Source: Bacteroidales bacterium
Lineage (GTDB): Bacteria; Bacteroidota; Bacteroidia; Bacteroidales; F082
NCBI GenBank assembly: GCA_016285355.1
Contig: JAEEQP010000008.1
Location: forward strand, 38,529 to 102,528
Reading direction: 5' to 3'
DNA length: 64,000 bases
The notes under the pieces are model-generated. The model did no database searches and was not told where the DNA came from. It saw only the letters and a list, made by a program, of their open reading frames with translations. Position 1 is the first letter of the stretch, and each line of letters opens with the position of its first letter. Of this stretch, positions 1-64,000 are shown piece by piece. The position numbers were made by a program, and so were the translations under genes.

Positions 1-2178
1 CAAAGTACTAATGGAAGCTTGTCCCAAAGCATAGCCAACGCCATTGGAAGCCGCAGTTTCACCGCCGTAATAGTTGGTCTTCACGGTGTAAAAACTGGCC
101 GTGTTGTTGCGGTTTTGGTCTATATAACTAGTTGTGGTCAAGTTAGTGGCCAAAGTTGTTCCATTGCGGTAAAGGTTATAGGTGTATGTGCCGTCGGTGA
201 TGTAGGCTTTGATGAGGAAAGCTGCATTGCCTACCGTACCAACCCATGAAGTGGGTGATGATGCATAATAGTTAGCGTAACTACCTGAATAGGAACAATA
301 TGTTGCAGGATAGCTTCGACCTTCTGGGTCATATATGAATACCCAATAGTCTTTGGAAGCGTCAATGATAATGTTGCTAGACAAATCAAAGTCACTCCAG
401 CCAGTCGTACCAACATTAATTGATTGTTCCAAAACTTTTGTTTGGGGGCAATTGGAAGTTGTTCCTTTGTACACAAAAATCTTATATGCACCAGTTTCAT
501 TAGCATAAAACGCAACTTTATAAATGACCATGTTGTTGTATTCGGTAAGATTCTCTGCAAGATATCGATGACCCCAATACATGTTGGTTCCATCGTTAAA
601 GCCAAGATTGCCCTCTGAAATTCCATTTCCGTATGTCAGCGTCGCTGATGGTGTTTCAGGATAGCACCAATCGGGAGCCGTCCACGAAAGGTTGACATTG
701 TTCCCCGACAAGGAACCTGTCAAATCGTTAACGACAGGAGTTGGATAATCTATGGTAACCGTGACTGTATTCGACGGTAATGACATTTGGTTGTTTGAGT
801 CTACGCTACGAACATAATAGCTGGTGGTGCCATAGGGAGCCGTATCGGAATAAGTGGTGGATGTTGCGTTCCCGATGAGGTTACCGTTGCGAAATACGTT
901 GTAACTTGATGCGCCGCTTACTCCAACCCAGTTTAAGGTAACATTTTGCGTTCCACTAAGTGTATAAGTGAGGTTGGTGGGGGGCACTATGGTTGAAGCA
1001 GGCTCGATGCCAATGACGGCATTTTGGTCATTTGTGAAATTATAACTTCCACCTCCAGATCCACCACTGCCTGGATTCAAACTTGTTAATGCAAAGAAAC
1101 CGTCGTTTTGTCCGCTCCATCCCCAATTGAAGTGGAATTTGTTGTTGTTGTCGTAGCCATCGCACACGAAGGCATGACCTCCTCCTGAGCCACTTCCGTT
1201 GTATTCAATAGGCCTACCGGCATTTAACTCTGATTTAAGAAGTGCAATCCAGTTGCTATCAGTGTAGGAGGATTTGGTGAGATATGTTGCAGTAGATTTG
1301 TAGTTGAAATAATTAATCAAGGCATAAGGTATGTCATTAGAATAGGCCCCACTGCCACCGTTGGAGCTAATGTCATACATCATATCTACAGATACGCCGC
1401 AATGATACATTAAAGTAGCAATGGCGTTAATTTGTGTTGTTGTTGATGACTGGGATAATTGATTAGGCATGTTGGCCCATTCGTAGGTTGTTTCTCCGAA
1501 ATTGGCAGATTGTACACCTAAATCGGGTCTTGTGTAAGGCGTATATGAATGGGAGCCAATGCCTTGTGCAGGATAGTCCCAGTATTTCATGATCTGTGCC
1601 ATTGCAGTAGCCACACAGCCGGTGACAGTTCGCTCTCCCGCATTGTTGTCATACGGACACAGATTGTTGTACAATTCAAATATGTGCAGTTGTCCACCGC
1701 TATAGTAATAAAACCCATTTTGATCCCATGTGGTCTGCACTAAGGCATTTACTACAGCGGTCGCTTTTGCAGCTTTGGAATTGCCCTCAGCTAAATCTTT
1801 CCACAATTGTGCAGTTTCAGCGGTGACGCTCATCTTGCTGTCGATGGCATACTGAATCTCGTCGTTGTAGCCTTGCAGCCAGCCACGCACGTTGGAGGGC
1901 ATGTCTTCCGCTACAAATCTTTCAGTCAATGAATACCCCAAAATGGGTTGTACGCAATCATCCGCCGACATCACTACAAAGCCTTGTTCGGCATTGAAGA
2001 TGTAAAGGTTAGGGAATCCTGCCTCCTTAGAGAGGTCGGTCAGTTGGGCGGATTTTGCACCGTTGTTGTTCAAAAAAGTGGTGGCCACTTTTTGTGCAGT
2101 CTCCGAAGTCACACGCTCGGCAAACGTGGGCATTGCCACCATGAGCACCAATGCCACAATCATCGTAAATCTTTTCAT
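1..2178 (-). CDS. C10 family (streptopain-like) cysteine peptidase, C-terminus cut by window edge
   Basis: The reading frame is open from the ATG at 2178 to base 1, giving at least 726 residues. Residues 1-20 form a signal peptide ending in a TFA-type cleavage site. Residues 21 to about 150 resemble the inhibitory prodomain of this family. The catalytic cysteine is Cys188 in GCVATAMAQIMKYW and the catalytic histidine is His335 in GGHAFVCDGY, both diagnostic of peptidase family C10 (SpeB, interpain, PrtT). After about residue 380 come fibronectin-III-like segments and a region resembling a beta-sandwich. The C-terminus lies outside the window; a T9SS sorting domain there is expected from the family in T9SS organisms but not seen. 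Likely a secreted protease that degrades host or dietary protein. Confidence 0.9.
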   Translation of the reverse strand, partial: MKRFTMIVALVLMVAMPTFAERVTSETAQKVATTFLNNNGAKSAQLTDLSKEAGFPNLYIFNAEQGFVVMSADDCVQPILGYSLTERFVAEDMPSNVRGWLQGYNDEIQYAIDSKMSVTAETAQLWKDLAEGNSKAAKATAVVNALVQTTWDQNGFYYYSGGQLHIFELYNNLCPYDNNAGERTVTGCVATAMAQIMKYWDYPAQGIGSHSYTPYTRPDLGVQSANFGETTYEWANMPNQLSQSSTTTQINAIATLMYHCGVSVDMMYDISSNGGSGAYSNDIPYALINYFNYKSTATYLTKSSYTDSNWIALLKSELNAGRPIEYNGSGSGGGHAFVCDGYDNNNKFHFNWGWSGQNDGFFALTSLNPGSGGSGGGSYNFTNDQNAVIGIEPASTIVPPTNLTYTLSGTQNVTLNWVGVSGASSYNVFRNGNLIGNATSTTYSDTAPYGTTSYYVRSVDSNNQMSLPSNTVTVTIDYPTPVVNDLTGSLSGNNVNLSWTAPDWCYPETPSATLTYGNGISEGNLGFNDGTNMYWGHRYLAENLTEYNNMVIYKVAFYANETGAYKIFVYKGTTSNCPQTKVLEQSINVGTTGWSDFDLSSNIIIDASKDYWVFIYDPEGRSYPATYCSYSGSYANYYASSPTSWVGTVGNAAFLIKAYITDGTYTYNLYRNGTTLATNLTTTSYIDQNRNNTASFYTVKTNYYGGETAASNGVGYALGQASISTL

Positions 2179-2215
2179 ATTTCTAATATTTTGAATATTT
2201 CATTGAAAATAGGCT

Positions 2216-2247
2216 ACAAAATTACAATTGTTTTTTATAAAAACAAA
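2216..2247 (-). promoter_or_regulatory. Bacteroidota-type promoter of the C10 peptidase gene
   Basis: On the minus strand, TTTG (2244-2247) is followed after exactly 19 bp by TAATTTTGT (2216-2224). This matches the Bacteroidota sigma-ABfr consensus TTTG-N19-21-TAnnTTTG. Transcription should start about 30 nt before the ATG at 2178. Confidence 0.72.
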
Positions 2248-2281
2248 GAATAAATGCTTTTTAGTTGATTATAATTACGAC

Positions 2282-2315
2282 AAAAACCACCTTAGTGTCA
2301 GCTAAGGCGGTCTTT
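2282..2315 (-). terminator. Rho-independent terminator of the OPT transporter gene
   Basis: A 9-bp stem (CCGCCTTAG pairing with CTAAGGTGG) with a 6-nt loop is followed by a T-run on the minus strand. It lies about 35 nt past the transporter stop codon. The opposite strand also ends in a short T-rich stretch, so it may insulate in both directions. Confidence 0.75.
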
Positions 2316-2346
2316 GTTAAGGAAATAAGCTAGGGAGAAAAGAATT

Positions 2347-4350
2347 TTACTCTTCCACTTTCGCCCGTTTCGAGTCCCAAATCATGTAGCAGATGATAGC
2401 AATATACATCACCAAGGCGATGAGGCCAGCCACAGGCAGTTCGGCAAACGGTGTGCCCTCGGCGGTCTTGGCCACTGCATCCACGTTGGCGAACTTGAGG
2501 ATGGCACTCACCACACCCATTAAGGCTCCACCAGCGATGAAGCCCGAAGCGATGAGGGTACCGCGATTATAGCGGGCATCGTTGAGTTTCTGGTCTTTGC
2601 TGCGGGTGCTGACGAACCATGAGATGGCACCACCGATGAGCAGCGGCACGTTAAGGTCGATGGGGATGAACATACCTAAGGCGAAGGGCAGCGCGGGAAT
2701 CTTGCAGAAGTTGAGAATTAAGGCGATGGCAGCACCGATGCCGTATAGCAGCCACGGAGCACTGCCGCCCGACATCATCGGCTCGATGACGGCGCTCATG
2801 GCGTTGGCTTGAGGAGCGACCAATGCACCGTCGCCCACGAAACCGTAGGCTTTATTTAAAATCATAATCACACCTGCAACAGTGGCAGCGGCAACAGCCA
2901 CGCCGACGAACTTCCAAATCTCTTGTTTCTTGGGTGTCGTGCCAATCCAATAACCTACTTTCAGGTCAGTGATGAAGGCTCCAGCTACAGCCAAGGCCGT
3001 GCAAACCACACCACCAATAATCAAGGTGGCAGTCATGCCTTGCGGACCGCTTAATCCAGCGGCGACCATCACCAAGGAGGCCAAAATCAAAGTCATCAGC
3101 GTCATGCCGCTCACGGGGTTGCTACCCACGATGGCGATGGCATTGGCGGCCACTGTTGTGAACAGGAAGGCGATGACGGCCACGACCAAAATACCAATCA
3201 AGGCATGGCCGAGATTGTGGACCACACCGAACCAGAAGAACAGGAAGGTGACAATCAAGACAGCCACGATGCCGATGACGACGGTCTTCATGGAAAGGTC
3301 TTGTTGTGTGCGTTCTACCATTTCGGCAGCGGCTTTCTTGCCCTTGAACTCGTTGGCGGCAAGACCGACAGAAGATTTAATCACGCCCCACGACTTGATG
3401 ATGCTGATGACACCCGCCATGGCGATGCCGCCGATGCCGATGTGGCGTGCATAGTTCTTGAAGATTTCCTCAGGTGCCATCGAACCAATGGTGGCAGTGA
3501 CGCCAGCATTCATCAGGTCGATGATTTGGTCGCCCCAGATAAGGTTCATGCCAGGAATGATGATAAACCACACCAACATGGAGCCGCAGCAGATGATGAA
3601 GGCGTATTTCAGTCCGATGATATAACCCAAACCGAGCACGGCGGCACCTGTATTCACCTTGAACATCAGCTTGGCTTTGTCAGCGAGGTTGGCACCCCAG
3701 CCCATCATGCGGGTGGTGATGGTCTCCGACCACCAACCAAAGGTGGAGACAATGAAGTCATACAGACCACCAATCAAGCCGCTGACGACCAGCAGCAACG
3801 AGTCCTTACCTTTCTTTTGTCCGCTGACCAAAACCTGCGTCGTGGCTGTGGCTTCGGGGAAGGGGAACTTGCCGTGTTGCTCCTTCACGAAATACTTGCG
3901 GAAGGGGATGAGGAACAGGATGCCCAAGATGCCGCCAAGCAAGGAGGCAATGAACACCTGCCAGAAGTTGATTTCGATTTGGTAGCCTTTGCCTTGCAGG
4001 ATGTAGAGCGCAGGCAAGGTGAAGATGGCACCGGCCACCACGCCGCCCGAGCAGCCGCCGATGCTTTGGATGATGACGTTTTGCGACAGTGCGTCGTTCT
4101 TGCGCGTCAGTCCCGTGAGGCCGATGGCGATGATGGCGATGGGAATGGCAGCCTCAAACACCTGCCCGACCTTCAGGCCGAGGTAGGCGGCGGCAGCTGA
4201 AAATAGGATAGTCATCAGCAGGCCGATGCAGACCGACCAAACTGTAACTTCTTGATACTTTTTGTTTTTTGAGAGTATAGGCTCATACTCTTCGCCCGGT
4301 TTCAGTTCGCGTTGCGCGTTCTCGGGCAGCTTGAATTGGTCGTTTTCCAT
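2347..4350 (-). CDS. OPT family oligopeptide transporter
   Basis: A 667-residue integral membrane protein with about 15 hydrophobic segments, matching the oligopeptide transporter (OPT) family in its bacterial branch. These proteins import small peptides, or in some members metal chelates, by cation symport at the inner membrane. Recognisable family stretches include the glycine-rich SIGGCSGGVVAGAIFTLPAL region near residue 95 and repeated GSNPVSGMT-like loops. The start was placed at the ATG at 4350, because the 13 upstream residues in frame look like leader rather than protein and a charged N-terminus (MENDQFKLPENAQ) follows. It is transcribed divergently from the TlpA-like lipoprotein. The exact substrate cannot be read from sequence. 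Confidence 0.9.
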   Translation of the reverse strand: MENDQFKLPENAQRELKPGEEYEPILSKNKKYQEVTVWSVCIGLLMTILFSAAAAYLGLKVGQVFEAAIPIAIIAIGLTGLTRKNDALSQNVIIQSIGGCSGGVVAGAIFTLPALYILQGKGYQIEINFWQVFIASLLGGILGILFLIPFRKYFVKEQHGKFPFPEATATTQVLVSGQKKGKDSLLLVVSGLIGGLYDFIVSTFGWWSETITTRMMGWGANLADKAKLMFKVNTGAAVLGLGYIIGLKYAFIICCGSMLVWFIIIPGMNLIWGDQIIDLMNAGVTATIGSMAPEEIFKNYARHIGIGGIAMAGVISIIKSWGVIKSSVGLAANEFKGKKAAAEMVERTQQDLSMKTVVIGIVAVLIVTFLFFWFGVVHNLGHALIGILVVAVIAFLFTTVAANAIAIVGSNPVSGMTLMTLILASLVMVAAGLSGPQGMTATLIIGGVVCTALAVAGAFITDLKVGYWIGTTPKKQEIWKFVGVAVAAATVAGVIMILNKAYGFVGDGALVAPQANAMSAVIEPMMSGGSAPWLLYGIGAAIALILNFCKIPALPFALGMFIPIDLNVPLLIGGAISWFVSTRSKDQKLNDARYNRGTLIASGFIAGGALMGVVSAILKFANVDAVAKTAEGTPFAELPVAGLIALVMYIAIICYMIWDSKRAKVEE

Positions 4351-4442
4351 ATTGAGAATATTTGAAATATCAATGAAATGAATTTGCAATATTAGGAAAA
4401 TAATTGATTGTTTGGTGTTTTACGCGGAGAATTATTTCATGC

Positions 4443-4574
4443 AAAAATTGCAGAACTATTTGAAGCATGAAGAGACGCTTATTATCTCACGCAGAAATCG
4501 CAGAATTATATGAAGCGCGAAGCGACGCAAGTATCTGTCCGGCAGGTTCTGCGATTTCTGCGGATTCTGCGTGA
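4443..4574. repeat. Palindromic intergenic repeat between divergent genes
   Basis: CGCAGAAATCGCAGAA (4490-4505) is repeated in perfect inverted orientation at 4547-4562, followed by a further TTCTGCGTGA at 4565-4574. A degenerate direct copy of the left arm and its flank lies at 4443-4466 (AATTGCAGAA...TTGAAGC). The transcript could fold into a long hairpin. It lies in the gap between two divergent genes, so it is not a simple terminator for either. Confidence 0.6.
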
Positions 4575-4617
4575 AACAACTTTTTATGCTTTTTTTTGCG
4601 AGAAAATGACAAATTAA

Positions 4618-4650
4618 TTTGTCTATATGGAAAGTTTGCTTTACTTTTGC
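4618..4650 (+). promoter_or_regulatory. Promoter of the TlpA-like lipoprotein gene
   Basis: TTTG (4618-4621), a 20-bp gap, then TACTTTTGC (4642-4650) matches the Bacteroidota promoter consensus at both elements. The predicted transcript starts roughly 20 nt before the ATG at 4677. Confidence 0.78.
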
Positions 4651-4676
4651 AGCGTCAAACTTAAAATGAACGCAAA

Positions 4677-5918
4677 ATGAAACATTCAATCAAAGCTGTT
4701 TTGGCATGGGCCGCCGTCGCGGTCGTGCTTGCGGGCTGCAACAGCCAGCCCACTGCCGAAGAAGTCCTTCGGAAATCCTACCAGAAATGCCAGTCCATTC
4801 AAGGCGGGCACTATGTAATGGATTGGAAAAAGAAGTACATGTCGGACAACGACACTACCTTCAACCGCTATACTTGCGATTTCAAGAAACTGCCCGACGA
4901 CACGATTTTCGGGAAAGCCTTCAACTCGTTTGAGGAATACCTCAATTCGAAATGGATTTCGTCATATCACCATCTCTATACGGGGAACGAGTATGTTTCC
5001 TACGGCGACAGCACGGGCATCATCCAGTCGTGCGACCTTTGGGCTAAAGACATCATCAGGGGAAGGCACAACCGCGAGTTTTATACGCCTTTGGCCAACA
5101 AAAGCAGTTATCCCTTGCGCACCAATGAGGATTTGGACGACGAAAACATATTCAATAAAGACTATTCTTACTCGCTTTTGGAAACCCAATTGGACGGGAA
5201 ATCATGCTACTTGGTCGATATTCTTGGACCTGCAGACGAGGAACCTGACAGCGTTTATGGTATGCAGACCATCCGCTACGAAATCAACTTGTGGATTGAC
5301 AAGGAGGATTACTTGCCCATCCAATACTCCATCGCCTTCGATATCGTAGAGCAGCAGGACACTATGTATCAGTATGATGAATTTAAGCTGTTGGATTTCA
5401 GTCCGATAGTGGACGAGTCCAAGCTGACCTTGGAATCTATTCCCGCCGAGGTGACGCTGAAAGACTACGAACCCTATAAGGAACCCGATCCGCTTCCCGA
5501 AGGTTCGCTTGCGCCGGATTGGTCGCTGCCCACGTTGACGGGCGACACCATCCGCCTCGCCGACCTGAAAGGTAAGGTGGTGCTGCTCGATTTCTTTTAT
5601 AAAGGTTGTGCTCCGTGCTGCGCCGCCATGCCCATCTTGCAAAGCCTGCACGAGAAATACAAGGACAAAGGCTTCGCGATGATTGGCATTGACCCCATTG
5701 ATGACCCCGAAAAGGACGAGATGGCGGATTTCCTCGCCAAACGCGACATCACTTACACCATCCTTTTCGCTGAGCGCGAATTGTCGAGTATTTACCGCGT
5801 TTCGGGCTATCCAACCCTGTACTTCCTTGACCGCGAGGGCAAGATAGCGAAGATGCACATCGGCTTCGGCAAAGACATGGAAGAAGAGTTGGAGGCTGAT
5901 TTGGTGAAACTTTTGTAA
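4677..5918 (+). CDS. Lipoprotein with C-terminal TlpA-like thioredoxin domain
   Basis: 413 residues. A lipoprotein signal ends at the lipobox LAGC, so the mature protein starts at Cys21 and should be membrane-anchored in the periplasm or at the cell surface. Residues about 22-270 form a domain I do not recognise. Residues about 275-413 are an AhpC/TSA-TlpA redoxin fold, with PDWSLPTLTGD at its start, the redox pair Cys311-A-P-Cys314, and the cis-proline loop SGYPTLYFLD. The family reduces or exchanges disulfides of exported proteins. Tyr-Lys-Gly before the CxxC replaces the usual tryptophan-containing context. A gene for a small membrane protein follows after 21 nt, so the two may share a transcript. 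Confidence 0.88.
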   Translation: MKHSIKAVLAWAAVAVVLAGCNSQPTAEEVLRKSYQKCQSIQGGHYVMDWKKKYMSDNDTTFNRYTCDFKKLPDDTIFGKAFNSFEEYLNSKWISSYHHLYTGNEYVSYGDSTGIIQSCDLWAKDIIRGRHNREFYTPLANKSSYPLRTNEDLDDENIFNKDYSYSLLETQLDGKSCYLVDILGPADEEPDSVYGMQTIRYEINLWIDKEDYLPIQYSIAFDIVEQQDTMYQYDEFKLLDFSPIVDESKLTLESIPAEVTLKDYEPYKEPDPLPEGSLAPDWSLPTLTGDTIRLADLKGKVVLLDFFYKGCAPCCAAMPILQSLHEKYKDKGFAMIGIDPIDDPEKDEMADFLAKRDITYTILFAERELSSIYRVSGYPTLYFLDREGKIAKMHIGFGKDMEEELEADLVKLL

Positions 5919-5939
5919 AACAAATAAAATCAATACGTT

Positions 5940-6395
5940 ATGAAGAAAAACTATTTATTCCCCCATCAATTCAGAATTGTTGGATGGGTGTTGGCCATCG
6001 TAGCGGTGGTAGGGTATCTTTGGCTCCCGGAATTCCATTTCAAGATGCCTTCGTTGTATTTCGATACCTTTTTTGACGACGACAACGAAAGCGGATTCTT
6101 TCGCATGGCAAGAACGAACAGTCTCTCCATCGCCATGATTTTATTGACGATCGGATTGCTGTTTATCGGGTTTTCAAAAGAGAAAGTCGAGGACGAGTTT
6201 TTGCATTATCTTCGTGCGCAAAGCCTCATTTGGGCAACATACGTCACGGCGATATTGTTTATCGCAGCTACTTTGCTCATTTATGGATTCGCTTATATTT
6301 ATGTGCCTTACTTGCTGTTTTACGTCTTCCTCGTCTTGTTCATCATTAAGTTCAGAATTGAGGTGCACCGTTTCAACAAAGGAGGCGCGCAATGA
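5940..6395 (+). CDS. Four-helix membrane protein paired with an HTH regulator
   Basis: A 151-residue protein with four predicted membrane segments (about residues 11-29, 60-76, 96-116 and 118-136), with an acidic loop (FFDDDNESG) between the first two. I do not recognise a functional domain. Its stop overlaps the start of the downstream HTH gene by 4 nt, a coupling often seen where a small Xre-type regulator is encoded with a membrane protein that it regulates or that controls it. The function is unknown. Confidence 0.75.
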   Translation: MKKNYLFPHQFRIVGWVLAIVAVVGYLWLPEFHFKMPSLYFDTFFDDDNESGFFRMARTNSLSIAMILLTIGLLFIGFSKEKVEDEFLHYLRAQSLIWATYVTAILFIAATLLIYGFAYIYVPYLLFYVFLVLFIIKFRIEVHRFNKGGAQ

Positions 6396-6592
6396 AGAAT
6401 CGTTTGAAAGTGGCACGAGCCGAAAAGGATCTCACGCAAGAGGATTTGGCAAAGCTTATTGGTGTGAGTCGGCAGTCGATAAACGCCATTGAATCAGGTC
6501 GCTATGTACCTTCCACGGTCTTGGCCTTGAAGATGGCGCAGGTGTTTGGGAAATCGGTGGAGGAGATTTTCTTTTTAGAAGAGGAGGATTAA
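6392..6592 (+). CDS. Small Xre-family HTH transcriptional regulator
   Basis: 66 residues, almost entirely one HTH_3/Cro-CI domain: KDLTQEDLAKLIGVSRQSIN contains helix 2, the turn and the recognition helix. The acidic C-terminus (FFLEEED) is typical of the short YozG/Xre-like regulators that bind DNA as dimers. It overlaps the upstream membrane-protein gene by 4 nt, so the two are probably made together. The target is most likely its own operon, which is an inference from layout. Confidence 0.88.
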   Translation: MKNRLKVARAEKDLTQEDLAKLIGVSRQSINAIESGRYVPSTVLALKMAQVFGKSVEEIFFLEEED

Positions 6593-6600
6593 TCTTGTCG

Positions 6601-6699
6601 TCGCTTCGCGTCATTGCGAGGAGGAACGACCAAGCAATCCAGATGAAGAGCTTTATTATCTGATCTGGACTGCTTCGTGCCTCGCAGTGACGCAAAGCG
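6601..6699. repeat. Large intergenic inverted repeat (REP-like)
   Basis: The left arm 6601-6643 contains CGTCATTGCGAGG and AGCAATCCAGAT. The right arm 6662-6699 carries its near-perfect reverse complement (ATCTGGACTGCTTCG...CTCGCAGTGACGC). The 18-nt centre is AT-rich. Elements built on a CGTCATTGCGAGG core are dispersed in many bacterial genomes. Here it lies between convergent genes and could also end transcription of both. Confidence 0.75.
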
Positions 6700-6709
6700 T
6701 AAGAGGATG

Positions 6710-9301
6710 TTACTTTGTAATAGTAAATTTCTTCGTCACTGTCCCTTCATCTCCTTGAATCCTAATGAAATACATCCCGGAAGGATACTCGTTGAGTGAC
6801 AGGGCAATTTTGTCGGCATCAACTTCAGCCTCATAAAGCGTCTCGCCCGTCACCGAGATGAGGGTGATGTGCTTCATGCCGACACGGGCTATGGTCAGTT
6901 GATTGTTGGCAGGGTTGGGATAGATGGTGGCTTCTAAGCCATCTTGTTCATCCACAGTCATCACATCCTTGTCCAAACAATCCGACCACGAAATGGTGTT
7001 TCCGCCATCGGTGCTGATGCCGTATTTGTATTGGCCAATCGGTAGGGCATCCCAACCGTAATCCACATAATTCGGCTGGGCCACGTTGGAAGCAATCAAG
7101 ATGCTGTTGCTGCCGTCGCAGTTGGCGCGATAGATTTCAAAAGGCGTGCCCACGGTGATGTCGTCGATATAGAAGGCGTTATCGTATTCGCCTTCAGCGA
7201 GTTGGTTGGCGTATTTCCATTCTAAGATGTGGTTGCCGGGACCAATGGCCACGGTGTAGCGCGTCCACGGCACTTCATCTTTCAAGGTCTCGCCATATTG
7301 CACATTGTCGATGAAGAAGCCGCAGCCATTGAGTGGGAAGCAACTGACGCGGGCATAGTAGCTTACGACACACGAGGTGGGCAGGTTGACCGCCAACGAA
7401 ATCTTGCTGTTGGAGAACATGCCCGTGTTGGTCGACTTGGCGCAATAGGTGCCGGTGTTGGGTTGCGTGGTGGTGATGACCCAAGGACTGGTGGCGTCGT
7501 TAATCCACATGTTTTGGTAGAAGTCGCCCGACTCGAAACCATCGTAAATGCCCGAAGGCAGGTTCCACGACAATGAAACGCGTGTGTTGTTGATGATTTC
7601 GGCTTCAATTTCAACCTCTTTCGTTATGGTGACATAATTGGAAGGCAGCGAAGTCATGTCGTTATTCAACAGGGCAGTCACATAATAGGTATAGGAGCCT
7701 GCGTAGTTGAGGTGGTCGGTGTAAGTGGTATTCGTCAAGTTGTTGGCGATGCGGAGACCGTCGCGGTAAACTTCGTACGAAACCGCTTCGGGGGCGGCGG
7801 TCCAGTTAAGGTTGACTTGTTCCCCATCAAATTCAGCGGTAAGGTCTGTAGGGCCATGATGGAACAAAGCGTTGATGGCAGCCAAAGCATCGATGCGGCC
7901 TGCGCCCACGCGGTTGTTTTTCATGGTGTTGCCAACGCGAACAGAGGTGAGCTCGATGATGGAGTCCAATTCGGCGGGACTCAAGTCGGGATTGGCTTCA
8001 AGCAACATGGCCAACACACCAGCCACACAGGGCGTAGCCATCGAAGTGCCGTCCATTTCGATGTAGTTGTTGGTAGTCTGGTAGTTTAATGAAGTGATGT
8101 TGGCACCAGGGGCGGAGATGTCGGGACGAATCAAACCAGGTTGGGTGGCGTCGCCATTTTCGTAGGGGTAGTCGTTGTAGTTGCCGACATTGGGTCCTGA
8201 AGTCCAAGTCGAAGGACCGATGGAGGAGAAGCCACAATGTTCGTCGTTGGAGTCGGTGGCTCCCACGCTGATGACCGAAGTCAGGCCGCCTTCAATCTGT
8301 TGGTCGGGGTGGAGCCACGGTGGAGGGCAGTTGCCTGGGGCGCTGATGTTGAAGGGAACAGGATAAGTGTATTGCGTCTGGCCTTCATTGCCGCAAGCTA
8401 TGGCAGCCGCTACACCAGCACTAAGGCAGGTGGCAAAAACATCGCGGTAGTAGTAGCAGGGGCCAGCCCCAACATCACTGAGCGAAAGGCTGAGGATGTC
8501 GGCACCATGCTCCAAGGCAAACTCAACACCTTGGATAAGATGTGTCGCTTCGCCATCACCTTCTGCACTCAAAATCTTGATGGCCATGATTTTGGCACCT
8601 GGAGCAACACCTGTTTGTGTGCCCGCATTGCCTTGACCAGCGATGATTCCAGCAGTATGTGTGCCATGACCTTGGTCGTCCATGGGGTCGTTGTCCTGAT
8701 TGAAAATGTCGTAGCCGTGATGCGGGAACTCGCTGCCGCCGTCCCACATGCTGTTGGCGATGTCGATATGGTTGTAGTTGACGCCTGTGTCGATGAGGCC
8801 TACGATGATACCATTGCCAGTATAGCCAGAACCGTTATAGTTCCAAACCTCAGGCGCGTTGACTTTGTCGACATGCCAAGCGTTGGCTTTTGCAGCAGCA
8901 GGGTGAACTTTTTCGTTCATTGGAACCATGGAACGCATCTCGTCGGGGATAATCAGGGCAATGTCTTTGCGTTCAGCGAGTTGTGCAATGACTTCTGCAC
9001 TGGCCGAGCAACTGAAGCCGTTGAACGACCAGAAGGATTTCAGGTCGGTGACCATGTTTTCGCTTTTGTAATTCTCAAGAAAATCAATTACTTGCGCTTG
9101 TGAGGCTTGGCAAAAAGCCTTTCGATCGGCGATGACAAACGCACGACGTTGTTCCTTGGTCATAAAGGCGGTCTTTTGCGCCAAATGAGTGTCGTCATAG
9201 CGTTCAGCCATCATCACGATGACATGTTGGAGGCCGTTGGATTGGCCGAATAAGGTACTTAAACAAAGGGTAAGGAAAAGGGTGAAAATGTGTTTCTTCA
9301 T
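6710..9301 (-). CDS. Secreted S8 subtilisin-like serine protease with T9SS sorting domain
   Basis: 863 residues. The ATG at 9301 was chosen because it begins a clean signal peptide ending ...TLFGQ; the in-frame upstream extension has no signal-like features. The catalytic triad is Asp171 (LIDTG), His212 (HGTHTAG) and Ser420 (GTSMATP), so this is an S8 subtilase. A fibronectin-III-like segment (about 505-585) and a cleaved-adhesin/MAM-like jelly-roll (about 590-725) follow. The last roughly 75 residues (YPNPANNQLTI...GMYFIRIQGD...KKFTITK) are a type A T9SS C-terminal sorting domain, so the enzyme is exported across the outer membrane by T9SS and then surface-bound or released. A -7-like element lies at 9367-9375. 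Confidence 0.93.
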   Translation of the reverse strand: MKKHIFTLFLTLCLSTLFGQSNGLQHVIVMMAERYDDTHLAQKTAFMTKEQRRAFVIADRKAFCQASQAQVIDFLENYKSENMVTDLKSFWSFNGFSCSASAEVIAQLAERKDIALIIPDEMRSMVPMNEKVHPAAAKANAWHVDKVNAPEVWNYNGSGYTGNGIIVGLIDTGVNYNHIDIANSMWDGGSEFPHHGYDIFNQDNDPMDDQGHGTHTAGIIAGQGNAGTQTGVAPGAKIMAIKILSAEGDGEATHLIQGVEFALEHGADILSLSLSDVGAGPCYYYRDVFATCLSAGVAAAIACGNEGQTQYTYPVPFNISAPGNCPPPWLHPDQQIEGGLTSVISVGATDSNDEHCGFSSIGPSTWTSGPNVGNYNDYPYENGDATQPGLIRPDISAPGANITSLNYQTTNNYIEMDGTSMATPCVAGVLAMLLEANPDLSPAELDSIIELTSVRVGNTMKNNRVGAGRIDALAAINALFHHGPTDLTAEFDGEQVNLNWTAAPEAVSYEVYRDGLRIANNLTNTTYTDHLNYAGSYTYYVTALLNNDMTSLPSNYVTITKEVEIEAEIINNTRVSLSWNLPSGIYDGFESGDFYQNMWINDATSPWVITTTQPNTGTYCAKSTNTGMFSNSKISLAVNLPTSCVVSYYARVSCFPLNGCGFFIDNVQYGETLKDEVPWTRYTVAIGPGNHILEWKYANQLAEGEYDNAFYIDDITVGTPFEIYRANCDGSNSILIASNVAQPNYVDYGWDALPIGQYKYGISTDGGNTISWSDCLDKDVMTVDEQDGLEATIYPNPANNQLTIARVGMKHITLISVTGETLYEAEVDADKIALSLNEYPSGMYFIRIQGDEGTVTKKFTITK

Positions 9302-9366
9302 GATATGTTGTTGGTTTTGTGTAACAATACGTTTCCGATGCGGCATTCGAGACACCGTTTGCGCTT

Positions 9367-9375
9367 GCAAAAATA
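9367..9375 (-). promoter_or_regulatory. Candidate -7 element of the subtilase gene
   Basis: TATTTTTGC on the minus strand, about 65 nt before the ATG at 9301, matches TAnnTTTGC. No TTTG is seen at the expected distance upstream, so this is a partial match only. Confidence 0.45.
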
Positions 9376-9543
9376 CGAATAAGTTTGTTGATTTTGTACG
9401 AACAATTCAGATTGCTTCGGGAGGCTTGCCGCTTCAATAGTATGAGCAGGAGCGGCGAAAGGGTGAGCAAAGATACAGCCAGCACAATTGACTTTAAAAT
9501 CGTGTTAGGTTTTTCGTTTTCCATATTTCTGTTTTTGCACTGA

Positions 9544-9656
9544 TTAGTCTTCTTCCATTTTGATTTTCCGTGCCCTTAATGCAAACAACTTGAATGTCAC
9601 GCTGGTCTTGTCGGCTTCGTAGAGCATCTTCTTGAAATCATCGTCAGAAATCACTT
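9544..9656 (-). other. Possible frameshifted tail or tiny ORF after the 454-residue gene
   Basis: After the stop codon of the upstream gene, a second frame starts with GTG within 3 nt and encodes 36 plausible residues: ISDDDFKKMLYEADKTSV and a basic FKLFALRARKIKMEED ending at TAA (9544-9546). The composition looks protein-like (heptad-like hydrophobics and charge). It could be a coupled micropeptide with a GTG start, or the original C-terminus of the upstream gene displaced by a frameshift. A further frame (9524 down to 9204) begins with a hydrophobic helix but overlaps the subtilase start and is probably not a full gene. Confidence 0.3.
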
Positions 9657-11021
9657 TTAAAATGGTTTGAAATAATCCCGCTCGTTATCTTCAGAATCAT
9701 CAAGAAACCCCTTGGCTTCTACCTTGATTTCTACTGGGAAAGTTTCTCTGGCAAGATCAATTAAGCGTTCCCAGCTTCGGTTTCGGTATTCTCTGAAACG
9801 GTCGCCAAATTGTTGCAAGGCAATCTTTTGGTCGGGCTCCTCCGATAAAAATGATGGTATATTTTGTTGAAGATATTTGTTCCATGCAATGAATTTAACC
9901 ACAGTGTTTGTGTTTCCTGTTTGTATTAACAGTTGAATACGTCCTTTCAAATCTGACAGGAAATACAATGTCGGTTTGTAGTTGAGCAACAACTTTATGT
10001 ATTTATCAGGGTTGTTATAAAAATCAGCACAGTCAAATGCGGTACGACTATAGCGATAATAGTTGTCCGCTGCATATATCCATGGTTTATAATTGCGATT
10101 CAAAAGGCGTTTGACACGCCCGAACAAGAGGCTTTCAGCTTCGTCGTCATTAAGACGCATGTGTGTGTTTGCCAATACTTGGTAGTACTGTATTTGAGAC
10201 AATCTGCTTTTGTCGATGTTAAAGCCCTCCTTTTTGGCAAGGCGCATACAAAGAAATTGGTAATCGGCCTTCCCCAACTCTTCTTGATGCATCAAGACAT
10301 AATCCAGAGGAAATCTGTGCATAATGACCCTAGCACATTCAGGTTCACCATAAGACAGCCATGCTTTCTCAACATCGGGCATAATGGCATCATCCCACCA
10401 ATTATTCAGTAATATGTCTAACCAGTCCCTCTTATGTAATGATTTTGCAGATAAGACAGCCTTTATAATTTGGATTTGACATGGCAGAGATTGCCCCCAG
10501 AAACGCATTTCGAGAAAGACAGAAGCATCACTTCTTTCCTGGTTGTTGCTCGACTGAAGTTTGTCCATCAGTTGTTTTATTGGATATTGCTCCTCTTCTG
10601 GTGTTACAATGATGGTTTTTTCATCTGGTTTCACTGGAATAATCCTGCCAAATGATATACTAGTAGTCCTTTCAATGTAGTTTTTTTCAACAAACTCAGG
10701 CTCACTTTTTAGCAGCTTGTTCAAAACACTAATGGCACGTGTCGGGTTTTCCTCATACAAGCTATAGAACCTTTGGGCATTCAAACTATCCGTGCCAAAT
10801 TCTTGATGCACTAATGCATCGGGGAGGTATCTTAGGATGCAGAGTTCATCCATAATGATGAAATCCTGTTCGTTAAGTTCAATCTCATCAAGCCTTTTAT
10901 TTAGTGCTTTAGCTATTTCCAATTCTTTTATTCTTGGATCATCATCACTTATGAGTGAAAGCTGATCTCTAAGCGTTTTGGCAATGTCATTAAATTGTTC
11001 GGTATCGTTTGGCATAATCAT
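9657..11021 (-). CDS. Uncharacterised 454-residue protein, last gene of the retron-linked cluster
   Basis: I do not recognise a domain. The protein is soluble, has no signal peptide, and looks mostly alpha-helical. The N-terminal part is acidic (ISDDDPRIKELEIAKALNKR near residue 30). The middle has repeated helix-pair-like segments with aromatic residues (NYKPWIYAADNYYRYSR near 320), which could suit a HEAT/TPR-like scaffold, but this is only an impression. It starts 15 nt after the lipoprotein gene, in a run of same-strand genes leading back to the reverse transcriptase. It is AT-richer than the flanking housekeeping genes. Confidence 0.7.
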   Translation of the reverse strand: MIMPNDTEQFNDIAKTLRDQLSLISDDDPRIKELEIAKALNKRLDEIELNEQDFIIMDELCILRYLPDALVHQEFGTDSLNAQRFYSLYEENPTRAISVLNKLLKSEPEFVEKNYIERTTSISFGRIIPVKPDEKTIIVTPEEEQYPIKQLMDKLQSSNNQERSDASVFLEMRFWGQSLPCQIQIIKAVLSAKSLHKRDWLDILLNNWWDDAIMPDVEKAWLSYGEPECARVIMHRFPLDYVLMHQEELGKADYQFLCMRLAKKEGFNIDKSRLSQIQYYQVLANTHMRLNDDEAESLLFGRVKRLLNRNYKPWIYAADNYYRYSRTAFDCADFYNNPDKYIKLLLNYKPTLYFLSDLKGRIQLLIQTGNTNTVVKFIAWNKYLQQNIPSFLSEEPDQKIALQQFGDRFREYRNRSWERLIDLARETFPVEIKVEAKGFLDDSEDNERDYFKPF

Positions 11022-11036
11022 TACAAATTAAAATCC

Positions 11037-11861
11037 TTAATAGCTATAGTGTAACACAGTGGTTTCATTTATTGTAGTATCCATCAGTTGCTCTTGCCTG
11101 ACCGCCACACTTTTATAAGGTCTGCCGTCACGGAAATAGTAAGTCGTGGAATCGGAGCAACAAGCCCCATCACTTGTAAGTAACAACAAGGTTTCATTGG
11201 TTGGGTCAAATTTGCAATATGTCCGACAAGTTTCCGTGGATAATCTGTAAAAAGGCTCATTTCGGATTTGCATAAAGCCTTCATGGAAATCCGAATAGAA
11301 AGTAAAATCCTCGCAGTCAAGCCAATCATCCTTATCTAATTCTCTGTATGGTCTGGGAGAACCACAAATGACAAGATCTTTTTTGCCATCAAAATTGTAA
11401 TCCGCAAATCCCACAATGGCCCTCCAATCCAAATAGGGCTGCATTGATTCTTCGTAATACTGATTCAGGACTATCGTGTCTGGACTTTCCTCCAATCGCG
11501 TTTCGTCAAACCAAACGTCCACATTGATTTCATGGGTTAGCATTTTCGTCGTGTCGGAGTTTGAGAAATAAAAATAGCCCGTCCCGGAAAAGAGTTGCGT
11601 TTTGTCACAAAGCCAATGGATCTTGACATTGTAGCCATTGATAAGCTGGTCATAGACGAACCATTTTTCATAGAGGCCTTTTCTCGTTTGTCGGCTTGGG
11701 TTATCTCCATATTGTGTAACGCTGAAAGAATCAATAATCCTATCTCGTGGAATCATGCTCATTTCGGTTGTGTTTTCGGTTTCTGTTTGCGTCTGTTTCT
11801 TTCCTTCACATGACCACAGGAAGAATGACACAATAACTAATGCCATGATTTTATAACACAT
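11037..11861 (-). CDS. Uncharacterised lipoprotein in the retron-linked cluster
   Basis: About 274 residues. The preferred start at 11861 gives an N-terminus MCYKIMALVIVSFFLWSC, in which SFFLWSC is a lipobox-like site. An ATG at 11846 would leave a very short signal, and the longer frame starting at 11900 adds residues that mirror the end of the upstream gene. The mature part is rich in aromatic and acidic residues. One stretch (GFADYNFDGKKDLVICGSP) resembles the VCBS/FG-GAP style calcium-binding loop DxNxDGxxD found in many Bacteroidota lipoproteins. It overlaps the upstream stop by 11 nt and is followed after 15 nt by the 454-residue gene. The function is unknown, and a lipoprotein is unexpected in a retron transcript. 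Confidence 0.68.
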   Translation of the reverse strand: MCYKIMALVIVSFFLWSCEGKKQTQTETENTTEMSMIPRDRIIDSFSVTQYGDNPSRQTRKGLYEKWFVYDQLINGYNVKIHWLCDKTQLFSGTGYFYFSNSDTTKMLTHEINVDVWFDETRLEESPDTIVLNQYYEESMQPYLDWRAIVGFADYNFDGKKDLVICGSPRPYRELDKDDWLDCEDFTFYSDFHEGFMQIRNEPFYRLSTETCRTYCKFDPTNETLLLLTSDGACCSDSTTYYFRDGRPYKSVAVRQEQLMDTTINETTVLHYSY

Positions 11862-11949
11862 TGCGCATCTGGTGAACTCGCAGGAGGGATATCTGCTCAT
11901 CGATTAAATTTTCATTATAAATTATATTTGTATTATAACACATTGCGCA
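11850..11949. repeat. 17-bp direct repeat at a gene junction
   Basis: TTATAACACATTGCGCA occurs at 11851-11867 and again at 11933-11949. It spans the end of the 362-residue gene and the start of the lipoprotein gene. In protein terms both copies encode a CAMCY-like stretch in the same frame. This suggests a short duplication or a recombination join. Confidence 0.65.
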
Positions 11950-12939
11950 GGGCTCAAAGCCCAATACATCTAGTAATTTTCTGTCAAACTTCAATTCTGG
12001 ATTATAAGTCTTTAAATACAAATCTTTCAAATCTTTAATTATATCCATCTTTCTAGGATGAATATATCTCAAGACTTTTTTAATATCCTCTTCAGAGTAC
12101 TGTGTGGGATTGTACATTATTGGTTTATTTGGGTTATTCCCAATATAAGATAAATAAGCGAAACGAATAAAAATATCAGTGCGTTTTTTATCTTCCTTTG
12201 CCCACGAAAACAAATCATCCAATTGGTGATATATGTTGTCGTTTATTATTTCAACACTAGCATTATCAAACTCTGCAAATCCAGAGTTGCTCTTAGTCTC
12301 AACCTCAAAACTATGGATATGCGTTCCAAAAACTAGATTAAGTTTGAAGACAAAAGCATCCGGCTTTGTTAATCTAAGAGACTCATTCTCCTTCCACCAT
12401 TTACGGAACTCCTTTATCTTTTCTATAACCTCCTGCGGCAAATCGCTACCGCCTCTAACTTGCCATTTATGGGACTCCTTTGTCTTTTCTAACTCCTTTA
12501 TCTTTTCTATTACCTCCTGCGGCGAATCAACACCGCCTTCAATTTGCCTCTTTAGTTTTTCTATTATTTTTTCAATAACTTGGTCAATTATCTCATCAGG
12601 AATTCTTATTCTTTCAAATTCAGCATGCAGCCTTTCACAGTCGCAATTATCATGATAAGATGGCGACCTCTCTGGTTGTACATATCTATAACTATCATGG
12701 GGTTTTTCTATTCTGTGATACTTATAAACTGCCTTTTCCATGTTTTTGCAGAAAGACTTGTAAACAAGTAAATCATTCACTTCCCAACGAGCAAACAACG
12801 CTGTTGGATTGCTTTGATCGATGGTTTTTCCGTTAGGTGCAGTCCAAATGATAGGATCATCAAACTTATAATCCTTGTCTTTTGGAACCTCAAATCCTTT
12901 TGTTATTCTATGGAAGTTATAATTGGTGATGTATGCCAT
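11851..12939 (-). CDS. Uncharacterised 362-residue protein downstream of the retron accessory gene
   Basis: No family recognised. No signal peptide or membrane segment. The N-terminal third is rich in aromatic and charged residues. Residues about 120-200 are strongly charged and helical and contain a duplicated unit (GGVDSPQEVIEKIKELEK and GGSDLPQEVIEKIKEFRK), suggesting a coiled-coil or helical linker built by internal duplication. The C-terminal half (about 205-362) has the look of a compact alpha/beta domain and ends with two close cysteines in CAMCYN. It starts 16 nt after the HEPN-like gene on the same strand, so co-transcription with the retron is likely. Confidence 0.72.
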   Translation of the reverse strand: MAYITNYNFHRITKGFEVPKDKDYKFDDPIIWTAPNGKTIDQSNPTALFARWEVNDLLVYKSFCKNMEKAVYKYHRIEKPHDSYRYVQPERSPSYHDNCDCERLHAEFERIRIPDEIIDQVIEKIIEKLKRQIEGGVDSPQEVIEKIKELEKTKESHKWQVRGGSDLPQEVIEKIKEFRKWWKENESLRLTKPDAFVFKLNLVFGTHIHSFEVETKSNSGFAEFDNASVEIINDNIYHQLDDLFSWAKEDKKRTDIFIRFAYLSYIGNNPNKPIMYNPTQYSEEDIKKVLRYIHPRKMDIIKDLKDLYLKTYNPELKFDRKLLDVLGFEPCAMCYNTNIIYNENLIDEQISLLRVHQMRNVL

Positions 12940-12955
12940 GTGTTATTTGGTTTTA

Positions 12956-13681
12956 TTATCTGAAAACAGCATTTTTTACTGTGTTCACGAGTGTGTTTAG
13001 AACCTTTTCTACTTCTTCATATGGAGTTTTCGACACCCATATTTTCAGTTTTTCGCTTTTATCATCCTTATCACCAGATAGTAAACTTCTATGGCTTTGC
13101 ACATTTCTTGCTTGATATATTTCCTGAAATAATGAATAGGTTACACCATAAGCCAAATTTGTTTCGACTCTAATAAGGTTTAACTTGTTGCTATAAGTAA
13201 CAATGTCGCCTTTTACTTTACAATAGAACTTGGGGTCTTTAGCATCAATAGCCATTTCATAATAACCATTGCACTTGTTTCTAAGCTCTTCCTCTGTTAG
13301 ATACTTGGTATAGCAATAGTAGTTTACAATACCTTCTGCCTGCAGATTTGCATAACGGCAAAATTCAAGAAAATCAGGTTCGTGTTTTCTCACGCCACAT
13401 CGGTATCGTAACATCTCTCTCCAATCGGCTTCAAGCTTTAAACGAAGCACTTCATCCTTAACAAAAGAATAATCAATTTGTATAGCCATTTCGTCTATGA
13501 TATAATCTATGGCCAAATATCTTTCAATGTTGGAAATCATATCATTATTGCCACAAATAGGATTTGCACAGCCCCATCTGGTCTGCAACTCTCTATGCAG
13601 CCACTCGTTTCCTGGCTGTTTAGAGAGTTGAGCGATTTTATCTATTGTTTTTATTATGGCTTCCCGATTATCCATAGTCAT
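12956..13681 (-). CDS. HEPN-like protein coupled to the retron reverse transcriptase
   Basis: 241 residues. The start codon overlaps the RT stop in an ATGA, which implies translational coupling. The helix with EFCRYANLQAEGIVNYY (about 106-122) and the later R192-N193-x3-H197 (ARNVQSHRS) match the usual layout of HEPN domains, whose RN-x3-H motif forms the RNase active site in many toxins and abortive-infection proteins. This is motif-level evidence only; the region between is long and the fold has not been tested. In retrons the protein next to the RT is normally the effector held inactive by the RT-msDNA complex, so an RNA-cleaving toxin is the natural hypothesis. Low GC compared with flanking genes. 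Confidence 0.72.
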   Translation of the reverse strand: MTMDNREAIIKTIDKIAQLSKQPGNEWLHRELQTRWGCANPICGNNDMISNIERYLAIDYIIDEMAIQIDYSFVKDEVLRLKLEADWREMLRYRCGVRKHEPDFLEFCRYANLQAEGIVNYYCYTKYLTEEELRNKCNGYYEMAIDAKDPKFYCKVKGDIVTYSNKLNLIRVETNLAYGVTYSLFQEIYQARNVQSHRSLLSGDKDDKSEKLKIWVSKTPYEEVEKVLNTLVNTVKNAVFR

Positions 13682-15153
13682 TCTGAAGTATTGGTTTCGA
13701 TGAGAGTGGCAAGATCATTCAAAGCGGATAGGACATTGCCATATTCCATCGATGGGGTTAATAGTGTTTGGGATTTCTGTGATCCAGCCCCAAACGTTTC
13801 ATTACACAGTTTCTCAAATCTATTGGCATAGGACTTATACGTAGAGTCAGTTTCACCCTTTACCATTTTGAGATACATGAGTTTTCCTAAGATAATGTTT
13901 TCTATATGATGTTCACCCTTAAATCTAAGGTTGCGTATATTAGTCTCGGCATAGTGTTTGGCAAAGATGGCTTGTGCTTCGTCATACCCTTTCACCTCCC
14001 AATTATGAATCAATAAACGCAATTGCTTGAGATACTTACGAGAAACGTTTGTTTTGGAGTTCACGGTCAAGCCAGTTACTTCTTGCCTCATTCCCCGATG
14101 ACAGAGTCGCGTCTTATCCTGATTGATTTTGAGACCTTCTTCGTTCTCGATAATGTTGCGCAAAGAAGTGCAAAACTTGCCATCCTCGGCAAAGACATTC
14201 TTCATGCCACTGAAAGTAATATCATCAGCATAACGAGTATATTTCAAACCGTATGCTTTTGCAAGACGAGTAAGTTTGAAATCCAACTTCTCACAAATAA
14301 TATTGGTAATGGTAGGCGAAGTTGGTGCTCCTTGTGGAAGAACCTTGTTTTCTCCTTTTTGATAACAGCACAAGTCGCTAATCAAACTCGCCACCTTTTC
14401 ATTCAGACAGAATGGTTTTACCAACAACCGCTTGAATACACGACCTGAAGTAATAGAAGGGAAGAAATCCTTTAGGTCAATATTATAAACAAAGTTTTGG
14501 CCAAGATGTACTTGGGCGTTTGTGACAACAGATTTGCCTTTCACAAAACCCATCGCAGCGGCATTGGGATTATACACCTCTTGCAGTACGAAATTCAACG
14601 CTTGCTGGATGTTCTTTAGTTCACTGCACGGTGCATCAATGGTGCGAAATTCTCCTTTTTTCTTCTTGGGTATTTTAAAGGTAACATAACGGCCTTTACG
14701 TGCCATTAACTTCAAACGGCCAACAGTGGTTTTTACTGCATCCATGCCATGCAATGCCTGCAATGCCATATTCAGAACAACACATAAATCATCTATTCCA
14801 TTCATTGAATGCCACCCCTCAACAATCTTTGCCAATTGTTGTTTGAGATCTTCACCAGTCAGAGGACTACCTCCATATTTTGGCAATTCATCAATTTTGG
14901 AAAGGGCATTGGCTTGGGTCGAAATGAATTCTTCATCTGGCACTTTTGCGGAATCAATATCTTCCAATTCCGTAACAGCCGCAGCCACTCTAGCCAAATC
15001 ATCCTCAATAGGTCCAATGGCAAAGAGAACATCCTCGGCTTTTTCAATTCCAGAAGAAACCTGTTCAGAAACCTCAGTTTTCTTTGAAGCATTGGTTTGT
15101 CCAAGCAACTTCTTGAAGTCCTGCTTTGTTGTTATGTTCTTTTTCTTTGCCAT
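13678..15153 (-). CDS. Retron reverse transcriptase with long N-terminal extension
   Basis: 491 residues. RT blocks in order: KGEFRTIDAP (166-175), the retron-specific NAxxH motif as NAQVH (212-216), DLKDFFPSI (226-234) with the first catalytic aspartate, LPQGAPTSP (272-280), the catalytic box YADD (308-311), and the retron VTG motif (359-361) in the region that recognises the msr. NAxxH and VTG together separate retron RTs from group II intron and DGR enzymes. Residues 1 to about 150 are an extra charged helical region absent from the roughly 300-400-residue classical retron RTs. The enzyme should prime on the 2'-OH of a guanosine in the msr RNA and copy the msd. A fitting RNA lies just upstream. 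Confidence 0.95.
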   Translation of the reverse strand: MAKKKNITTKQDFKKLLGQTNASKKTEVSEQVSSGIEKAEDVLFAIGPIEDDLARVAAAVTELEDIDSAKVPDEEFISTQANALSKIDELPKYGGSPLTGEDLKQQLAKIVEGWHSMNGIDDLCVVLNMALQALHGMDAVKTTVGRLKLMARKGRYVTFKIPKKKKGEFRTIDAPCSELKNIQQALNFVLQEVYNPNAAAMGFVKGKSVVTNAQVHLGQNFVYNIDLKDFFPSITSGRVFKRLLVKPFCLNEKVASLISDLCCYQKGENKVLPQGAPTSPTITNIICEKLDFKLTRLAKAYGLKYTRYADDITFSGMKNVFAEDGKFCTSLRNIIENEEGLKINQDKTRLCHRGMRQEVTGLTVNSKTNVSRKYLKQLRLLIHNWEVKGYDEAQAIFAKHYAETNIRNLRFKGEHHIENIILGKLMYLKMVKGETDSTYKSYANRFEKLCNETFGAGSQKSQTLLTPSMEYGNVLSALNDLATLIETNTSE

Positions 15154-15182
15154 ACCAATAGTTTCAACTTACTCACTTTTCC

Positions 15183-15397
15183 ACGATTGTCACCACTTGC
15201 ACCATTCATTACTTCAGAAACAGTAATAATCTCAATAATATACAATATCATAATACATAATATCACGAATCATAATACCATCAAGGACTAACATTGCGAA
15301 TCATGCGCCTAGCACATGAACCTGCCGATGCAGCAGGCGCTGCTGTATGGCTAACCACACAGCGGGTCTAATTCAGGGTGCTTATGGTGACAATCGT
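15183..15397 (-). ncRNA. Retron msr-msd RNA with a1/a2 inverted repeat
   Basis: On the minus strand the a1 segment (15397-15377) and a2 segment (15203-15183) are reverse complements over 18 of 21 positions: a 13-bp run built on CGATTGTCACCA, three mismatches, then 5 bp. They enclose a 215-nt RNA that ends 29 nt before the RT start, the standard retron arrangement and size. Inside, an msr hairpin has a perfect 9-bp stem with loop TTAG (15342-15363, one G-U pair). A second GC-rich hairpin is closed by GCGCCT/AGGCGC (15305-15340). An AT-rich msd portion follows (about 15204-15300). The likely branching G is in TTAG just inside a1 (about 15368), which is a guess by analogy. Confidence 0.85.
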
Positions 15398-15466
15398 TTC
15401 AAAGAACTTTAGGCGTTAGCATTTATTTTTCGAGAGCGCTTTGCCTGTTTTCTCTCGTTTTCGTTT

Positions 15467-15475
15467 GCAAAACTA
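15467..15475 (-). promoter_or_regulatory. Candidate -7 element for the retron transcript
   Basis: TAGTTTTGC on the minus strand fits TAnnTTTGC. It would start an RNA near 15460, about 60 nt ahead of a1. No good TTTG partner is visible at 19-21 bp. The leader between contains a 6-bp stem (CGAGAG/CTCTCG, near 15431-15457). Read-through from the nuclease gene upstream is also possible, since no terminator separates them. Confidence 0.45.
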
Positions 15476-15492
15476 CAACCCTGCTGCGCAAC

Positions 15493-16701
15493 CTATTTTC
15501 GCGAATTTTCTTTTTTCAGTTCCAGTTCCCTCACCGTGCGCTCCACCACCTGTTCAAGCTGGTAGGTGGATACGCCAAGCGGCTTGTTGATGTCGCGCAA
15601 CGACCATTCCACAACAGTCTTGTCGGTCGATTTGCAGATGATCAGCCCCACAGTGGGGTTGTCGCCCTCGCCACGCAGCAACTCGTCAACGGCGGTAACG
15701 TAGAAATTCAGCTTGCCGGCAAACTCGGGGATATACTTCACCACCTTCAGCTCAATGACGACATAGCGGTGCTGCGGGATGTGATAGAACAACAAATCGG
15801 GGAAGAAGGTCTGTCCACCAGGCATCTGCAACTCCATCTGTCGCCCCACATACGAAAAGCCCTTGCCCAACTCCATCAAGAAGCGCGTGACATTCGAAAC
15901 CAGCGCGTCCTCCAAGTCTTTCTCCTCGTATTCCTCGCTCATCGAAAGGAACCCGAAATGATATGGATCCTTTAGTATCTCTTTGGCCAACTGGCTCTGC
16001 GGAGCTGGAAGCGTATGCTCAAAGTTGGTCACGGCTGCCCCTTGACTGCCAAAAAGATTGGCAGCCATCTGGCTCTCAAGTCGGCTGCGGCTCCAGCCTT
16101 CTTCAGTCACCTTATTAATATAGAAAATGGCCTCGTCGAGGGTTTGGCATTTTGAGATAATGAGGACATGATGTTTCCATGGGACCAGCCCAAAGATTTC
16201 AGGCATTTCCAATTGGTCAGCAGCTTGCTGACCTTTTTCGTCAGCAGGTTGCTGACGAATTGCAGCACCCAATTCGTCACCAGCTTGGTGACGAATTACA
16301 ACATTTGGTTCATCACTTTGAACAGCACTAATTTCGTCACCAGCTTGGTGACGAATTTCGTCAACGACTCGTTGACGATTTGCAACTCTCTCATTATAAA
16401 AGGCATACCAACGCTTCATATACTTGAGGTTGGTCACCGAGAAACCTGTTTCTTCGGGAAAAGCAGTCCTCAAATCAAGGCTCAACTGATCGAAGAAACC
16501 GCTGCCCCATTTGCTTTCTGCCCGTAGTTCCACCATGTCTCTTCCCAAACTCCAATAAAACTCAAGCATGGCAGTGTTCACACGAACCGCCGCCTTGACT
16601 TGGCTTTGGCGGAATCGCTGCTTGATGTCGGCCATCCATTGCACATAGCCCTCGTCGGCAGTCATCATGTCACGGGATACGAATGTCGGTTTGTCGCTCA
16701 T
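15493..16701 (-). CDS. PDDEXK nuclease domain protein (DUF1016, YhcG-like)
   Basis: 402 residues, starting at the ATG at 16701 (MSDKPTFVSRD); the upstream in-frame ATG at 16734 is less likely. The N-terminal DUF1016_N domain covers about 15-105 (FYWSLGRDM, FSVTNLKYMKRWYAFY). The C-terminal DUF1016/PDDEXK domain covers about 160-390, with catalytic-type residues in FFPDLLFYHIPQHRYVVIELK (D then E-x-K). YhcG-type proteins are found near restriction and other defence genes. Between the domains lies a Gln/Asp-rich linker with repeated RHQAGDE units, encoded by an array of palindromes. It lies 42 nt after the WYL regulator gene and directly before the retron on the same strand. Confidence 0.9.
   Translation of the reverse strand: MSDKPTFVSRDMMTADEGYVQWMADIKQRFRQSQVKAAVRVNTAMLEFYWSLGRDMVELRAESKWGSGFFDQLSLDLRTAFPEETGFSVTNLKYMKRWYAFYNERVANRQRVVDEIRHQAGDEISAVQSDEPNVVIRHQAGDELGAAIRQQPADEKGQQAADQLEMPEIFGLVPWKHHVLIISKCQTLDEAIFYINKVTEEGWSRSRLESQMAANLFGSQGAAVTNFEHTLPAPQSQLAKEILKDPYHFGFLSMSEEYEEKDLEDALVSNVTRFLMELGKGFSYVGRQMELQMPGGQTFFPDLLFYHIPQHRYVVIELKVVKYIPEFAGKLNFYVTAVDELLRGEGDNPTVGLIICKSTDKTVVEWSLRDINKPLGVSTYQLEQVVERTVRELELKKENSRK
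16215..16377. repeat. Array of five short palindromes inside the DUF1016 gene
   Basis: Five imperfect palindromes sit within 163 bp of coding sequence: 16215-16233 (GGTCAGCAG...), 16237-16261 (TTCGTCAGCA...), 16271-16297 and 16330-16358 (each TTCGTCACCAGCTTGGTGACGAA), and 16357-16377 (CGTCAACGACTCGTTGACG). Each has stems of 7-12 bp and a 3-5 nt centre. They keep the reading frame and encode RHQAGDE-like repeats in the interdomain linker. Confidence 0.85.
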
Positions 16702-16722
16702 CTTTTTAAGGATTAGTGAAAT

Positions 16723-16731
16723 GCAAAGATA
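16723..16731 (-). promoter_or_regulatory. Candidate -7 element before the DUF1016 gene
   Basis: TATCTTTGC on the minus strand, about 22 nt before the ATG at 16701, matches TAnnTTTGC. No TTTG lies at the usual distance; the region upstream is the end of the WYL gene. Confidence 0.4.
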
Positions 16732-16743
16732 CAAATAAATCCT

Positions 16744-17805
16744 TTACAGCATCTGATATGCATGGAATTGTGCCGTCACGCGGTCGCGCACCTTCTGCTG
16801 TATGTCGGCGGGCGAGAGCACCAACAGGTCTTTGCCGAAAGAGGACAATTCGCGGATAAGCTCATAGTTCTCTATGCAGTCAATGGAGAAGAATGCGCCT
16901 CCTTCGAGCTTTGGGTATTGTTGGCGCAATTCCTTTTCCCTTTCCCCTTTGTAATGCCGCTGAGACTCATGTAAAGGTTTGGTGGCCACATAATCCTTGG
17001 AAAAATCACTCACCCAGAACAAGATGGTCTGCAACGGATTGCCGTCGATGAGCGTCACCCCGATGATGTCTTCAAAGCGCTCGTTGAGGTCGCCATCGTA
17101 TTCCTTATAACTACGGGAAGGCAAAGGGACAAACTTATCGATACGGTCGAGTGCAAACGAGAGTATTTTGCCGTCATTGTCGGCGGCAACGATAAGATAC
17201 CAACGGCGGTTGTATTCTTTAAGCAGGTAAGGATGCACAACGGTCTTGCGGTCCTCATCGGGCGTGTCAAATCGGTGGTAATGCAATTCCACGACCTGTT
17301 TCTGCGAGATTACAGTGAACAATTCACCCAGCAGGTTCTTGCCTTCCAAAGGATTCTTTGTGAATGACACTATCTGGCGGTCGGTTTTCACTTTGAGGCT
17401 TTCCCTCAGCCTTTCCAAGCCCACAAGAGTTGGCAGTCCGTCAAATTGCCCGAGTAGCGTGAAAGCCTCTCCAAGCAGGTGTTTTTCGTCATCGGTAAGT
17501 TTCTGCGTAAATATGGAGAAAGACGGGTCGGCATACCTGTGGCAACTTTTCTTGATGGTTTTGAGGGTTCGTTGGCTGACATCATCAACCTGATAATGCT
17601 CTATCTCTGCCAGGAAAGGCCCTTCGTTTTCAATATAATTAAGGTCAAGCTCAATGGTTCGGCGACTGACAGGCTCTTGATTCATTTCGGCCAATTTCTC
17701 ATTGACGAGCCGAAGCAAATCCTCAGTAGAATAATGGTGATAGCGGTTGGCTAACAACTTGTCGAGGATGTAGTAGCGTGTTACGGCGTTTTTGTTTGCG
17801 GGCAT
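16744..17805 (-). CDS. WYL-domain transcriptional regulator
   Basis: 353 residues. An N-terminal winged helix-turn-helix occupies about 1-75 (RYYILDKLLANRYHHYSTED and SRRTIELDLNYIE). The central WYL domain is at about 165-240, with HPYLLKEYNRRWYLIVAADN carrying the core residues. A WCX-like C-terminal region follows to the end. WYL proteins bind nucleic-acid ligands or nucleotides, and several control phage-defence operons (for example BrxR/CapW types). Its position directly ahead of a nuclease and a retron on the same strand suggests it regulates this island, which is an inference. A -7-like TACCTTTGC lies upstream at 17825-17833. Confidence 0.92.
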   Translation of the reverse strand: MPANKNAVTRYYILDKLLANRYHHYSTEDLLRLVNEKLAEMNQEPVSRRTIELDLNYIENEGPFLAEIEHYQVDDVSQRTLKTIKKSCHRYADPSFSIFTQKLTDDEKHLLGEAFTLLGQFDGLPTLVGLERLRESLKVKTDRQIVSFTKNPLEGKNLLGELFTVISQKQVVELHYHRFDTPDEDRKTVVHPYLLKEYNRRWYLIVAADNDGKILSFALDRIDKFVPLPSRSYKEYDGDLNERFEDIIGVTLIDGNPLQTILFWVSDFSKDYVATKPLHESQRHYKGEREKELRQQYPKLEGGAFFSIDCIENYELIRELSSFGKDLLVLSPADIQQKVRDRVTAQFHAYQML

Positions 17806-17824
17806 AGTTTTCTATTTTTCTGCC

Positions 17825-17833
17825 GCAAAGGTA
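17825..17833 (-). promoter_or_regulatory. Candidate -7 element for the WYL regulator
   Basis: TACCTTTGC on the minus strand, about 20 nt before the ATG at 17805. The nearest TTTG on that strand is 26 bp away, longer than the usual 19-21. Confidence 0.45.
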
Positions 17834-17903
17834 CGAATAATCCGCGAAATCTATTTTCGCAAAAAACACTGTTTCGGGGTCTTTTCACTTTTTCTATTAA
17901 GGA

Positions 17904-19154
17904 TCACCGCAGCAGCACAGCCCCAATCCTACATTCCAAGCACCGTTTCCGCTTGCAATACATATTATAAAGATGTAACAATGCCTGCGTTTGCATAGCA
18001 TTTTCCACTTTAATGCCACATTGGACATAATGTCGGATAGCTGCATTATCCTCAGCCTCAGTCTCTTCCAAGAACTGAATGGCCGTCTCACACACCGATT
18101 CGTCCTTGTGTAATTTGCCATAGCAAAACAGTAAAGGCACCACGGCGTTAATCATCAATATATCTGCTGTGGCATCGCCCAAATGTTTCAATTTGGATTC
18201 GGTTGGAACGTCAAACCGCCAATGTGTCTCCCAATATTCCGATGCCGCCACATCAAACAAGGCCTTGACCTCAGCCGTGTCTTTCGCCTCACGGATTTTG
18301 GAGAACAGGCAACCGTTTTTGTGTATCAATTGCGCCATTTGTGCCAAACGGATGGTCGGGAAATTGCTCGGTCTCATGCGCATGAACTTCCACCTTTCTG
18401 CAGGCATGGTCAGCAGGTTGAATTTGGCCTTCATCACGGCAAACTCACGTTTGAGCAGCAAAGGATATTCCTCTGTGAAATCGGCTTCAAGAAATCCCGC
18501 ACAGCCCATCAGCATGGCCTCGACTTGCAGAAGGTTGTCGGCATGTTTCAGCAAGGTCTTGAAAGGCAGCAGGTTGGCCAAAGTCTCAAAGGCTTCATTG
18601 TTGACTTTCAAACCAAAATAGCGCATCAAGAGTTTATAAAGTGCGTCTTCCCAGTCGAATTGGTTGGCGTTCAGGATTTTGGTGACGGTTTCTGACTTGC
18701 TTTCCAAACGTTCCACAGCCATACGGTCGAGCCACGAAAGCCTAGTGAAGACAGGCACTTGTGCGATGCTTTTCTCACAGGGAATCCAGTTCTTTGACGA
18801 GATAAGTTTTTGATATTGAGCAAAAAGGCTTTCGTCGAAATGTCCTTTCAATTCCAATGTGGGGATGTCGTTGACTTGCATATCGTTTTCGTAGACCACA
18901 TGCAAGATGACGTTTTTGTAGGCTTTGTCGGTCTGGTGTCCATGACGGTTCCAGTCGCTGCTTTTCACATGGATTTCCACATGGCCTGCCCAAAGTTTGT
19001 CGCCGATTTGGATTTTAGCTTCCAAAAAGTCGGGACCTGAATTGGTGTTGCGATAGCCAGTTGCCACAACGTCAACTTTCTCGCCTTCAGTGGTTTGTAG
19101 GTCTTTGTTCAGCAGGCGATTTTCCCATATATAGTACAAGAATTCTTCTTTCAT
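17904..19154 (-). CDS. DUF2851 family protein
   Basis: 416 residues. The conserved N-terminal block of DUF2851 is clear: EFLYYIWENRL, VATGYRNTNSGPDFLEAKI and AGHVEIHVKSSDWNRHGHQ, where the Asp/Glu and Glu-x-His residues resemble a nuclease-like active site. The family is widespread in Bacteroidota and has no established function. The C-terminus has cysteines in a YNMYCKRKRCLECRIG context that may bind a metal. The gene follows the 5'-nucleotidase after 92 nt containing a nested palindrome. Confidence 0.88.
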   Translation of the reverse strand: MKEEFLYYIWENRLLNKDLQTTEGEKVDVVATGYRNTNSGPDFLEAKIQIGDKLWAGHVEIHVKSSDWNRHGHQTDKAYKNVILHVVYENDMQVNDIPTLELKGHFDESLFAQYQKLISSKNWIPCEKSIAQVPVFTRLSWLDRMAVERLESKSETVTKILNANQFDWEDALYKLLMRYFGLKVNNEAFETLANLLPFKTLLKHADNLLQVEAMLMGCAGFLEADFTEEYPLLLKREFAVMKAKFNLLTMPAERWKFMRMRPSNFPTIRLAQMAQLIHKNGCLFSKIREAKDTAEVKALFDVAASEYWETHWRFDVPTESKLKHLGDATADILMINAVVPLLFCYGKLHKDESVCETAIQFLEETEAEDNAAIRHYVQCGIKVENAMQTQALLHLYNMYCKRKRCLECRIGAVLLR

Positions 19155-19168
19155 CTTTATCCGGTTCT

Positions 19169-19237
19169 ATTGCGGGGCTTTGCCATCTCGCGGTAGCGAC
19201 AGTGGGGCATGCCCCACTGTTGGCAATGCCCCGCAAT
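19169..19237. repeat. Nested palindrome between 5'-nucleotidase and DUF2851 genes
   Basis: The outer arms ATTGCGGGGCTTTGCCA (19169-19185) and TGGCAATGCCCCGCAAT (19221-19237) pair with one mismatch. A second perfect palindrome, ACAGTGGGGCATGCCCCACTGT, lies inside the outer pair at 19199-19220. It could act as an attenuating hairpin in the shared transcript or be a dispersed repeat. Confidence 0.75.
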
Positions 19238-19246
19238 ATTGGTAGA

Positions 19247-20812
19247 TTATTTGATTTTCCAGCAATTCAACGGTTCACTATCCAATACGCCTTTCTTCGC
19301 CGCCCAGTCGATAAAGAGCGAACGCAAATCTCGATCGCTTTGCCACACCACATGGTCTTTTATCTCTTCTTGCGCCCAGCCGATGCCGTTGATGAGGTGG
19401 TTGCCGCCACCCATCGAGCGGTAGGAGTTCATCACCACGTTGTAAGTCTTTTCCATATCGAAAGGTGTGCCATCGGCCATGCTGATGATATTGATGCGCT
19501 CGCCCATAGGATTTTTGTCGGTCACTTCGTAGATGATGCCCGCGCCCGAGTCGAAATTGTAGATGGGGCTCTTCATTTCGTAGGCATATTCAAGGAAAGC
19601 CTTCACCTCTTTGCCCGTCAAGGCCATGACTGCCAACGAGTTCTCGAAAGGATACCAAGTGAAGAAGTCGCTCACTTTCAACATTCCTGCTTCGAGGGTC
19701 TTGCCGCCACTGAGTGGCGCGGCCATCGAAATGTCGGCATGGATACCTTCTGCTTCGACGGTCTCGAACTGGCAACGATGGATTTCGTCGACCCAAAGAC
19801 AAGAGCCTTTGAAGGCATCGTCAGTGCAGATGTTGACGGGTAGTTCGGCCACTTCACGTTGCTTGTAGGCTTCGGCGCGGTCTATGTAGGGCTGAACCAA
19901 GCTCTGGAAAGCTTCGTCTTTGTTCTCTTGGTCGGTGAGCATCAGGCTGACGCTGATGTTGGGCTTCTGGCCTTTCTTTAGGGTCACTTCGGCCAAAGCG
20001 AGCCCCACGCCTCGGTTGCCCGAGTTGAGCACATAGACAGGCTCACCGTTGCTATTGGTCAATTTTTCGGCTTTCGATCGGTGGTCGTGGCCGTAGAAGA
20101 TGATGTCGAAGCCGGGAATGTTTTCGGCCACCCACTTGGTGGCGTTTTCGCGCCCTAACGGATGGTCGGGGGGAAGGTTTTGCACCTGTGGCTCATAGCC
20201 GGAATGGAAAAGTCCTATCATTAAATCGGGATGCTCTTTTTCTTGGATGATTTTCAACCAGTTGGCAGCGGCGGCTTCCAATTGTTCGAAGCGCAGTCCA
20301 GGACGCAGACGGTCGGGTACCCAAGTGATCACGTAAGGTGTCAGCAGACCAAGCACAGCGATTTTGAATCCGTCGCGTTTCAATATTATATAAGGTGTAA
20401 AGTAGGGCTCACCTGTCGATTCGTCGATGACATTGGCGGCCAACACAGGCATTTTCACTTCGGAATAAACGCGGTCGAACACCTTCCGTCCTGCCTCAAT
20501 ATCGTGATTTCCAACGCAAACGGCATCGTAAGGGAAATAATTGAGCACTTCCGAAACCAAATTGGGATGGTCGGCGTCTTGGTTGGAATAGTACTGGAAA
20601 GGCGTGCCTTGCATATCGTCACCGTTGTCCAAGAGGATGAGGCGGTCGCCCAGTTCGGCCTTCATCTGCTTGATGATGAGCGCGTCGTTGGCAAATTCAT
20701 CGTAACGCCCATGAGTGTCAGTGGTTTCCAAAAGAGTCAGGGTGGTTTCTTTTGGCGAACAGGAGGCGAACAATGCGGTCAAAATAATCATAAATGCGAG
20801 TTTTGTCTTCAT
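19247..20812 (-). CDS. 5'-nucleotidase / metallophosphatase lipoprotein (UshA family)
   Basis: 521 residues from the ATG at 20812; the longer frame upstream lacks a signal. A lipoprotein signal ends at LFASC, so the enzyme is anchored outside the inner membrane. The N-terminal calcineurin-like metallophosphatase domain (about 27-270) shows ETTDTHGRY, GNHDIEAG and GHDHRS, the dinuclear metal ligands. The C-terminal 5_nucleotid_C domain (about 330-500) ends with the substrate-stacking region near NSYRSMGGGNHLI. It should hydrolyse nucleotides or 2',3'-cyclic nucleotides for salvage. The exact substrate is not decidable from sequence. Confidence 0.92.
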   Translation of the reverse strand: MKTKLAFMIILTALFASCSPKETTLTLLETTDTHGRYDEFANDALIIKQMKAELGDRLILLDNGDDMQGTPFQYYSNQDADHPNLVSEVLNYFPYDAVCVGNHDIEAGRKVFDRVYSEVKMPVLAANVIDESTGEPYFTPYIILKRDGFKIAVLGLLTPYVITWVPDRLRPGLRFEQLEAAAANWLKIIQEKEHPDLMIGLFHSGYEPQVQNLPPDHPLGRENATKWVAENIPGFDIIFYGHDHRSKAEKLTNSNGEPVYVLNSGNRGVGLALAEVTLKKGQKPNISVSLMLTDQENKDEAFQSLVQPYIDRAEAYKQREVAELPVNICTDDAFKGSCLWVDEIHRCQFETVEAEGIHADISMAAPLSGGKTLEAGMLKVSDFFTWYPFENSLAVMALTGKEVKAFLEYAYEMKSPIYNFDSGAGIIYEVTDKNPMGERINIISMADGTPFDMEKTYNVVMNSYRSMGGGNHLINGIGWAQEEIKDHVVWQSDRDLRSLFIDWAAKKGVLDSEPLNCWKIK

Positions 20813-20916
20813 GTTGAATCGTAATTTGGAGCGATAAAAATAGGGCTTTTTCCGCCTTGCTTGACAAATTGGGGAAAATTTTTTCTTGAAAAAAGGCAAG
20901 GTAACATATTATTCCG

Positions 20917-20924
20917 TATTTTTG
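20917..20924 (+). promoter_or_regulatory. Candidate -7 element for the zapB-like/zapA genes
   Basis: TATTTTTG, 28 nt before the ATG at 20952, matches TAnnTTTG. There is no TTTG at 19-21 bp upstream. Confidence 0.4.
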
Positions 20925-20951
20925 TGGCACAATTCCAAGACCGATTGCACC

Positions 20952-21245
20952 ATGGCCGATTTGAGCATCATAGTATCCGAAATCGAGTTGAAATTGAGGA
21001 AATTGATTGAGGAAAAGAATCAGTTGGCAATGGAAAACAAACGGCTCGCCGCAGAAAACGAAGCGCTTGATAAAGAGAATCTTGCGTTGCGTAGGTCGGC
21101 GGTGGAGTTGCAGGATAAAATAAATAAATGTACAATTGTTAACGCACTCGACAACGAGGGAGAAGTAGAAGAAGGAAGAAAGCTCATACAGGAGTTGGTG
21201 AGAGAAATTGACAAGTGTGTTTCGATTTTGAACAGTAAAGAATAA
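20952..21245 (+). CDS. Small coiled-coil protein upstream of zapA (ZapB-like)
   Basis: 97 residues from the ATG at 20952. The whole first two thirds is a heptad-rich coiled coil (ELKLRKLIEEKNQLAMENKR, then LAAENEALDKENLALRR). ZapB in other bacteria is a similarly short coiled coil that bridges ZapA to the chromosome at the division ring. Placement 24 nt before zapA supports a division role, but homology to ZapB cannot be judged from coiled-coil composition alone. Confidence 0.75.
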   Translation: MADLSIIVSEIELKLRKLIEEKNQLAMENKRLAAENEALDKENLALRRSAVELQDKINKCTIVNALDNEGEVEEGRKLIQELVREIDKCVSILNSKE

Positions 21246-21269
21246 CTCAGATACTTGAAAGTCAGCGCA

Positions 21270-21554
21270 ATGGACGAGATAACCATCAATATCACGCTAT
21301 TGGATAGGCCCTACCGCCTGTCGGTGGCTCGCGCTGACGAAGAGAAGGTCCGAAAGGCCGGCAACCTCATCAATGAGAGGACGAAGTATTACGCCAAGCA
21401 TTATGCCTACAAGGACGTGCAGGACTTGCTTTCGATGACGGCTTTGCAATTTGCCACTTCGGTGGTCAAGATGAACGACGAGTTGACTTATTTGAATCAG
21501 AATTTGGGACACAAATTGCAGGATCTGAACAACTTACTGAGCGAACCATCATAA
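21270..21554 (+). CDS. zapA: Cell division protein ZapA
   Basis: 94 residues. The family core is visible: ITINITLLDRPYRLSV at the N-terminus, then RKAGNLINERTKYYAKHYAY and a C-terminal coiled coil. ZapA binds FtsZ and bundles protofilaments in the Z-ring. The ATG at 21270 is preferred over a TTG 15 nt upstream. Gene order coiled-coil protein, zapA, 6S-like RNA and rny is found in other Bacteroidota and supports the call. Confidence 0.85.
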   Translation: MDEITINITLLDRPYRLSVARADEEKVRKAGNLINERTKYYAKHYAYKDVQDLLSMTALQFATSVVKMNDELTYLNQNLGHKLQDLNNLLSEPS

Positions 21555-21591
21555 TCCGCAAGCGATTGTGGACTACGTTCTTTGAAGATAT

Positions 21592-21782
21592 GGAACTGCC
21601 TGTTCAGCGCATTTGGTAAACTCAACACTATCAACACATCAATCGGTCTACTCGCGCTCTGTAAAAACAGGCCTCATTCCCTTCGGGGAAGTACCTTCTG
21701 GTGCCGGTGGACGTTTGCGCATCGCGGTGGCCACAAGCGTATTATTTGGGGTTTACGCATATCCCAACGAGCAGGCAGTTTC
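21592..21782 (+). ncRNA. ssrS: 6S-like RNA between zapA and rny
   Basis: GGAACTGCCTGTTC (21592-21605) pairs with GAGCAGGCAGTTTC (21769-21782) over 12 of 14 positions, closing a roughly 190-nt RNA. Inside are further complementary stretches and a stable hairpin CCC-TTCG-GGG near 21680-21690. The size, the rod-like closure and the location directly after zapA (as ssrS in other phyla) fit 6S RNA, which binds the RNA polymerase holoenzyme. The frame through this region has no codon-like character and would add an implausible extension to RNase Y. Covariance search would settle it. Confidence 0.6.
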
Positions 21783-21824
21783 TTTTGTTTCCTCCTCATT
21801 TTTCGGGTAAAAACAGAGTTTAAA

Positions 21825-23387
21825 ATGTTATTACTCAACATCACACCGATCATCATCGCCGCAATAGTAGCCTTGGTCGTGGGCTTTGCGGTAGGTTATG
21901 TCATCACGTCCACCCTGCTGAAAAAAGCAGTCATCAAAGAAGAAACCGCATTGCTTGAAGAAGCCAAGGAAAAGGCTGAAGTCATCAAGAAGGAACGCAT
22001 CCTGCAAGCCAAGGAAAAGTTCCTCCAGATGAAGGACGAGCACGAAAAGGCTTGCAATGACCGCAAGCGCGAACTGGCCACTGCCGAAAACCGTGTCAAC
22101 CAAATGAAACAGGACGCCAACAAGAAAATGGAAGAGGCACAGCGCAAGGCAAAGGAAGTGCAAGCGACGCAGCAACACCTTGACAGTCAGATGGAAGCCT
22201 TCAACAAGAAGAAGGCCGACCTTGACCGCGTCTACGACGAAGAGACCAAGAAATTAGAGACCATCTCGGGACTCTCGGCCAAGGAGGCTAAGGAGCAGCT
22301 GATTGAACTCGTCAAGGAAGAGGCTCAGGCCGACGCGATGGTCTATGTGAAGGAAGTCACGGAAGAGGCCAAGATGAGTGCGGCCCAGACCGCCAAAAAG
22401 ATTGTGTTGGAGACCATCCAGCGCACGGCTTCGGAGACGGCCATTGAGAACACCGTCAGTGTGTTCAACATTGAAAATGACGAGATTAAGGGTCGCATCA
22501 TCGGCCGTGAAGGCCGCAACATCCGCACCCTTGAGTCGATGACTGGTGTCGAAATCATCATCGACGACAGCCCGGACGCCATCCTCATTTCCGGCTTCGA
22601 CCCGATTCGCCGTGAAATCGCTCGCCTCTCTTTGCAGAAGCTGGTCGTCGACGGTCGTATCCATCCCGCTCGTATCGAAGAGGTGGTGCATAAGGTGGAA
22701 AAACAAGTGGATCAGGAGATTATGGAAACAGGTAAGCGCACTTGCATTGACCTTGGTGTCCACAATCTTAATCCTGAACTGATCAAGATGATTGGCCGCA
22801 TGAAATACCGCACTTCCTATGGCCAGAACCTGCTGCAACACTCCATCGAGACGGCGAAACTCTGCGCCACGATGGCAGCTGAATTGGGTTTGAATGTCAA
22901 ATCGGCCAAGCGTGCCGGTCTCTTGCACGACATCGGTAAAGTGGCTGAGAATGAGGAAGAACTGCCACACGCCATCTTGGGTATGAAGGTCGCTGAGCGT
23001 CTGAAGGAGAAACCCGACATCTGCAACGCCATCGGTGCCCACCACGAGGAAATCGAGATGGACAACATGATTTCGCCCATCGTGCAGGTCTGCGACGCCA
23101 TCTCCGGTGCACGTCCTGGTGCCCGCCGCGAGGTGGTGGAGGCTTACATCCAGCGTCTCAACAAGTTGGAGGACATGGCCATGAGCTATCCGGGTGTGGT
23201 GAAGACTTACGCCATCCAGGCTGGCCGCGAGTTGCGCGTCATCGTGGGTGCCGACAAGGTGACCGACCAAGACGCCGACCGCATCGCCTACGACCTCTCG
23301 AAGCAAATCCAGACCGAGATGACCTATCCGGGTCAGATTAAGATTACGGTGATTCGTGAAACGAGAGCTGTGAGCTACGCGAAGTGA
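21825..23387 (+). CDS. rny: Ribonuclease Y
   Basis: 520 residues from the ATG at 21825, the usual length. Residues 5-27 are a membrane anchor. Residues about 30-200 form a long coiled coil with many Lys/Glu repeats. The KH RNA-binding domain shows [10 protein letters not shown] (223-232). The HD phosphohydrolase domain has His368-Asp369 in LLHDIGK, with HHEE further on. RNase Y is a membrane-bound endonuclease that starts mRNA decay. A longer in-frame start at 21582 is rejected because it crosses the 6S-like RNA and lacks homology. Confidence 0.95.
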
Positions 23388-23405
23388 ATTTTGCTTGTGC
23401 ACAAT

Positions 23406-23537
23406 GAGATTCCCCCTCGGGGAATGGAGTTGTATATAGGTTAATATGCGGCGGTTTGTGGCGTTTGCGATTCGTAAGCTCTATATACCGCCGCTTGTTA
23501 AAAAGGACTATTTCTCCATTCCCCGAAGGGGAATCTC
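23406..23537. repeat. Palindromic intergenic element, copy A
   Basis: The 24-bp terminal arms 23406-23429 and 23514-23537 are inverted with one mismatch. Each arm itself folds on CCCC/GGGG (ATTCCCC...GGGGAATGGAG). A second inner pair is GCGGCGGT (23448-23455) with ACCGCCGC (23487-23494), plus TATATAG/CTATATA. The same architecture recurs at 28806-28934, so it is a small dispersed element of MITE or REP type. It has no coding capacity and fills the gap between rny and the radical SAM gene. Confidence 0.8.
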
Positions 23538-23569
23538 CTGTCACAATTACTTAGTTAAAAACAAAACAA

Positions 23570-24325
23570 ATGATCAGAGAAGAAACAGTTTTCGGCCCCA
23601 TACATAGTCGTCGTTTGGGTAGTTCCTTGGGAATCAATTTACTGCCTGAAAAGGGCAAAATCTGTACTTTCGACTGTATCTATTGCGAATGCGGGTGGAA
23701 TAAGGACGGACGCAACGACACGAAGCTGCCCACCGCCGAAAAAGTGCGCAATGCCTTGGAAGCCAAGCTGAAGGAATGTAAAGCCAACCAAGTGCCCATC
23801 GACTCCATCACCTTCAGCGGCGACGGTGAGCCGACCATCAATCCCGACTTCCCGCAAATCATTGATGACACCATTCGGCTACGCAACCAGTATTATCCCA
23901 ATTCGAAGATTACGGTGCTGTCGAATGCCACGATGGTGCACAAGCCAGAGGTTTTCGCCGCTTTGCGCAAAGTTGACAACCCGACCATGAAAATCGATGC
24001 ACCGACTGATGCGTTGGTGGAAAAAATCAACCATCCTGCGCCGGGTTATCATATTAATAAGGTGGTGGAGGCTTTGAAGCAGTTCAACGGCGATTTCATC
24101 CTGCAAACCATGTTCCTGAAAAGCAAGGACTTCGACTCCTCAAGCCCTGAAGTGCTGAACGGCTGGATGGACATTGTGCGTACCTTGAAGCCGCGCGAAG
24201 TGATGGTCTACACCATCGACCGCCCCACGCCCGAGGAAGGCTTGCAGAAGTTTACTGTGGAGGAGATGCGTGCCTTGGTGCAGCCGCTCATTGACGAAGG
24301 TTTTTTGATTCAGATTAAGGGCTGA
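23570..24325 (+). CDS. Radical SAM protein
   Basis: 251 residues. The [4Fe-4S] motif is CTFDCIYC (Cys-x3-Cys-x2-Cys, about residues 33-40), followed by FSGDGEPT, the glycine-rich SAM-contact loop, and SNATM. The N-terminal FGPIHSRRLGSSLGINLLP block is characteristic of the COG0731 group of small radical SAM enzymes of unresolved function. No C-terminal accessory cluster domain is present. The gene stands alone after a palindromic element. Confidence 0.88.
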   Translation: MIREETVFGPIHSRRLGSSLGINLLPEKGKICTFDCIYCECGWNKDGRNDTKLPTAEKVRNALEAKLKECKANQVPIDSITFSGDGEPTINPDFPQIIDDTIRLRNQYYPNSKITVLSNATMVHKPEVFAALRKVDNPTMKIDAPTDALVEKINHPAPGYHINKVVEALKQFNGDFILQTMFLKSKDFDSSSPEVLNGWMDIVRTLKPREVMVYTIDRPTPEEGLQKFTVEEMRALVQPLIDEGFLIQIKG

Positions 24326-24450
24326 GTTTTGGAATCGACTGCCGATGTCATTTCTGTTGGGAATCTATAGGTGGTCGATTTCAGAATAATGTGGTTTTCA
24401 GTTTTTTTGGATTATTAATCGGGTTTTTATCACCCAAAAAATATTTTTTG

Positions 24451-24459
24451 TAATTTTGC
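24451..24459 (+). promoter_or_regulatory. Candidate -7 element for the small exported protein operon
   Basis: TAATTTTGC matches TAnnTTTGC; only TTTT, not TTTG, lies 22 bp upstream. It leaves a leader of about 80 nt that is very AT-rich. The rest of the gap 24326-24541 holds nothing I recognise. Confidence 0.5.
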
Positions 24460-24541
24460 GCCTTCAAAAGAGCATAAATGCAATTCTAAACCATTGAATA
24501 TTAAATTTTTAAATTTTAAATCTTTAAATCAAAATAACTAA

Positions 24542-24916
24542 ATGAACAAAAACTACGGAAAACTGAAATCCATCATGTTTTCGATAGCATTGGCGGTGGG
24601 AATGCTGCTGCCAGCGAGTAGCTTCGCCCAGAGCGTGGAAGCCGAAACTGGTGGCGGACTGTTTGGATTCGGCAAACTTTTCGGATTCGACGGCTTCATG
24701 TATGGCGAAAATCTTAACGAAGAACCTATCGAAGTGGAAGGTTTCGGATTCAACAGTGGATTGTTTGGTAAGGATGGTGCCATTAATGACAATATCACTG
24801 TCGGCATCACCAACGGCAGCTTCGGGGAAGAAGTCCCGCTCGGCGGTGGCATCGCCATCCTGCTGGTAGCTGGCCTTGGTTATGTGGCAATTAAAAAGAA
24901 GGAGGACGAGCAATGA
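24542..24916 (+). CDS. Small exported protein with C-terminal membrane anchor (CTERM-like)
   Basis: 124 residues. Signal peptide 1-30 ends at SSFAQ. The mature part is Gly/Phe rich (GGGLFGFGKLFGFDGFMYG). The C-terminus has three parts: a PLGGG motif (about 99-103), a hydrophobic helix (IAILLVAGLGYVAI) and a basic-acidic tail KKKEDEQ. This resembles sorting signals such as PEP-CTERM or LPXTG in layout, and many short Bacteroidota proteins end this way, but I cannot name the processing enzyme. The stop overlaps the start of the next gene by 4 nt, so the two exported proteins are coupled. Confidence 0.8.
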   Translation: MNKNYGKLKSIMFSIALAVGMLLPASSFAQSVEAETGGGLFGFGKLFGFDGFMYGENLNEEPIEVEGFGFNSGLFGKDGAINDNITVGITNGSFGEEVPLGGGIAILLVAGLGYVAIKKKEDEQ

Positions 24917-26511
24917 AAAAAATGACCTATTTCGTGATGGCTCTGGTCTTGGTGCTGGGCCTCGCGCAGTGCAAGAAGGAAAAACTCGAGACGCCTCAAA
25001 ATGAAGGCAACTCCGTGATGATTACCTTGGATGTGAAAGGTGACAACAATGCAAAGGTGAACGTTATCCCGCCGGATGTCACATTTGAAGCCGGCGACCA
25101 GATTATAGTGGCCTGCAACGGCCATTATGTCGGCACTTTAACTCATAATGGAGACAATTTTAGCGGTCCTATCGAAAATGCTACAACAGGCGAGCATCTG
25201 TATTTCTATTTCTTTGGCAACGTTTCCCCTCAGTACTTTGATATACATAAATATGAGTGCTCCGTGTACATCGGCGAACAGACAGGGAAGCTGCCTGTGA
25301 TTTCGATGGGACAGTCCAAGGAGACAGTTCCTTCTGATCCTTCTGAGAGAAGCAATTACACGGCCATCCTGCAAAACAAGTGCTCGCTGATGAAGTTCAA
25401 CGCGGACATAAATTCCACGGCTCCCCTTTGCATCAGTGGCATGAACAACTTTGTGACCGTGAGATTCAACCGTTCCGGGGACGACGGCTTCATAGACGGC
25501 TTCAAATATAGCAAAGTCTATAACGGCGTGATTAAGATGGCTGGCCTTACTACCGGAAACACCGAGACATGGGCCATCGTGCTTCCTCAGGAGGGTCCTA
25601 TAGCGGCGGGAAATGCCTATACGGAGGATTACGGATACATTGGGACGCGCCCCGCTATTGCAGGTGGAATTGGCATAAACCAATATTACAGTGATGGTGT
25701 TACTATGACAATGGAATCTTTCGATCCTCTCGCCATCCCGCTCACCTTCGAGGCCAAGACGGCAGGCGTTATGGTGAGTCTCGATAGAGCTGGTGATGAT
25801 GATGAAAATGCACCTAACGTTTATCTGCAAACAAGCACCGATGGCGATATTTGGACAACCTATACGATAGGCGACTACATCACCCTCGCTAAGGAAGGCG
25901 ACAAGGTGATGTTCCGCGCAACGAGTACGAATATTCGATTCGCCAAGAGTCCAGCAGCCTGCCACACTTTCTCCATAGATGAAGGCTACTGCTATGTGTA
26001 TGGCAACATCATGAGTCTTCTCAATAGAAATAACTATGCAACCCTTGATGAATTAAGTGCTTTGGATGAGTATATTTTTGAATCTCTATTTGCTGGTTGT
26101 ACAGGGCTATGCGACCATCCCCAAAAGCCTCTTGAACTACCAGCCACTGGTCTGGCTGACTACTGCTACAGTCACATGTTCTTGGGCTGCTCCAACCTGT
26201 TCGTGGCCCCCAAGCTGCCCGCCTGGGAATTGACCGAAGGCTGCTACCAGGGCATGTTCGAAAGGACCGGCCTGGAAGAGTCTCCCGTGCTGCCCGCCGC
26301 CACGCTGGTTTCAAATTGCTATGCTTCTATGTTCAGCCGTTGCACCAGCCTGAACCGCGTCACATGCCTCGCCACTTCTGGAATGGGTGACAACACTACC
26401 GGCTGGTTGAGTAATGTGGCCGCCCGTGGCACGTTCATCAAGTCCAGCTACGCAACATCATGGACCACGGGCCCCAACGGCATCCCTGATGGCTGGGCCA
26501 TTGAGCAATAA
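24913..26511 (+). CDS. Fimbrillin-like surface lipoprotein with DUF285-like C-terminal repeats
   Basis: 532 residues. The lipobox GLAQC places the lipidated cysteine near residue 20. Residues about 30-220 look like the beta-sandwich of fimbrillin-type lipoproteins (VTFEAGDQIIVAC and SLMKFNADI-like strands). Residues about 370-532 contain leucine/cysteine-rich repeats around YCYSHMFLGCSNL and CYQGMFERTGLEE, resembling the bacterial surface protein 26-residue repeat (DUF285/BspA-like), ending with TGPNGIPDGWAI. It is likely exposed on the cell surface as part of a pilus or adhesive layer. Coupled to the preceding CTERM-like gene. Confidence 0.75.
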   Translation: MKKMTYFVMALVLVLGLAQCKKEKLETPQNEGNSVMITLDVKGDNNAKVNVIPPDVTFEAGDQIIVACNGHYVGTLTHNGDNFSGPIENATTGEHLYFYFFGNVSPQYFDIHKYECSVYIGEQTGKLPVISMGQSKETVPSDPSERSNYTAILQNKCSLMKFNADINSTAPLCISGMNNFVTVRFNRSGDDGFIDGFKYSKVYNGVIKMAGLTTGNTETWAIVLPQEGPIAAGNAYTEDYGYIGTRPAIAGGIGINQYYSDGVTMTMESFDPLAIPLTFEAKTAGVMVSLDRAGDDDENAPNVYLQTSTDGDIWTTYTIGDYITLAKEGDKVMFRATSTNIRFAKSPAACHTFSIDEGYCYVYGNIMSLLNRNNYATLDELSALDEYIFESLFAGCTGLCDHPQKPLELPATGLADYCYSHMFLGCSNLFVAPKLPAWELTEGCYQGMFERTGLEESPVLPAATLVSNCYASMFSRCTSLNRVTCLATSGMGDNTTGWLSNVAARGTFIKSSYATSWTTGPNGIPDGWAIEQ

Positions 26512-26559
26512 TCGCCCTTGTTGGGTTGCTGTATGACAGCCAAAACAATCGTCTTTTAG

Positions 26560-26592
26560 CCCACGGGCTCCAACGGCATCCCCAATGGCTGG
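26560..26592 (+). repeat. Degenerate duplicate of the lipoprotein gene's 3' end
   Basis: CCCACGGGCTCCAACGGCAT and the following bases repeat, with three mismatches, the sequence encoding the last residues of the lipoprotein at about 26467-26499. A short tandem duplication just after the stop codon, not translated in a useful frame. Confidence 0.65.
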
Positions 26593-26631
26593 ACAAATTG
26601 CCCCAACTACAATTGTCTAAACCCAATACGG

Positions 26632-26656
26632 AAGGCGGCCCTGTGCGGGTCGCCTT
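26632..26656 (+). terminator. Terminator after the fimbrillin-like lipoprotein gene
   Basis: AAGGCGGCC pairs with GGTCGCCTT around a CTGTGCG loop, followed by GTTTGGG. The T-run is short, so termination may be partial. Confidence 0.6.
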
Positions 26657-26714
26657 GTTTGGGTGGTTTATGTACAATTTTCCGAAAAAATGTTCCGGAT
26701 TTTTGTGGATTTTG

Positions 26715-26723
26715 TATTTTTGC
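26715..26723 (+). promoter_or_regulatory. Candidate -7 element of the toxin-antitoxin remnant
   Basis: TATTTTTGC, 31 nt before the antitoxin ATG at 26754, matches TAnnTTTGC. No TTTG at 19-21 bp. Confidence 0.45.
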
Positions 26724-26753
26724 AGACGGTTAACCATCAAGAAGACAAAAACT

Positions 26754-26957
26754 ATGGCTACATACACTATTACACTGAACGAGCGCACGGCAAGTGGAAG
26801 GGCTCTGATGAGTTATCTGCAAGCTTTGGGAGTTCTTGTGGAAAAGATTTCTCCAAAAACAAAAAGCAGCTATCGCCGTTCACAGGAAGACAAACTGGCT
26901 GGGCGCGTAGAGACGTTTTCATCTTCAGAAGAAATGTTTCAATCTTTAGGGATTTAG
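26754..26957 (+). CDS. Antitoxin-like protein of a broken YafQ-type module
   Basis: 67 residues from the ATG at 26754. The N-terminal TYTITLNERTASGRALMSYL looks like a short ribbon-helix-helix-like start, and the C-terminal SSEEMFQSLGI is the pattern of antitoxin tails that bind RelE/YafQ-type toxins. The toxin gene follows after 4 nt. The antitoxin frame itself is intact, although its toxin is not. Confidence 0.7.
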   Translation: MATYTITLNERTASGRALMSYLQALGVLVEKISPKTKSSYRRSQEDKLAGRVETFSSSEEMFQSLGI

Positions 26958-26961
26958 GAGT

Positions 26962-27213
26962 ATGTTTACGATACGGATGACCCGGACGTTCCGTAAAGAT
27001 ACGGAGCGTTGTCGTAAGCGCGGATACGATATGGAATTGCTTAAGACAGCCATCCGCACGCTTGAAACCGATGGGAAACTCCCTGCAAGTTATCGGCCGC
27101 ATAATTCCAAAGGCCAAGATGGAACAAGCGATGGCTTTTGTGGAAGAATTTGCTGTACAGATTGCCGAGAAATGGTATCGGTTCTACATTCTGAAAGAAA
27201 CACTTACTCCTGA
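26962..27213 (+). pseudogene. YafQ-type toxin, truncated and fused out of frame
   Basis: The first 47 codons (26962-27102) encode the N-terminal half of a YafQ/RelE-fold mRNA interferase: FRKDTERCRKRGYDMELLKT and GKLPASYRPH. The family continues with a histidine and Trp-rich catalytic half after this point, but here the frame runs into unrelated sequence. That sequence, read in another frame, is the C-terminus of a DUF4160 protein. All C-terminal catalytic residues are missing, so the toxin should be inactive. Confidence 0.78.
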
Positions 27214-27235
27214 GAAAATCAACAAAAAGATATAA
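27104..27235 (+). pseudogene. DUF4160 C-terminal remnant
   Basis: Read from 27104 the sequence encodes IPKAKMEQAMAFVEEFAVQI followed by AEKWYRFYILKE and INKKI, then TAA. This aligns with the last 42 residues of the intact DUF4160 protein at 50903-51208 (PPAKMELAEKFVEEYALRIS, EKWYQFFVLK, INKKVK). The first 60 or so residues are gone, replaced by the YafQ fragment, consistent with a deletion joining two toxin-type genes. Confidence 0.78.
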
Positions 27236-27239
27236 AGCA

Positions 27240-27503
27240 ATGAACCCATACAATGTCATAGAGATAGAACCTTGTGGCGATTATAAGCTCCGAGTTGTGT
27301 TTGCAGATGGAAAATGCAATGTTATTGATTTTGAGCCTTATTTCATCAAACGTCCACACCCTCAATACAACCAGTATTATGATCCTGTTCGTTTTCTATG
27401 CTATAAACTGGAATACGGCAATCTCGTTTGGGGTGAGAACTGGGATTTGATGTTTGACCCGCTTAACCTTTATTACAATAACCTTTTCAAAAACTATAAT
27501 TGA
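27240..27503 (+). CDS. DUF2442 family protein, partner of the lost DUF4160 gene
   Basis: 87 residues. Matches DUF2442 (YKLRVVFADGKCNVIDFEPY, then WGENWDLMFDP), a small family usually encoded directly after DUF4160. It begins 4 nt after the DUF4160 remnant, retaining the original pair order. Compare the intact pair at 50903-51513. DUF4160/DUF2442 pairs behave like toxin-antitoxin loci in layout, but the activity is not established to my knowledge. Confidence 0.8.
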   Translation: MNPYNVIEIEPCGDYKLRVVFADGKCNVIDFEPYFIKRPHPQYNQYYDPVRFLCYKLEYGNLVWGENWDLMFDPLNLYYNNLFKNYN

Positions 27504-27519
27504 TTAGGATACAATAATA

Positions 27520-27555
27520 CGAAAGGCGGCCTTCAGGTCGCCTTTCGCTGTTTTT
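27520..27555 (+). terminator. Terminator of the DUF2442 gene
   Basis: CGAAAGGCGGCC pairs with GGTCGCCTTTCG around a short loop and is followed by CTGTTTTT. It lies just after the DUF2442 stop and between convergent genes. Confidence 0.8.
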
Positions 27556-27569
27556 GACAACTGCCAAAA

Positions 27570-28733
27570 TCATTCCCCACTCACATTCATTCGGCCCATC
27601 AACCTAAGCCAAGGCGAAAGGAAAGCGAACAGGAAATCGAAAAGGATAAGTCCCGGAAGCAAGCCTTTTTCACCTAAACGCTTGGATGCGTTATGGTAAA
27701 TGATGTATTGTGTGCCTAACCGCAAAAGGAAGAAAAACACTAAAATGGGGATATAGAACATCGCGCTGTAGGCGATGGTAAAGGCCGGTTTCAGGCAGAG
27801 CAAAGCGATGAAAGTGGTGTAAAACAGGAATTGCGACGCATAAAAGAGGCTGAGCATGGCTCTGGTTCTCAGGTTGTACTTCGACACCGTGGAATAGCGG
27901 CTGCTCTTTTGGTGCATCCAAAACCTGAAATTGTTAGTCGGGGTCGTGTAAATGGCGTTTTCGGCGTCAATCAGCACCTCGGTGTTCTTTTTGGTTGCCA
28001 CTTTGTTGATGAACAGGTCGTCGTCGCCCACTGAGGTAGTATAGTGTGAAATAAATCCGTTATTCCTGAAAAACAGCTCTTTACGATATGAAAGGTTCTT
28101 GCCAATGCCCATATAAGGCTTTCCGCTCATGGCCGCAGAGAGGTAGAGTAGGCCTTGTTGCAGGGCATCGAAGCGGATGATTCGGTTGAGGAAACTCTTC
28201 TTTTGGACGTATGGGCTGTAGCCGATGACGATTTCCGTGTTGTTCTTGTACTGGTTCACCACACTGCGCAGCCATTGGTCATTGGTGGGCATACAGTTGC
28301 AGTCGGTGAGGACGATGATATCGTTTTTCGCCGACTTGATGCCCATCGAGAGCGGGAATTTCTTGCCGTTGAAGAAGTTGAGGTGCTGTTTCATCTGCAC
28401 AGGCTTGACGATGGTCTCATGGCGTGTGAACTCCTTCAGATACTCTTCAGTCTCGTCGTCGGAGCAGTCGTTGACGATGACAATCTCATAATCAGGATAG
28501 TCCTGGGTGAGCAAGACAGGCACCAATTCAGCGAGATAGTCGTATTCGTTGCGGGCGCAGATGACGATGGAGACAGGTTCTAATTCCTCGTCAAGTTTGG
28601 GCCGACCTTTCTTCTTGAAAAAGGCGACGCGCGAGAACATGCCCCAGTGGTAGAGCAGTTGAATGAGCAGACTGAGACCGAAAACGATTAATAAGATGAA
28701 ACTTAGGCTATTGTATGAAAAGTTGAATTGCAC
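27570..28733 (-). CDS. Membrane-bound family 2 glycosyltransferase
   Basis: 387 residues. An N-terminal membrane helix (about 10-30) is followed by a GT-A domain: VSIVICARNEYDYLAELVP, DYEIVIVNDCSDDETEEYL and the second acidic site TDCNCMP, then a late GDDDLFINK motif (usual ED-like acceptor site) and QKSSRYSTVSKY in place of a QxxRW. Three or four C-terminal helices follow. Such enzymes transfer sugars from NDP donors in envelope polysaccharide synthesis. The precise product is unknown. A -7-like TACCTTTGC lies at 28756-28764. Confidence 0.88.
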   Translation of the reverse strand: MQFNFSYNSLSFILLIVFGLSLLIQLLYHWGMFSRVAFFKKKGRPKLDEELEPVSIVICARNEYDYLAELVPVLLTQDYPDYEIVIVNDCSDDETEEYLKEFTRHETIVKPVQMKQHLNFFNGKKFPLSMGIKSAKNDIIVLTDCNCMPTNDQWLRSVVNQYKNNTEIVIGYSPYVQKKSFLNRIIRFDALQQGLLYLSAAMSGKPYMGIGKNLSYRKELFFRNNGFISHYTTSVGDDDLFINKVATKKNTEVLIDAENAIYTTPTNNFRFWMHQKSSRYSTVSKYNLRTRAMLSLFYASQFLFYTTFIALLCLKPAFTIAYSAMFYIPILVFFFLLRLGTQYIIYHNASKRLGEKGLLPGLILFDFLFAFLSPWLRLMGRMNVSGE

Positions 28734-28755
28734 GGTGTGATTATTATTGATGCTT

Positions 28756-28764
28756 GCAAAGGTA
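28756..28764 (-). promoter_or_regulatory. Candidate -7 element of the glycosyltransferase gene
   Basis: TACCTTTGC on the minus strand, about 23 nt before the ATG at 28733. No TTTG at the expected distance. Confidence 0.45.
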
Positions 28765-28805
28765 ATAAATTTGTCATTATGTTGAGCCTTTAATTTCGCA
28801 ATAAA

Positions 28806-28934
28806 AGTTTCCCCTGCGGGGAATGGAATCTTTGTTTTTTGTTATCCGCGGCGGCAAAGCAAGTCAAAAGCCTGTAACTGTTCCCACCGCCGCAAGATAC
28901 ATAAATGTAAACTCCATTCCCCACAGGGGAAACT
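28806..28934. repeat. Palindromic intergenic element, copy B
   Basis: Arms 28806-28827 (AGTTTCCCC...GGGGAATGGA) and 28913-28934 are inverted with two mismatches. The interior carries GCGGCGG and CCGCCGC. The arms resemble copy A at 23406-23537 (both contain GGGGAATGGA and its complement), though the outermost bases differ. It lies in the gap between divergent glycosyltransferase and tgt genes. Confidence 0.78.
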
Positions 28935-28958
28935 TCTGGCTCGCATTAAAAAAAGTCT

Positions 28959-28967
28959 TATTTTTGC
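28959..28967 (+). promoter_or_regulatory. Candidate -7 element of tgt
   Basis: TATTTTTGC, 14 nt before the tgt ATG at 28982, which implies an almost leaderless transcript. The element lies just outside the palindromic repeat. Confidence 0.5.
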
Positions 28968-28981
28968 GCAAAAATAGAGCG

Positions 28982-30112
<1,131 letters not shown>

Positions 30113-31192
30113 ATGAAAAAGATAGACGCATATATTTTCAAAAAGTACATCGGGACTTTTTTCTTTGCCATTTCGATGCTGATTCTCGTCGTCATCATTT
30201 TCGATTTGTCGGAAAACATCGACAGTTTCCTGAAACACAATGCGCCGTGGCAGCGGGTTCTCGTGGATTATTACATCACCTCGATACCTTATTATATTAA
30301 TCTGTTCATCCATCTGTTCGCTTTCATTTCGGTGGTGTTTTTCACTTCCAAGATGGCGGCCCGAACCGAAATAGTGGCCATTTTGAGCAGTGGCGTCAGC
30401 TTTTGGCGTTTCCTCTATCCTTATCTGTTGGCTTCGGTTTCCATCGCAATCATGTCTTTGTATTTGGGCAATTTCCTGATTCCCAAGACGAACGAGATAC
30501 GGCGGAAGTTTAAGGACGAGTATATGGAAAAGTTGACCCAAAGTGCAGGCACCAATGTCCATGTCCAAGTCGGAAGAGATGAATATGTTTACGTGGAGTC
30601 GTACAGTATTTCAAAACACTACGGCTATAAGTTCTCGTGGGAAAAATATGATGGCAACGAGCTGAAATTCAAGGTGATGTCGGATGTGCTTTATCACGAC
30701 ACGGTGGCTGAAAACAGTTGGCGCATCGACCCATACGTTTTGCGTACGATGGATGGGATAGACGAAAACCTCGAGATGGGCCGAAATTTAGACACCTTAA
30801 TTAATTTGCTTCCGACCGATTTGTACAATATGAAAGAGGATTTTGAAGAGATGAACTACTTTGAACTCCGCGACCATATTCTTTGGATGAAGGAGCGGGG
30901 CTCGGAAGGGGTGAAGGCCTACGAAGTGGAGATGCACCAAAGGATGTCATCGCCGGCGGCAGTCGTTATCCTCACCCTCATCGGAGCGGCCTTGTCGAGC
31001 CGGAAGGTGAGGGGCGGCATCGGAATGCATTTGGGCATCGGCATCACCATCGCGTTTTCCTACATTCTTTTCATGCAGATTTCCAAGTCTTTTGCCATCT
31101 CGGGCAATTTGTCGCCTTTCCTCGCCGCCTGGATTCCCAATTTCATTTTCATGGTACTCGGAAGCTATTTGCTGATAAAAGCACCGAAATAA
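30113..31192 (+). CDS. LptF/LptG family permease (YjgP/YjgQ)
   Basis: 359 residues. The N-terminal block KKIDAYIFKKYIGTFFFAIS and the helices around SIPYYINLFIHLFAFISVVF match the LptF/G family. A periplasmic beta-jellyroll-like domain follows at about 130-265, then three C-terminal helices (VVILTLIGAALSSRK onward), giving six helices in total. In the LptB2FG complex it extracts lipopolysaccharide from the inner membrane. It begins at the base after the tgt stop, a common Bacteroidota pairing. Whether it is F or G cannot be assigned with confidence. Confidence 0.9.
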   Translation: MKKIDAYIFKKYIGTFFFAISMLILVVIIFDLSENIDSFLKHNAPWQRVLVDYYITSIPYYINLFIHLFAFISVVFFTSKMAARTEIVAILSSGVSFWRFLYPYLLASVSIAIMSLYLGNFLIPKTNEIRRKFKDEYMEKLTQSAGTNVHVQVGRDEYVYVESYSISKHYGYKFSWEKYDGNELKFKVMSDVLYHDTVAENSWRIDPYVLRTMDGIDENLEMGRNLDTLINLLPTDLYNMKEDFEEMNYFELRDHILWMKERGSEGVKAYEVEMHQRMSSPAAVVILTLIGAALSSRKVRGGIGMHLGIGITIAFSYILFMQISKSFAISGNLSPFLAAWIPNFIFMVLGSYLLIKAPK

Positions 31193-31294
31193 GCTGATAG
31201 TCAACTGTTTGTTATTTTTCTGCAAAAATTTGCCGCGTTTTTGCCGACTTTTCCTTATTTTAGCCACTTCTTTTCATCCTAAAACAAGAGTATT

Positions 31295-31906
31295 ATGCAC
31301 ATCGCAGTAGCAGGCAATATCGGCTCGGGGAAAACCACGCTAACAGGGCTCCTCGCCAAACACTTCAACTGGTCGCCTCATTATGAAGAGGTTGAACACA
31401 ATCCTTACCTTGACAGCTTCTATGAGGACATGCAACGCTGGTCGTTCAACATTCAGATTTTCTTCCTCAACAGCCGCTTCCGTCAGGTGATGGACATTCG
31501 CAACAGCGGGAAGGACGTCATCCAAGACCGCACCATCTACGAGGACGCGCATATTTTTGCCGCCAACCTGTATTCGATGGGGCTCATGGAGACGCGCGAT
31601 TACGAGAATTACCAGTCCTTGTTCGAGCTGATGACCAAGTTCCTGCAACCGCCCGACCTGTTGATTTATCTCCGCGCCTCGGTGCCGACCTTGATTCGCC
31701 ACATCGCCAAGCGCAACCGCGAGTTTGAGCAGTCCATCAGCATTAGCTACCTGACCAACCTGAACGAACGTTACGAGAAGTGGATTGAGGGCTACAAGGA
31801 CGGCAAACTGCTCATCATCGACACCGACAACCTTGAACTCGAGAACCCCGAGGATTTAAGTACGGTGGTCGACAGGATTGAAGCATCGCTCAACGGATTG
31901 TTCTGA
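31295..31906 (+). CDS. Deoxynucleoside kinase
   Basis: 203 residues. P-loop GNIGSGKTT (7-15), a conserved Glu in YEEVEHNPYLDSFY, the ERS/DRS-like motif QDRTIYEDAHIF, and the arginine-rich lid RHIAKRNREFEQ. It matches the dNK/deoxyguanosine-deoxyadenosine kinase family that phosphorylates salvaged deoxynucleosides. Standard length and no defects. It stands 102 nt after the permease gene, in a gap without visible signals. Confidence 0.92.
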   Translation: MHIAVAGNIGSGKTTLTGLLAKHFNWSPHYEEVEHNPYLDSFYEDMQRWSFNIQIFFLNSRFRQVMDIRNSGKDVIQDRTIYEDAHIFAANLYSMGLMETRDYENYQSLFELMTKFLQPPDLLIYLRASVPTLIRHIAKRNREFEQSISISYLTNLNERYEKWIEGYKDGKLLIIDTDNLELENPEDLSTVVDRIEASLNGLF

Positions 31907-32009
31907 GTGTAAAGTCATGCGATTTTGTCTCTAATTCCATAAAAATACTATTCAGAAAAACAGTTTCTTTAATTCTTTAAGTAGATGAGCATAATTAGTT
32001 TACATAATA

Positions 32010-32083
32010 GACGCGAGACACGAGACTTCGAGACGCGAGACGTTTGGCTTGTCTCGTGTCCCGAAGTCCCGCGTCCCGTGTCA
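32010..32083. repeat. Imperfect inverted repeat before kdsB
   Basis: The left arm 32010-32041 (GACGCGAGACACGAGACTTC...) and right arm 32052-32083 (GTCTCGTGTCCCGAAGTC...) are inverted with several mismatches around a 10-nt centre. Each arm is itself made of GAGAC/GGGAC-type subrepeats. It lies 44 nt before the kdsB ATG, so it would sit in or just before the leader. The rest of the gap 31907-32126 is AT-rich with nothing recognised. Confidence 0.65.
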
Positions 32084-32126
32084 AAACAATATGCAGTTTA
32101 ATTTTGAACAATTACTTAATTTGATA

Positions 32127-32879
32127 ATGAAGGTCATAGGAATCATACCCTCGCGTTACGCCTCGACTCGCTTCCCAAGCAAGCCTTTACACATGATTAA
32201 AGGGAAGACGATGATTCAGCGTGTTTGGGAACAGGCTTGTAAATCAAAATTAGATGCTGTCGTGGTAGCCACCGATGACATCCGCATCGCTGACGAGGTT
32301 TTGAAGTTCGGTGGTCAATACGTGATGACTAACCCCAACCATCGCAGTGGCACCGACCGTTGTCGCGAAGCTTTGTATATGGTTGAAGACCAATACGATG
32401 CCGTGGTCAATATACAAGGCGATGAGCCCTTTATCGACCCAGCCCAAATCAACCAGGTCATTGAGTTGATTGGTCGCGATGATACGCATTTGGCATCTTT
32501 GGCCAAACGTATTGAAGACGAGGACGAGCTTTTCAGTCCCACCGTGGTGAAAGTGGTGATGGACAAGCAAGGCAACGCGCTGTATTTCAGCCGCAACCCC
32601 ATACCCTTCATGCGCAATTTGGATCGTGACAGATGGTTGAAAAAAGGCGAGTTCTACAAGCATATCGGCCTCTATGCATACAAGACCGAAACCTTGTGCC
32701 AAATCGCTGAAATGCAGTATACTACGCTTGAGATGGCCGAGTCGTTGGAGCAATTGCGCTGGCTGGAAAACGGCTTGAGGATTCGTATGGGCATCACGCA
32801 ACTCGAAAGTATATCTATCGACACGCAAGAAGACCTTGAAAAAGCCTTGCAATACGCTCAGAATCAACTGATAGAGTAA
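32127..32879 (+). CDS. kdsB: 3-deoxy-manno-octulosonate cytidylyltransferase
   Basis: 250 residues from the ATG at 32127. Family motifs: GIIPSRYASTRFPSKPL at the N-terminus, VVVATDDIRIADEV, HRSGTDRCREA, NIQGDEPFI and the C-terminal HIGLYAYKTETL. It activates Kdo as CMP-Kdo for lipid A-core assembly in the cytoplasm. It is followed after 1 nt by the HU/SPOR gene. The frame extends 26 codons upstream but that part has no homology. Confidence 0.95.
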   Translation: MKVIGIIPSRYASTRFPSKPLHMIKGKTMIQRVWEQACKSKLDAVVVATDDIRIADEVLKFGGQYVMTNPNHRSGTDRCREALYMVEDQYDAVVNIQGDEPFIDPAQINQVIELIGRDDTHLASLAKRIEDEDELFSPTVVKVVMDKQGNALYFSRNPIPFMRNLDRDRWLKKGEFYKHIGLYAYKTETLCQIAEMQYTTLEMAESLEQLRWLENGLRIRMGITQLESISIDTQEDLEKALQYAQNQLIE

Positions 32880-32880
32880 G

Positions 32881-33882
32881 ATGATTTCTATTGCAGAAGC
32901 CATATCAGACCTGTTGTTTGTCAGGGATACCGTCGTGGTGCCGGGATTGGGCGCGTTTGTGCGCAAGCCACGCTCGGCTAAGGTGGATTTGGAGACGAAC
33001 AGTTTTTCGATGCCTTCGAGCCAAATCAGTTTTGATGCAAGCTTGAGGGAAGAGAACGACATCATTATCAGGTATTTGGTCGACAATTTCAAAATCTCTG
33101 AAAATGAGGCTAAACGATTGCTTTTTCATTTTGTTTCCGATAGTTTCAATAGTTTGAAGTCGGGCAACAAGGTGGTCTTGAAAGACATCGGCACTTTGTC
33201 CTTTGGCCCTGACAATGAGATTGTTTTTGAACAAGACGAGACCGCCAATTACAACACGGATTCCTTTGGATTGTACGATTTTGAGTTGGAACCTGTTGTT
33301 AGAGAAGAGGTTAAGGAGGAAATTGAGCAAAAGGAAGAGGTGATTCCTGAAAGTGTAGCTACGGAAACCGAAACTATAACAGAGCCTGAAACCGAACCAA
33401 AGCCTGAAGAAGAAGGACCTGTTGAAATCGGTAAAGGAGTTTGGCCGTTTATGATAGGTTTAGTGCTCATTATAAGTGCTTTGCTCTATTTCAAAGTGTA
33501 TCTGCACAAGGATGATTACAAGCAACAACCCACCGAAATGGCGACAGAAGAAGGTGATACCCGCATTGATCCGCAAATAATAGCAGAAGAAATGATTGGC
33601 GAGATGATGGGACAAATCATCAGGGAAGAATTGACCACGCCGCCAGTTCAAGCGGTGAGCAGAGACACTATCCGAATCATTGCGGGTTGTTATGATAGGG
33701 AAGAGCCAGCCCAACGCATGGTTAACTCGCTGAAAAACAAAGGCTATCCGAATGCCTTTATGGAGCAGCATGGTGAGCGGTGGTTTGTGGCTTACGACAG
33801 TTATTCCACTGAAGAAGAGGCTCTTACTGCCCTTCGTGAGATTCGCGAGTCTGGCAAAGGGAAGGGTTGGATTTTAAAATAG
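32881..33882 (+). CDS. HU-domain and SPOR-domain membrane protein
   Basis: 333 residues. The N-terminal region has two CCDC81-type HU-like domains (about 1-115; VVVPGLGAFVRKP and VVLKDIGTLSFGPDNEI). A Glu/Pro-rich linker (about 125-182) leads to a single membrane helix (about 188-206). A C-terminal SPOR domain (about 262-333; IIAGCYDREEPAQRM, RWFVAYDSY) follows. SPOR domains bind denuded glycan strands at division septa, so this protein may link the cytoplasmic HU domain to peptidoglycan during division. It is a known Bacteroidota architecture; the role of the HU part is unsettled. Confidence 0.88.
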   Translation: MISIAEAISDLLFVRDTVVVPGLGAFVRKPRSAKVDLETNSFSMPSSQISFDASLREENDIIIRYLVDNFKISENEAKRLLFHFVSDSFNSLKSGNKVVLKDIGTLSFGPDNEIVFEQDETANYNTDSFGLYDFELEPVVREEVKEEIEQKEEVIPESVATETETITEPETEPKPEEEGPVEIGKGVWPFMIGLVLIISALLYFKVYLHKDDYKQQPTEMATEEGDTRIDPQIIAEEMIGEMMGQIIREELTTPPVQAVSRDTIRIIAGCYDREEPAQRMVNSLKNKGYPNAFMEQHGERWFVAYDSYSTEEEALTALREIRESGKGKGWILK

Positions 33883-33953
33883 TCCAGTAGGGACGTAGGA
33901 TAATAAGCAGGCAGTGAAGCGTAGCGGAACCCCTGCTGAAAAAAACGAAGTAT

Positions 33954-34637
33954 ATGTCAAAGAAGAACAAACTGGAACGGTTTGCCGAAAACAAGACCTT
34001 CAGCAACCTGTTCGAATACAGCTACGAACGCATCATGGGCGAAGGTTTCCCGCTGCAAGGCAAGTGGCATGAGGAGTTTTTCCATAATGACAATCCCATC
34101 GTGCTGGAGTTAGGCTGCGGCAAGGGGGAATACACGGTCGGGTTGGCGCGTGTACATCCGGAGATTAATTATATAGGTGTCGACATCAAAGGCGCAAGGA
34201 TTTGGAGAGGGTTGAAACAGTCGAATGAGGAAGAGCTCAAGAATGTAGCTTTTCTCCGTGCCCGCATTGACCAGATTGAACATTTCTTCAGCAAGGATGA
34301 AGTGTCGGAGATTTGGGTCACCTTCCCCGACCCGCATCCAGGCGAGGGTGTCCGCAATGCACGTCACCGTCTTACTTCGCCTGAGTTCCTCGACCGTTAC
34401 CGCAAAATCGTTCGCCCCGATGGCGTGCTTAATCTGAAAACCGACAGCCCCATCATGTACGAGTTCACTTTGCATGAGGTAGTGGAGAAACAAGGCTTGC
34501 CGTTGCTCTACGCTACTGATGACCTTTATGCCAACGACGACGCGCTTGAAGTGAAGACCATCCGAACCTTCTATGAGCAGATGTGGCTCGACCAAGGCTT
34601 GACCATCAAATACATTCGTTTCAAGATAAATCCCTGA
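33954..34637 (+). CDS. trmB: tRNA (guanine-N7-)-methyltransferase
   Basis: 227 residues. SAM-binding motif VLELGCGKGEYTVGLARVHP (about 46-65), IGVDIKGARIWRG, and the tRNA-contact/catalytic stretch VTFPDPHPGEGVRNARHRLT, followed by NLKTDS. It makes m7G46 in tRNA. The PHPGEGVRNARHRL sequence differs from the more common PWPKKRHHKRRL but keeps the DP and the RRL-type residues. The gap before it (33883-33953) has no clear signal. Confidence 0.93.
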   Translation: MSKKNKLERFAENKTFSNLFEYSYERIMGEGFPLQGKWHEEFFHNDNPIVLELGCGKGEYTVGLARVHPEINYIGVDIKGARIWRGLKQSNEEELKNVAFLRARIDQIEHFFSKDEVSEIWVTFPDPHPGEGVRNARHRLTSPEFLDRYRKIVRPDGVLNLKTDSPIMYEFTLHEVVEKQGLPLLYATDDLYANDDALEVKTIRTFYEQMWLDQGLTIKYIRFKINP

Positions 34638-34684
34638 ATCTTTAAATCTTAAATCTTAAATTTTGAATTTTAAATAGACAAACT

Positions 34685-36202
34685 ATGTATACAGAAAACA
34701 ATCAACTCTACATCGCCCATTGCGATAACGGCCCCATCTACATGGTAGGCAAAATGGCTAATCGTCATGGTTTGATTGCAGGTGCTACTGGTACAGGTAA
34801 GACGGTGACTTTGCAGGTGCTGGCCGAGTCGTTCTGTCAGGCAGGTGTGCCTTGCTTCATGGCCGACATGAAGGGTGACCTGTCGGGTATTAGTCAGGCG
34901 GGGAAAATGAGCGGTTTCATCGAAAAGCGCTGCCCTGAATTTGGCATCGAGAATCCTCAGTTCCAAGGTTGCCCAACACGCTTCTTTGACGTGTTTGGCG
35001 AACAAGGCCATCCTCTGAGGGCTACTATCTCCGACATGGGCCCGCAATTGTTGGCCCGATTGCTTAGCCTCAATGAAACCCAAACAGGCATCCTCAATAT
35101 CGTTTTCAAGATTGCCGACGACCGAGGCTTGCTCCTCATCGACATGAAGGACTTGCGGATGATGTTGGATTATGTGGCTAAAAACGCCAAGGAGTTCACC
35201 ACCACGTATGGCACGGTCTCTTCGGTGAGCGTGGGTGCCATCCAGCGTGCACTGTTGGCCTTGGAAGCCGAAGGTGCCGAAAAGTTCTTTGGCGAGCCTT
35301 CGTTTAACGTGTTTGATTTCCTCCAAACGGAGGGCGGACGCGGCGTGATGAATGTATTGGCCGCCGATAAGCTGATGCTGAATCCCAAGCTGTATTCTAC
35401 ATTCTTGCTTTGGCTGTTGAGTGAACTCTACACCCAACTGCCTGAAGTCGGCGACCTGCCTATGCCCAAACTCATCTTCTTCTTCGACGAGGCGCACATG
35501 CTCTTCAAGGACACGTCGAAGGCTTTGGTCGACAAGATTGAGCAGGTCATCCGCTTGGTGCGTTCGAAAGGCGTGGGCGTTTATTTTGTGACGCAAAGTC
35601 CCGACGACATTCCTGATGCCATTGCTGGTCAGTTGGGCAATCGCATCCTCCACGGATTGAGAGCCTACACGCCCAAGGAACAGAAAACCGTGAAGGCTGC
35701 GGCACAAACTTTCCGCGCCAACCCCGGTTTCAACACCGAAGCTGCCATTCTGGAATTGGGTACAGGTGAGGCCTTGGTCTCGCTGTTGGATGAGAAAGGA
35801 GCGCCTTGCATCGTGGAACGCGCCAAGATACTCTTCCCCCTCAGCCAAATCGGCGCCATCACCGACAGCCAACGCAATGCTTTGATTCGCAACTCGCGTT
35901 TGTATGGCATTTATGACAAGAGTTTTGACCGTGAAAGTGCCTACGAACTTCTTGTAGCGGAACGGAAACAAGAAGAGAAACGTGCAAAGGAAGAGGCTGA
36001 AGCCGAAGAGAAACGCAAAGCCAAGGAAGCCCGCGAGCGTGAAAAAGCGAAGTCGACAACGAACCGGACAACAAGTTCAAGAAAGAAGAAGTCAGCGGGA
36101 GCCAAAGCCTTGGAAAAGACGCTCAATACTACGGCCACGACTATTGGACGTGGTCTCGGAAACAAGATTGTGCGCTCCATTCTCGGTAGTATTTTCAAGT
36201 GA
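34685..36202 (+). CDS. HerA-like ATPase (DUF853/YjgR)
   Basis: 505 residues. Walker A GATGTGKT (about 33-40), Walker [13 protein letters not shown], and the arginine-rich [20 protein letters not shown] segment. This is the DUF853 family, a HerA/FtsK-type hexameric ATPase of uncertain role, possibly DNA or RNA processing. The final roughly 80 residues are a very charged Lys/Glu coiled-coil tail ([20 protein letters not shown]). Ends at a strong terminator. Confidence 0.9.
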
Positions 36203-36220
36203 GTGAAGAAAAGAAACCAC

Positions 36221-36252
36221 AAAAAAAGCCTGCGACGATGCGCAGGCTTTTT
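36221..36252. terminator. Bidirectional terminator between convergent genes
   Basis: AAAAAGCCTGCG and CGCAGGCTTTTT form a 12-bp stem around a short loop with A and T runs on both sides. It can end the HerA-like gene (+) and the LRR surface-protein gene (-). Confidence 0.88.
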
Positions 36253-36274
36253 AGTTTGTTGGTTGTCGGTGAAA

Positions 36275-38737
36275 TTATTCCACCACAATCTTCTGGGTCT
36301 TCACATCGTTGCCATTGATGAGGCGGAGCATGTAGACGCCGCTGCTCAAGTTGATGGGCATGCTGAAACTACCATTGATGGTCTCGGTGCTGAGGATGCG
36401 ACCAGTCAGGTCGATCACTTGCAGGGTGGCCATGCCTTCATTGGCGATGACGAACTCACCGTTAGCGACAAAGGCGAAGCTTTCGCTATTGCCGTTTTCG
36501 ATGGCTTCGGGTGAGAACACCAGTCTGAAACGTGAAGTATAGTCGGTGGTTCTGGCCTCGAAGGTGTAGGTAGGATTGGCAAGCAGGTCAACATTGTTAC
36601 CTGTCAGGTTGTCAATCAGGTGGAGGTAATCAACTTCAACATCTTGAAGGGTCACGGAAATCGTATAAGTACCATTTTTGGCGGTCTTGAAGTTGACGGC
36701 TTGTTCGTCGTCGTTGCTAACAACGATGGCCAACTCTTCAGTATCCCTTGTGGCAAACAGTTTGGTACGGTTGTCGGTGAGGGAGAGCTTTTGGAAATCG
36801 CTGCCTTCGTTGCGTTTCACAAGCAAACGGTCAGTGATTTTGCCATTTTCCAAAACCTCTACACAGATGCTTCCAGTATTCACGGTTTCGGTACGCGTTT
36901 TAAATGTTGCATTGGAATTGAAGGTGACAGAAGCGTTTTCACTGGTAGCTAAGACAAAGATACCTTCAGCGGGTTTCAGGGGATTTGCCGAAGAAACTTC
37001 GCTCACCATCAAATCGTCAAGAGTGCCATTCATTCTGTAACAACCTTGTGCCACGTCTGTAGTGGTAAGAGAGGTGACGTTATGAGCATAAGGATTGCCA
37101 ATTAGATTGAAGCCTTTCAAAAGTTCGCCTTCATAGCTCAATGGAGAAATGGTGAAGGTTTCGGTACCTTTTCTGAGTGCACCGGCAAACTCTAATGTGA
37201 CGTTTTCGCTATTGGCATAGAGATAGCCTCTGCCTGGTACCAATTCTGTGAAATTGTTGGTGGGATCCATTTGGTTCATCCAATAGGCGGTCGGCTCGTC
37301 GTAATAGAACAGGTCGTAAGTGTTGCTGAGCAGGTTTTCCACTGAGGTTACATTGGAGTTGCTTGCAAGCGACGAGGAGATAAGATGCCAACCGTTGTTA
37401 TCCGAACTGTATGCACTAATGTTCTTCTTGACCGTAGCCAAGACACCATTTTGCTGATGCATGAGCTGGCCACCGTCTTCGATGATGAGGTTAGCGGCGG
37501 TGCCATAGTTGTTTATGGCGTTGTTGACAGTCAAAGTGCTGCCTGGCTTGATGGAAATGTTATACCTGCTGATAATGGTCAGAGAATTGACATTGGCAGA
37601 AGAACTGTTCATTTCACAATCTGCAACGATGACGACATCATTGCCAAAACTTGGTGACCAGTTGTTGGCATCGCTCCAATTGGCATTACTGCTTCCTGCG
37701 AAGAAATATCGCTGTTGCTTGTTTGTGAAATAGGTCCAGTTGCTGTAGTTAGAGGGAACGGGAACATAAAAGGGTTTGCTGAGACTGCCAGAGAAAATAT
37801 TGTCTATGCTTATTCCTGACTGAAGATTGGGAGGTGTTACTCTGTTAAGGTAAATCGCACGGATGTTTAAACCAGAGAAAGTTTCTTCAAATAACTTGGG
37901 GAAACTACCGGAAATAACCAAATCTCCATGGAACCCTGTGCAGTTTTTGAAAACACCAGCTCTTAATATAGCTACGGAACTTGGAATGATTATGTCACCA
38001 GTGAAACCGCTACAATTCTCGAATGCATAATCGTAAATGTTTTTGAGCGTGTTTGGGAGAACCAATGGGCCAGTAAAGCCACAGCCTGCAAAAGCACTGG
38101 TGCCAATGGAAGTTAATGAGTTGGGTAAGGTCAAAGTGCCTGTGAAGTGGGTGCATCCATGGAAAACTTGTTCTTGGATAGAAGTCACTCCGTTAGGGAT
38201 GACCAAATCACCTTGTAGGTTTTCACAATATTCAAATGCATTTCCACCAATTTGTACCAATGATTCACTCAAGGTTAATCCTGTGAAGCCCTCGCAAAAA
38301 GAGAAGGCAGCAAATCCGATGGAAGTCACAGTGTTTGGAATAACCAATTGGCCTGTCAACCCATGACAATTATGGAAGGCATGGTCGGCAATGGCTGTTA
38401 CTGTGTAAGTAAGTCCATCTCCTCCAGGCATCTCATCGTTCGTCACTGTCTCAGGGATGGTGAGGTTTCCGGTAGGCGGATTTAGTCCATAAGGTTCACT
38501 GCCGCCATAAAGAGAACTCAAACTCACATAATGAAGTGAGGAATTCGTTATTTTGTAATACAACTTGAGACCTGAAGGACAGGTTTTGTAGAAATCGTAG
38601 GCGATCGGACGTCCCCAATCATCGTTCTGGTCTTCATCAGAATAGATGTTAGCATTCATTGTCCCGATTATGCTCAGCATCAGGACCAGAAGGGTCATTC
38701 TTGTAACCCTTTTCCATTGTAATGATTTTACTTGCAT
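36275..38737 (-). CDS. BspA-like leucine-rich-repeat surface protein with T9SS sorting domain
   Basis: 820 residues. Signal peptide to about residue 29 (IGTMNA). Residues about 95-300 hold about seven LRR_5 repeats of the form FxxCxxxTGxLxIPNxVTSIGxxAF, as in BspA-like adhesins. Residues about 440-735 are a beta-rich region shared with the giant surface proteins at 45103 and 51793 (GWHLISSSLAS, GFNLIGNPYAHNV, NGTYTISV, YLHLIDNLTG). The last roughly 70 residues (GVYMLRLINGNDVKTQKIVV) are a T9SS sorting domain. Likely a secreted adhesin. A -7-like TATTTTTGC lies at 38820-38828. Confidence 0.88.
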   Translation of the reverse strand: MQVKSLQWKRVTRMTLLVLMLSIIGTMNANIYSDEDQNDDWGRPIAYDFYKTCPSGLKLYYKITNSSLHYVSLSSLYGGSEPYGLNPPTGNLTIPETVTNDEMPGGDGLTYTVTAIADHAFHNCHGLTGQLVIPNTVTSIGFAAFSFCEGFTGLTLSESLVQIGGNAFEYCENLQGDLVIPNGVTSIQEQVFHGCTHFTGTLTLPNSLTSIGTSAFAGCGFTGPLVLPNTLKNIYDYAFENCSGFTGDIIIPSSVAILRAGVFKNCTGFHGDLVISGSFPKLFEETFSGLNIRAIYLNRVTPPNLQSGISIDNIFSGSLSKPFYVPVPSNYSNWTYFTNKQQRYFFAGSSNANWSDANNWSPSFGNDVVIVADCEMNSSSANVNSLTIISRYNISIKPGSTLTVNNAINNYGTAANLIIEDGGQLMHQQNGVLATVKKNISAYSSDNNGWHLISSSLASNSNVTSVENLLSNTYDLFYYDEPTAYWMNQMDPTNNFTELVPGRGYLYANSENVTLEFAGALRKGTETFTISPLSYEGELLKGFNLIGNPYAHNVTSLTTTDVAQGCYRMNGTLDDLMVSEVSSANPLKPAEGIFVLATSENASVTFNSNATFKTRTETVNTGSICVEVLENGKITDRLLVKRNEGSDFQKLSLTDNRTKLFATRDTEELAIVVSNDDEQAVNFKTAKNGTYTISVTLQDVEVDYLHLIDNLTGNNVDLLANPTYTFEARTTDYTSRFRLVFSPEAIENGNSESFAFVANGEFVIANEGMATLQVIDLTGRILSTETINGSFSMPINLSSGVYMLRLINGNDVKTQKIVVE

Positions 38738-38819
38738 GTTATTTTGTTTAAGTTAATTATTTAATTTTCAGTGATTTAAAATTGTTTACCTTTCTTCTTT
38801 GCTTTAAAAGGAACAGACC

Positions 38820-38828
38820 GCAAAAATA
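38820..38828 (-). promoter_or_regulatory. Candidate -7 element of the LRR surface-protein gene
   Basis: TATTTTTGC on the minus strand, about 83 nt before the ATG at 38737, leaving an AT-rich leader. No TTTG at 19-21 bp. Confidence 0.45.
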
Positions 38829-38903
38829 ATAATTTTTCTCATTGTGCAGTAAGAAGTTAGAAACTTTTTTTTGCAGCGTTGTTTTTAATGACTTTGTATC
38901 TGC

Positions 38904-39569
38904 TCAGTCGTTCCCGATTTCCTTTAACATCGGGACGAATTTGAACCCTCCAAAGGCCTTTTTTTCCAATGTGCCATCCTCCAATTTGGTGATGCGCATC
39001 ATGGTCTGTCCCTCGTTTTCGGAATCGTCTAACGGAATGACCATGAGGCCTCCGGTCTTCAGTTGTTCAACGAGGTTTTCAGGGATGTTGGGGGCTCCGG
39101 CGGTGATGATGATGCGGTCGAAAGGGGCGTAGGTGGGCAAGCCATCGAAACCGTCACCCAAAAAAGTCTTGACGCGGAAAGGCAACTGGTCCAAAATCTC
39201 CTTTGTCTTGAAAAAAAGGTTGCGTTGCCGCTCGATGGTGAACACCTTGGCACCCATGGCGGCCAACACACAGGCTTGATAACCTGACCCCGTCCCGATT
39301 TCGAGTACCTTCATGCCTTTTTCAACTTGCAGCAATTGAGTCTGAAAGGCTACGGTGTGGGGCTGCGAGATGGTCTGGCCCGAACCGATGGGGAAGGCCT
39401 TGTCCTGATAGGCTAACTCAACAAAAGAGGAGTCGAGGAAGATATGGCGTGGCACTTCGTTGATGGCTGAAAGCACGGCCTCGTCGGTGATGCCTTTGGT
39501 GCGCAACAGGTCAACGAGTTGCTTGCGCAGGCCTTTGTGGCGGTAGTTGTCTTCTACATTGATGTTCAT
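38904..39569 (-). CDS. pcm: Protein-L-isoaspartate O-methyltransferase
   Basis: 221 residues from the ATG at 39569; a further 8 codons upstream are possible. Motifs: SSFVELAYQDKAFPIGSGQT, the SAM site VLEIGTGSGYQACVLAAMG, and DRIIITAGAPNIPENLVEQL. It methylates isoaspartyl residues for repair of aged proteins. Slightly longer than the E. coli enzyme but standard for the family. Divergent from the oxidoreductase gene. Confidence 0.93.
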   Translation of the reverse strand: MNINVEDNYRHKGLRKQLVDLLRTKGITDEAVLSAINEVPRHIFLDSSFVELAYQDKAFPIGSGQTISQPHTVAFQTQLLQVEKGMKVLEIGTGSGYQACVLAAMGAKVFTIERQRNLFFKTKEILDQLPFRVKTFLGDGFDGLPTYAPFDRIIITAGAPNIPENLVEQLKTGGLMVIPLDDSENEGQTMMRITKLEDGTLEKKAFGGFKFVPMLKEIGND

Positions 39570-39659
39570 AAGTGGTTGTCGGCCCTTCGACAAGCTCAGG
39601 TACCTCAGCTTTTTTCGTTTTGCGGCGCGAAATTACGGCAAACCGAACGATAAATGTGC

Positions 39660-39668
39660 TATTTTTGC
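39660..39668 (+). promoter_or_regulatory. Candidate -7 element of the oxidoreductase gene
   Basis: TATTTTTGC ends 15 nt before the ATG at 39684, so the leader would be very short. No TTTG at the expected spacing. Confidence 0.45.
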
Positions 39669-39683
39669 CGAAATTTTTTGATT

Positions 39684-40676
39684 ATGCTGAAAATTGGCGT
39701 TTTAGGCGCAGGACATTTAGGAAAGATTCATATCAACTGCATCAAGCAGATTGAACAGTACGATTTGGTCGGGTTTTATGATCCTGATGATGCGACGGCA
39801 CGACAGGTGGAGGAAGAGATGCAAGTGAAGTGCTTCGACTCCATCGAGGCCTTGATTGAGGCGGTGGATGTGGTGGACATTGTCACGCCGACGATTCGCC
39901 ATTTCGAATGTGCCTCCAAGGCCTTGCAAAAGCGTAGGCATGTCTTTATCGAGAAGCCCATTGTGGCGACACCCGACGAGGCCAATGCCTTGAAACGACT
40001 TGCCGACGAGGCTGGGGTGAAGGTGCAGGTGGGGCATGTGGAGCGGTTCAATCCGGCTTTCATTGCTGCGGAGCCTTTCATCACTGAACCTTTGTTCGTT
40101 GAGGCGCACCGTCTTGCCTTGTTCAACCCGCGTGGCACCGATGTGCCTGTCGTTTTGGACCTTATGATTCACGACCTTGACATTCTGTTGACCATCGTCC
40201 ATTCGCCCGTCACGCATGTCAGTGCCAACGGTGTCAGCATCGTCAGCACCACATCCGACATCGCCAATGTCCGCCTTGAGTTCGAGAATGGTGCCGTGGC
40301 CAATCTCACGGCTTCGCGCCTCTCATTGAAGAACATGCGCAAGACCCGCATCTTCCAGAGGGATGCCTATATCACCGTCGATTTCCTCGATAAGGTGGCC
40401 GAAATCACGCGCATCAAGGATGAAATTGATGACAGTAACCCGCTTTCGGCGACCATCACCTTAGGCGATGGTACGGAGAAACAAATCACTTTTGAGCGTC
40501 CTGAAATCCATCCCATTAATGCCATCAAGACGGAGTTGGAGAGTTTTTATGGTGCCATCGTTCACAACACTACGCCTGCGGTCACGATTGAGGACGGCAT
40601 CAACGTGCTGAAATTGGCCTATCGTATCCTTGATGCCGTCAATGCCTCCATCGCCAAAGTGAATGCGAAACATTAA
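39684..40676 (+). CDS. Gfo/Idh/MocA family oxidoreductase
   Basis: 330 residues. N-terminal Rossmann domain with IGVLGAGHLGKIH (3-15), then EKPIVATPDEA, the catalytic-type EKP motif of the family. The C-terminal alpha/beta domain includes HDLDILLTIV with the conserved His/Asp. Substrate unknown: members act on sugars, inositol or nucleotide sugars with NAD(P). The start at 39684 excludes ten residues read through the -7 element. Confidence 0.9.
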   Translation: MLKIGVLGAGHLGKIHINCIKQIEQYDLVGFYDPDDATARQVEEEMQVKCFDSIEALIEAVDVVDIVTPTIRHFECASKALQKRRHVFIEKPIVATPDEANALKRLADEAGVKVQVGHVERFNPAFIAAEPFITEPLFVEAHRLALFNPRGTDVPVVLDLMIHDLDILLTIVHSPVTHVSANGVSIVSTTSDIANVRLEFENGAVANLTASRLSLKNMRKTRIFQRDAYITVDFLDKVAEITRIKDEIDDSNPLSATITLGDGTEKQITFERPEIHPINAIKTELESFYGAIVHNTTPAVTIEDGINVLKLAYRILDAVNASIAKVNAKH

Positions 40677-40739
40677 AATAATCCGCTCCATGCAACAATA
40701 ATAAACCCTCTGTTTCGTTATCCTACAAAGTTTCGTTTT

Positions 40740-41687
40740 ATGAAAAGAATTTCTACCGTTTTTATTTTGCTGGCTCTTGCTTTTTTGTCGCTGGAAGTGG
40801 CCTCGTGCAAGAAATTTGAGGGCTCGCAGACCATACCCTCCCTTATCCATATTGATTCGATTTCGGTAAGTGGTGATTATTTTGTGTATGGCGCTACCAC
40901 CCACAAAATCACGGATGCTTGGGTGTATGTCGACGACCAGCTCGTAGGCGTTTATGAGCTTCCGACAACCTTCCCTGTGCTGAAGAAGGGACCGCATAAG
41001 GTAAGTATCTATGGAGGCATCAAGGTGGATGGACGGTCGACGGCGCGAAATACCTATCCGTTTTACAAGCCTCTGGTCTATGAAGGATTGAATTTGGTGG
41101 AAGACAGCATCATAAACCTGCAGCCGGTGCTCAACTATTATCCCATTGGCGAGGGTGTCGATTTCGCATGGAAGGAGGATTTTGAGAATGCCAACACCTT
41201 GATAAAGGATACCGGAAGCGATACGAGTGCCGTTCGCGTAACAGGCCCTGAGGCTTGGCATTCGGTCAACTCGTTCTGGTCGGGAAAGGTGGAACTGCCG
41301 CCCGATTCCTTGGATTTCACTTTGGTCAATGCCGATGAACTGACGTTTTATAAATCCATTTCAAATGGCGTGTATTGCATGTTGGAGATGGACTACAATT
41401 GCAACGACACCTTTTTCGTCGGCGTGCAGTATTACAAGCAATACCAGCTTGTGAAATGGCCTTTGGTGAAGGTGACGCCTACCGACAAGGAACACGACAA
41501 GCCGCAGAAATGGAATAAGATCTACATCAATATCGGGCCAATCATCAACGAAAACTACACCGCTTCCTATTTTAAGGTGTATTTCACTTCCGACTTGACC
41601 ACGGAATATGATTTGTATTATCACCCGATTAACGAGCCTCGTTATTACTATTTCGACAATCTGAAATTGCTCTATCGTCCGTTATGA
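40740..41687 (+). CDS. Uncharacterised lipoprotein upstream of the sugar transferase
   Basis: 315 residues. A lipoprotein signal ends in EVASC (Cys near 23). The mature region appears all-beta: an Ig-like N-terminal part (about 35-120; YVDDQLVGVYELP) and a C-terminal jelly-roll part (about 140-315) rich in Tyr. No domain that I can name. The stop overlaps the start of the sugar transferase by 4 nt, so its role is probably in the same surface-polysaccharide pathway. Confidence 0.78.
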   Translation: MKRISTVFILLALAFLSLEVASCKKFEGSQTIPSLIHIDSISVSGDYFVYGATTHKITDAWVYVDDQLVGVYELPTTFPVLKKGPHKVSIYGGIKVDGRSTARNTYPFYKPLVYEGLNLVEDSIINLQPVLNYYPIGEGVDFAWKEDFENANTLIKDTGSDTSAVRVTGPEAWHSVNSFWSGKVELPPDSLDFTLVNADELTFYKSISNGVYCMLEMDYNCNDTFFVGVQYYKQYQLVKWPLVKVTPTDKEHDKPQKWNKIYINIGPIINENYTASYFKVYFTSDLTTEYDLYYHPINEPRYYYFDNLKLLYRPL

Positions 41688-43108
41688 ACAAGAAAAAGCT
41701 GACATCCCTGTATTTCTTTGCGGATTGGATTGCCTCCATTCTGGCTTGGACGTTGTTCTATTTTTTCAGAAAAGCCCACGAAGACCTATATATTAATTAT
41801 TGGGACAGGATTACTTATTCATTGGAGACACCCAGTTTTTGGTTGGGGGTCATCTTCATCCCCATTTGCTGGCTTATCCTCCATGCCGTGACGGGTGCCT
41901 ACGAAAAGGTATACCAGAAATCGAGGTTGAAGGAACTCGGGCAGACGTTTTTCATCACCCTGTTAGGTGTGGTCGTGCTTTTCTTTGTAGTTATTTTGGA
42001 CGACGAAGTGGTTTCCTACAAATCTTATTATCAGTCGTTTATCGCGCTGTTTACGTTTCAGTTCGTGATGACCTACATTCCGCGTGTCATCATCACTACT
42101 TCGGTGATTTCGCGGATTCGGAGCAAGAAAATCGGGTTCAACACGCTGATTGTGGGCAGCAACGACAACGCCTGCGCCATCTACAAGGAAATCGAGAACG
42201 AGGTGAAACCTTCGGGGCGGCGACTGATAGGTTTCCTCAATGTGTACGACAAAAAGGAGTACAAATTGGGCGAGTTTTTGCCGCGCTTGGGCTCATATCG
42301 CGAGATTGAGAAGATTGTGAAAGACAACAACGTGGAAGAGGTCATCATCGCCATCGAGCGTTCGGAAGTGGAGACGATGAAGGTCTTGCTTTCGGTGGTC
42401 GACATGAAGGACGTCAACGTGAAAATCATCCCGGCCATGCAGGACTTGGTGTTTGGAACAGTGAAACAGTCGGCCATCTGGCAGGCGCCTTTGGTGCAGG
42501 TCACGCCGGAGTTGATGCCGGTCTGGCAGCGTGTGGTCAAACGTTTGTTCGACATTTTTGCTTCCATGTTTGCCTTGATTGTCTTGTCGCCGGTGTTTCT
42601 CATCTGCGCCATCATAGTGAAGACGACCTCGAAAGGCCCAATTTTCTATGTCCAGGAGCGCATCGGAAAGGACGGCAAACCCTTCAATATGGCCAAGTTC
42701 CGCAGCATGAGGGTGGACGCCGAGGCGAGCGGTACGCCTATGCTTTCGAGCGACGACGACCCACGCATCACCCCGTTTGGCAAGTTCATGCGCAAGGTGC
42801 GTTTGGACGAGATTCCGCAGTTCTGGACCGTGCTGAAAGGCGATATGTCCTTGGTGGGTTACCGTCCTGAGCGTCAGTATTTCATCGACAAAATCATGGA
42901 AACCGCGCCTTATTACCGCCTGCTGTTAAAGGTGAAGCCAGGCATCACCAGCTGGGGTGAGGTGAAATACGGCTATGCCGAGAACGTCGAGGAGATGATT
43001 GCACGACTGAAATACGATGTGCTCTACATCGAGAATGTCAATCTTGCCTTGGATATCAAGATTCTGATTTACACGGTTTTGATTGTTATTCAAGGGCGTG
43101 GCAAGTAA
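41684..43108 (+). CDS. Undecaprenyl-phosphate sugar phosphotransferase
   Basis: 474 residues. Four or five N-terminal membrane helices, a CoA-binding-like Rossmann segment (about 145-270; FNTLIVGSNDNACAIYKEIE), then the catalytic bacterial sugar transferase domain: KRLFDIFASMFALIVLSPVF, YVQERIGKDGKPFNMAKFRS, LDEIPQFWTVLKGDMSLVG and RPERQYF. Such polyprenyl glycosyl-phosphotransferases move a sugar-1-phosphate to undecaprenyl phosphate and start capsule, exopolysaccharide or O-antigen synthesis. Its pathway genes are not in this window, so it may act with genes elsewhere. Confidence 0.93.
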   Translation: MNKKKLTSLYFFADWIASILAWTLFYFFRKAHEDLYINYWDRITYSLETPSFWLGVIFIPICWLILHAVTGAYEKVYQKSRLKELGQTFFITLLGVVVLFFVVILDDEVVSYKSYYQSFIALFTFQFVMTYIPRVIITTSVISRIRSKKIGFNTLIVGSNDNACAIYKEIENEVKPSGRRLIGFLNVYDKKEYKLGEFLPRLGSYREIEKIVKDNNVEEVIIAIERSEVETMKVLLSVVDMKDVNVKIIPAMQDLVFGTVKQSAIWQAPLVQVTPELMPVWQRVVKRLFDIFASMFALIVLSPVFLICAIIVKTTSKGPIFYVQERIGKDGKPFNMAKFRSMRVDAEASGTPMLSSDDDPRITPFGKFMRKVRLDEIPQFWTVLKGDMSLVGYRPERQYFIDKIMETAPYYRLLLKVKPGITSWGEVKYGYAENVEEMIARLKYDVLYIENVNLALDIKILIYTVLIVIQGRGK

Positions 43109-43110
43109 AT

Positions 43111-44223
43111 TTGAGTTTTCTCGACCTCAAACTCATCGACCGCAGCGGCAACGTCATCCAAACGGCAACGGCCCACAACCTCGGCGGACACACGGTACAC
43201 GGCACCGGTTATTTCACCGACGAGAACGGCGCAGCCCACCTCTATCTCTTTGCCGTGGAAGGCTTTACGGCCCACGTTTTCGACTATAATATCGAGGCCG
43301 ACAGCATGGACCCCAACTACATCTTCGACTTCTCTGTCACCCCTGGCTGGGGGTATGCCTGTTCTGCCGGCGGTGCATTCATCGGCGAATGCGATGGTGT
43401 GCCTTGTTTCTTCGGCGATGTGGACAGAAGCCCCAACCTCATCGGTATCTATGCCTTGGGCGATTACACCCCCGTTGGTCCCACGCCTCCTGATGGTGAC
43501 ATCTTCTTCGACTTCAACGACGGCATCATGCAGTGGACCACCATCGATGCCGACGGCGACGGATATTGCTGGGACATGCGCCAGAACTGGGGCAACACCG
43601 AGAATCCCTACAGCGTGACTTCGGCCTCGTTTGACAGCTACTCAAGCACTATCCTCTATCCCAAAAACTATTTAGTGACTCCGTACAAGTTAGATTGTGA
43701 AGAGATTACCTTCATCGCTTGTGCCCAAGACGCGACCAATCCTGCCGAGCACTTTGGCGTGGCCGTTTCGACGACAGGCAACACCAACGCGGACGACTTC
43801 ACCATCGTGTGGGAAACCGACATGACCGCCAAAGCCGCAGGCAGTTGGCATTACTATGATGTCGACCTCAGGGATTACCAAGGGCAGGACATCTATGTGG
43901 CCATCGTCCACTTCAACTGCTCCAACCAGTTCATGCTGAACATCGACGACATCACGCTTTACAGAACCTACAACGACGTGGCCGAGAACAACACCACAGG
44001 CGTTTCGGTCTATCCCAATCCCGCAAGCAGCCTCGTGACCGTGGAAAGCACACAGACAATTGACGCCTACGAGGTGTACGACATCACCGGAGCCTTGTTG
44101 CGTCGCGCTGCCGTGGGCCAGAAAACCTTCACTTTAGACCTCGAAGCCCTGCCCGTTGGCACTTATCTGCTGAAGCTGACTTCGAAAGGCACCGTGCAGA
44201 CCCGCCGCTTCGTGAAGCAGTAA
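43111..44223 (+). pseudogene. 5'-truncated T9SS secreted protein (cleaved-adhesin domain)
   Basis: The frame starts 2 nt after the transferase stop with only a TTG and no signal peptide, yet the 370-residue product is clearly an exported type: residues about 128-290 are a cleaved-adhesin/jelly-roll domain (DIFFDFNDGIMQWTTIDADG, then LDCEEITFIACAQD and HFNCSNQFMLNIDDITLY). The last roughly 75 residues are a T9SS sorting domain (VSVYPNPASSLVTV, GTYLLKLTSKG). The N-terminal part looks like the end of a beta-propeller or other domain (LYLFAVEGFTAHVFDYN). A deletion or insertion probably removed the 5' part, making it unable to be exported. Confidence 0.75.
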
Positions 44224-44245
44224 GACTTACAATTGAAAAAGCAAT

Positions 44246-44794
44246 ATGTCTGAATTGGATATAGCATTGGAATTGGCAAAGCTGCACTCTATAAGGGGTG
44301 TAGAATTTGTTCGCCAGTTAAAAATGTTGACCAATCTCAGCATATTTAAACCTGTTGAGAACGAAAAGGATATTTTCGCCGCAGAAGCAAGCCATCGTGA
44401 CGATTGGCCATTCCTTCTTGATGGGGCCAGAAAAGCCGTCGCTCATGGTAACAAAGTTTATATCCTACCCAACCCCAAAGGAACCAAAACCGCCGACTAT
44501 ATCTTTGAGAACAAGGGTGTCTATAAATTGTTTGATTTGAAAACAATAACAGGCAAAGTCTCGCTTGGGAACAGGTTAGTGGAATCTGTTGATCAAACCA
44601 ATCGAGTGCTTGTGAATGTCTGCATCACTTATAACCCGCGACTGATGGCCAGTCAAATCAAGAACTATTTCGATGCTAATCCTTTGGCCGTGGAAGTATT
44701 GATTTATAAAGGTAAGAAGGCTATTTCCGTAACGCGGCGTTTCACGGAGAACCCTCTTTATATGTTTCTGTTCAGGCAAAAATACATGCAATAA
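44246..44794 (+). CDS. CdiA-CT-like small protein (nuclease-type fold suspected)
   Basis: 182 residues, no signal peptide. Residues about 70-160 show KVYILPNPKGTKTADYIFEN, FDLKTITGK, NRLVESVDQTNRVLVNV: a D...D-x-K pattern with a following Asn/Arg/Gln that resembles the restriction-endonuclease-like tRNase domains at the C-termini of CdiA contact-dependent toxins and related phage proteins. This is pattern recognition only. The gene begins 22 nt after the truncated T9SS protein and ends in a terminator. No obvious immunity gene follows. Confidence 0.65.
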   Translation: MSELDIALELAKLHSIRGVEFVRQLKMLTNLSIFKPVENEKDIFAAEASHRDDWPFLLDGARKAVAHGNKVYILPNPKGTKTADYIFENKGVYKLFDLKTITGKVSLGNRLVESVDQTNRVLVNVCITYNPRLMASQIKNYFDANPLAVEVLIYKGKKAISVTRRFTENPLYMFLFRQKYMQ

Positions 44795-44825
44795 AAAAGC
44801 CGTCCTTTCGGATGGCTCTTTTAAA
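44794..44825 (+). terminator. Terminator after the CdiA-CT-like gene
   Basis: AAAAGCCGTCC and GGATGGCTCTTTT pair with one G-U around a TTTC loop, then a T/A-rich tail. Starts within a few bases of the stop codon. Confidence 0.78.
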
Positions 44826-44974
44826 AATCGGGGCAGGGTCGATAAGGGCTTACCCCCACTCGGAAAGTACCGGATTAGTCATTTATGACACCGCAAAAAT
44901 ACAACCTTTTTCCCATTCCGCAAGCTTTTCGGCAAAAAAATTGTCTTTTTGTCCCTGACAACCAATTTTTTCCC

Positions 44975-44983
44975 TACTTTTGC
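44975..44983 (+). promoter_or_regulatory. Promoter -7 element and conserved leader, giant surface protein 1
   Basis: TACTTTTGC matches the Bacteroidota -7 element; TTTG at 44948-44951 is 23 bp upstream, slightly long. The 119-nt leader that follows carries a hairpin CGTCCC-GAA-GGGACG (45010-45024) and a CGACAAGCGCAGCGCAGTCG segment. Nearly the same promoter and leader precede the second and third surface-protein genes. Confidence 0.65.
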
Positions 44984-45102
44984 GGGTTCTTTTTTCGGGC
45001 GGGTGGGCTCGTCCCGAAGGGACGACACCTGCTTAACCCTCGACAAGCGCAGCGCAGTCGGAGGGGAACACGAACAGACAACAAAATAAAACAACTAATA
45101 CA

Positions 45103-48100
45103 ATGAAAATCAAAAGTCTACTCAAACACAACCTCATGCGGGCGGCCATGACGCTCGCGCTCATCTTGACCTGCGCAACGGCGTGGGCACAGACCAAACA
45201 ATCCGTCACCTACATCGACGAGAACGGACAGACACAGACCGTCGATGCTACACTACTGACAGCCTCCACGTATAGCACTAATATGAGTGGATGGTATGTT
45301 GCCAGCGGAACTTTCACAAACTACAATCGTTTGGCAGTAAATTATGATTATGCCACACTGAATCTGATATTGGCAGACGATTGTCATCTGACCATGACCA
45401 AGGGTTTGCAAGTGCCCAGTCATGCTACCCTTAACATCTACTCACAGTCGAAAGGTAGCAGCATGGGAAAGCTGACAATTACAACTCCTGATACTAGAAA
45501 TGCCGGCATAGGCGGAAGCAATAAAATGACTCAAAGTATTCCGTCTGGTAATATCAACATTTACGGCGGCGACCTTAACATAACCGGCGGCTCTAGTGGG
45601 GCTGGCATTGGTGGAGGTCTTCAAGCAGCTGCACAAGGCGCAATCTTGATAACCAACGGTGCAAAAGTAGTTGCTACGGGCGGCTCTGGTGGGGCTGGTA
45701 TAGGCGGTGGTTACCAAGCCTCCTTCAGTTCCATCACTATTACTGGCAATGCCACTGTTACAGCAAGCGCCACGAATGGAGGAGAGGCTATAGGTCGTGG
45801 TCAAGGTGCCTCTCAAAGCGGTACACTCAGTATCACGAACTCGACGGTGAATAACGTTCACTACGACGCTGACGGTTTTCAAGACGGGTCGACGCACACC
45901 GTGACGTTTAATTCGCAGGGTGGTACGGCCGTTGCAGCGCAGACTGTCGGGCTGAAATACGGACAGACCATCGTCAAAGCAAATGAACCGACAGTACCGA
46001 CTCGCACGTACTATGTTTTCGGTGGCTGGTACAAGGAAAGTAACTGTACCAATGCATGGGACTTCGACAACGACGCTGTGACTGAAGACATCACGCTCTA
46101 CGCCAAGTGGACTCCCGACCCCGACCACTTCTCCGTCAGCAACGACGGCAATACCTACACCATCCACACCGCCACCGGCTGGGGTCTGTTTTGCGACGCC
46201 TTGCAGGACAACGACACCTACAACCGCTTCAGCGGCGATACCGTCAAGCTCGCCAACAACATCACCGTCACCCGCATGGCTGGCAGCAACCAACGCGACT
46301 TCTGCGGCACCTTCGACGGTCAGGGCCACACGCTGACCGTCGCCTACGGCAGCGCCGAAAGCCCCATCACCGACCCCAAGGCTGCGCCCTTCGTCAACGT
46401 CGAGAGCGGCTGCATCATCGAGAACCTGCACGTCGCGGGCGACATCTACACATCGGGCAAGAACGCCGCCGGCATCGCCGGAACCCAGTTCGGCGCAGTC
46501 ACCATCCGCAACTGCCGCGTCAGCACCGCCATCCACAGCTACACCATCGGCGACGACGACGACGGCACCCACGGCGGCCTCGTCGGCAATAACGGCAACG
46601 GCAACGGCTCTGCGCTCAACATCGAGGGTTGCGTGTTCGACGGCAAACTGCTCACCGAGGGCGCGACGGCCACCATCAAGTGCGGAGGCTTCGTCGGCTG
46701 GCGCCATAAAGAAGTCACCATCAGCAACAGCCTCTTCGCTCCGACGGAAGTCACCATTGGCACCACCAGCAGCGCCACCTTCGCCCGCAACGGTGCCACC
46801 ATCACCAACTGCTACTACACCACCGACTTCAATGATGGAGAACACTTCACCGCCCAAGGCAAGCAGGCCCGCAGCATCACGGCGGAGGACGATTATGTCA
46901 CCGTGGAGAATGCCGAAGCGGCCACTACATACAGCACCAGCGGCATCACCAGTTACGGCACGGGCATCCTCTACGACAACGTTCTTTATGCGGGCAACGG
47001 CGACGTGGTGAGACTCACCCTCAGCAACAGCATCGGCGGCGACGTTCCCGAAGGCTACCAGTATGCCTACTCCACTAACGCCGGCACCCTCGAAGGCTCG
47101 ACGCTCACCATGCCCGACGCCAACGTCATCGTCAGCGTCAGCACCGCCCTCCGTAGCACCGGCCAGCCCGTCAGCATCACATACAACTACTACGGCGGGT
47201 ATAACCGCACCCACGACGCCATCGCCCTCGACGGCACAGAGAGCAGCCTCGGCGAGTCCGGACAGGAGACGTGGTACTTCGTCGGCACCGACATCAGCCA
47301 CAGCGGCACTATTACATGCTCCGGCAACGTAAACATCATCCTCGCCGACGGCAAGACCATGACCATCACGAGCAGCGATGGCCATGGCATCGACGTAAAC
47401 AACTTCCTGACCATCTACGGCCAGGAACTCGGCACTGGCACACTCAACGCCATCATCAACAACAGCATCGGCATCTATTCCTATACGGGCAACATCACCA
47501 TCAGGGGCGGCCAAGTGACGGCCACGATGAGTGGTTCCTTCGGCGACGGCATTAATACCCGATACGGCTCTGTTACCATCTACGGCGGCCAAGTGACGGC
47601 CACTGGAAATACTACTCCGGGTAATTCGGGCATCTGTGCTTTTACTGGCTCTGTTACCATCAACGGCGGCCAAGTGACGGCCACGGGAAGCTCCGGCATT
47701 TATACTGATTCCGGCTCTGTTACCATCAACGGCGGCCAAGTGACGGCCAACGGAAATTTTTCCGGCATCCAGGCTAACGGCTCTGTTACCATCAACGGCG
47801 GCCAAGTGACGGCCACGGGAGACGTCGGCATTTTTACCCAATCCGGCGGCTCTGTTACCATCAACGGCGGCCAAGTGTCAGCCATTGGAAATAATTACGG
47901 CATCTGTGCCGAAGACTCCAACAACATCACCCTTGGCTGGACCACCGCCTCCGACTACATCTATGCGAACACATATTATGCTGATTATGATTATGCTGAA
48001 GGTACTCTCTCCATCGCCGAAGGCAAGGCCTTCATCGACGAGGACGGCAACATCTACAGCGGCACCATTGCCCAAGTGGACCAAGCCTACGCCATTGACG

Positions 48101-50784
48101 GGAAGACGCTGTATCCCTACATCGAGGGCAGCGTTCCCTACATCGACGAGAACGGCCAACGGCAGTTGTGTACCGATTACAATGTGCTCAACGGCACGGA
48201 AACCTCGCTCGGCACATCAGGCCAAGAAACATGGTATGTGGCCGATGGCACGCTCAACTACGGCCAGACCATCACCATCAGCGGCAACGTGCATCTCATC
48301 CTAAAGGACAACGCCGTGATGAACGTTGGCACGCAAAGCACCATCACCTATGGTATCGGCGACGGGTCTTCCACCGCCTCTATCAGCATCTATGGCCAAA
48401 GCACGGGCAACAGCCAAGGCCAACTCCATGTGAATGTCTCGGCGGTTGGCATCTTTGCTAAAGACGGCAACCTCACTATCAACGGTGGTGAAGTGGTAGT
48501 AACGAGCAGTTATAGCTTGGGCATCTTTGCTAATGGCGGCAACATCACCATCAACGGCGGCGAGGTGGAAGCCACAGGTAATAATACCAATGGTGAAGGC
48601 ATTTTTGCCACAAAGAATAGTAGTGGTAACGGCGGCAGCATCAGCATCAGCAATGCCACCGTCACCGCAAACGGTTCAATAGGAATCCAGGCAAATAGCG
48701 GCATCACCATCAATAGCGGTACGGTCACTACAAATAACTGTAATTACGGTATCTATGCCAGCAGTTGTAGCCTAACCATCAATGGCGGCCAAGTGACGGC
48801 CAACGGAAGCACCTACGGCATTTATGCCGAAGGCGGCAATGTCACCATCAGCGGCGGCCAAGTGACGGCCAACGGAAGCACCTACGACATCTATGCCACT
48901 TACGGCAATATCACCATCAGCGGCGGCCAAGTGACGGCCAACGGAAGCACCTACGGCATTTATGCCGAAGGCGGCAATGTCAACATCAGCGGCGGCGAGG
49001 TGGAAGCCACGGGTAATAATACCAATGGCAATGGCGGAGGCATTCTTGCCATAAAGCGCAATGGTAACGGCGGCAACATCAGCATCAGCAACGCCACCGT
49101 CACCGCAACAGGTTATATAGGAATCCGCGCACAAAGTGGCATCACCATCAATAGCGGCACGGTCACTGCAAATAACTGTAATTACGGCATATATGCTGAT
49201 GTCAGCAACCTCACCATCAGCGGCGGCCAAGTGACGGCCAACGGAAACACCTGCGGCATTTTTGGTGACAACATCACCATCACCAGCGGCGAGGTGACGG
49301 CCAACGGGCCTTACGGCATCTATGTCAATAACGGCAACCTCATCATCAGCGGCGGCCAAGTGACTGCCAACGGAAGCACCTGCGGCATCTGGTCAGAAGG
49401 CGACCTCACCCTCGGCTGGACCAACGCCACCGACTTCATTTATGTCAGCAGATACCACATCGGTACTCCCGGCACACTGAACATCGCCGAGGGCAAGACC
49501 TTCATCGACGAGGCCGGCTACACCTACAGCAGCGGTACAGTCAATGCTTCAGCCATCGCCGGCAAGACGCTGTATCCCGATTGTGTTGTCATGAAGCACA
49601 TCACTGGCTACGGTAACAGCACCGAAAGCGACCATTGGGTGTTCATCGCCTCGCCCGTGGCGGAAAGCATCGCGCCTTCGGAAGTGCATAACATCTTCCC
49701 CTCGGCAGGCGAAACTTCAAATGAATACGACCTTTACCGCTTCAACCAGAGCAGCAGCAATGGAAAGGAATGGCAGAACTGGAAGGCAACCACAACCGAA
49801 AACCACCCCGATTTCACCTCACTCGTCAACGGCCAAGGCTACCTCTACGCCACCAAGGAAACGCGGACGTTGGTGTTCGCGGGCGAGTTCAGAGCGACCA
49901 CCGAGCCTGTCGAAGTGCCGCTGGATTACGTTGAAGGCAAGCCCTTTGCTGGCTGGAACTTGGTGGGCAACCCGTTTGCCGACACAGCCTTCGTTGACCC
50001 CGAAATATTCTATGTGATGAATGACGGCGGCAGTGAGATTATAGCCTCCCAACGCCCCGATTCCCATGTTGAACCTCAGGAAGGCATCATCGTGTATGCA
50101 GAAGAAGAAGGCGATACGGTGACTTTCACCCCAAATACACGCAGTAAAGGCCATATCCAAAAACCTGAACCTGAGCAGATTGTTCTCAACCTCTCAACTC
50201 TCAACGCTCAACGCTCAACTTCCATCATCGACCGCGCCATAGTGCGCTTCGACGAAAGCCGCCAACTGCCCAAGTTCCAAATCCGCGAGAACAGCACGAA
50301 GATTTATATCCCGCAGGATGGGAAGGATTATGCCATTGCCACGAGCAACGGCCAAGGCGAAATGCCCCTGAATTTCAAGGCTGAAGAGAACGGCACCTAT
50401 ACGATTTCGGTGGATGTTGACAACGTGGAAATGGGCTATCTGCACCTTATTGACAACATGACGGGCGCGGATGTGGACTTGCTGACTTCGCCAAACTACA
50501 CCTTCACCGCCAAGACGACGGACTATGAATCGCGGTTCAAATTGGTGTTCGCGGTCGGGTCTTCGACAGGCTCAGACACCTTCGCTTTCATCAGCAACGG
50601 CAACATCATCGTCAACGGCGAAGGCACCCTACAAGTCTTCGATGTTCTTGGTCATCAACTCGTCACCAAGCAACTCTCAACGCTAAACTCTCAACTCTCA
50701 ACTCTAAACTATAAATCGGGCGTTTACATGCTGCGCCTCATCAACGGCGACAAGGTTCGGACACAGAAGATTGTGGTGGAATAA
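45103..50784 (+). CDS. Giant beta-helix surface protein 1 with T9SS sorting domain
   Basis: 1893 residues. Signal peptide 1 to about 30, ending ATAWAQ. Then a Gly-rich beta-helix region to about 255, a Listeria-Bacteroides repeat (about 265-340; VTFNSQGGTAVAAQTVGLKY, FGGWYKE), a GLUG-like domain (about 345-600; FCGTFDGQGHTLTVAYG), and two long blocks of about 20-residue repeats with consensus VTINGGQVTATGxxGIYA, typical of parallel beta-helices. The C-terminal roughly 350 residues form a module shared with the LRR protein and giant protein 2, ending GVYMLRLINGDKVRTQKIVV, a T9SS signal. Likely an adhesin or glycan-binding cell-surface fibre. Repeats are nearly identical at DNA level. Confidence 0.85.
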   Translation: MKIKSLLKHNLMRAAMTLALILTCATAWAQTKQSVTYIDENGQTQTVDATLLTASTYSTNMSGWYVASGTFTNYNRLAVNYDYATLNLILADDCHLTMTKGLQVPSHATLNIYSQSKGSSMGKLTITTPDTRNAGIGGSNKMTQSIPSGNINIYGGDLNITGGSSGAGIGGGLQAAAQGAILITNGAKVVATGGSGGAGIGGGYQASFSSITITGNATVTASATNGGEAIGRGQGASQSGTLSITNSTVNNVHYDADGFQDGSTHTVTFNSQGGTAVAAQTVGLKYGQTIVKANEPTVPTRTYYVFGGWYKESNCTNAWDFDNDAVTEDITLYAKWTPDPDHFSVSNDGNTYTIHTATGWGLFCDALQDNDTYNRFSGDTVKLANNITVTRMAGSNQRDFCGTFDGQGHTLTVAYGSAESPITDPKAAPFVNVESGCIIENLHVAGDIYTSGKNAAGIAGTQFGAVTIRNCRVSTAIHSYTIGDDDDGTHGGLVGNNGNGNGSALNIEGCVFDGKLLTEGATATIKCGGFVGWRHKEVTISNSLFAPTEVTIGTTSSATFARNGATITNCYYTTDFNDGEHFTAQGKQARSITAEDDYVTVENAEAATTYSTSGITSYGTGILYDNVLYAGNGDVVRLTLSNSIGGDVPEGYQYAYSTNAGTLEGSTLTMPDANVIVSVSTALRSTGQPVSITYNYYGGYNRTHDAIALDGTESSLGESGQETWYFVGTDISHSGTITCSGNVNIILADGKTMTITSSDGHGIDVNNFLTIYGQELGTGTLNAIINNSIGIYSYTGNITIRGGQVTATMSGSFGDGINTRYGSVTIYGGQVTATGNTTPGNSGICAFTGSVTINGGQVTATGSSGIYTDSGSVTINGGQVTANGNFSGIQANGSVTINGGQVTATGDVGIFTQSGGSVTINGGQVSAIGNNYGICAEDSNNITLGWTTASDYIYANTYYADYDYAEGTLSIAEGKAFIDEDGNIYSGTIAQVDQAYAIDGKTLYPYIEGSVPYIDENGQRQLCTDYNVLNGTETSLGTSGQETWYVADGTLNYGQTITISGNVHLILKDNAVMNVGTQSTITYGIGDGSSTASISIYGQSTGNSQGQLHVNVSAVGIFAKDGNLTINGGEVVVTSSYSLGIFANGGNITINGGEVEATGNNTNGEGIFATKNSSGNGGSISISNATVTANGSIGIQANSGITINSGTVTTNNCNYGIYASSCSLTINGGQVTANGSTYGIYAEGGNVTISGGQVTANGSTYDIYATYGNITISGGQVTANGSTYGIYAEGGNVNISGGEVEATGNNTNGNGGGILAIKRNGNGGNISISNATVTATGYIGIRAQSGITINSGTVTANNCNYGIYADVSNLTISGGQVTANGNTCGIFGDNITITSGEVTANGPYGIYVNNGNLIISGGQVTANGSTCGIWSEGDLTLGWTNATDFIYVSRYHIGTPGTLNIAEGKTFIDEAGYTYSSGTVNASAIAGKTLYPDCVVMKHITGYGNSTESDHWVFIASPVAESIAPSEVHNIFPSAGETSNEYDLYRFNQSSSNGKEWQNWKATTTENHPDFTSLVNGQGYLYATKETRTLVFAGEFRATTEPVEVPLDYVEGKPFAGWNLVGNPFADTAFVDPEIFYVMNDGGSEIIASQRPDSHVEPQEGIIVYAEEEGDTVTFTPNTRSKGHIQKPEPEQIVLNLSTLNAQRSTSIIDRAIVRFDESRQLPKFQIRENSTKIYIPQDGKDYAIATSNGQGEMPLNFKAEENGTYTISVDVDNVEMGYLHLIDNMTGADVDLLTSPNYTFTAKTTDYESRFKLVFAVGSSTGSDTFAFISNGNIIVNGEGTLQVFDVLGHQLVTKQLSTLNSQLSTLNYKSGVYMLRLINGDKVRTQKIVVE
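45886..46115 (+). other. Listeria-Bacteroides (InlB-type) repeat domain in giant protein 1
   Basis: Encodes one beta-grasp repeat with the pattern VTFNSQGG...A.TV..GQT...P..PT...Y.F.GWY...W.F...VTEDITLYAKW. It is absent from giant protein 2, which otherwise follows the same layout, so domain content varies between the paralogues. Confidence 0.75.
47566..47893 (+). repeat. In-gene tandem repeats, block 1 of giant protein 1
   Basis: Five units begin with GGCTCTGTTACCATC at 47566, 47647, 47713, 47779 and 47848 (spacings 81, 66, 66 and 69), each carrying a GGCGGCCAAGTG core. They keep frame and encode VTINGGQVTA-type beta-helix rungs. Confidence 0.88.
48784..48990 (+). repeat. In-gene tandem repeats, block 2 of giant protein 1
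   Basis: Three 69-bp units start at 48784, 48853 and 48922 with GGCGGCCAAGTGACGGCCAA and are nearly identical through GGAAGCACCTAC. Such identity at the DNA level is expected for recent slippage or conversion. Confidence 0.88.
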
Positions 50785-50803
50785 ACAACACGCAAAACCT
50801 TTC

Positions 50804-50838
50804 AAAAAATCCCGTCAGCGATGGCGGGATTTTTTTTG
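50804..50838 (+). terminator. Terminator of giant protein 1
   Basis: AAAAAATCCCG and CGGGATTTTTT pair around TCAGCGATGG with a long T-run. The same terminator with flanks recurs at 51533 and 57614. Confidence 0.9.
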
Positions 50839-50846
50839 TCATCGCC

Positions 50847-50878
50847 TTTGCATGTTTTAAAAATATGATTACTTTTGC
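50847..50878 (+). promoter_or_regulatory. Promoter of the DUF4160/DUF2442 pair
   Basis: TTTG (50847-50850), a gap of exactly 19 bp, then TACTTTTGC (50870-50878): a full match to the Bacteroidota promoter consensus. The leader to the ATG at 50903 is about 18 nt. Confidence 0.8.
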
Positions 50879-50902
50879 GCTTGAAAACCAACAATAACAA
50901 TT

Positions 50903-51208
50903 ATGCCAAACATTTATTCGTATTTCGGAATCATTTTCAAGTTCTACTCAAATGACCATGAACCGTTGCATGTTCATGCCATTTGCGGTGAGTACGAAAC
51001 CATATTTGACATCGTGTTCTCCCAAGGCAAGTTTTCGGAATTGAAGCGTCGAAAAAAGCGCGGAAAAGATCATCTACCTCCAGCCAAAATGGAACTGGCT
51101 GAAAAATTTGTTGAAGAATACGCCCTCCGCATTTCCGAGAAATGGTACCAATTCTTCGTTTTGAAAGCCGATGTCTCATGTGAAACCATCAATAAAAAAG
51201 TGAAATGA
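50903..51208 (+). CDS. DUF4160 family protein
   Basis: 101 residues. Family pattern: FGIIFKFYSNDHEPLHVHA (HxPxHxH-like) near the start and a C-terminal helix with EKWYQFFVLK. The DUF2442 gene starts within its last codon (ATGA overlap). Such pairs occur widely and look like toxin-antitoxin modules in organisation; neither biochemical activity nor which member is toxic is evident here. A broken copy of the same pair lies at 27104-27503. Confidence 0.88.
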   Translation: MPNIYSYFGIIFKFYSNDHEPLHVHAICGEYETIFDIVFSQGKFSELKRRKKRGKDHLPPAKMELAEKFVEEYALRISEKWYQFFVLKADVSCETINKKVK

Positions 51209-51513
51209 CCATGTATAAGATAACAAAAGCGGAATATTCAGGTGACTACAAGGTGCTGATTACCTTTGATGACGGCCAAAAAAGACTGGCCGATTTCTAT
51301 GGTTTTATCTCCAAAAGCCTACACCCTTCCATCCACAAATACATTGACAAAACACTGTTCCAGCAGTTCGAGATTGACGACTACGAAATCCATTGGGGAA
51401 CACAATTCGACATTGACCCTTACGACATCTATTATGGTGAGTTTGAGGCCAAGGACAGCCCTTATTTTGCTGAAATAGAAGCATTGAAAGGGCAATACGA
51501 GTTGGTGGAATAA
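51205..51513 (+). CDS. DUF2442 family protein
   Basis: 102 residues. DUF2442 pattern: DYKVLITFDDGQKRLADFYG, EIHWGTQFDIDPYDIYYG. The start at 51205 overlaps DUF4160 by 4 nt; an alternative ATG lies two codons on. The last residues ELVE plus the following 50-odd bases equal the end of giant protein 1 and its terminator (GTGGAATAAACAACACGC), which marks a recombination boundary. Confidence 0.88.
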   Translation: MTMYKITKAEYSGDYKVLITFDDGQKRLADFYGFISKSLHPSIHKYIDKTLFQQFEIDDYEIHWGTQFDIDPYDIYYGEFEAKDSPYFAEIEALKGQYELVE

Positions 51514-51568
51514 ACAACACGCAAAACCTTTCAAAAAATCCCGTCAGCGATGGCGGGATTTTTTTGGT
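51507..51568 (+). repeat. Duplicated gene-end segment with terminator
   Basis: GGTGGAATAAACAACACGCA and the terminator that follows (51533-51566) copy 50776-50837 essentially exactly, and 57587-57648 with small changes. The copy closes the DUF2442 gene here, so the DUF4160/DUF2442 pair is flanked by direct repeats of about 60 bp. Confidence 0.88.
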
Positions 51569-51596
51569 TTTCAATCCATAAAACAAAATTTTTCCC

Positions 51597-51605
51597 TACT
51601 TTTGC
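51597..51605 (+). promoter_or_regulatory. Promoter -7 element and conserved leader, giant surface protein 2
   Basis: TACTTTTGC, followed by a leader with the same CGTCCCGAAGGGACG hairpin (51632-51646). Compared with the leaders of proteins 1 and 3 it has an insertion of about 60 nt near 51690-51755 (around GCTTCGACAGGCTCAGC). No TTTG at 19-21 bp upstream. Confidence 0.6.
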
Positions 51606-51792
51606 CAGTTCTTTTTTCGGGTGGGTGGCATCGTCCCGAAGGGACGACACCTGCTTGACCCTCGACAAGCGCAGCGCAGTCGGGGGGGACACGAACAAGC
51701 GGCTGCCACAGTGCTTCGACAGGCTCAGCAACCATGTGACAGCCCTACGAACAGACAACAACAATATAACAAATAACAAAACAAATAACACA

Positions 51793-54700
51793 ATGAAAAT
51801 CAAAAGTCTAATCAAACACAACCTCATGCGGGCGGCCATGACGCTCGCGCTCATCTTGGCCTGCGCAACGGCGTGGGCAGTGACCGAAAACGTCAGTTCA
51901 GACAACTTCACTGACAATGGCGATGGCACCTACACCATCCACAATGCCGCAGGTTGGGGCGAGTTCTGCGATGCCTTGCAGAACAACACCTACAACCACT
52001 TCAGCGACAAGACCGTGAAACTCGATGCCGACATCACCGTGACGCAGATGGCGGGCGGCAGCAACCACGCCTTCACCGGCACCTTCGATGGCAACCACAA
52101 AACGCTGACCCTCAACTACGGCACCGTCCAAGCCCCCATCGATGCCGAGTTCGTAGCCCCCTTCGTAGAGGTGTCGGGCGGCGCCGAGTTCATCAACCTC
52201 AACATCGACGGACATATCTACGCTGCCTACACAGGCTCCAGCGACCCCGGCGTGGGAGGACTCATCGGCCACCTCTTTGGCGGCATCACCATAGAGGGCT
52301 GCACGAGCACGGTCGAAGTCAACTCCACAAAAGACAGGGTGGGCGGCTTCGTGGGCCTCTGCGAGCACGCCGTCACGTTCACCAACTGCAAGAGCAGCGC
52401 CGTCGTCACCTGCACCGGCAGCGGCAGCGGTTTTGTGGGCTGGAGCCGAGATTCCAACCATACCATTGCCTTCTACGGATGCCTCTTCAACGGAAAGGTA
52501 CTCAAGAAGAACGGTGTAGGCAGCGGCAACGGCGGCTTCATCGGCTGGAAGGGTGACAGCAAAAACGTCACCATCACTAACTGTCTCGTTGACCCCGCAC
52601 CCCTCGGCGAGGGTGAGACGATGGCCAACGGTAACAGTGCCACCTTCAGCCGTGAGCACTCCGACCATGCTGCCACCATCACCAACTGCTACTACACCGA
52701 CACCCTCGGCACCGCCCAAGGCACAAAAGTCTACAGCATCAGCAAGGGCCAGTATGTCACCACCTTGGAAATCAATGGCACCGCCACCCAAAGTTACACC
52801 GTCAGCGGGCTGAGTTTCTACAGCACAGGCATCAAATACGGCGACGTGCTCTATGCTGCCGAAAACGACGTGGTGAGCCTCACCCTCAGCAACAGCAGCG
52901 GCGGCGACGTTCCCGCAGGCTACCAGTATGTCTACTCCACTAACGCCGGCACCCTCGAAGGCTCGACGCTCACCATGCCCGACGCCGACGTCATCGTCAG
53001 CGCCGCCCTCCGTAGCACCGGCCAGCCCGTCAGCATCACATACATCGACGCCGACGGCACCATCGGCAGCCACGATGCCATCGCCCTCGACGGCACGGAG
53101 ACCATGCTTGGAGAATATTATAAGGACACTTGGTATTTCGTTGGAATCGACATCAATGTCAACCATCAAGTTCAAGTCTATAAGGTCCACCTCATCCTTT
53201 GCAACGGCAAGTCGATGAACTTTGGCACCAGCAGTAGCCCCGTAAACTTCAAATGTATTTATTATGCATACAGCGATAGTGCAATCACCATTTATGGCCA
53301 AACCCTCATTGACGACGATGCTGGAAACCTCAATATATATAGCTACCATACAGGCTTTGACTTACCAAACAACTACACACAAAACAGCGGCAACGTCACT
53401 ATCTCCAGCACCTACAATTATGATTATGGAATTAACTCTTCCGCTGTTACCCTCAACGGCGGCAAACTCATTGTCACTTCAATTAGAGCAAGCAGTAGTA
53501 GCATTTATATCAACGGTGGCAAGATACAAGCCACGTCTCAATTAAAAGCTGCTAGCAACATCAAGCTTGGCTGGACCAACCCGGACGATTATATTCAAGT
53601 CAGTCAGTACAATGCAATATATGGCAATGTAATTGTAGCCGCCGGCAAGTGCTTTGCCTACACCGCCAGTGGAGAAACCACCATTCTTGGCGGCGACAAC
53701 GAAACCACCCTCACCACTGACCAGATTGCAGCCATCGCCGGCAAGAGGCTGTATCCCACGGTTCCCTACTTGGGCGAGAACGGCGAAACGCAGCAATGCA
53801 CCGAATTCACCTTGCTCACCGGCACCGAAACCACCCTTGGCGCAGCAGGCCAAGAAACATGGTGTGTCGTGCAAGGCACCCTCAACTACACCCATGGCAT
53901 TCAGCTTTTGGGCAACACCCACATCATCCTCTGCGACGGCGCAGCCATGAACATCGGCAGCAGTGGTAGCCCTGTGTCGGGTAAGGGACTCTACAGTGGT
54001 AATCCAGGTGATTACAATTTGTCCATCTATGCACAAAGCGGCAACACCGGAGCACTCAATATCTATTCCGAAGGTAATTCTTATGTAGGGGGGAGCCTCA
54101 CCCTTGCTGGCGGTAACGTGAACGCTACTGGCGATTACTGTGAAGTACGTGGTGATGCGACCTTCAACAACGTCACCGCCAGCTTTACCTCCCCGTCATC
54201 CAGCAGTATTATTTGTCATAACCATGTTATTGTTCACAACAGCTCGTTGGAGGTCCAAGCAAATGGCCAAGCCATTTTTGCCAATGGCGGCGATGTTACT
54301 TTAAGCAACGTTACTGCCAACATCACTTCGTCAACCTCCGTGGGTATTGAATGTGCTAATTTCGCTGTTGACAACAGCCAGTTGACAGTCACTGCTCTCT
54401 ACCAGGCTATCTATGCCAACAACGGCAACGGTGTCATCACTCTCGGCTGCACCGCCGCCACTGATTTTATCCAGGCAACCTGTACCGCTTCACCAACCGC
54501 TAGCTACTCCGGCACCGTGAAGATTGCCGACGGACAGAAGCTCTACGCTGGAGCCAACGAATATACCGGCACGCTGAACGACGCAGAGCGGCAGGCCATA
54601 GGCGGCCAGAAGCTCACCAATGTCGCTCCCCCTACCTACGACTACATCGATCTCGATGGCACAGGGGCAACACACACTGCCGTGGTCATCGATGCCGACA

Positions 54701-57594
54701 ACATGCCCACCGCGCTATCGGGATGGTATATCGTGCAGGGCACGGTGAGCTACACCAACACGATTGATCTCGCAGGCGACACCCACATCATCTTGGCCGA
54801 CAACGCCGTGATGAACGTCACCGTGACAGGCTACAATAATGGAATCCAAAGCACCAGCGGAAACAAATACTCCCTCTTTGTTTACGGACAGACCGGCCAG
54901 AGTGGCGAACTGAATGTGACGAGCGATAGATTTGCCTGTTATATTATTTATGGAGGCGACATCACCATTGCGGGTGGCAAGGTGACAGCCTCGGGAACAA
55001 CGGGCATATACGCTCAATACTACAACAACAAGGGCGGTAATGTGACGATTAAGAACGCCACAGTGACGGCCACAGGAACAAGTTTTGGTATCCTATCCGA
55101 GAATGGCGGCAACATCACCATCGACAACAGCAACGTGACCGCTACAGGAAACTATGGCATCTATGCCCAGAATGGCGACATCACCATTGCAAGTGGCACG
55201 GTGACAGCCTCGGGAACCCAATTCGGCATCTATACTGACGGCTCTGTTACCATCAACGGCGGCCAAGTGACGGCCACTGGAAACTACGGCATCTATACTA
55301 TAAACGGCTCTGTTACCATCAACGGCGGCCAAGTGACGGCCACTGGAAACTACGGCATCTATACTATAAACGGCTCTGTTACCATCAACGGCGGCCAAGT
55401 GTCAGCCATTGGAAATACTTACGGCATCCTTGCCCAAAACTCCAGCGACCACATCATCCTCGGCTGGACCAACCCCACCGACTACATCTATGCGAACAAA
55501 TACGATACTTACGGTACTCTCTCCATCGCCGATGGCAAGGCCTTCATCGACGAGGACGGCCAAACCTACAGCGGCACAGTCGCTAAGGTGAGCGGAGCCT
55601 ACGCCATCAACGGGAAGACGCTGTATCCCTACAGTGAGAACGCCGTCCCCTATTTGAACGAGAACGGTCAGCAGCGGTACTGCGTAGCCTACACCACCCT
55701 CACCGGCACGGAAACCTCGCTCGGCACAGCAGGCCAAGAAACATGGTATGTCGTGGACAGCGATGTCAGCTTCACCGACTTAACGATCAACGGTGACATT
55801 CACCTCATCCTCGTTGACGGCAAGACGATGAACCTAAATCATGAACAAGGGTTTATAACACTTTGGGGCCAAGCCAACTTGACCATCTATGGCCAGACCA
55901 ACGGCACAGGCACTCTCTCTTCTCTTGGTCTGATTAGCACAATGAATATCACTGTCAATGGCGGCATAGTCAATGTCAAGGGGGACGGCTTCTTCAAGGG
56001 GGAAAACTTCATTCCAGCCATTTGGTGCGTGGGTGATATGGTTATCAACGGAGGCAAAGTCTATGCCCAAGGAGATATGGGCATAGTAGTAGCAAGTATG
56101 GGTGCTAAGTCTGATGACATGACGACCTATAACTTCACGCTCAACGGCGGCCAGGTGACAGCCATCGGCATGAGTACAGACATGGGCATTATTGCAACTG
56201 GCAACATCACCCTCGGCTGGACCAACCCTACTGACTACATCTATGCGAACAAATACTATGCTGGAGGTACTCTCTCCATCGCCTCGAGCAAGACCTTCGT
56301 CGACGAGAACAACACCCCCTACAGCGGCACCATTGCCCAAGTGGACGAAGCCTACGCCATCGACGGGAAGACGCTGTATCCCAATTGTGTTGTCAGGAAG
56401 CAAGTTACGGGGTATGGAGTAGGCAACGGCGGCTGGGTGTTCATCGCCTCGCCCGTGGCGGGAAGCATTGCGCCTTCGGAAGTGCATAACCTCTTCCCCT
56501 CGGCAGGCGAAACTTCAAACGACTACGACCTCTACCGCTTCGACCAGAGCAGCACCAATGGAAAGGAATGGCAGAACTGGAAGCAAGATGAAGGACATAA
56601 TAATGTCGCTCCAGGCTTTAGTCTCGTCAACGGCCACGGCTACCTCTACGCCACCAAGGAAACGCGGACGTTGGTGTTTGCAGGCGAGTACACAGCGGCC
56701 ACTGCGCCTGTCGAAGTGCCGCTGGATTACGATGAAAACGCCCAACTGAAAGGCTGGAACTTGGTGGGCAACCCGTTCACGGTCAGCGCGACATCGAGCC
56801 AACCTTACTATAGGATGAACGCCGAAGGCACCGCATTGAAAACCGAGACAGAAACCACGGCAGTTGCTGCCATGGAAGGTGTGTTTGTGCAGGCTACAGG
56901 GAATAACCCCCAAGTCACTTTCACGGCCCAAACGCGCGGCGGCGAACAGGCCACCATCGTCCAAGCCAACATCATGGTCGGCGGCGACAACGGCGCAGTC
57001 ATCGACAACGCCATCATCCGTTTCGACGGCGGCCAGACGTTAGAGAAGTTCAGCTTCCGCGAGGGCAGCACGAAACTCTACATCCCGCAGGATGGGAAGG
57101 ACTACGCCATTGCCACGAGCAACGGCCAAGGCGAAATGCCCCTGAATTTCAAGGCCAAGGAAAACGGCACCTACACCATTTCGGTGAACCCCGAAGGCGT
57201 GGAGATGAATTATCTGCACCTGATTGACAATATGACGGGCACAGACATCGACCTGCTGGCCGCGAATGGTGGAGACGCTAAGCATTGCGTCTCATATACC
57301 TTCACCGCCAAGACGACGGATTATGAATCGCGTTTCCGCTTGGTGTTTGTGGCCAACGGTGAAGACGGCTCTGCGACAGGCTCAGAGGCCTTCGCCTTCT
57401 TCAGCAATGGCAACTGGATCATCGCCAACGATGGCCAAGCCACCTTGCAGGTCATCGACATCAACGGACGCATCCTCAGCAGCGAGAGCATCAGCGGCAG
57501 CGTCAGCAAGGCCATCGATGCAACGGCTGGCGTTTACATGATTCGCCTCATCAATGGCGAGAATGTGAAGACGCAGAAGATCGTGGTAAAATAA
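51793..57594 (+). CDS. Giant beta-helix surface protein 2 with T9SS sorting domain
   Basis: 1933 residues from the ATG at 51793; the upstream in-frame extension is leader. The signal peptide is almost identical to that of protein 1. A GLUG-like domain (about 35-300) comes first, then beta-helix blocks separated by a recurring YIDADG/YLGENG linker and GTETSLGxAGQETWYV unit, tandem VTINGGQVTATGNYGIY repeats near residues 1150-1215, and the shared C-terminal module (GWVFIASPVAGSIAPSEVHN, GWNLVGNPF) with a T9SS end (GVYMIRLINGENVKTQKIVV). It lacks the Listeria-Bacteroides repeat of protein 1. Likely surface adhesin or glycan binder. Confidence 0.85.
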   Translation: MKIKSLIKHNLMRAAMTLALILACATAWAVTENVSSDNFTDNGDGTYTIHNAAGWGEFCDALQNNTYNHFSDKTVKLDADITVTQMAGGSNHAFTGTFDGNHKTLTLNYGTVQAPIDAEFVAPFVEVSGGAEFINLNIDGHIYAAYTGSSDPGVGGLIGHLFGGITIEGCTSTVEVNSTKDRVGGFVGLCEHAVTFTNCKSSAVVTCTGSGSGFVGWSRDSNHTIAFYGCLFNGKVLKKNGVGSGNGGFIGWKGDSKNVTITNCLVDPAPLGEGETMANGNSATFSREHSDHAATITNCYYTDTLGTAQGTKVYSISKGQYVTTLEINGTATQSYTVSGLSFYSTGIKYGDVLYAAENDVVSLTLSNSSGGDVPAGYQYVYSTNAGTLEGSTLTMPDADVIVSAALRSTGQPVSITYIDADGTIGSHDAIALDGTETMLGEYYKDTWYFVGIDINVNHQVQVYKVHLILCNGKSMNFGTSSSPVNFKCIYYAYSDSAITIYGQTLIDDDAGNLNIYSYHTGFDLPNNYTQNSGNVTISSTYNYDYGINSSAVTLNGGKLIVTSIRASSSSIYINGGKIQATSQLKAASNIKLGWTNPDDYIQVSQYNAIYGNVIVAAGKCFAYTASGETTILGGDNETTLTTDQIAAIAGKRLYPTVPYLGENGETQQCTEFTLLTGTETTLGAAGQETWCVVQGTLNYTHGIQLLGNTHIILCDGAAMNIGSSGSPVSGKGLYSGNPGDYNLSIYAQSGNTGALNIYSEGNSYVGGSLTLAGGNVNATGDYCEVRGDATFNNVTASFTSPSSSSIICHNHVIVHNSSLEVQANGQAIFANGGDVTLSNVTANITSSTSVGIECANFAVDNSQLTVTALYQAIYANNGNGVITLGCTAATDFIQATCTASPTASYSGTVKIADGQKLYAGANEYTGTLNDAERQAIGGQKLTNVAPPTYDYIDLDGTGATHTAVVIDADNMPTALSGWYIVQGTVSYTNTIDLAGDTHIILADNAVMNVTVTGYNNGIQSTSGNKYSLFVYGQTGQSGELNVTSDRFACYIIYGGDITIAGGKVTASGTTGIYAQYYNNKGGNVTIKNATVTATGTSFGILSENGGNITIDNSNVTATGNYGIYAQNGDITIASGTVTASGTQFGIYTDGSVTINGGQVTATGNYGIYTINGSVTINGGQVTATGNYGIYTINGSVTINGGQVSAIGNTYGILAQNSSDHIILGWTNPTDYIYANKYDTYGTLSIADGKAFIDEDGQTYSGTVAKVSGAYAINGKTLYPYSENAVPYLNENGQQRYCVAYTTLTGTETSLGTAGQETWYVVDSDVSFTDLTINGDIHLILVDGKTMNLNHEQGFITLWGQANLTIYGQTNGTGTLSSLGLISTMNITVNGGIVNVKGDGFFKGENFIPAIWCVGDMVINGGKVYAQGDMGIVVASMGAKSDDMTTYNFTLNGGQVTAIGMSTDMGIIATGNITLGWTNPTDYIYANKYYAGGTLSIASSKTFVDENNTPYSGTIAQVDEAYAIDGKTLYPNCVVRKQVTGYGVGNGGWVFIASPVAGSIAPSEVHNLFPSAGETSNDYDLYRFDQSSTNGKEWQNWKQDEGHNNVAPGFSLVNGHGYLYATKETRTLVFAGEYTAATAPVEVPLDYDENAQLKGWNLVGNPFTVSATSSQPYYRMNAEGTALKTETETTAVAAMEGVFVQATGNNPQVTFTAQTRGGEQATIVQANIMVGGDNGAVIDNAIIRFDGGQTLEKFSFREGSTKLYIPQDGKDYAIATSNGQGEMPLNFKAKENGTYTISVNPEGVEMNYLHLIDNMTGTDIDLLAANGGDAKHCVSYTFTAKTTDYESRFRLVFVANGEDGSATGSEAFAFFSNGNWIIANDGQATLQVIDINGRILSSESISGSVSKAIDATAGVYMIRLINGENVKTQKIVVK
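55240..55436 (+). repeat. 66-bp tandem repeats in giant protein 2
   Basis: Units start at 55240, 55306 and 55372 with GGCTCTGTTACCATCAACGG; the first two are identical over the 30 bp that follow and beyond, and the third diverges at its end. The unit sequence is shared with block 1 of giant protein 1. Confidence 0.9.
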
Positions 57595-57613
57595 ACAACA
57601 CGCCAAACCTTTC

Positions 57614-57648
57614 AAAAAATCCCGTCAGCGATGGCGGGATTTTTTTGG
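57614..57648 (+). terminator. Terminator of giant protein 2
   Basis: Same AAAAAATCCCG/CGGGATTTTTT hairpin as at 50804 and 51533. Confidence 0.9.
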
Positions 57649-57677
57649 TTATCAATCCATAAAACCAATTTTTTCCC

Positions 57678-57686
57678 TACTTTTGC
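57678..57686 (+). promoter_or_regulatory. Promoter -7 element and conserved leader, giant surface protein 3
   Basis: TACTTTTGC followed by the leader with the CGTCCCGAAGGGACG hairpin (57712-57726), matching the leaders of proteins 1 and 2. No TTTG at the expected spacing. Confidence 0.6.
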
Positions 57687-57804
57687 GGGTTCTTTTTCGG
57701 GCGAGTGGCTTCGTCCCGAAGGGACGATACTATAGTAACCCTCGACAAGCGCAGCGCAGTAGGGGGGATACGAACAGACAACAATAATATAATAACATAA
57801 CAAA

Positions 57805-60800
57805 ATGAAAATCAAAAGATTACTAAAACACAACCTCATGCGGGCGGCCATGACGCTCGCGCTCATCTTGACCTGCGCGGCTGCGTGGGCGCAAACAAGA
57901 GAAACCGTCACCTATATTGACGCCGACGGCAACACACAAACCGTAACCGCCACTGTGCTCACCGGCAGCGAGAGCGACCTCTATGCAGGCTGGTACGTCG
58001 TCAACAGCGACATCACTTACACTAGTAGAGTCTCCCTCTTTGGAGATATGAACCTCATCCTCGTCGAGGGCAAGACGATAAGCATCGGCACTGCCGATAG
58101 TCCCATTTCAAGCGCCAACGCCATCGATGGTTCCAGCTACACCCTTACCATCTACGGCCAGAGCGGGCAGACTGGCAAACTCTGTGCATACAACAATTCC
58201 AGCAGCTACGATGCTGTTGTACTTGAACATTTTAACCAACACGGTGGAATCGTTATCATCAACAGCAATACGGATGCCCTATCGGTTTATGGCAACTTAC
58301 AACTTACCCAGGGCAGTCTCAATGTAATAAGCAGCGGTGCCTCTAAAAATGCAATCTATATCAGCAATACCCTCAGCATAAGTGGTGGCACCCTTATTGC
58401 TAATGCTGGATATGGCATTGTAGGTGCAGTTAACTTCACTGGCGGCAATCTTACTGCCATAGGTACATATCGCGGTATCTCTGGAAACACCAACCTCAGT
58501 TGGACCAGCACCACCAACACCTTCAAATGTAGCAGGTACGGTGGCAATGTCACCATCGCCGAAGGCAAAACCTTTTACGACGGTGCGACGCCCTATAGCG
58601 GCACGCTGAACAGTTCGCAGAAAGACGCCATCGCCGGCAAAACGCTGCGCCCTTATAGTTCAAACGACTTCTCTGTCAACGATGAGGGCACGGAGTACAC
58701 TATCTACTCCGCCATCGGCTGGGACATGTTCTGCGACATGCTCGACAATTTCGACCACAGCACCAGTGGAGGCTACTGCTTCGACGGCAAGACTGTGAAA
58801 CTCGGCGCAGACATCAGCATCACCCGCGCCGCTGGCAACACCGGCTATCACGACTTCACCGGCACCTTCGACGGCCAGGGACATACGCTCACCGTCAACA
58901 TCACCGACACCCAGAACCAGGGCACCGCGCCCTTCCGTGTCATCAGCAACGGTGCCACTATCCGCAACTTGCACGTCACCGGCTCCGTCACCGGCACCGC
59001 ACACGCCGCTGGTCTGGTAGGCAAGGCCTGCGCAGGCACCATGCTCATCGAGAACTGCCTCGTGGAGGCCAACGTCAACTCCACCGTGGGCGATACCAAC
59101 GGCAACAAACACTGCGGCGGCATCGTGGGTCATGGCTTCGGCAACAACCTGAACCCCAACAGTGTCAGCCTTACCCTGCGCAACTGCGTCTATGCCGGCA
59201 CCATCACCTGCGACCAGAACTACATCGGCGGTCTGCAAGGCTGGAGCGACGGCAACACCCTCACCCTCGAGAACTGCCTCTTCGCCGGCAACTACCAAGG
59301 CACTGCGACAGGCACCGCCCTGTTCCACCCCATAGCCCTGCACAACACCGGCAAGTCCACCAACCTGACGGCTACCAACGTCTTCACCGCCGTGGCACCT
59401 TCCGTCACCAATACCGCCTTCATTGCCGCCAACGGCACCAAGACCACCGGCCGCACTACCGCACCAGACAACTTGGGCACCCAGGGGGCGACATACAGTT
59501 TCATGAATATGACCGTTTATCAGAACGGCCTCTATTACAACGGCCTCTATTATGCCGCGCCGACGCTCAGCACCGACAACGACAATGCCTACCTCATCAA
59601 TAACGAGGACGACTGGGCCTACTTCTGCGACATGCTTTACGACAACGATACATGGAACCGTTTCAGCGGCCAAACCGTGAAACTGACCGCCAGCATCGGC
59701 ACTGCCGAGAGTCCTGTCACACGCATGGCCGGCTATGCCACCCACGACTTCTGCGGCACGTTTGACGGCCAGGGCAACACCATCACCGTCAGCCTCAGCA
59801 GCAGCGGTGAAAACACGGCACTTTTCAGTTATATCAGCAACACCAAGGCCAATCCTAGCGACACTGAAGACAGCCCCGCCGCCATCCTTAACCTGAAGGT
59901 AGCTGGCACCGTCACCGTCAACGAAAATGCCTCCCACAAATACGCCGGCGGTCTCGTGGGCTCTTGCTGGGGTGTGCTCGACATCGAGAACTGCCGCGTC
60001 AGCACCGTCATCGAAAGCCACATCAACGGCGACGGCACCCACGGCGGCATCGTAGGACGTCAGGCCAACGGCACCCTCACCATCACGGGCTGCGTCTTCG
60101 ACGGGCAGATGCTCGGCAGCACGACCAACGCCTGCGGCGGCATCGTGGGCTATCGCCACAGCGGCGCCACCGACATTTACCACACCCTCTTCGCTCCTAC
60201 GGCCCTCACCATGAGCGAAACGAACAGCGCCACCTTTATCTGCAACGCCACCCAATCTTGCCACGAGGGCTGCTACTACACCGTGCCTTTCGGTGCCACC
60301 ACCACCAACGAGAACGCCCAAGGCACAAAAGTCTACAGCATCAGCAAGGGCGAGTATGTCACCACCTTGGAAATCAACGGCACTGCCACCCCAAGTTACG
60401 ACGTCAGCGGGCTGAGTTTCTACAGCACAGGCATCAAATGCGGCGATGTGCTGTATGCAGCTGCAAACGATGTGGTGAGTCTCATCCTCGGTTGCACACC
60501 GCCTGCTGGCTTTACCTGCACCGGCTACACCGCCACTTCGGGCAACCTCAACGGAACGACGCTCACCATGCCCCATGAGAATGTGACCATCAATGTGACA
60601 CTTGAGGCACTGCCGGCCGTCAGTTACTTGGACGCGAGCGGCAACACGCAGCAATGCACCGCATACACCCTGCTTGACGGCACGGAAACCTCGCTCGGCA
60701 CAGCAGACCAAGAAATATGGTATGTGGCCGACGGCACGCTCAACTACGGCCAGACAATCACCCTCAGCGGCGACGTGCATCTCATCCTGAAGGACAATGC

Positions 60801-63800
60801 CGTGATGAACGTCGGCACCGAACAAAATCCCATCTCAGATAGCGGCATCTCTGCTGAAGGCCCCTCCATCAGCATCTACGGACAAAGCACGGGATCTGAC
60901 ATAGGCATGCTCTCAGTTTACGCCACTTATTGTGGCATCTATGATTACGATTATTATGGAAACAATAACAACCCTAACTACGACTACGCTGTGACCATCA
61001 ACGGCGGAAACATTTTTGTCAGTGCCTCTTCTTATGGTATTCAATCAAACAAGGTCACCATCAATGGAGGCCAAGTGTGGGCGACAGCAGGCATATCTGG
61101 CATCGCTTCTTATCCCAATGCCATCACCCTCGGCTGGACCAGCCCATACGACCTCATCTACGCCGATGCTTACCAAGGCGATGTTATCGTCAAAAGCGGT
61201 AAAGCCTTCATCAACAACGACTATCCGTCCAACAATGTGGTGACCGGCACCGTCAGCGACTACAGCCTCATCAACGGCATGTTCTTGTATCCCGCCGTGG
61301 CCGTCACCCTCAACGACGGCATCAATGCCGGCAGCGGCTTCATCAGTAGCGGCGAGAACCTCTATGCCAAAGCGGCTGTGGACGTTACCGTCGATGCCAG
61401 CAGCGTAATAGCACCCCCAGGCTACGCCGTCAGCGGCATCACCGTCACCCCAACGGTCACAGTGACCGACAACGGCAACGGCATCTATAGTTTCACCACG
61501 CCCGCCGCCGATGTCACCGTCAACGCAACGTTTGCACTCCAGCCCGTCAGTGTCAATTACCTCGACGCGGACGGCGTGCAACATACCGTCGATGCACTCC
61601 CGCTGTTAGGCGGCGGTGCCACGACGCTTGCGGCAGGTTGGTATGTCGTCAATAGCGACATCAGCTACACAGGCACCGTCTCCCTCGTCGGCAGCGGCGA
61701 TGTCAAACTCATCCTCGCCGACGACCACACCATGAACGTCGGAACCAGCGAGAATCGCATCGAATATGGCATCAAAACCTACAATAATGACCAGACCCTT
61801 ACCATCTACGGCCAAAGCACAGGCAACCACATGGGCATCCTCAGCATCTATACCTCACACTATTGTATCTACCCACTAGCCCTCACCATCAATGGCGGAC
61901 ATGTCATAGCCAACGCCGATGGAAACTATGCAACCGCACTCAGGACTACCTACCAAACCATCACCATCAACGGCGGTATTGTAGAAGCCACCGCCACCGG
62001 CACCGGTGCCTATGCTATCCATTCCGGCGACAACTTCACCTACGCCGGCGGCACTCTCATCACCAACGCCGCCAGCGAAAACGCCATCAAAGCATATCAC
62101 GGGCGCTACACCTTCACCTGGCGCAACCCTAACGACAGCATCACCATCGGCTCCACCGGCCTCTACGCTCCCGACAACACTTACACTGCCCCCTTTACAA
62201 AAGCCTTCACCGATGGCACGAACATCTACAGCGGCACACTCAGGGGCAGCCAGCTCAACGCCCTTGCCGGCAAGACGCTGTATCCCTACAGCGACGACGC
62301 CATCCCCTACTTGAACGAGAACGGCCATCAGCGGTACTGCGTGGCCTACACCACCCTCACCGGCAGCGAGAACAGCCTCGGCACGGCAAACCAAGAAACA
62401 TGGTATGTGGCCGACGGCAATGTCAGCTATACCAGCACCATCAATGTTGCGGGCGACGTTCACCTCATCCTCAAGGACGGTGCCGTGCTGAACGTGGGCA
62501 CAGAAAGCGACCCTGTCGAACAATCCGGCATCTTTGTTACAGAAGGATCCATCAGCATCTACGGACAGAGCACAGGAGCGGACAAGGGCCAACTCAACAT
62601 ATACGCACACAGTGGCATCAATACTAACAACAGCTCTGTGACCATCAACGGCGGCCAAGTGACGGTCACTGGAGATGACGACGGCATCTTTACTGACGAC
62701 GGCTCTGTGACCATCAACGGCGGCCAAGTGACGGCCACTGGAAATAATGGCAGCGGCATCTATGCTTTCAACGGCAATGTGAACATCAACGGCGGCCAAG
62801 TGACAGCCACGGGTGACGCCTACGGCATCTATGCTAACAGCGGCAGCGTCACTCTCGGCTGGACCAACGCCACCGACTTCATCTATGCGAACCGTTACTA
62901 TGCTGACGGCACCATCAGCATCGCCAACGGCAAGACCTTCATCGACGAGGACGGCACACTGCACAACAGCGGCACGGTCAATGCTTCAGCCATCAACGGG
63001 AAGTGGCTGTATCCGAGTGTGGCGAGCATCTACACCAAGGGAATCGAAGCCCACGGCACGGATGAAAGCCCGAGCGGCTGGTATCTGATTGCCTCGCCTT
63101 TGTCCTGCGGAACCAATGCAGAGGCTGTGGCCCACCTCATCAACACCACCAATCCCGAAAACTTCGACCTCTACCGCTTCGACCCGTCGAACGAAGGCAG
63201 CGAGTGGGTGAACTACAAGGCCGACAACTTCAGTCTCGTCAACGGCCACGGCTACCTCTATGCCTCCAATGACACGAAGGTCTTGTGCTTCGCAGGCTCG
63301 TTCATCACGGACACTGAGTCGGTAGCAGTGGGGTTAGCGTATGATGCCTCCGACGACCACAAGTGCTGGAACTTGGTGGGCAACCCGTTCCCCTGCGAGG
63401 CCACTATCAACAAGCCATACTATAAGCTGAGCGACGACGGCACGACCATCAACCCCGTAGCCATTTCGGGCGACACACCAATTCCGGCCTGCACGGCCGT
63501 GTTTGTGAAAGGCGAGAGTAGCGATGACAGGGTGGTTTTCAGCAAGGTGAGTGCTCCGGCATCAAGCGCCCCCATCGGCGCCATCGACGGCCTGTTCTCG
63601 GTGAGTGCTGACAAGCAGGTCTACTTCTCGCAAGGCAACCTGCAGTACCAGCCCAGCACAGCCACTTGGCGTTTCGCCCCCAACCAGTATGACTTGCTCG
63701 TCACGCCCGAAGACTTGAACCTTAATCATTCAGCGGTGGGTAATTATGCAGATGTTACCTCCCTATATACGGAAAACTACACGGGTTGGATAGACCTCTT

Positions 63801-64000
63801 CGGCTGGGGCACCAGCGGGTGGAACAGCGGTGCCATCGCTTACATGCCCTACGACCCCAGCTACATGTACGAAGATTTCTATCCGGGTGGCGACTACAAC
63901 AACGACCTGACTGGTACCTGCGCCAATGCCGACTGGGCATGGTACAATCCCATCAGCAACGGCGGCAACGCCGCCAACCAGTGGCGCACACTGACCCATG
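57805..64000 (+). CDS. Giant beta-helix surface protein 3, C-terminus cut by window edge
   Basis: The frame from the ATG at 57805 stays open to base 64000, at least 2065 residues. The signal peptide matches proteins 1 and 2. Two GLUG-like domains (about 290-560 and 590-850; FTGTFDGQGHTLTVNITDT, FCGTFDGQGNTITVS), beta-helix blocks with VTINGGQVTATG repeats (about 1610-1670), and the surface-protein module (GWYLIASPLSCG, CWNLVGNPF at about 1850) follow. From about 1930 a further domain begins, FSVSADKQVYFSQGNLQYQP, WIDLFGWGTSGWN, a type common in secreted Bacteroidota proteins. Its sorting end lies outside. Compared with protein 1 the order of modules is rearranged. Confidence 0.85.
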   Translation, partial: MKIKRLLKHNLMRAAMTLALILTCAAAWAQTRETVTYIDADGNTQTVTATVLTGSESDLYAGWYVVNSDITYTSRVSLFGDMNLILVEGKTISIGTADSPISSANAIDGSSYTLTIYGQSGQTGKLCAYNNSSSYDAVVLEHFNQHGGIVIINSNTDALSVYGNLQLTQGSLNVISSGASKNAIYISNTLSISGGTLIANAGYGIVGAVNFTGGNLTAIGTYRGISGNTNLSWTSTTNTFKCSRYGGNVTIAEGKTFYDGATPYSGTLNSSQKDAIAGKTLRPYSSNDFSVNDEGTEYTIYSAIGWDMFCDMLDNFDHSTSGGYCFDGKTVKLGADISITRAAGNTGYHDFTGTFDGQGHTLTVNITDTQNQGTAPFRVISNGATIRNLHVTGSVTGTAHAAGLVGKACAGTMLIENCLVEANVNSTVGDTNGNKHCGGIVGHGFGNNLNPNSVSLTLRNCVYAGTITCDQNYIGGLQGWSDGNTLTLENCLFAGNYQGTATGTALFHPIALHNTGKSTNLTATNVFTAVAPSVTNTAFIAANGTKTTGRTTAPDNLGTQGATYSFMNMTVYQNGLYYNGLYYAAPTLSTDNDNAYLINNEDDWAYFCDMLYDNDTWNRFSGQTVKLTASIGTAESPVTRMAGYATHDFCGTFDGQGNTITVSLSSSGENTALFSYISNTKANPSDTEDSPAAILNLKVAGTVTVNENASHKYAGGLVGSCWGVLDIENCRVSTVIESHINGDGTHGGIVGRQANGTLTITGCVFDGQMLGSTTNACGGIVGYRHSGATDIYHTLFAPTALTMSETNSATFICNATQSCHEGCYYTVPFGATTTNENAQGTKVYSISKGEYVTTLEINGTATPSYDVSGLSFYSTGIKCGDVLYAAANDVVSLILGCTPPAGFTCTGYTATSGNLNGTTLTMPHENVTINVTLEALPAVSYLDASGNTQQCTAYTLLDGTETSLGTADQEIWYVADGTLNYGQTITLSGDVHLILKDNAVMNVGTEQNPISDSGISAEGPSISIYGQSTGSDIGMLSVYATYCGIYDYDYYGNNNNPNYDYAVTINGGNIFVSASSYGIQSNKVTINGGQVWATAGISGIASYPNAITLGWTSPYDLIYADAYQGDVIVKSGKAFINNDYPSNNVVTGTVSDYSLINGMFLYPAVAVTLNDGINAGSGFISSGENLYAKAAVDVTVDASSVIAPPGYAVSGITVTPTVTVTDNGNGIYSFTTPAADVTVNATFALQPVSVNYLDADGVQHTVDALPLLGGGATTLAAGWYVVNSDISYTGTVSLVGSGDVKLILADDHTMNVGTSENRIEYGIKTYNNDQTLTIYGQSTGNHMGILSIYTSHYCIYPLALTINGGHVIANADGNYATALRTTYQTITINGGIVEATATGTGAYAIHSGDNFTYAGGTLITNAASENAIKAYHGRYTFTWRNPNDSITIGSTGLYAPDNTYTAPFTKAFTDGTNIYSGTLRGSQLNALAGKTLYPYSDDAIPYLNENGHQRYCVAYTTLTGSENSLGTANQETWYVADGNVSYTSTINVAGDVHLILKDGAVLNVGTESDPVEQSGIFVTEGSISIYGQSTGADKGQLNIYAHSGINTNNSSVTINGGQVTVTGDDDGIFTDDGSVTINGGQVTATGNNGSGIYAFNGNVNINGGQVTATGDAYGIYANSGSVTLGWTNATDFIYANRYYADGTISIANGKTFIDEDGTLHNSGTVNASAINGKWLYPSVASIYTKGIEAHGTDESPSGWYLIASPLSCGTNAEAVAHLINTTNPENFDLYRFDPSNEGSEWVNYKADNFSLVNGHGYLYASNDTKVLCFAGSFITDTESVAVGLAYDASDDHKCWNLVGNPFPCEATINKPYYKLSDDGTTINPVAISGDTPIPACTAVFVKGESSDDRVVFSKVSAPASSAPIGAIDGLFSVSADKQVYFSQGNLQYQPSTATWRFAPNQYDLLVTPEDLNLNHSAVGNYADVTSLYTENYTGWIDLFGWGTSGWNSGAIAYMPYDPSYMYEDFYPGGDYNNDLTGTCANADWAWYNPISNGGNAANQWRTLTH
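62632..62826 (+). repeat. Tandem repeats in giant protein 3
   Basis: Three units around 62632, 62701 and 62773 with GACCATCAACGGCGGCCAAG or a close variant, spaced 69 and 72 bp. The same unit appears in proteins 1 and 2, so the three genes share a pool of repeat sequence. Confidence 0.85.

Follow-up and report, generated by a model that had tools for sequence, protein, structure and literature searches.

A retron RNA and reverse transcriptase kept beside exchanged putative effector genes in a Bacteroidales bacterium

The DNA directly upstream of a reverse transcriptase (RT) gene in a contig of a Bacteroidales bacterium, probably one from the gut, raises the question of whether it specifies a complete retron and, if so, what such a retron would control. 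The window, as the whole stretch of 64,000 nucleotides analyzed is called here, carries on its minus strand a structured RNA, the RT gene and two further open reading frames, ORF2 and ORF3 (Table 1). The best explanation is a complete retron in which an msDNA-forming RT–RNA particle would restrain a HEPN-like ORF2 protein until release is triggered by phage, with exchangeable effector cassettes. The probability of this reading is put at roughly 0.7.

The RNA is bounded by two 21-nt arms, a1 and a2. Read on the minus strand, 15397–15377 and 15203–15183 show inverse complementarity at 18 of 21 positions. Their core pairs fully (13/13), and 173 nt lie between them. The original prediction had described these arms, and the description was borne out: when the 300-nt region was shuffled 200 times with dinucleotide content preserved, pairing never exceeded 16/21 and 12/13, short of the real values. 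The RNA from 15410 to 15177 has a folding energy of −91.9 kcal/mol (z = −8.0), equaled by none of 200 shuffles, and forms paired arms, three msr stem-loops and a long msd hairpin. The stem-loop with the TTAG loop had been called a perfect 9-bp hairpin. Nine pairs are present (15363–15355 with 15350–15342), of which eight are Watson–Crick and one is G–U. As had also been stated, the RNA lies directly upstream of an RT with NAxxH and VTG motifs; the RT begins 29 nt past the end of a2.

Related loci were fetched from genome contigs by RT alignment, and the best 80 of 576 confirmed ones were used. RNA alignment A5 comprises the window and 12 of these best 80 of 576 loci (L009–L011, with a misplaced RT start, were omitted). 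Conserved in A5 are CTTTGA, CTGAATTAGA, CTGCTxATCGGCAG, and TCTGAAGTAA with variants. The 12 distinct rows include six near copies, and the structure was derived partly from the same alignment. In these rows 39 pairs over five helices are formed in 94.4% of cells, and both sides are changed in 26 of the 39. Helix 1, formed by a1 and a2, has both-side changes in 9 of 11 pairs, and the last pair of helix 2 (ATTA with TAAT) changes from A–U to U–A in three of the 12 distinct rows (L012, L013 and L015). None of 500 shuffles was as high on any of five measures, and sliding the 3′ partners by 1–3 columns lowered pairing to 30–49%. Because the relatives alter both arms together and show compensatory changes in all five helices, the RNA at 15183–15397 is, as judged by this comparison, a real retron RNA. 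The earlier claim of a complete msr-msd RNA is supported by these changes and by the place of the RNA adjoining a retron-type RT.

The CTTTGA motif was found 120–340 nt before the RT in 56 of the 79 loci with a usable RT start among the best 80 of 576, and was not found in 23. In 44 of the 56 anchored loci, a 10-nt word behind the motif is complementary at 9–10 of 10 positions to the sequence around the RT start, as expected of a1 and a2, and no such pair was found in the other 12. Among the 44, 25 match at 10/10 and 21 different word pairs occur, some of which represent the same arm in a shifted register. In a control that used the a2 region of a different locus, 37 of 560 reached 9–10/10.

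A covariance model of the msr, built from 15 rows, has only 8 base pairs and is hence largely a model of sequence. A search with it through 83 sources, the window and 82 loci (about 1 Mb), yielded 35 matches with E no higher than 1, of which 33 are just upstream of an RT and 2 elsewhere. The 33 are the 15 training rows and 18 others; one of the 18 is a near copy (L004), only L064 and L029 fall below E 0.01, and the others lie at 0.025–0.74. These matches are credible because of their location just upstream of an RT. From a set of 80 loci on viral contigs, L081 and L082 were included in the search and gave no match to the model. Comparison with curated covariance models did not back the prediction, as Rfam gave nothing at gathering level in the window. 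With E up to 10 allowed in the region 15150–15500, the sole matches were SAM-II, at 19.8 bits against a cut-off of 44, and tmRNA, at 12.6 bits against a cut-off of 47; both are taken as chance matches.

Table 1. Coordinates in the window of the retron RNA, its parts and the neighboring genes
Feature	Position	Strand	Basis or remark
ORF3, 362 aa, third cassette gene	11851..12939	-	22 relatives; not retron-specific
ORF2, 241 aa, putative HEPN-like RNase effector; RNVQSHR at residues 192–198	12956..13681	-	A1, A4
First 30 ORF2 residues, counted from MDNRE, kept when the rest is exchanged	13586..13675	-	Protein identity and DNA similarity
Retron RT, 491 aa, RT domain from about residue 150, variable N-terminal extension	13678..15153	-	Pfam RVT_1, PADLOC, A3
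a2 arm	15183..15203	-	Same pairing and covariation basis as a1
Conserved CTGAAGTAAT at presumed reverse-transcription start	15208..15217	-	Alignment A5
Predicted msd template, 80 nt, 25% GC, 15 G / 5 C	15213..15292	-	Boundaries by analogy with Ec86
msr stem-loops 2 and 3 (CCTGCTGCATCGGCAGG and CATGTGCTAGGCGCATG)	15301..15341	-	Fold and helices 4 and 5
msr stem-loop 1, TTAG loop, 9 pairs including one G–U	15342..15363	-	Fold and helix 3
ATTA pairing with TAAT 15211–15208	15369..15372	-	Helix 2; closes a1/a2 stem beside presumed branch G 15368
a1 arm	15377..15397	-	Core 15397–15385; 18/21, core 13/13 with a2; helix 1
Leader hairpin CGAGAG...CTCTCG before retron RNA	15431..15457	-	Sequence; kept in L001–L005
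YhcG/DUF1016 PDDEXK nuclease (PADLOC PDC-S02), directly upstream	15493..16734	-	PADLOC, Pfam
WYL-domain regulator, upstream	16744..17805	-	Pfam WYL 5.8e-12

Two features of a retron are present together: a retron-type RT with intact NAxxH (TNAQVHLG), YADD and VTG motifs, and an adjoining structured RNA bounded by a pairing a1 and a2. RVT_1 (6.2e-23) is the sole Pfam match of the RT, and its best-scoring PADLOC models are retron RTs. In PADLOC-DB 2023 the scores were 361 bits for RT-Protease_XI (2.1e-108), 334 for RT-TIR_XII, 308 for RT-Toprim_I-C, 271 for RT_XIII and 177 for RT_IX. A TIR-retron RT ranks first in NCBIfam, with 289 bits (cut-off 600). Residues of about 1–105 (14840–15153, minus strand) are variable behind a conserved basic start (KKK...) and are absent from shorter RTs such as that of L009. 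Alignment A3 comprises 32 of the 120 RTs listed.

Types XI (RT-protease), XII (RT-TIR) and I-C (RT-Toprim) are thus the closest by RT model. By their PADLOC names they have the effector fused to the RT, whereas here the partner is encoded by a separate, overlapping gene of another family, and no fused protease, TIR or Toprim domain was found in the 491-aa RT. The RT_XIII profile likewise extends about 140 positions ahead of the matched RT part, but the RT scores lower against it. ORF2 and ORF3 match nothing in PADLOC-DB 2023, and neither is matched significantly in NCBIfam release 20; the locus is set apart from type XIII by partner genes that we presume that type to have and PADLOC to include.

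A divergent type IX retron, with ORF3 replacing the winged-helix protein, was also considered. According to PMC13405049, type IX combines an RT, a HEPN RNase and a DNA-binding protein of the winged-helix kind, and the HEPN protein of its member Kva2 is without the canonical motif, which ORF2 has. The likeness, a HEPN RNase held by an RT–msDNA particle, is one of analogy only. The RT is set apart by profile score (177 bits for RT_IX, 361 for RT-Protease_XI), the listed matches of ORF2 and of ORF3 include no winged-helix family, and ORF3 is present in 4 of the 40 ORF2 loci of the best 80 of 576. This assignment is therefore judged very unlikely. Because each of the types failed a tested feature (XIII by its presumed partners), this retron is left unassigned on profile and gene-content comparison and is not filed under XI, XII, I-C, IX or XIII. 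The literature searched, with most subscription papers outside its scope, listed no description of this RT + ORF2 system; absence from print is not claimed.

The original prediction covered neither the putative effector genes nor their exchange between relatives. The start of ORF2 overlaps the RT stop (ATGA). The protein has 45 relatives, and a member of its family follows the RT in 40 of the best 80 of 576 loci. Alignment A1 holds 35 of the 45 relatives, and A4 holds 33 of the 40 ORF2 loci, which with the window gives 34 members. D86, M90, E116, N120, R192 and H197 are invariant in all 34, and N193 and R198 are kept in at least 90% of them. The HEPN RNase signature given in PMC3710099 is R-x4-6-H with N, D or H after the R. 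RNVQSH of ORF2 has this spacing and the polar residue; among the 34 members, 20 have R-x4-H and 14 have R-x3-H, which lies outside R-x4-6-H.

Profile searches gave little. Among the 34 members, Pfam recognized one HEPN_Apea (E 0.0045) and PADLOC one AgaR (0.0038) and one Csx1 (0.01), with none for the ORF2 protein of the window in either. Using hhalign, 39 ORF2-family proteins were compared with 7 of 9 ApeA-like and 10 of 12 RiboL-PSP-like HEPN domains, partial ones having been dropped. Probabilities were 0.10% for ApeA-like and 1.26% for RiboL-PSP-like domains, against 0.24–0.31% for three non-HEPN control families; only the RiboL-PSP-like value exceeds the controls, and the aligned stretch spans the R..H motif in both HEPN families. 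A PDB profile search with ORF2 brought up designed helical proteins and ribosomal L29 and nothing else, in each case via N-terminal helices. ORF2 is likely a HEPN-like RNase because of its invariant R..H motif, which fits the HEPN signature; the profile searches did not confirm it.

ORF3 begins 16 nt past ORF2. This spacing would also suit a retron in which ORF2 is an adaptor or antitoxin and the toxic effector is ORF3 or another third gene, and it is consistent with that arrangement that the third genes of L003 (a WG-repeat protein), L004 (a NERD-helicase) and L005 (a relative of the latter) are exchanged along with ORF2. Such an arrangement is nevertheless unlikely. The ORF2 family is present in half of the loci (40 of the best 80 of 576), while ORF3 accompanies it in four of these 40 (L001, L002, L008 and L015) and directly follows it only in L001 and L002. 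ORF3 also stands beside other genes without a retron, and the R..H pair of ORF2 is invariant.

ORF3 gave no PDB match and no significant family in Pfam or NCBIfam. It is rare, with 22 relatives and occurrence in 3 of 393 genomes of the order. Six of the best 80 of 576 loci have it: apart from L001 and L002, it is near L009 and L015 and farther downstream in L008, from where this gene extends to the edge of L011. Regions L205, around L009, and L204, around L015, show it behind other genes, an AAA_15 ATPase among them, and in regions L202, L203 and L206 no RT or known partner was recognized. ORF3 looks like a portable accessory and not a part of the retron by itself.

Close relatives of the locus were compared. 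The window and L001–L005 have in common the WYL gene, the YhcG gene, the RNA and the RT, and the downstream gene at 9657–11021 is shared by all except L003, in which the contig ends. Over the shared upstream stretch the DNA of L001–L005 is 86–90% alike, with RNA and RT kept. That the RNA and RT are the remnant of a system no longer active is highly improbable given this retention, three open genes and intact RT motifs; a 50-residue in-frame insertion in the ORF3 of the window, absent from 21 of 22 relatives, would fit decay.

In L003, L004 and L005 the DNA similarity ends at 13587–13597, 85–95 nt (about 30 codons) into ORF2, and it resumes at 11015 in L004 and at 11852 in L005. The first 30 residues of ORF2 are identical at 26–29 of 30 positions in L001–L005 (26–27 in L003–L005), and the rest of the protein is 26–30% identical in L003–L005. 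In L002, ORF2 is 64% alike behind an N-terminal identity of 27/30, and ORF3 is present. By this comparison, the RT and RNA, as the putative sensor, have been kept in the same chromosomal slot while effector cassettes were exchanged.

Neighbor classes vary across the wider RT group as well. Among the best 80 of 576 loci, most of which are from Bacteroidota, 40 have the ORF2 family, 31 have a kinase-like partner or its companions and 9 have neither. In a tree of 81 RTs these three classes switch 15 times, where the minimum is 2 and shuffling gives a mean of 32.3, and well supported branches alone require at least 8 changes for ORF2. The close RTs L066 and L067/L078 bear different effectors.

The kinase-like class (L016, L028, L050 and others) is histidine-kinase-like, with PF22561 in the one representative scanned. 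It is accompanied by two proteins, of ~210 aa and ~580 aa, the larger with a weak iREC match, and in P0052 the kinase-like protein is fused to the RT. The N-terminal stretch of this class differs from that of the ORF2 family. A docking peptide common to both effector classes was considered and rejected: a profile built from 62 N-terminal residues in the ORF2 family matched no kinase-like partner. It recovered 40 of its 41 source proteins (L069 was missed) and otherwise only a fragment in L074.

The part of the RNA that the RT would copy was assigned by analogy. Conserved TT(A/T)GA and TCT(G/T)AAG(T/A)A stand at the places expected for the branch G and the copy start. The presumed branch G is 15368, and the msd was set at 15292–15213 because we take Ec86 to have its branch G and first copied base at the equivalent places. 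The locus resembles Ec86 (Eco1) in the a1/a2 stem, the adjoining presumed branch G, the stem-loops and the sequence at the presumed copy start, with TCTGACGTAA in Ec86 and TCTGAAGTAA here. The predicted DNA copy of about 80 nt would begin TTCAGAAACAG.

An msd without an obvious long hairpin had been predicted. This does not hold for the RNA, in which the msd folds at −16.5 kcal/mol with 29 pairs, 10 of them G–U, but it does hold for the predicted 80-nt DNA copy, which is nearly structureless at −0.3 kcal/mol. Ec86 DNA differs in this respect, giving −23.6 kcal/mol when treated alike. The msd RNA folds and its copy does not because the G–U pairs become A–C in DNA. Among the relatives, the copy is predicted to fold at −0.3 kcal/mol in L001–L005, −1.8 in L008, −2.1 in L015, −4.1 in L012, −5.9 in L007 and −7.8 in L013, and more strongly in L006 (−12.5), L014 (−13.4), L010 (−30.2), L011 (−31.3) and L009 (−40.7).

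A survey of the clade covered 56 loci from the best 80 of 576, using a fixed 90-nt stretch and a relaxed a1/a2 rule that may admit chance pairs. The DNA copy was weaker than −4 kcal/mol in 18 of the 56 (10 of 27 with ORF2, 8 of 25 with a kinase-like partner and 0 of 4 others), and L001–L005 gave −2.0 kcal/mol under the fixed 90-nt rule. The trait is therefore common in the clade and not unique. The idea that a structureless copy is a selected trait was rejected. Compared with shuffled sequences of equal composition, the copy is no less folded (z = +0.75 and +0.6), so that composition alone accounts for the lack of folding. The unfolded DNA copy is put forward as a prediction, and no selection is claimed for it.

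In the proposed mechanism, one transcript would give the msr-msd RNA, the RT, ORF2 and, judging by gene spacing, probably ORF3. The a1/a2 stem would present the presumed branch G, and the RT would copy about 80 nt, from 15213 to about 15292 by the Ec86 layout. The resulting RT–RNA–DNA particle would keep the HEPN-like ORF2 protein inactive, perhaps through the N-terminal module of the latter. The RNase would be freed when a phage factor binds the DNA or alters it, and would then cut RNA and stop the infected cell, the RT–RNA sensor remaining constant as effector cassettes are swapped. We infer msDNA synthesis, holding of the effector and its release by analogy, the last steps from type IX Kva2 and Eco8. 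A HEPN dimer is held at the core of Kva2 and a phage protein predicted to bind DNA remodels the complex (PMC13405049), and a phage single-strand binding protein binds the msDNA of Eco8 (PMC13158370).

PMC13158370 also gives the usual picture of msDNA as a stem-loop and mentions extra single-stranded regions in Eco8. At a guess, a structureless DNA would suit Eco8-like sensing of a single-strand-binding protein. A wider scheme is tentative and, taken as a whole, doubtful: a template folded with G–U pairs would yield an unfoldable, G-poor 80-nt msDNA that serves as bait for phage SSB, and this sensor would have been re-coupled repeatedly to unrelated effectors, at close range by cassette exchange with the break behind a short effector docking module.

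The window and L001–L005 represent a natural experiment, in which a very similar RT and RNA occupy the same slot with at least three different effector cassettes. Control of the effector by the sensor becomes testable by exchanging parts between cassettes, and the first 30 ORF2 residues stand out as a candidate for docking. Hairpin-less retron DNA, if true, would depart from the stem-loop picture of msDNA (PMC13158370) and would suggest another mode of sensing. A second effector class, that with the histidine-kinase-like protein, is also carried by this RT group.

In 56 of the best 80 of 576 loci a relative of the WYL regulator is located upstream of the RT at a distance of 5 kb or less, and for this reason the regulator may control the retron. 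Closer to the RNA, TAGTTTTG at 15475–15468 (minus strand) fits TAnnTTTG, which we take to be the consensus of the Bacteroides −7 box. AAATGCTAA also precedes the retron RNA, in the region 15431–15475 (minus strand). The insertion in ORF3 (12427–12576, minus strand) has VIEKI-like repeats and is shared with P0121. L008 and L011 share contig CACZUZ010000021, which carries two retron RTs of the clade with ORF3 between them.
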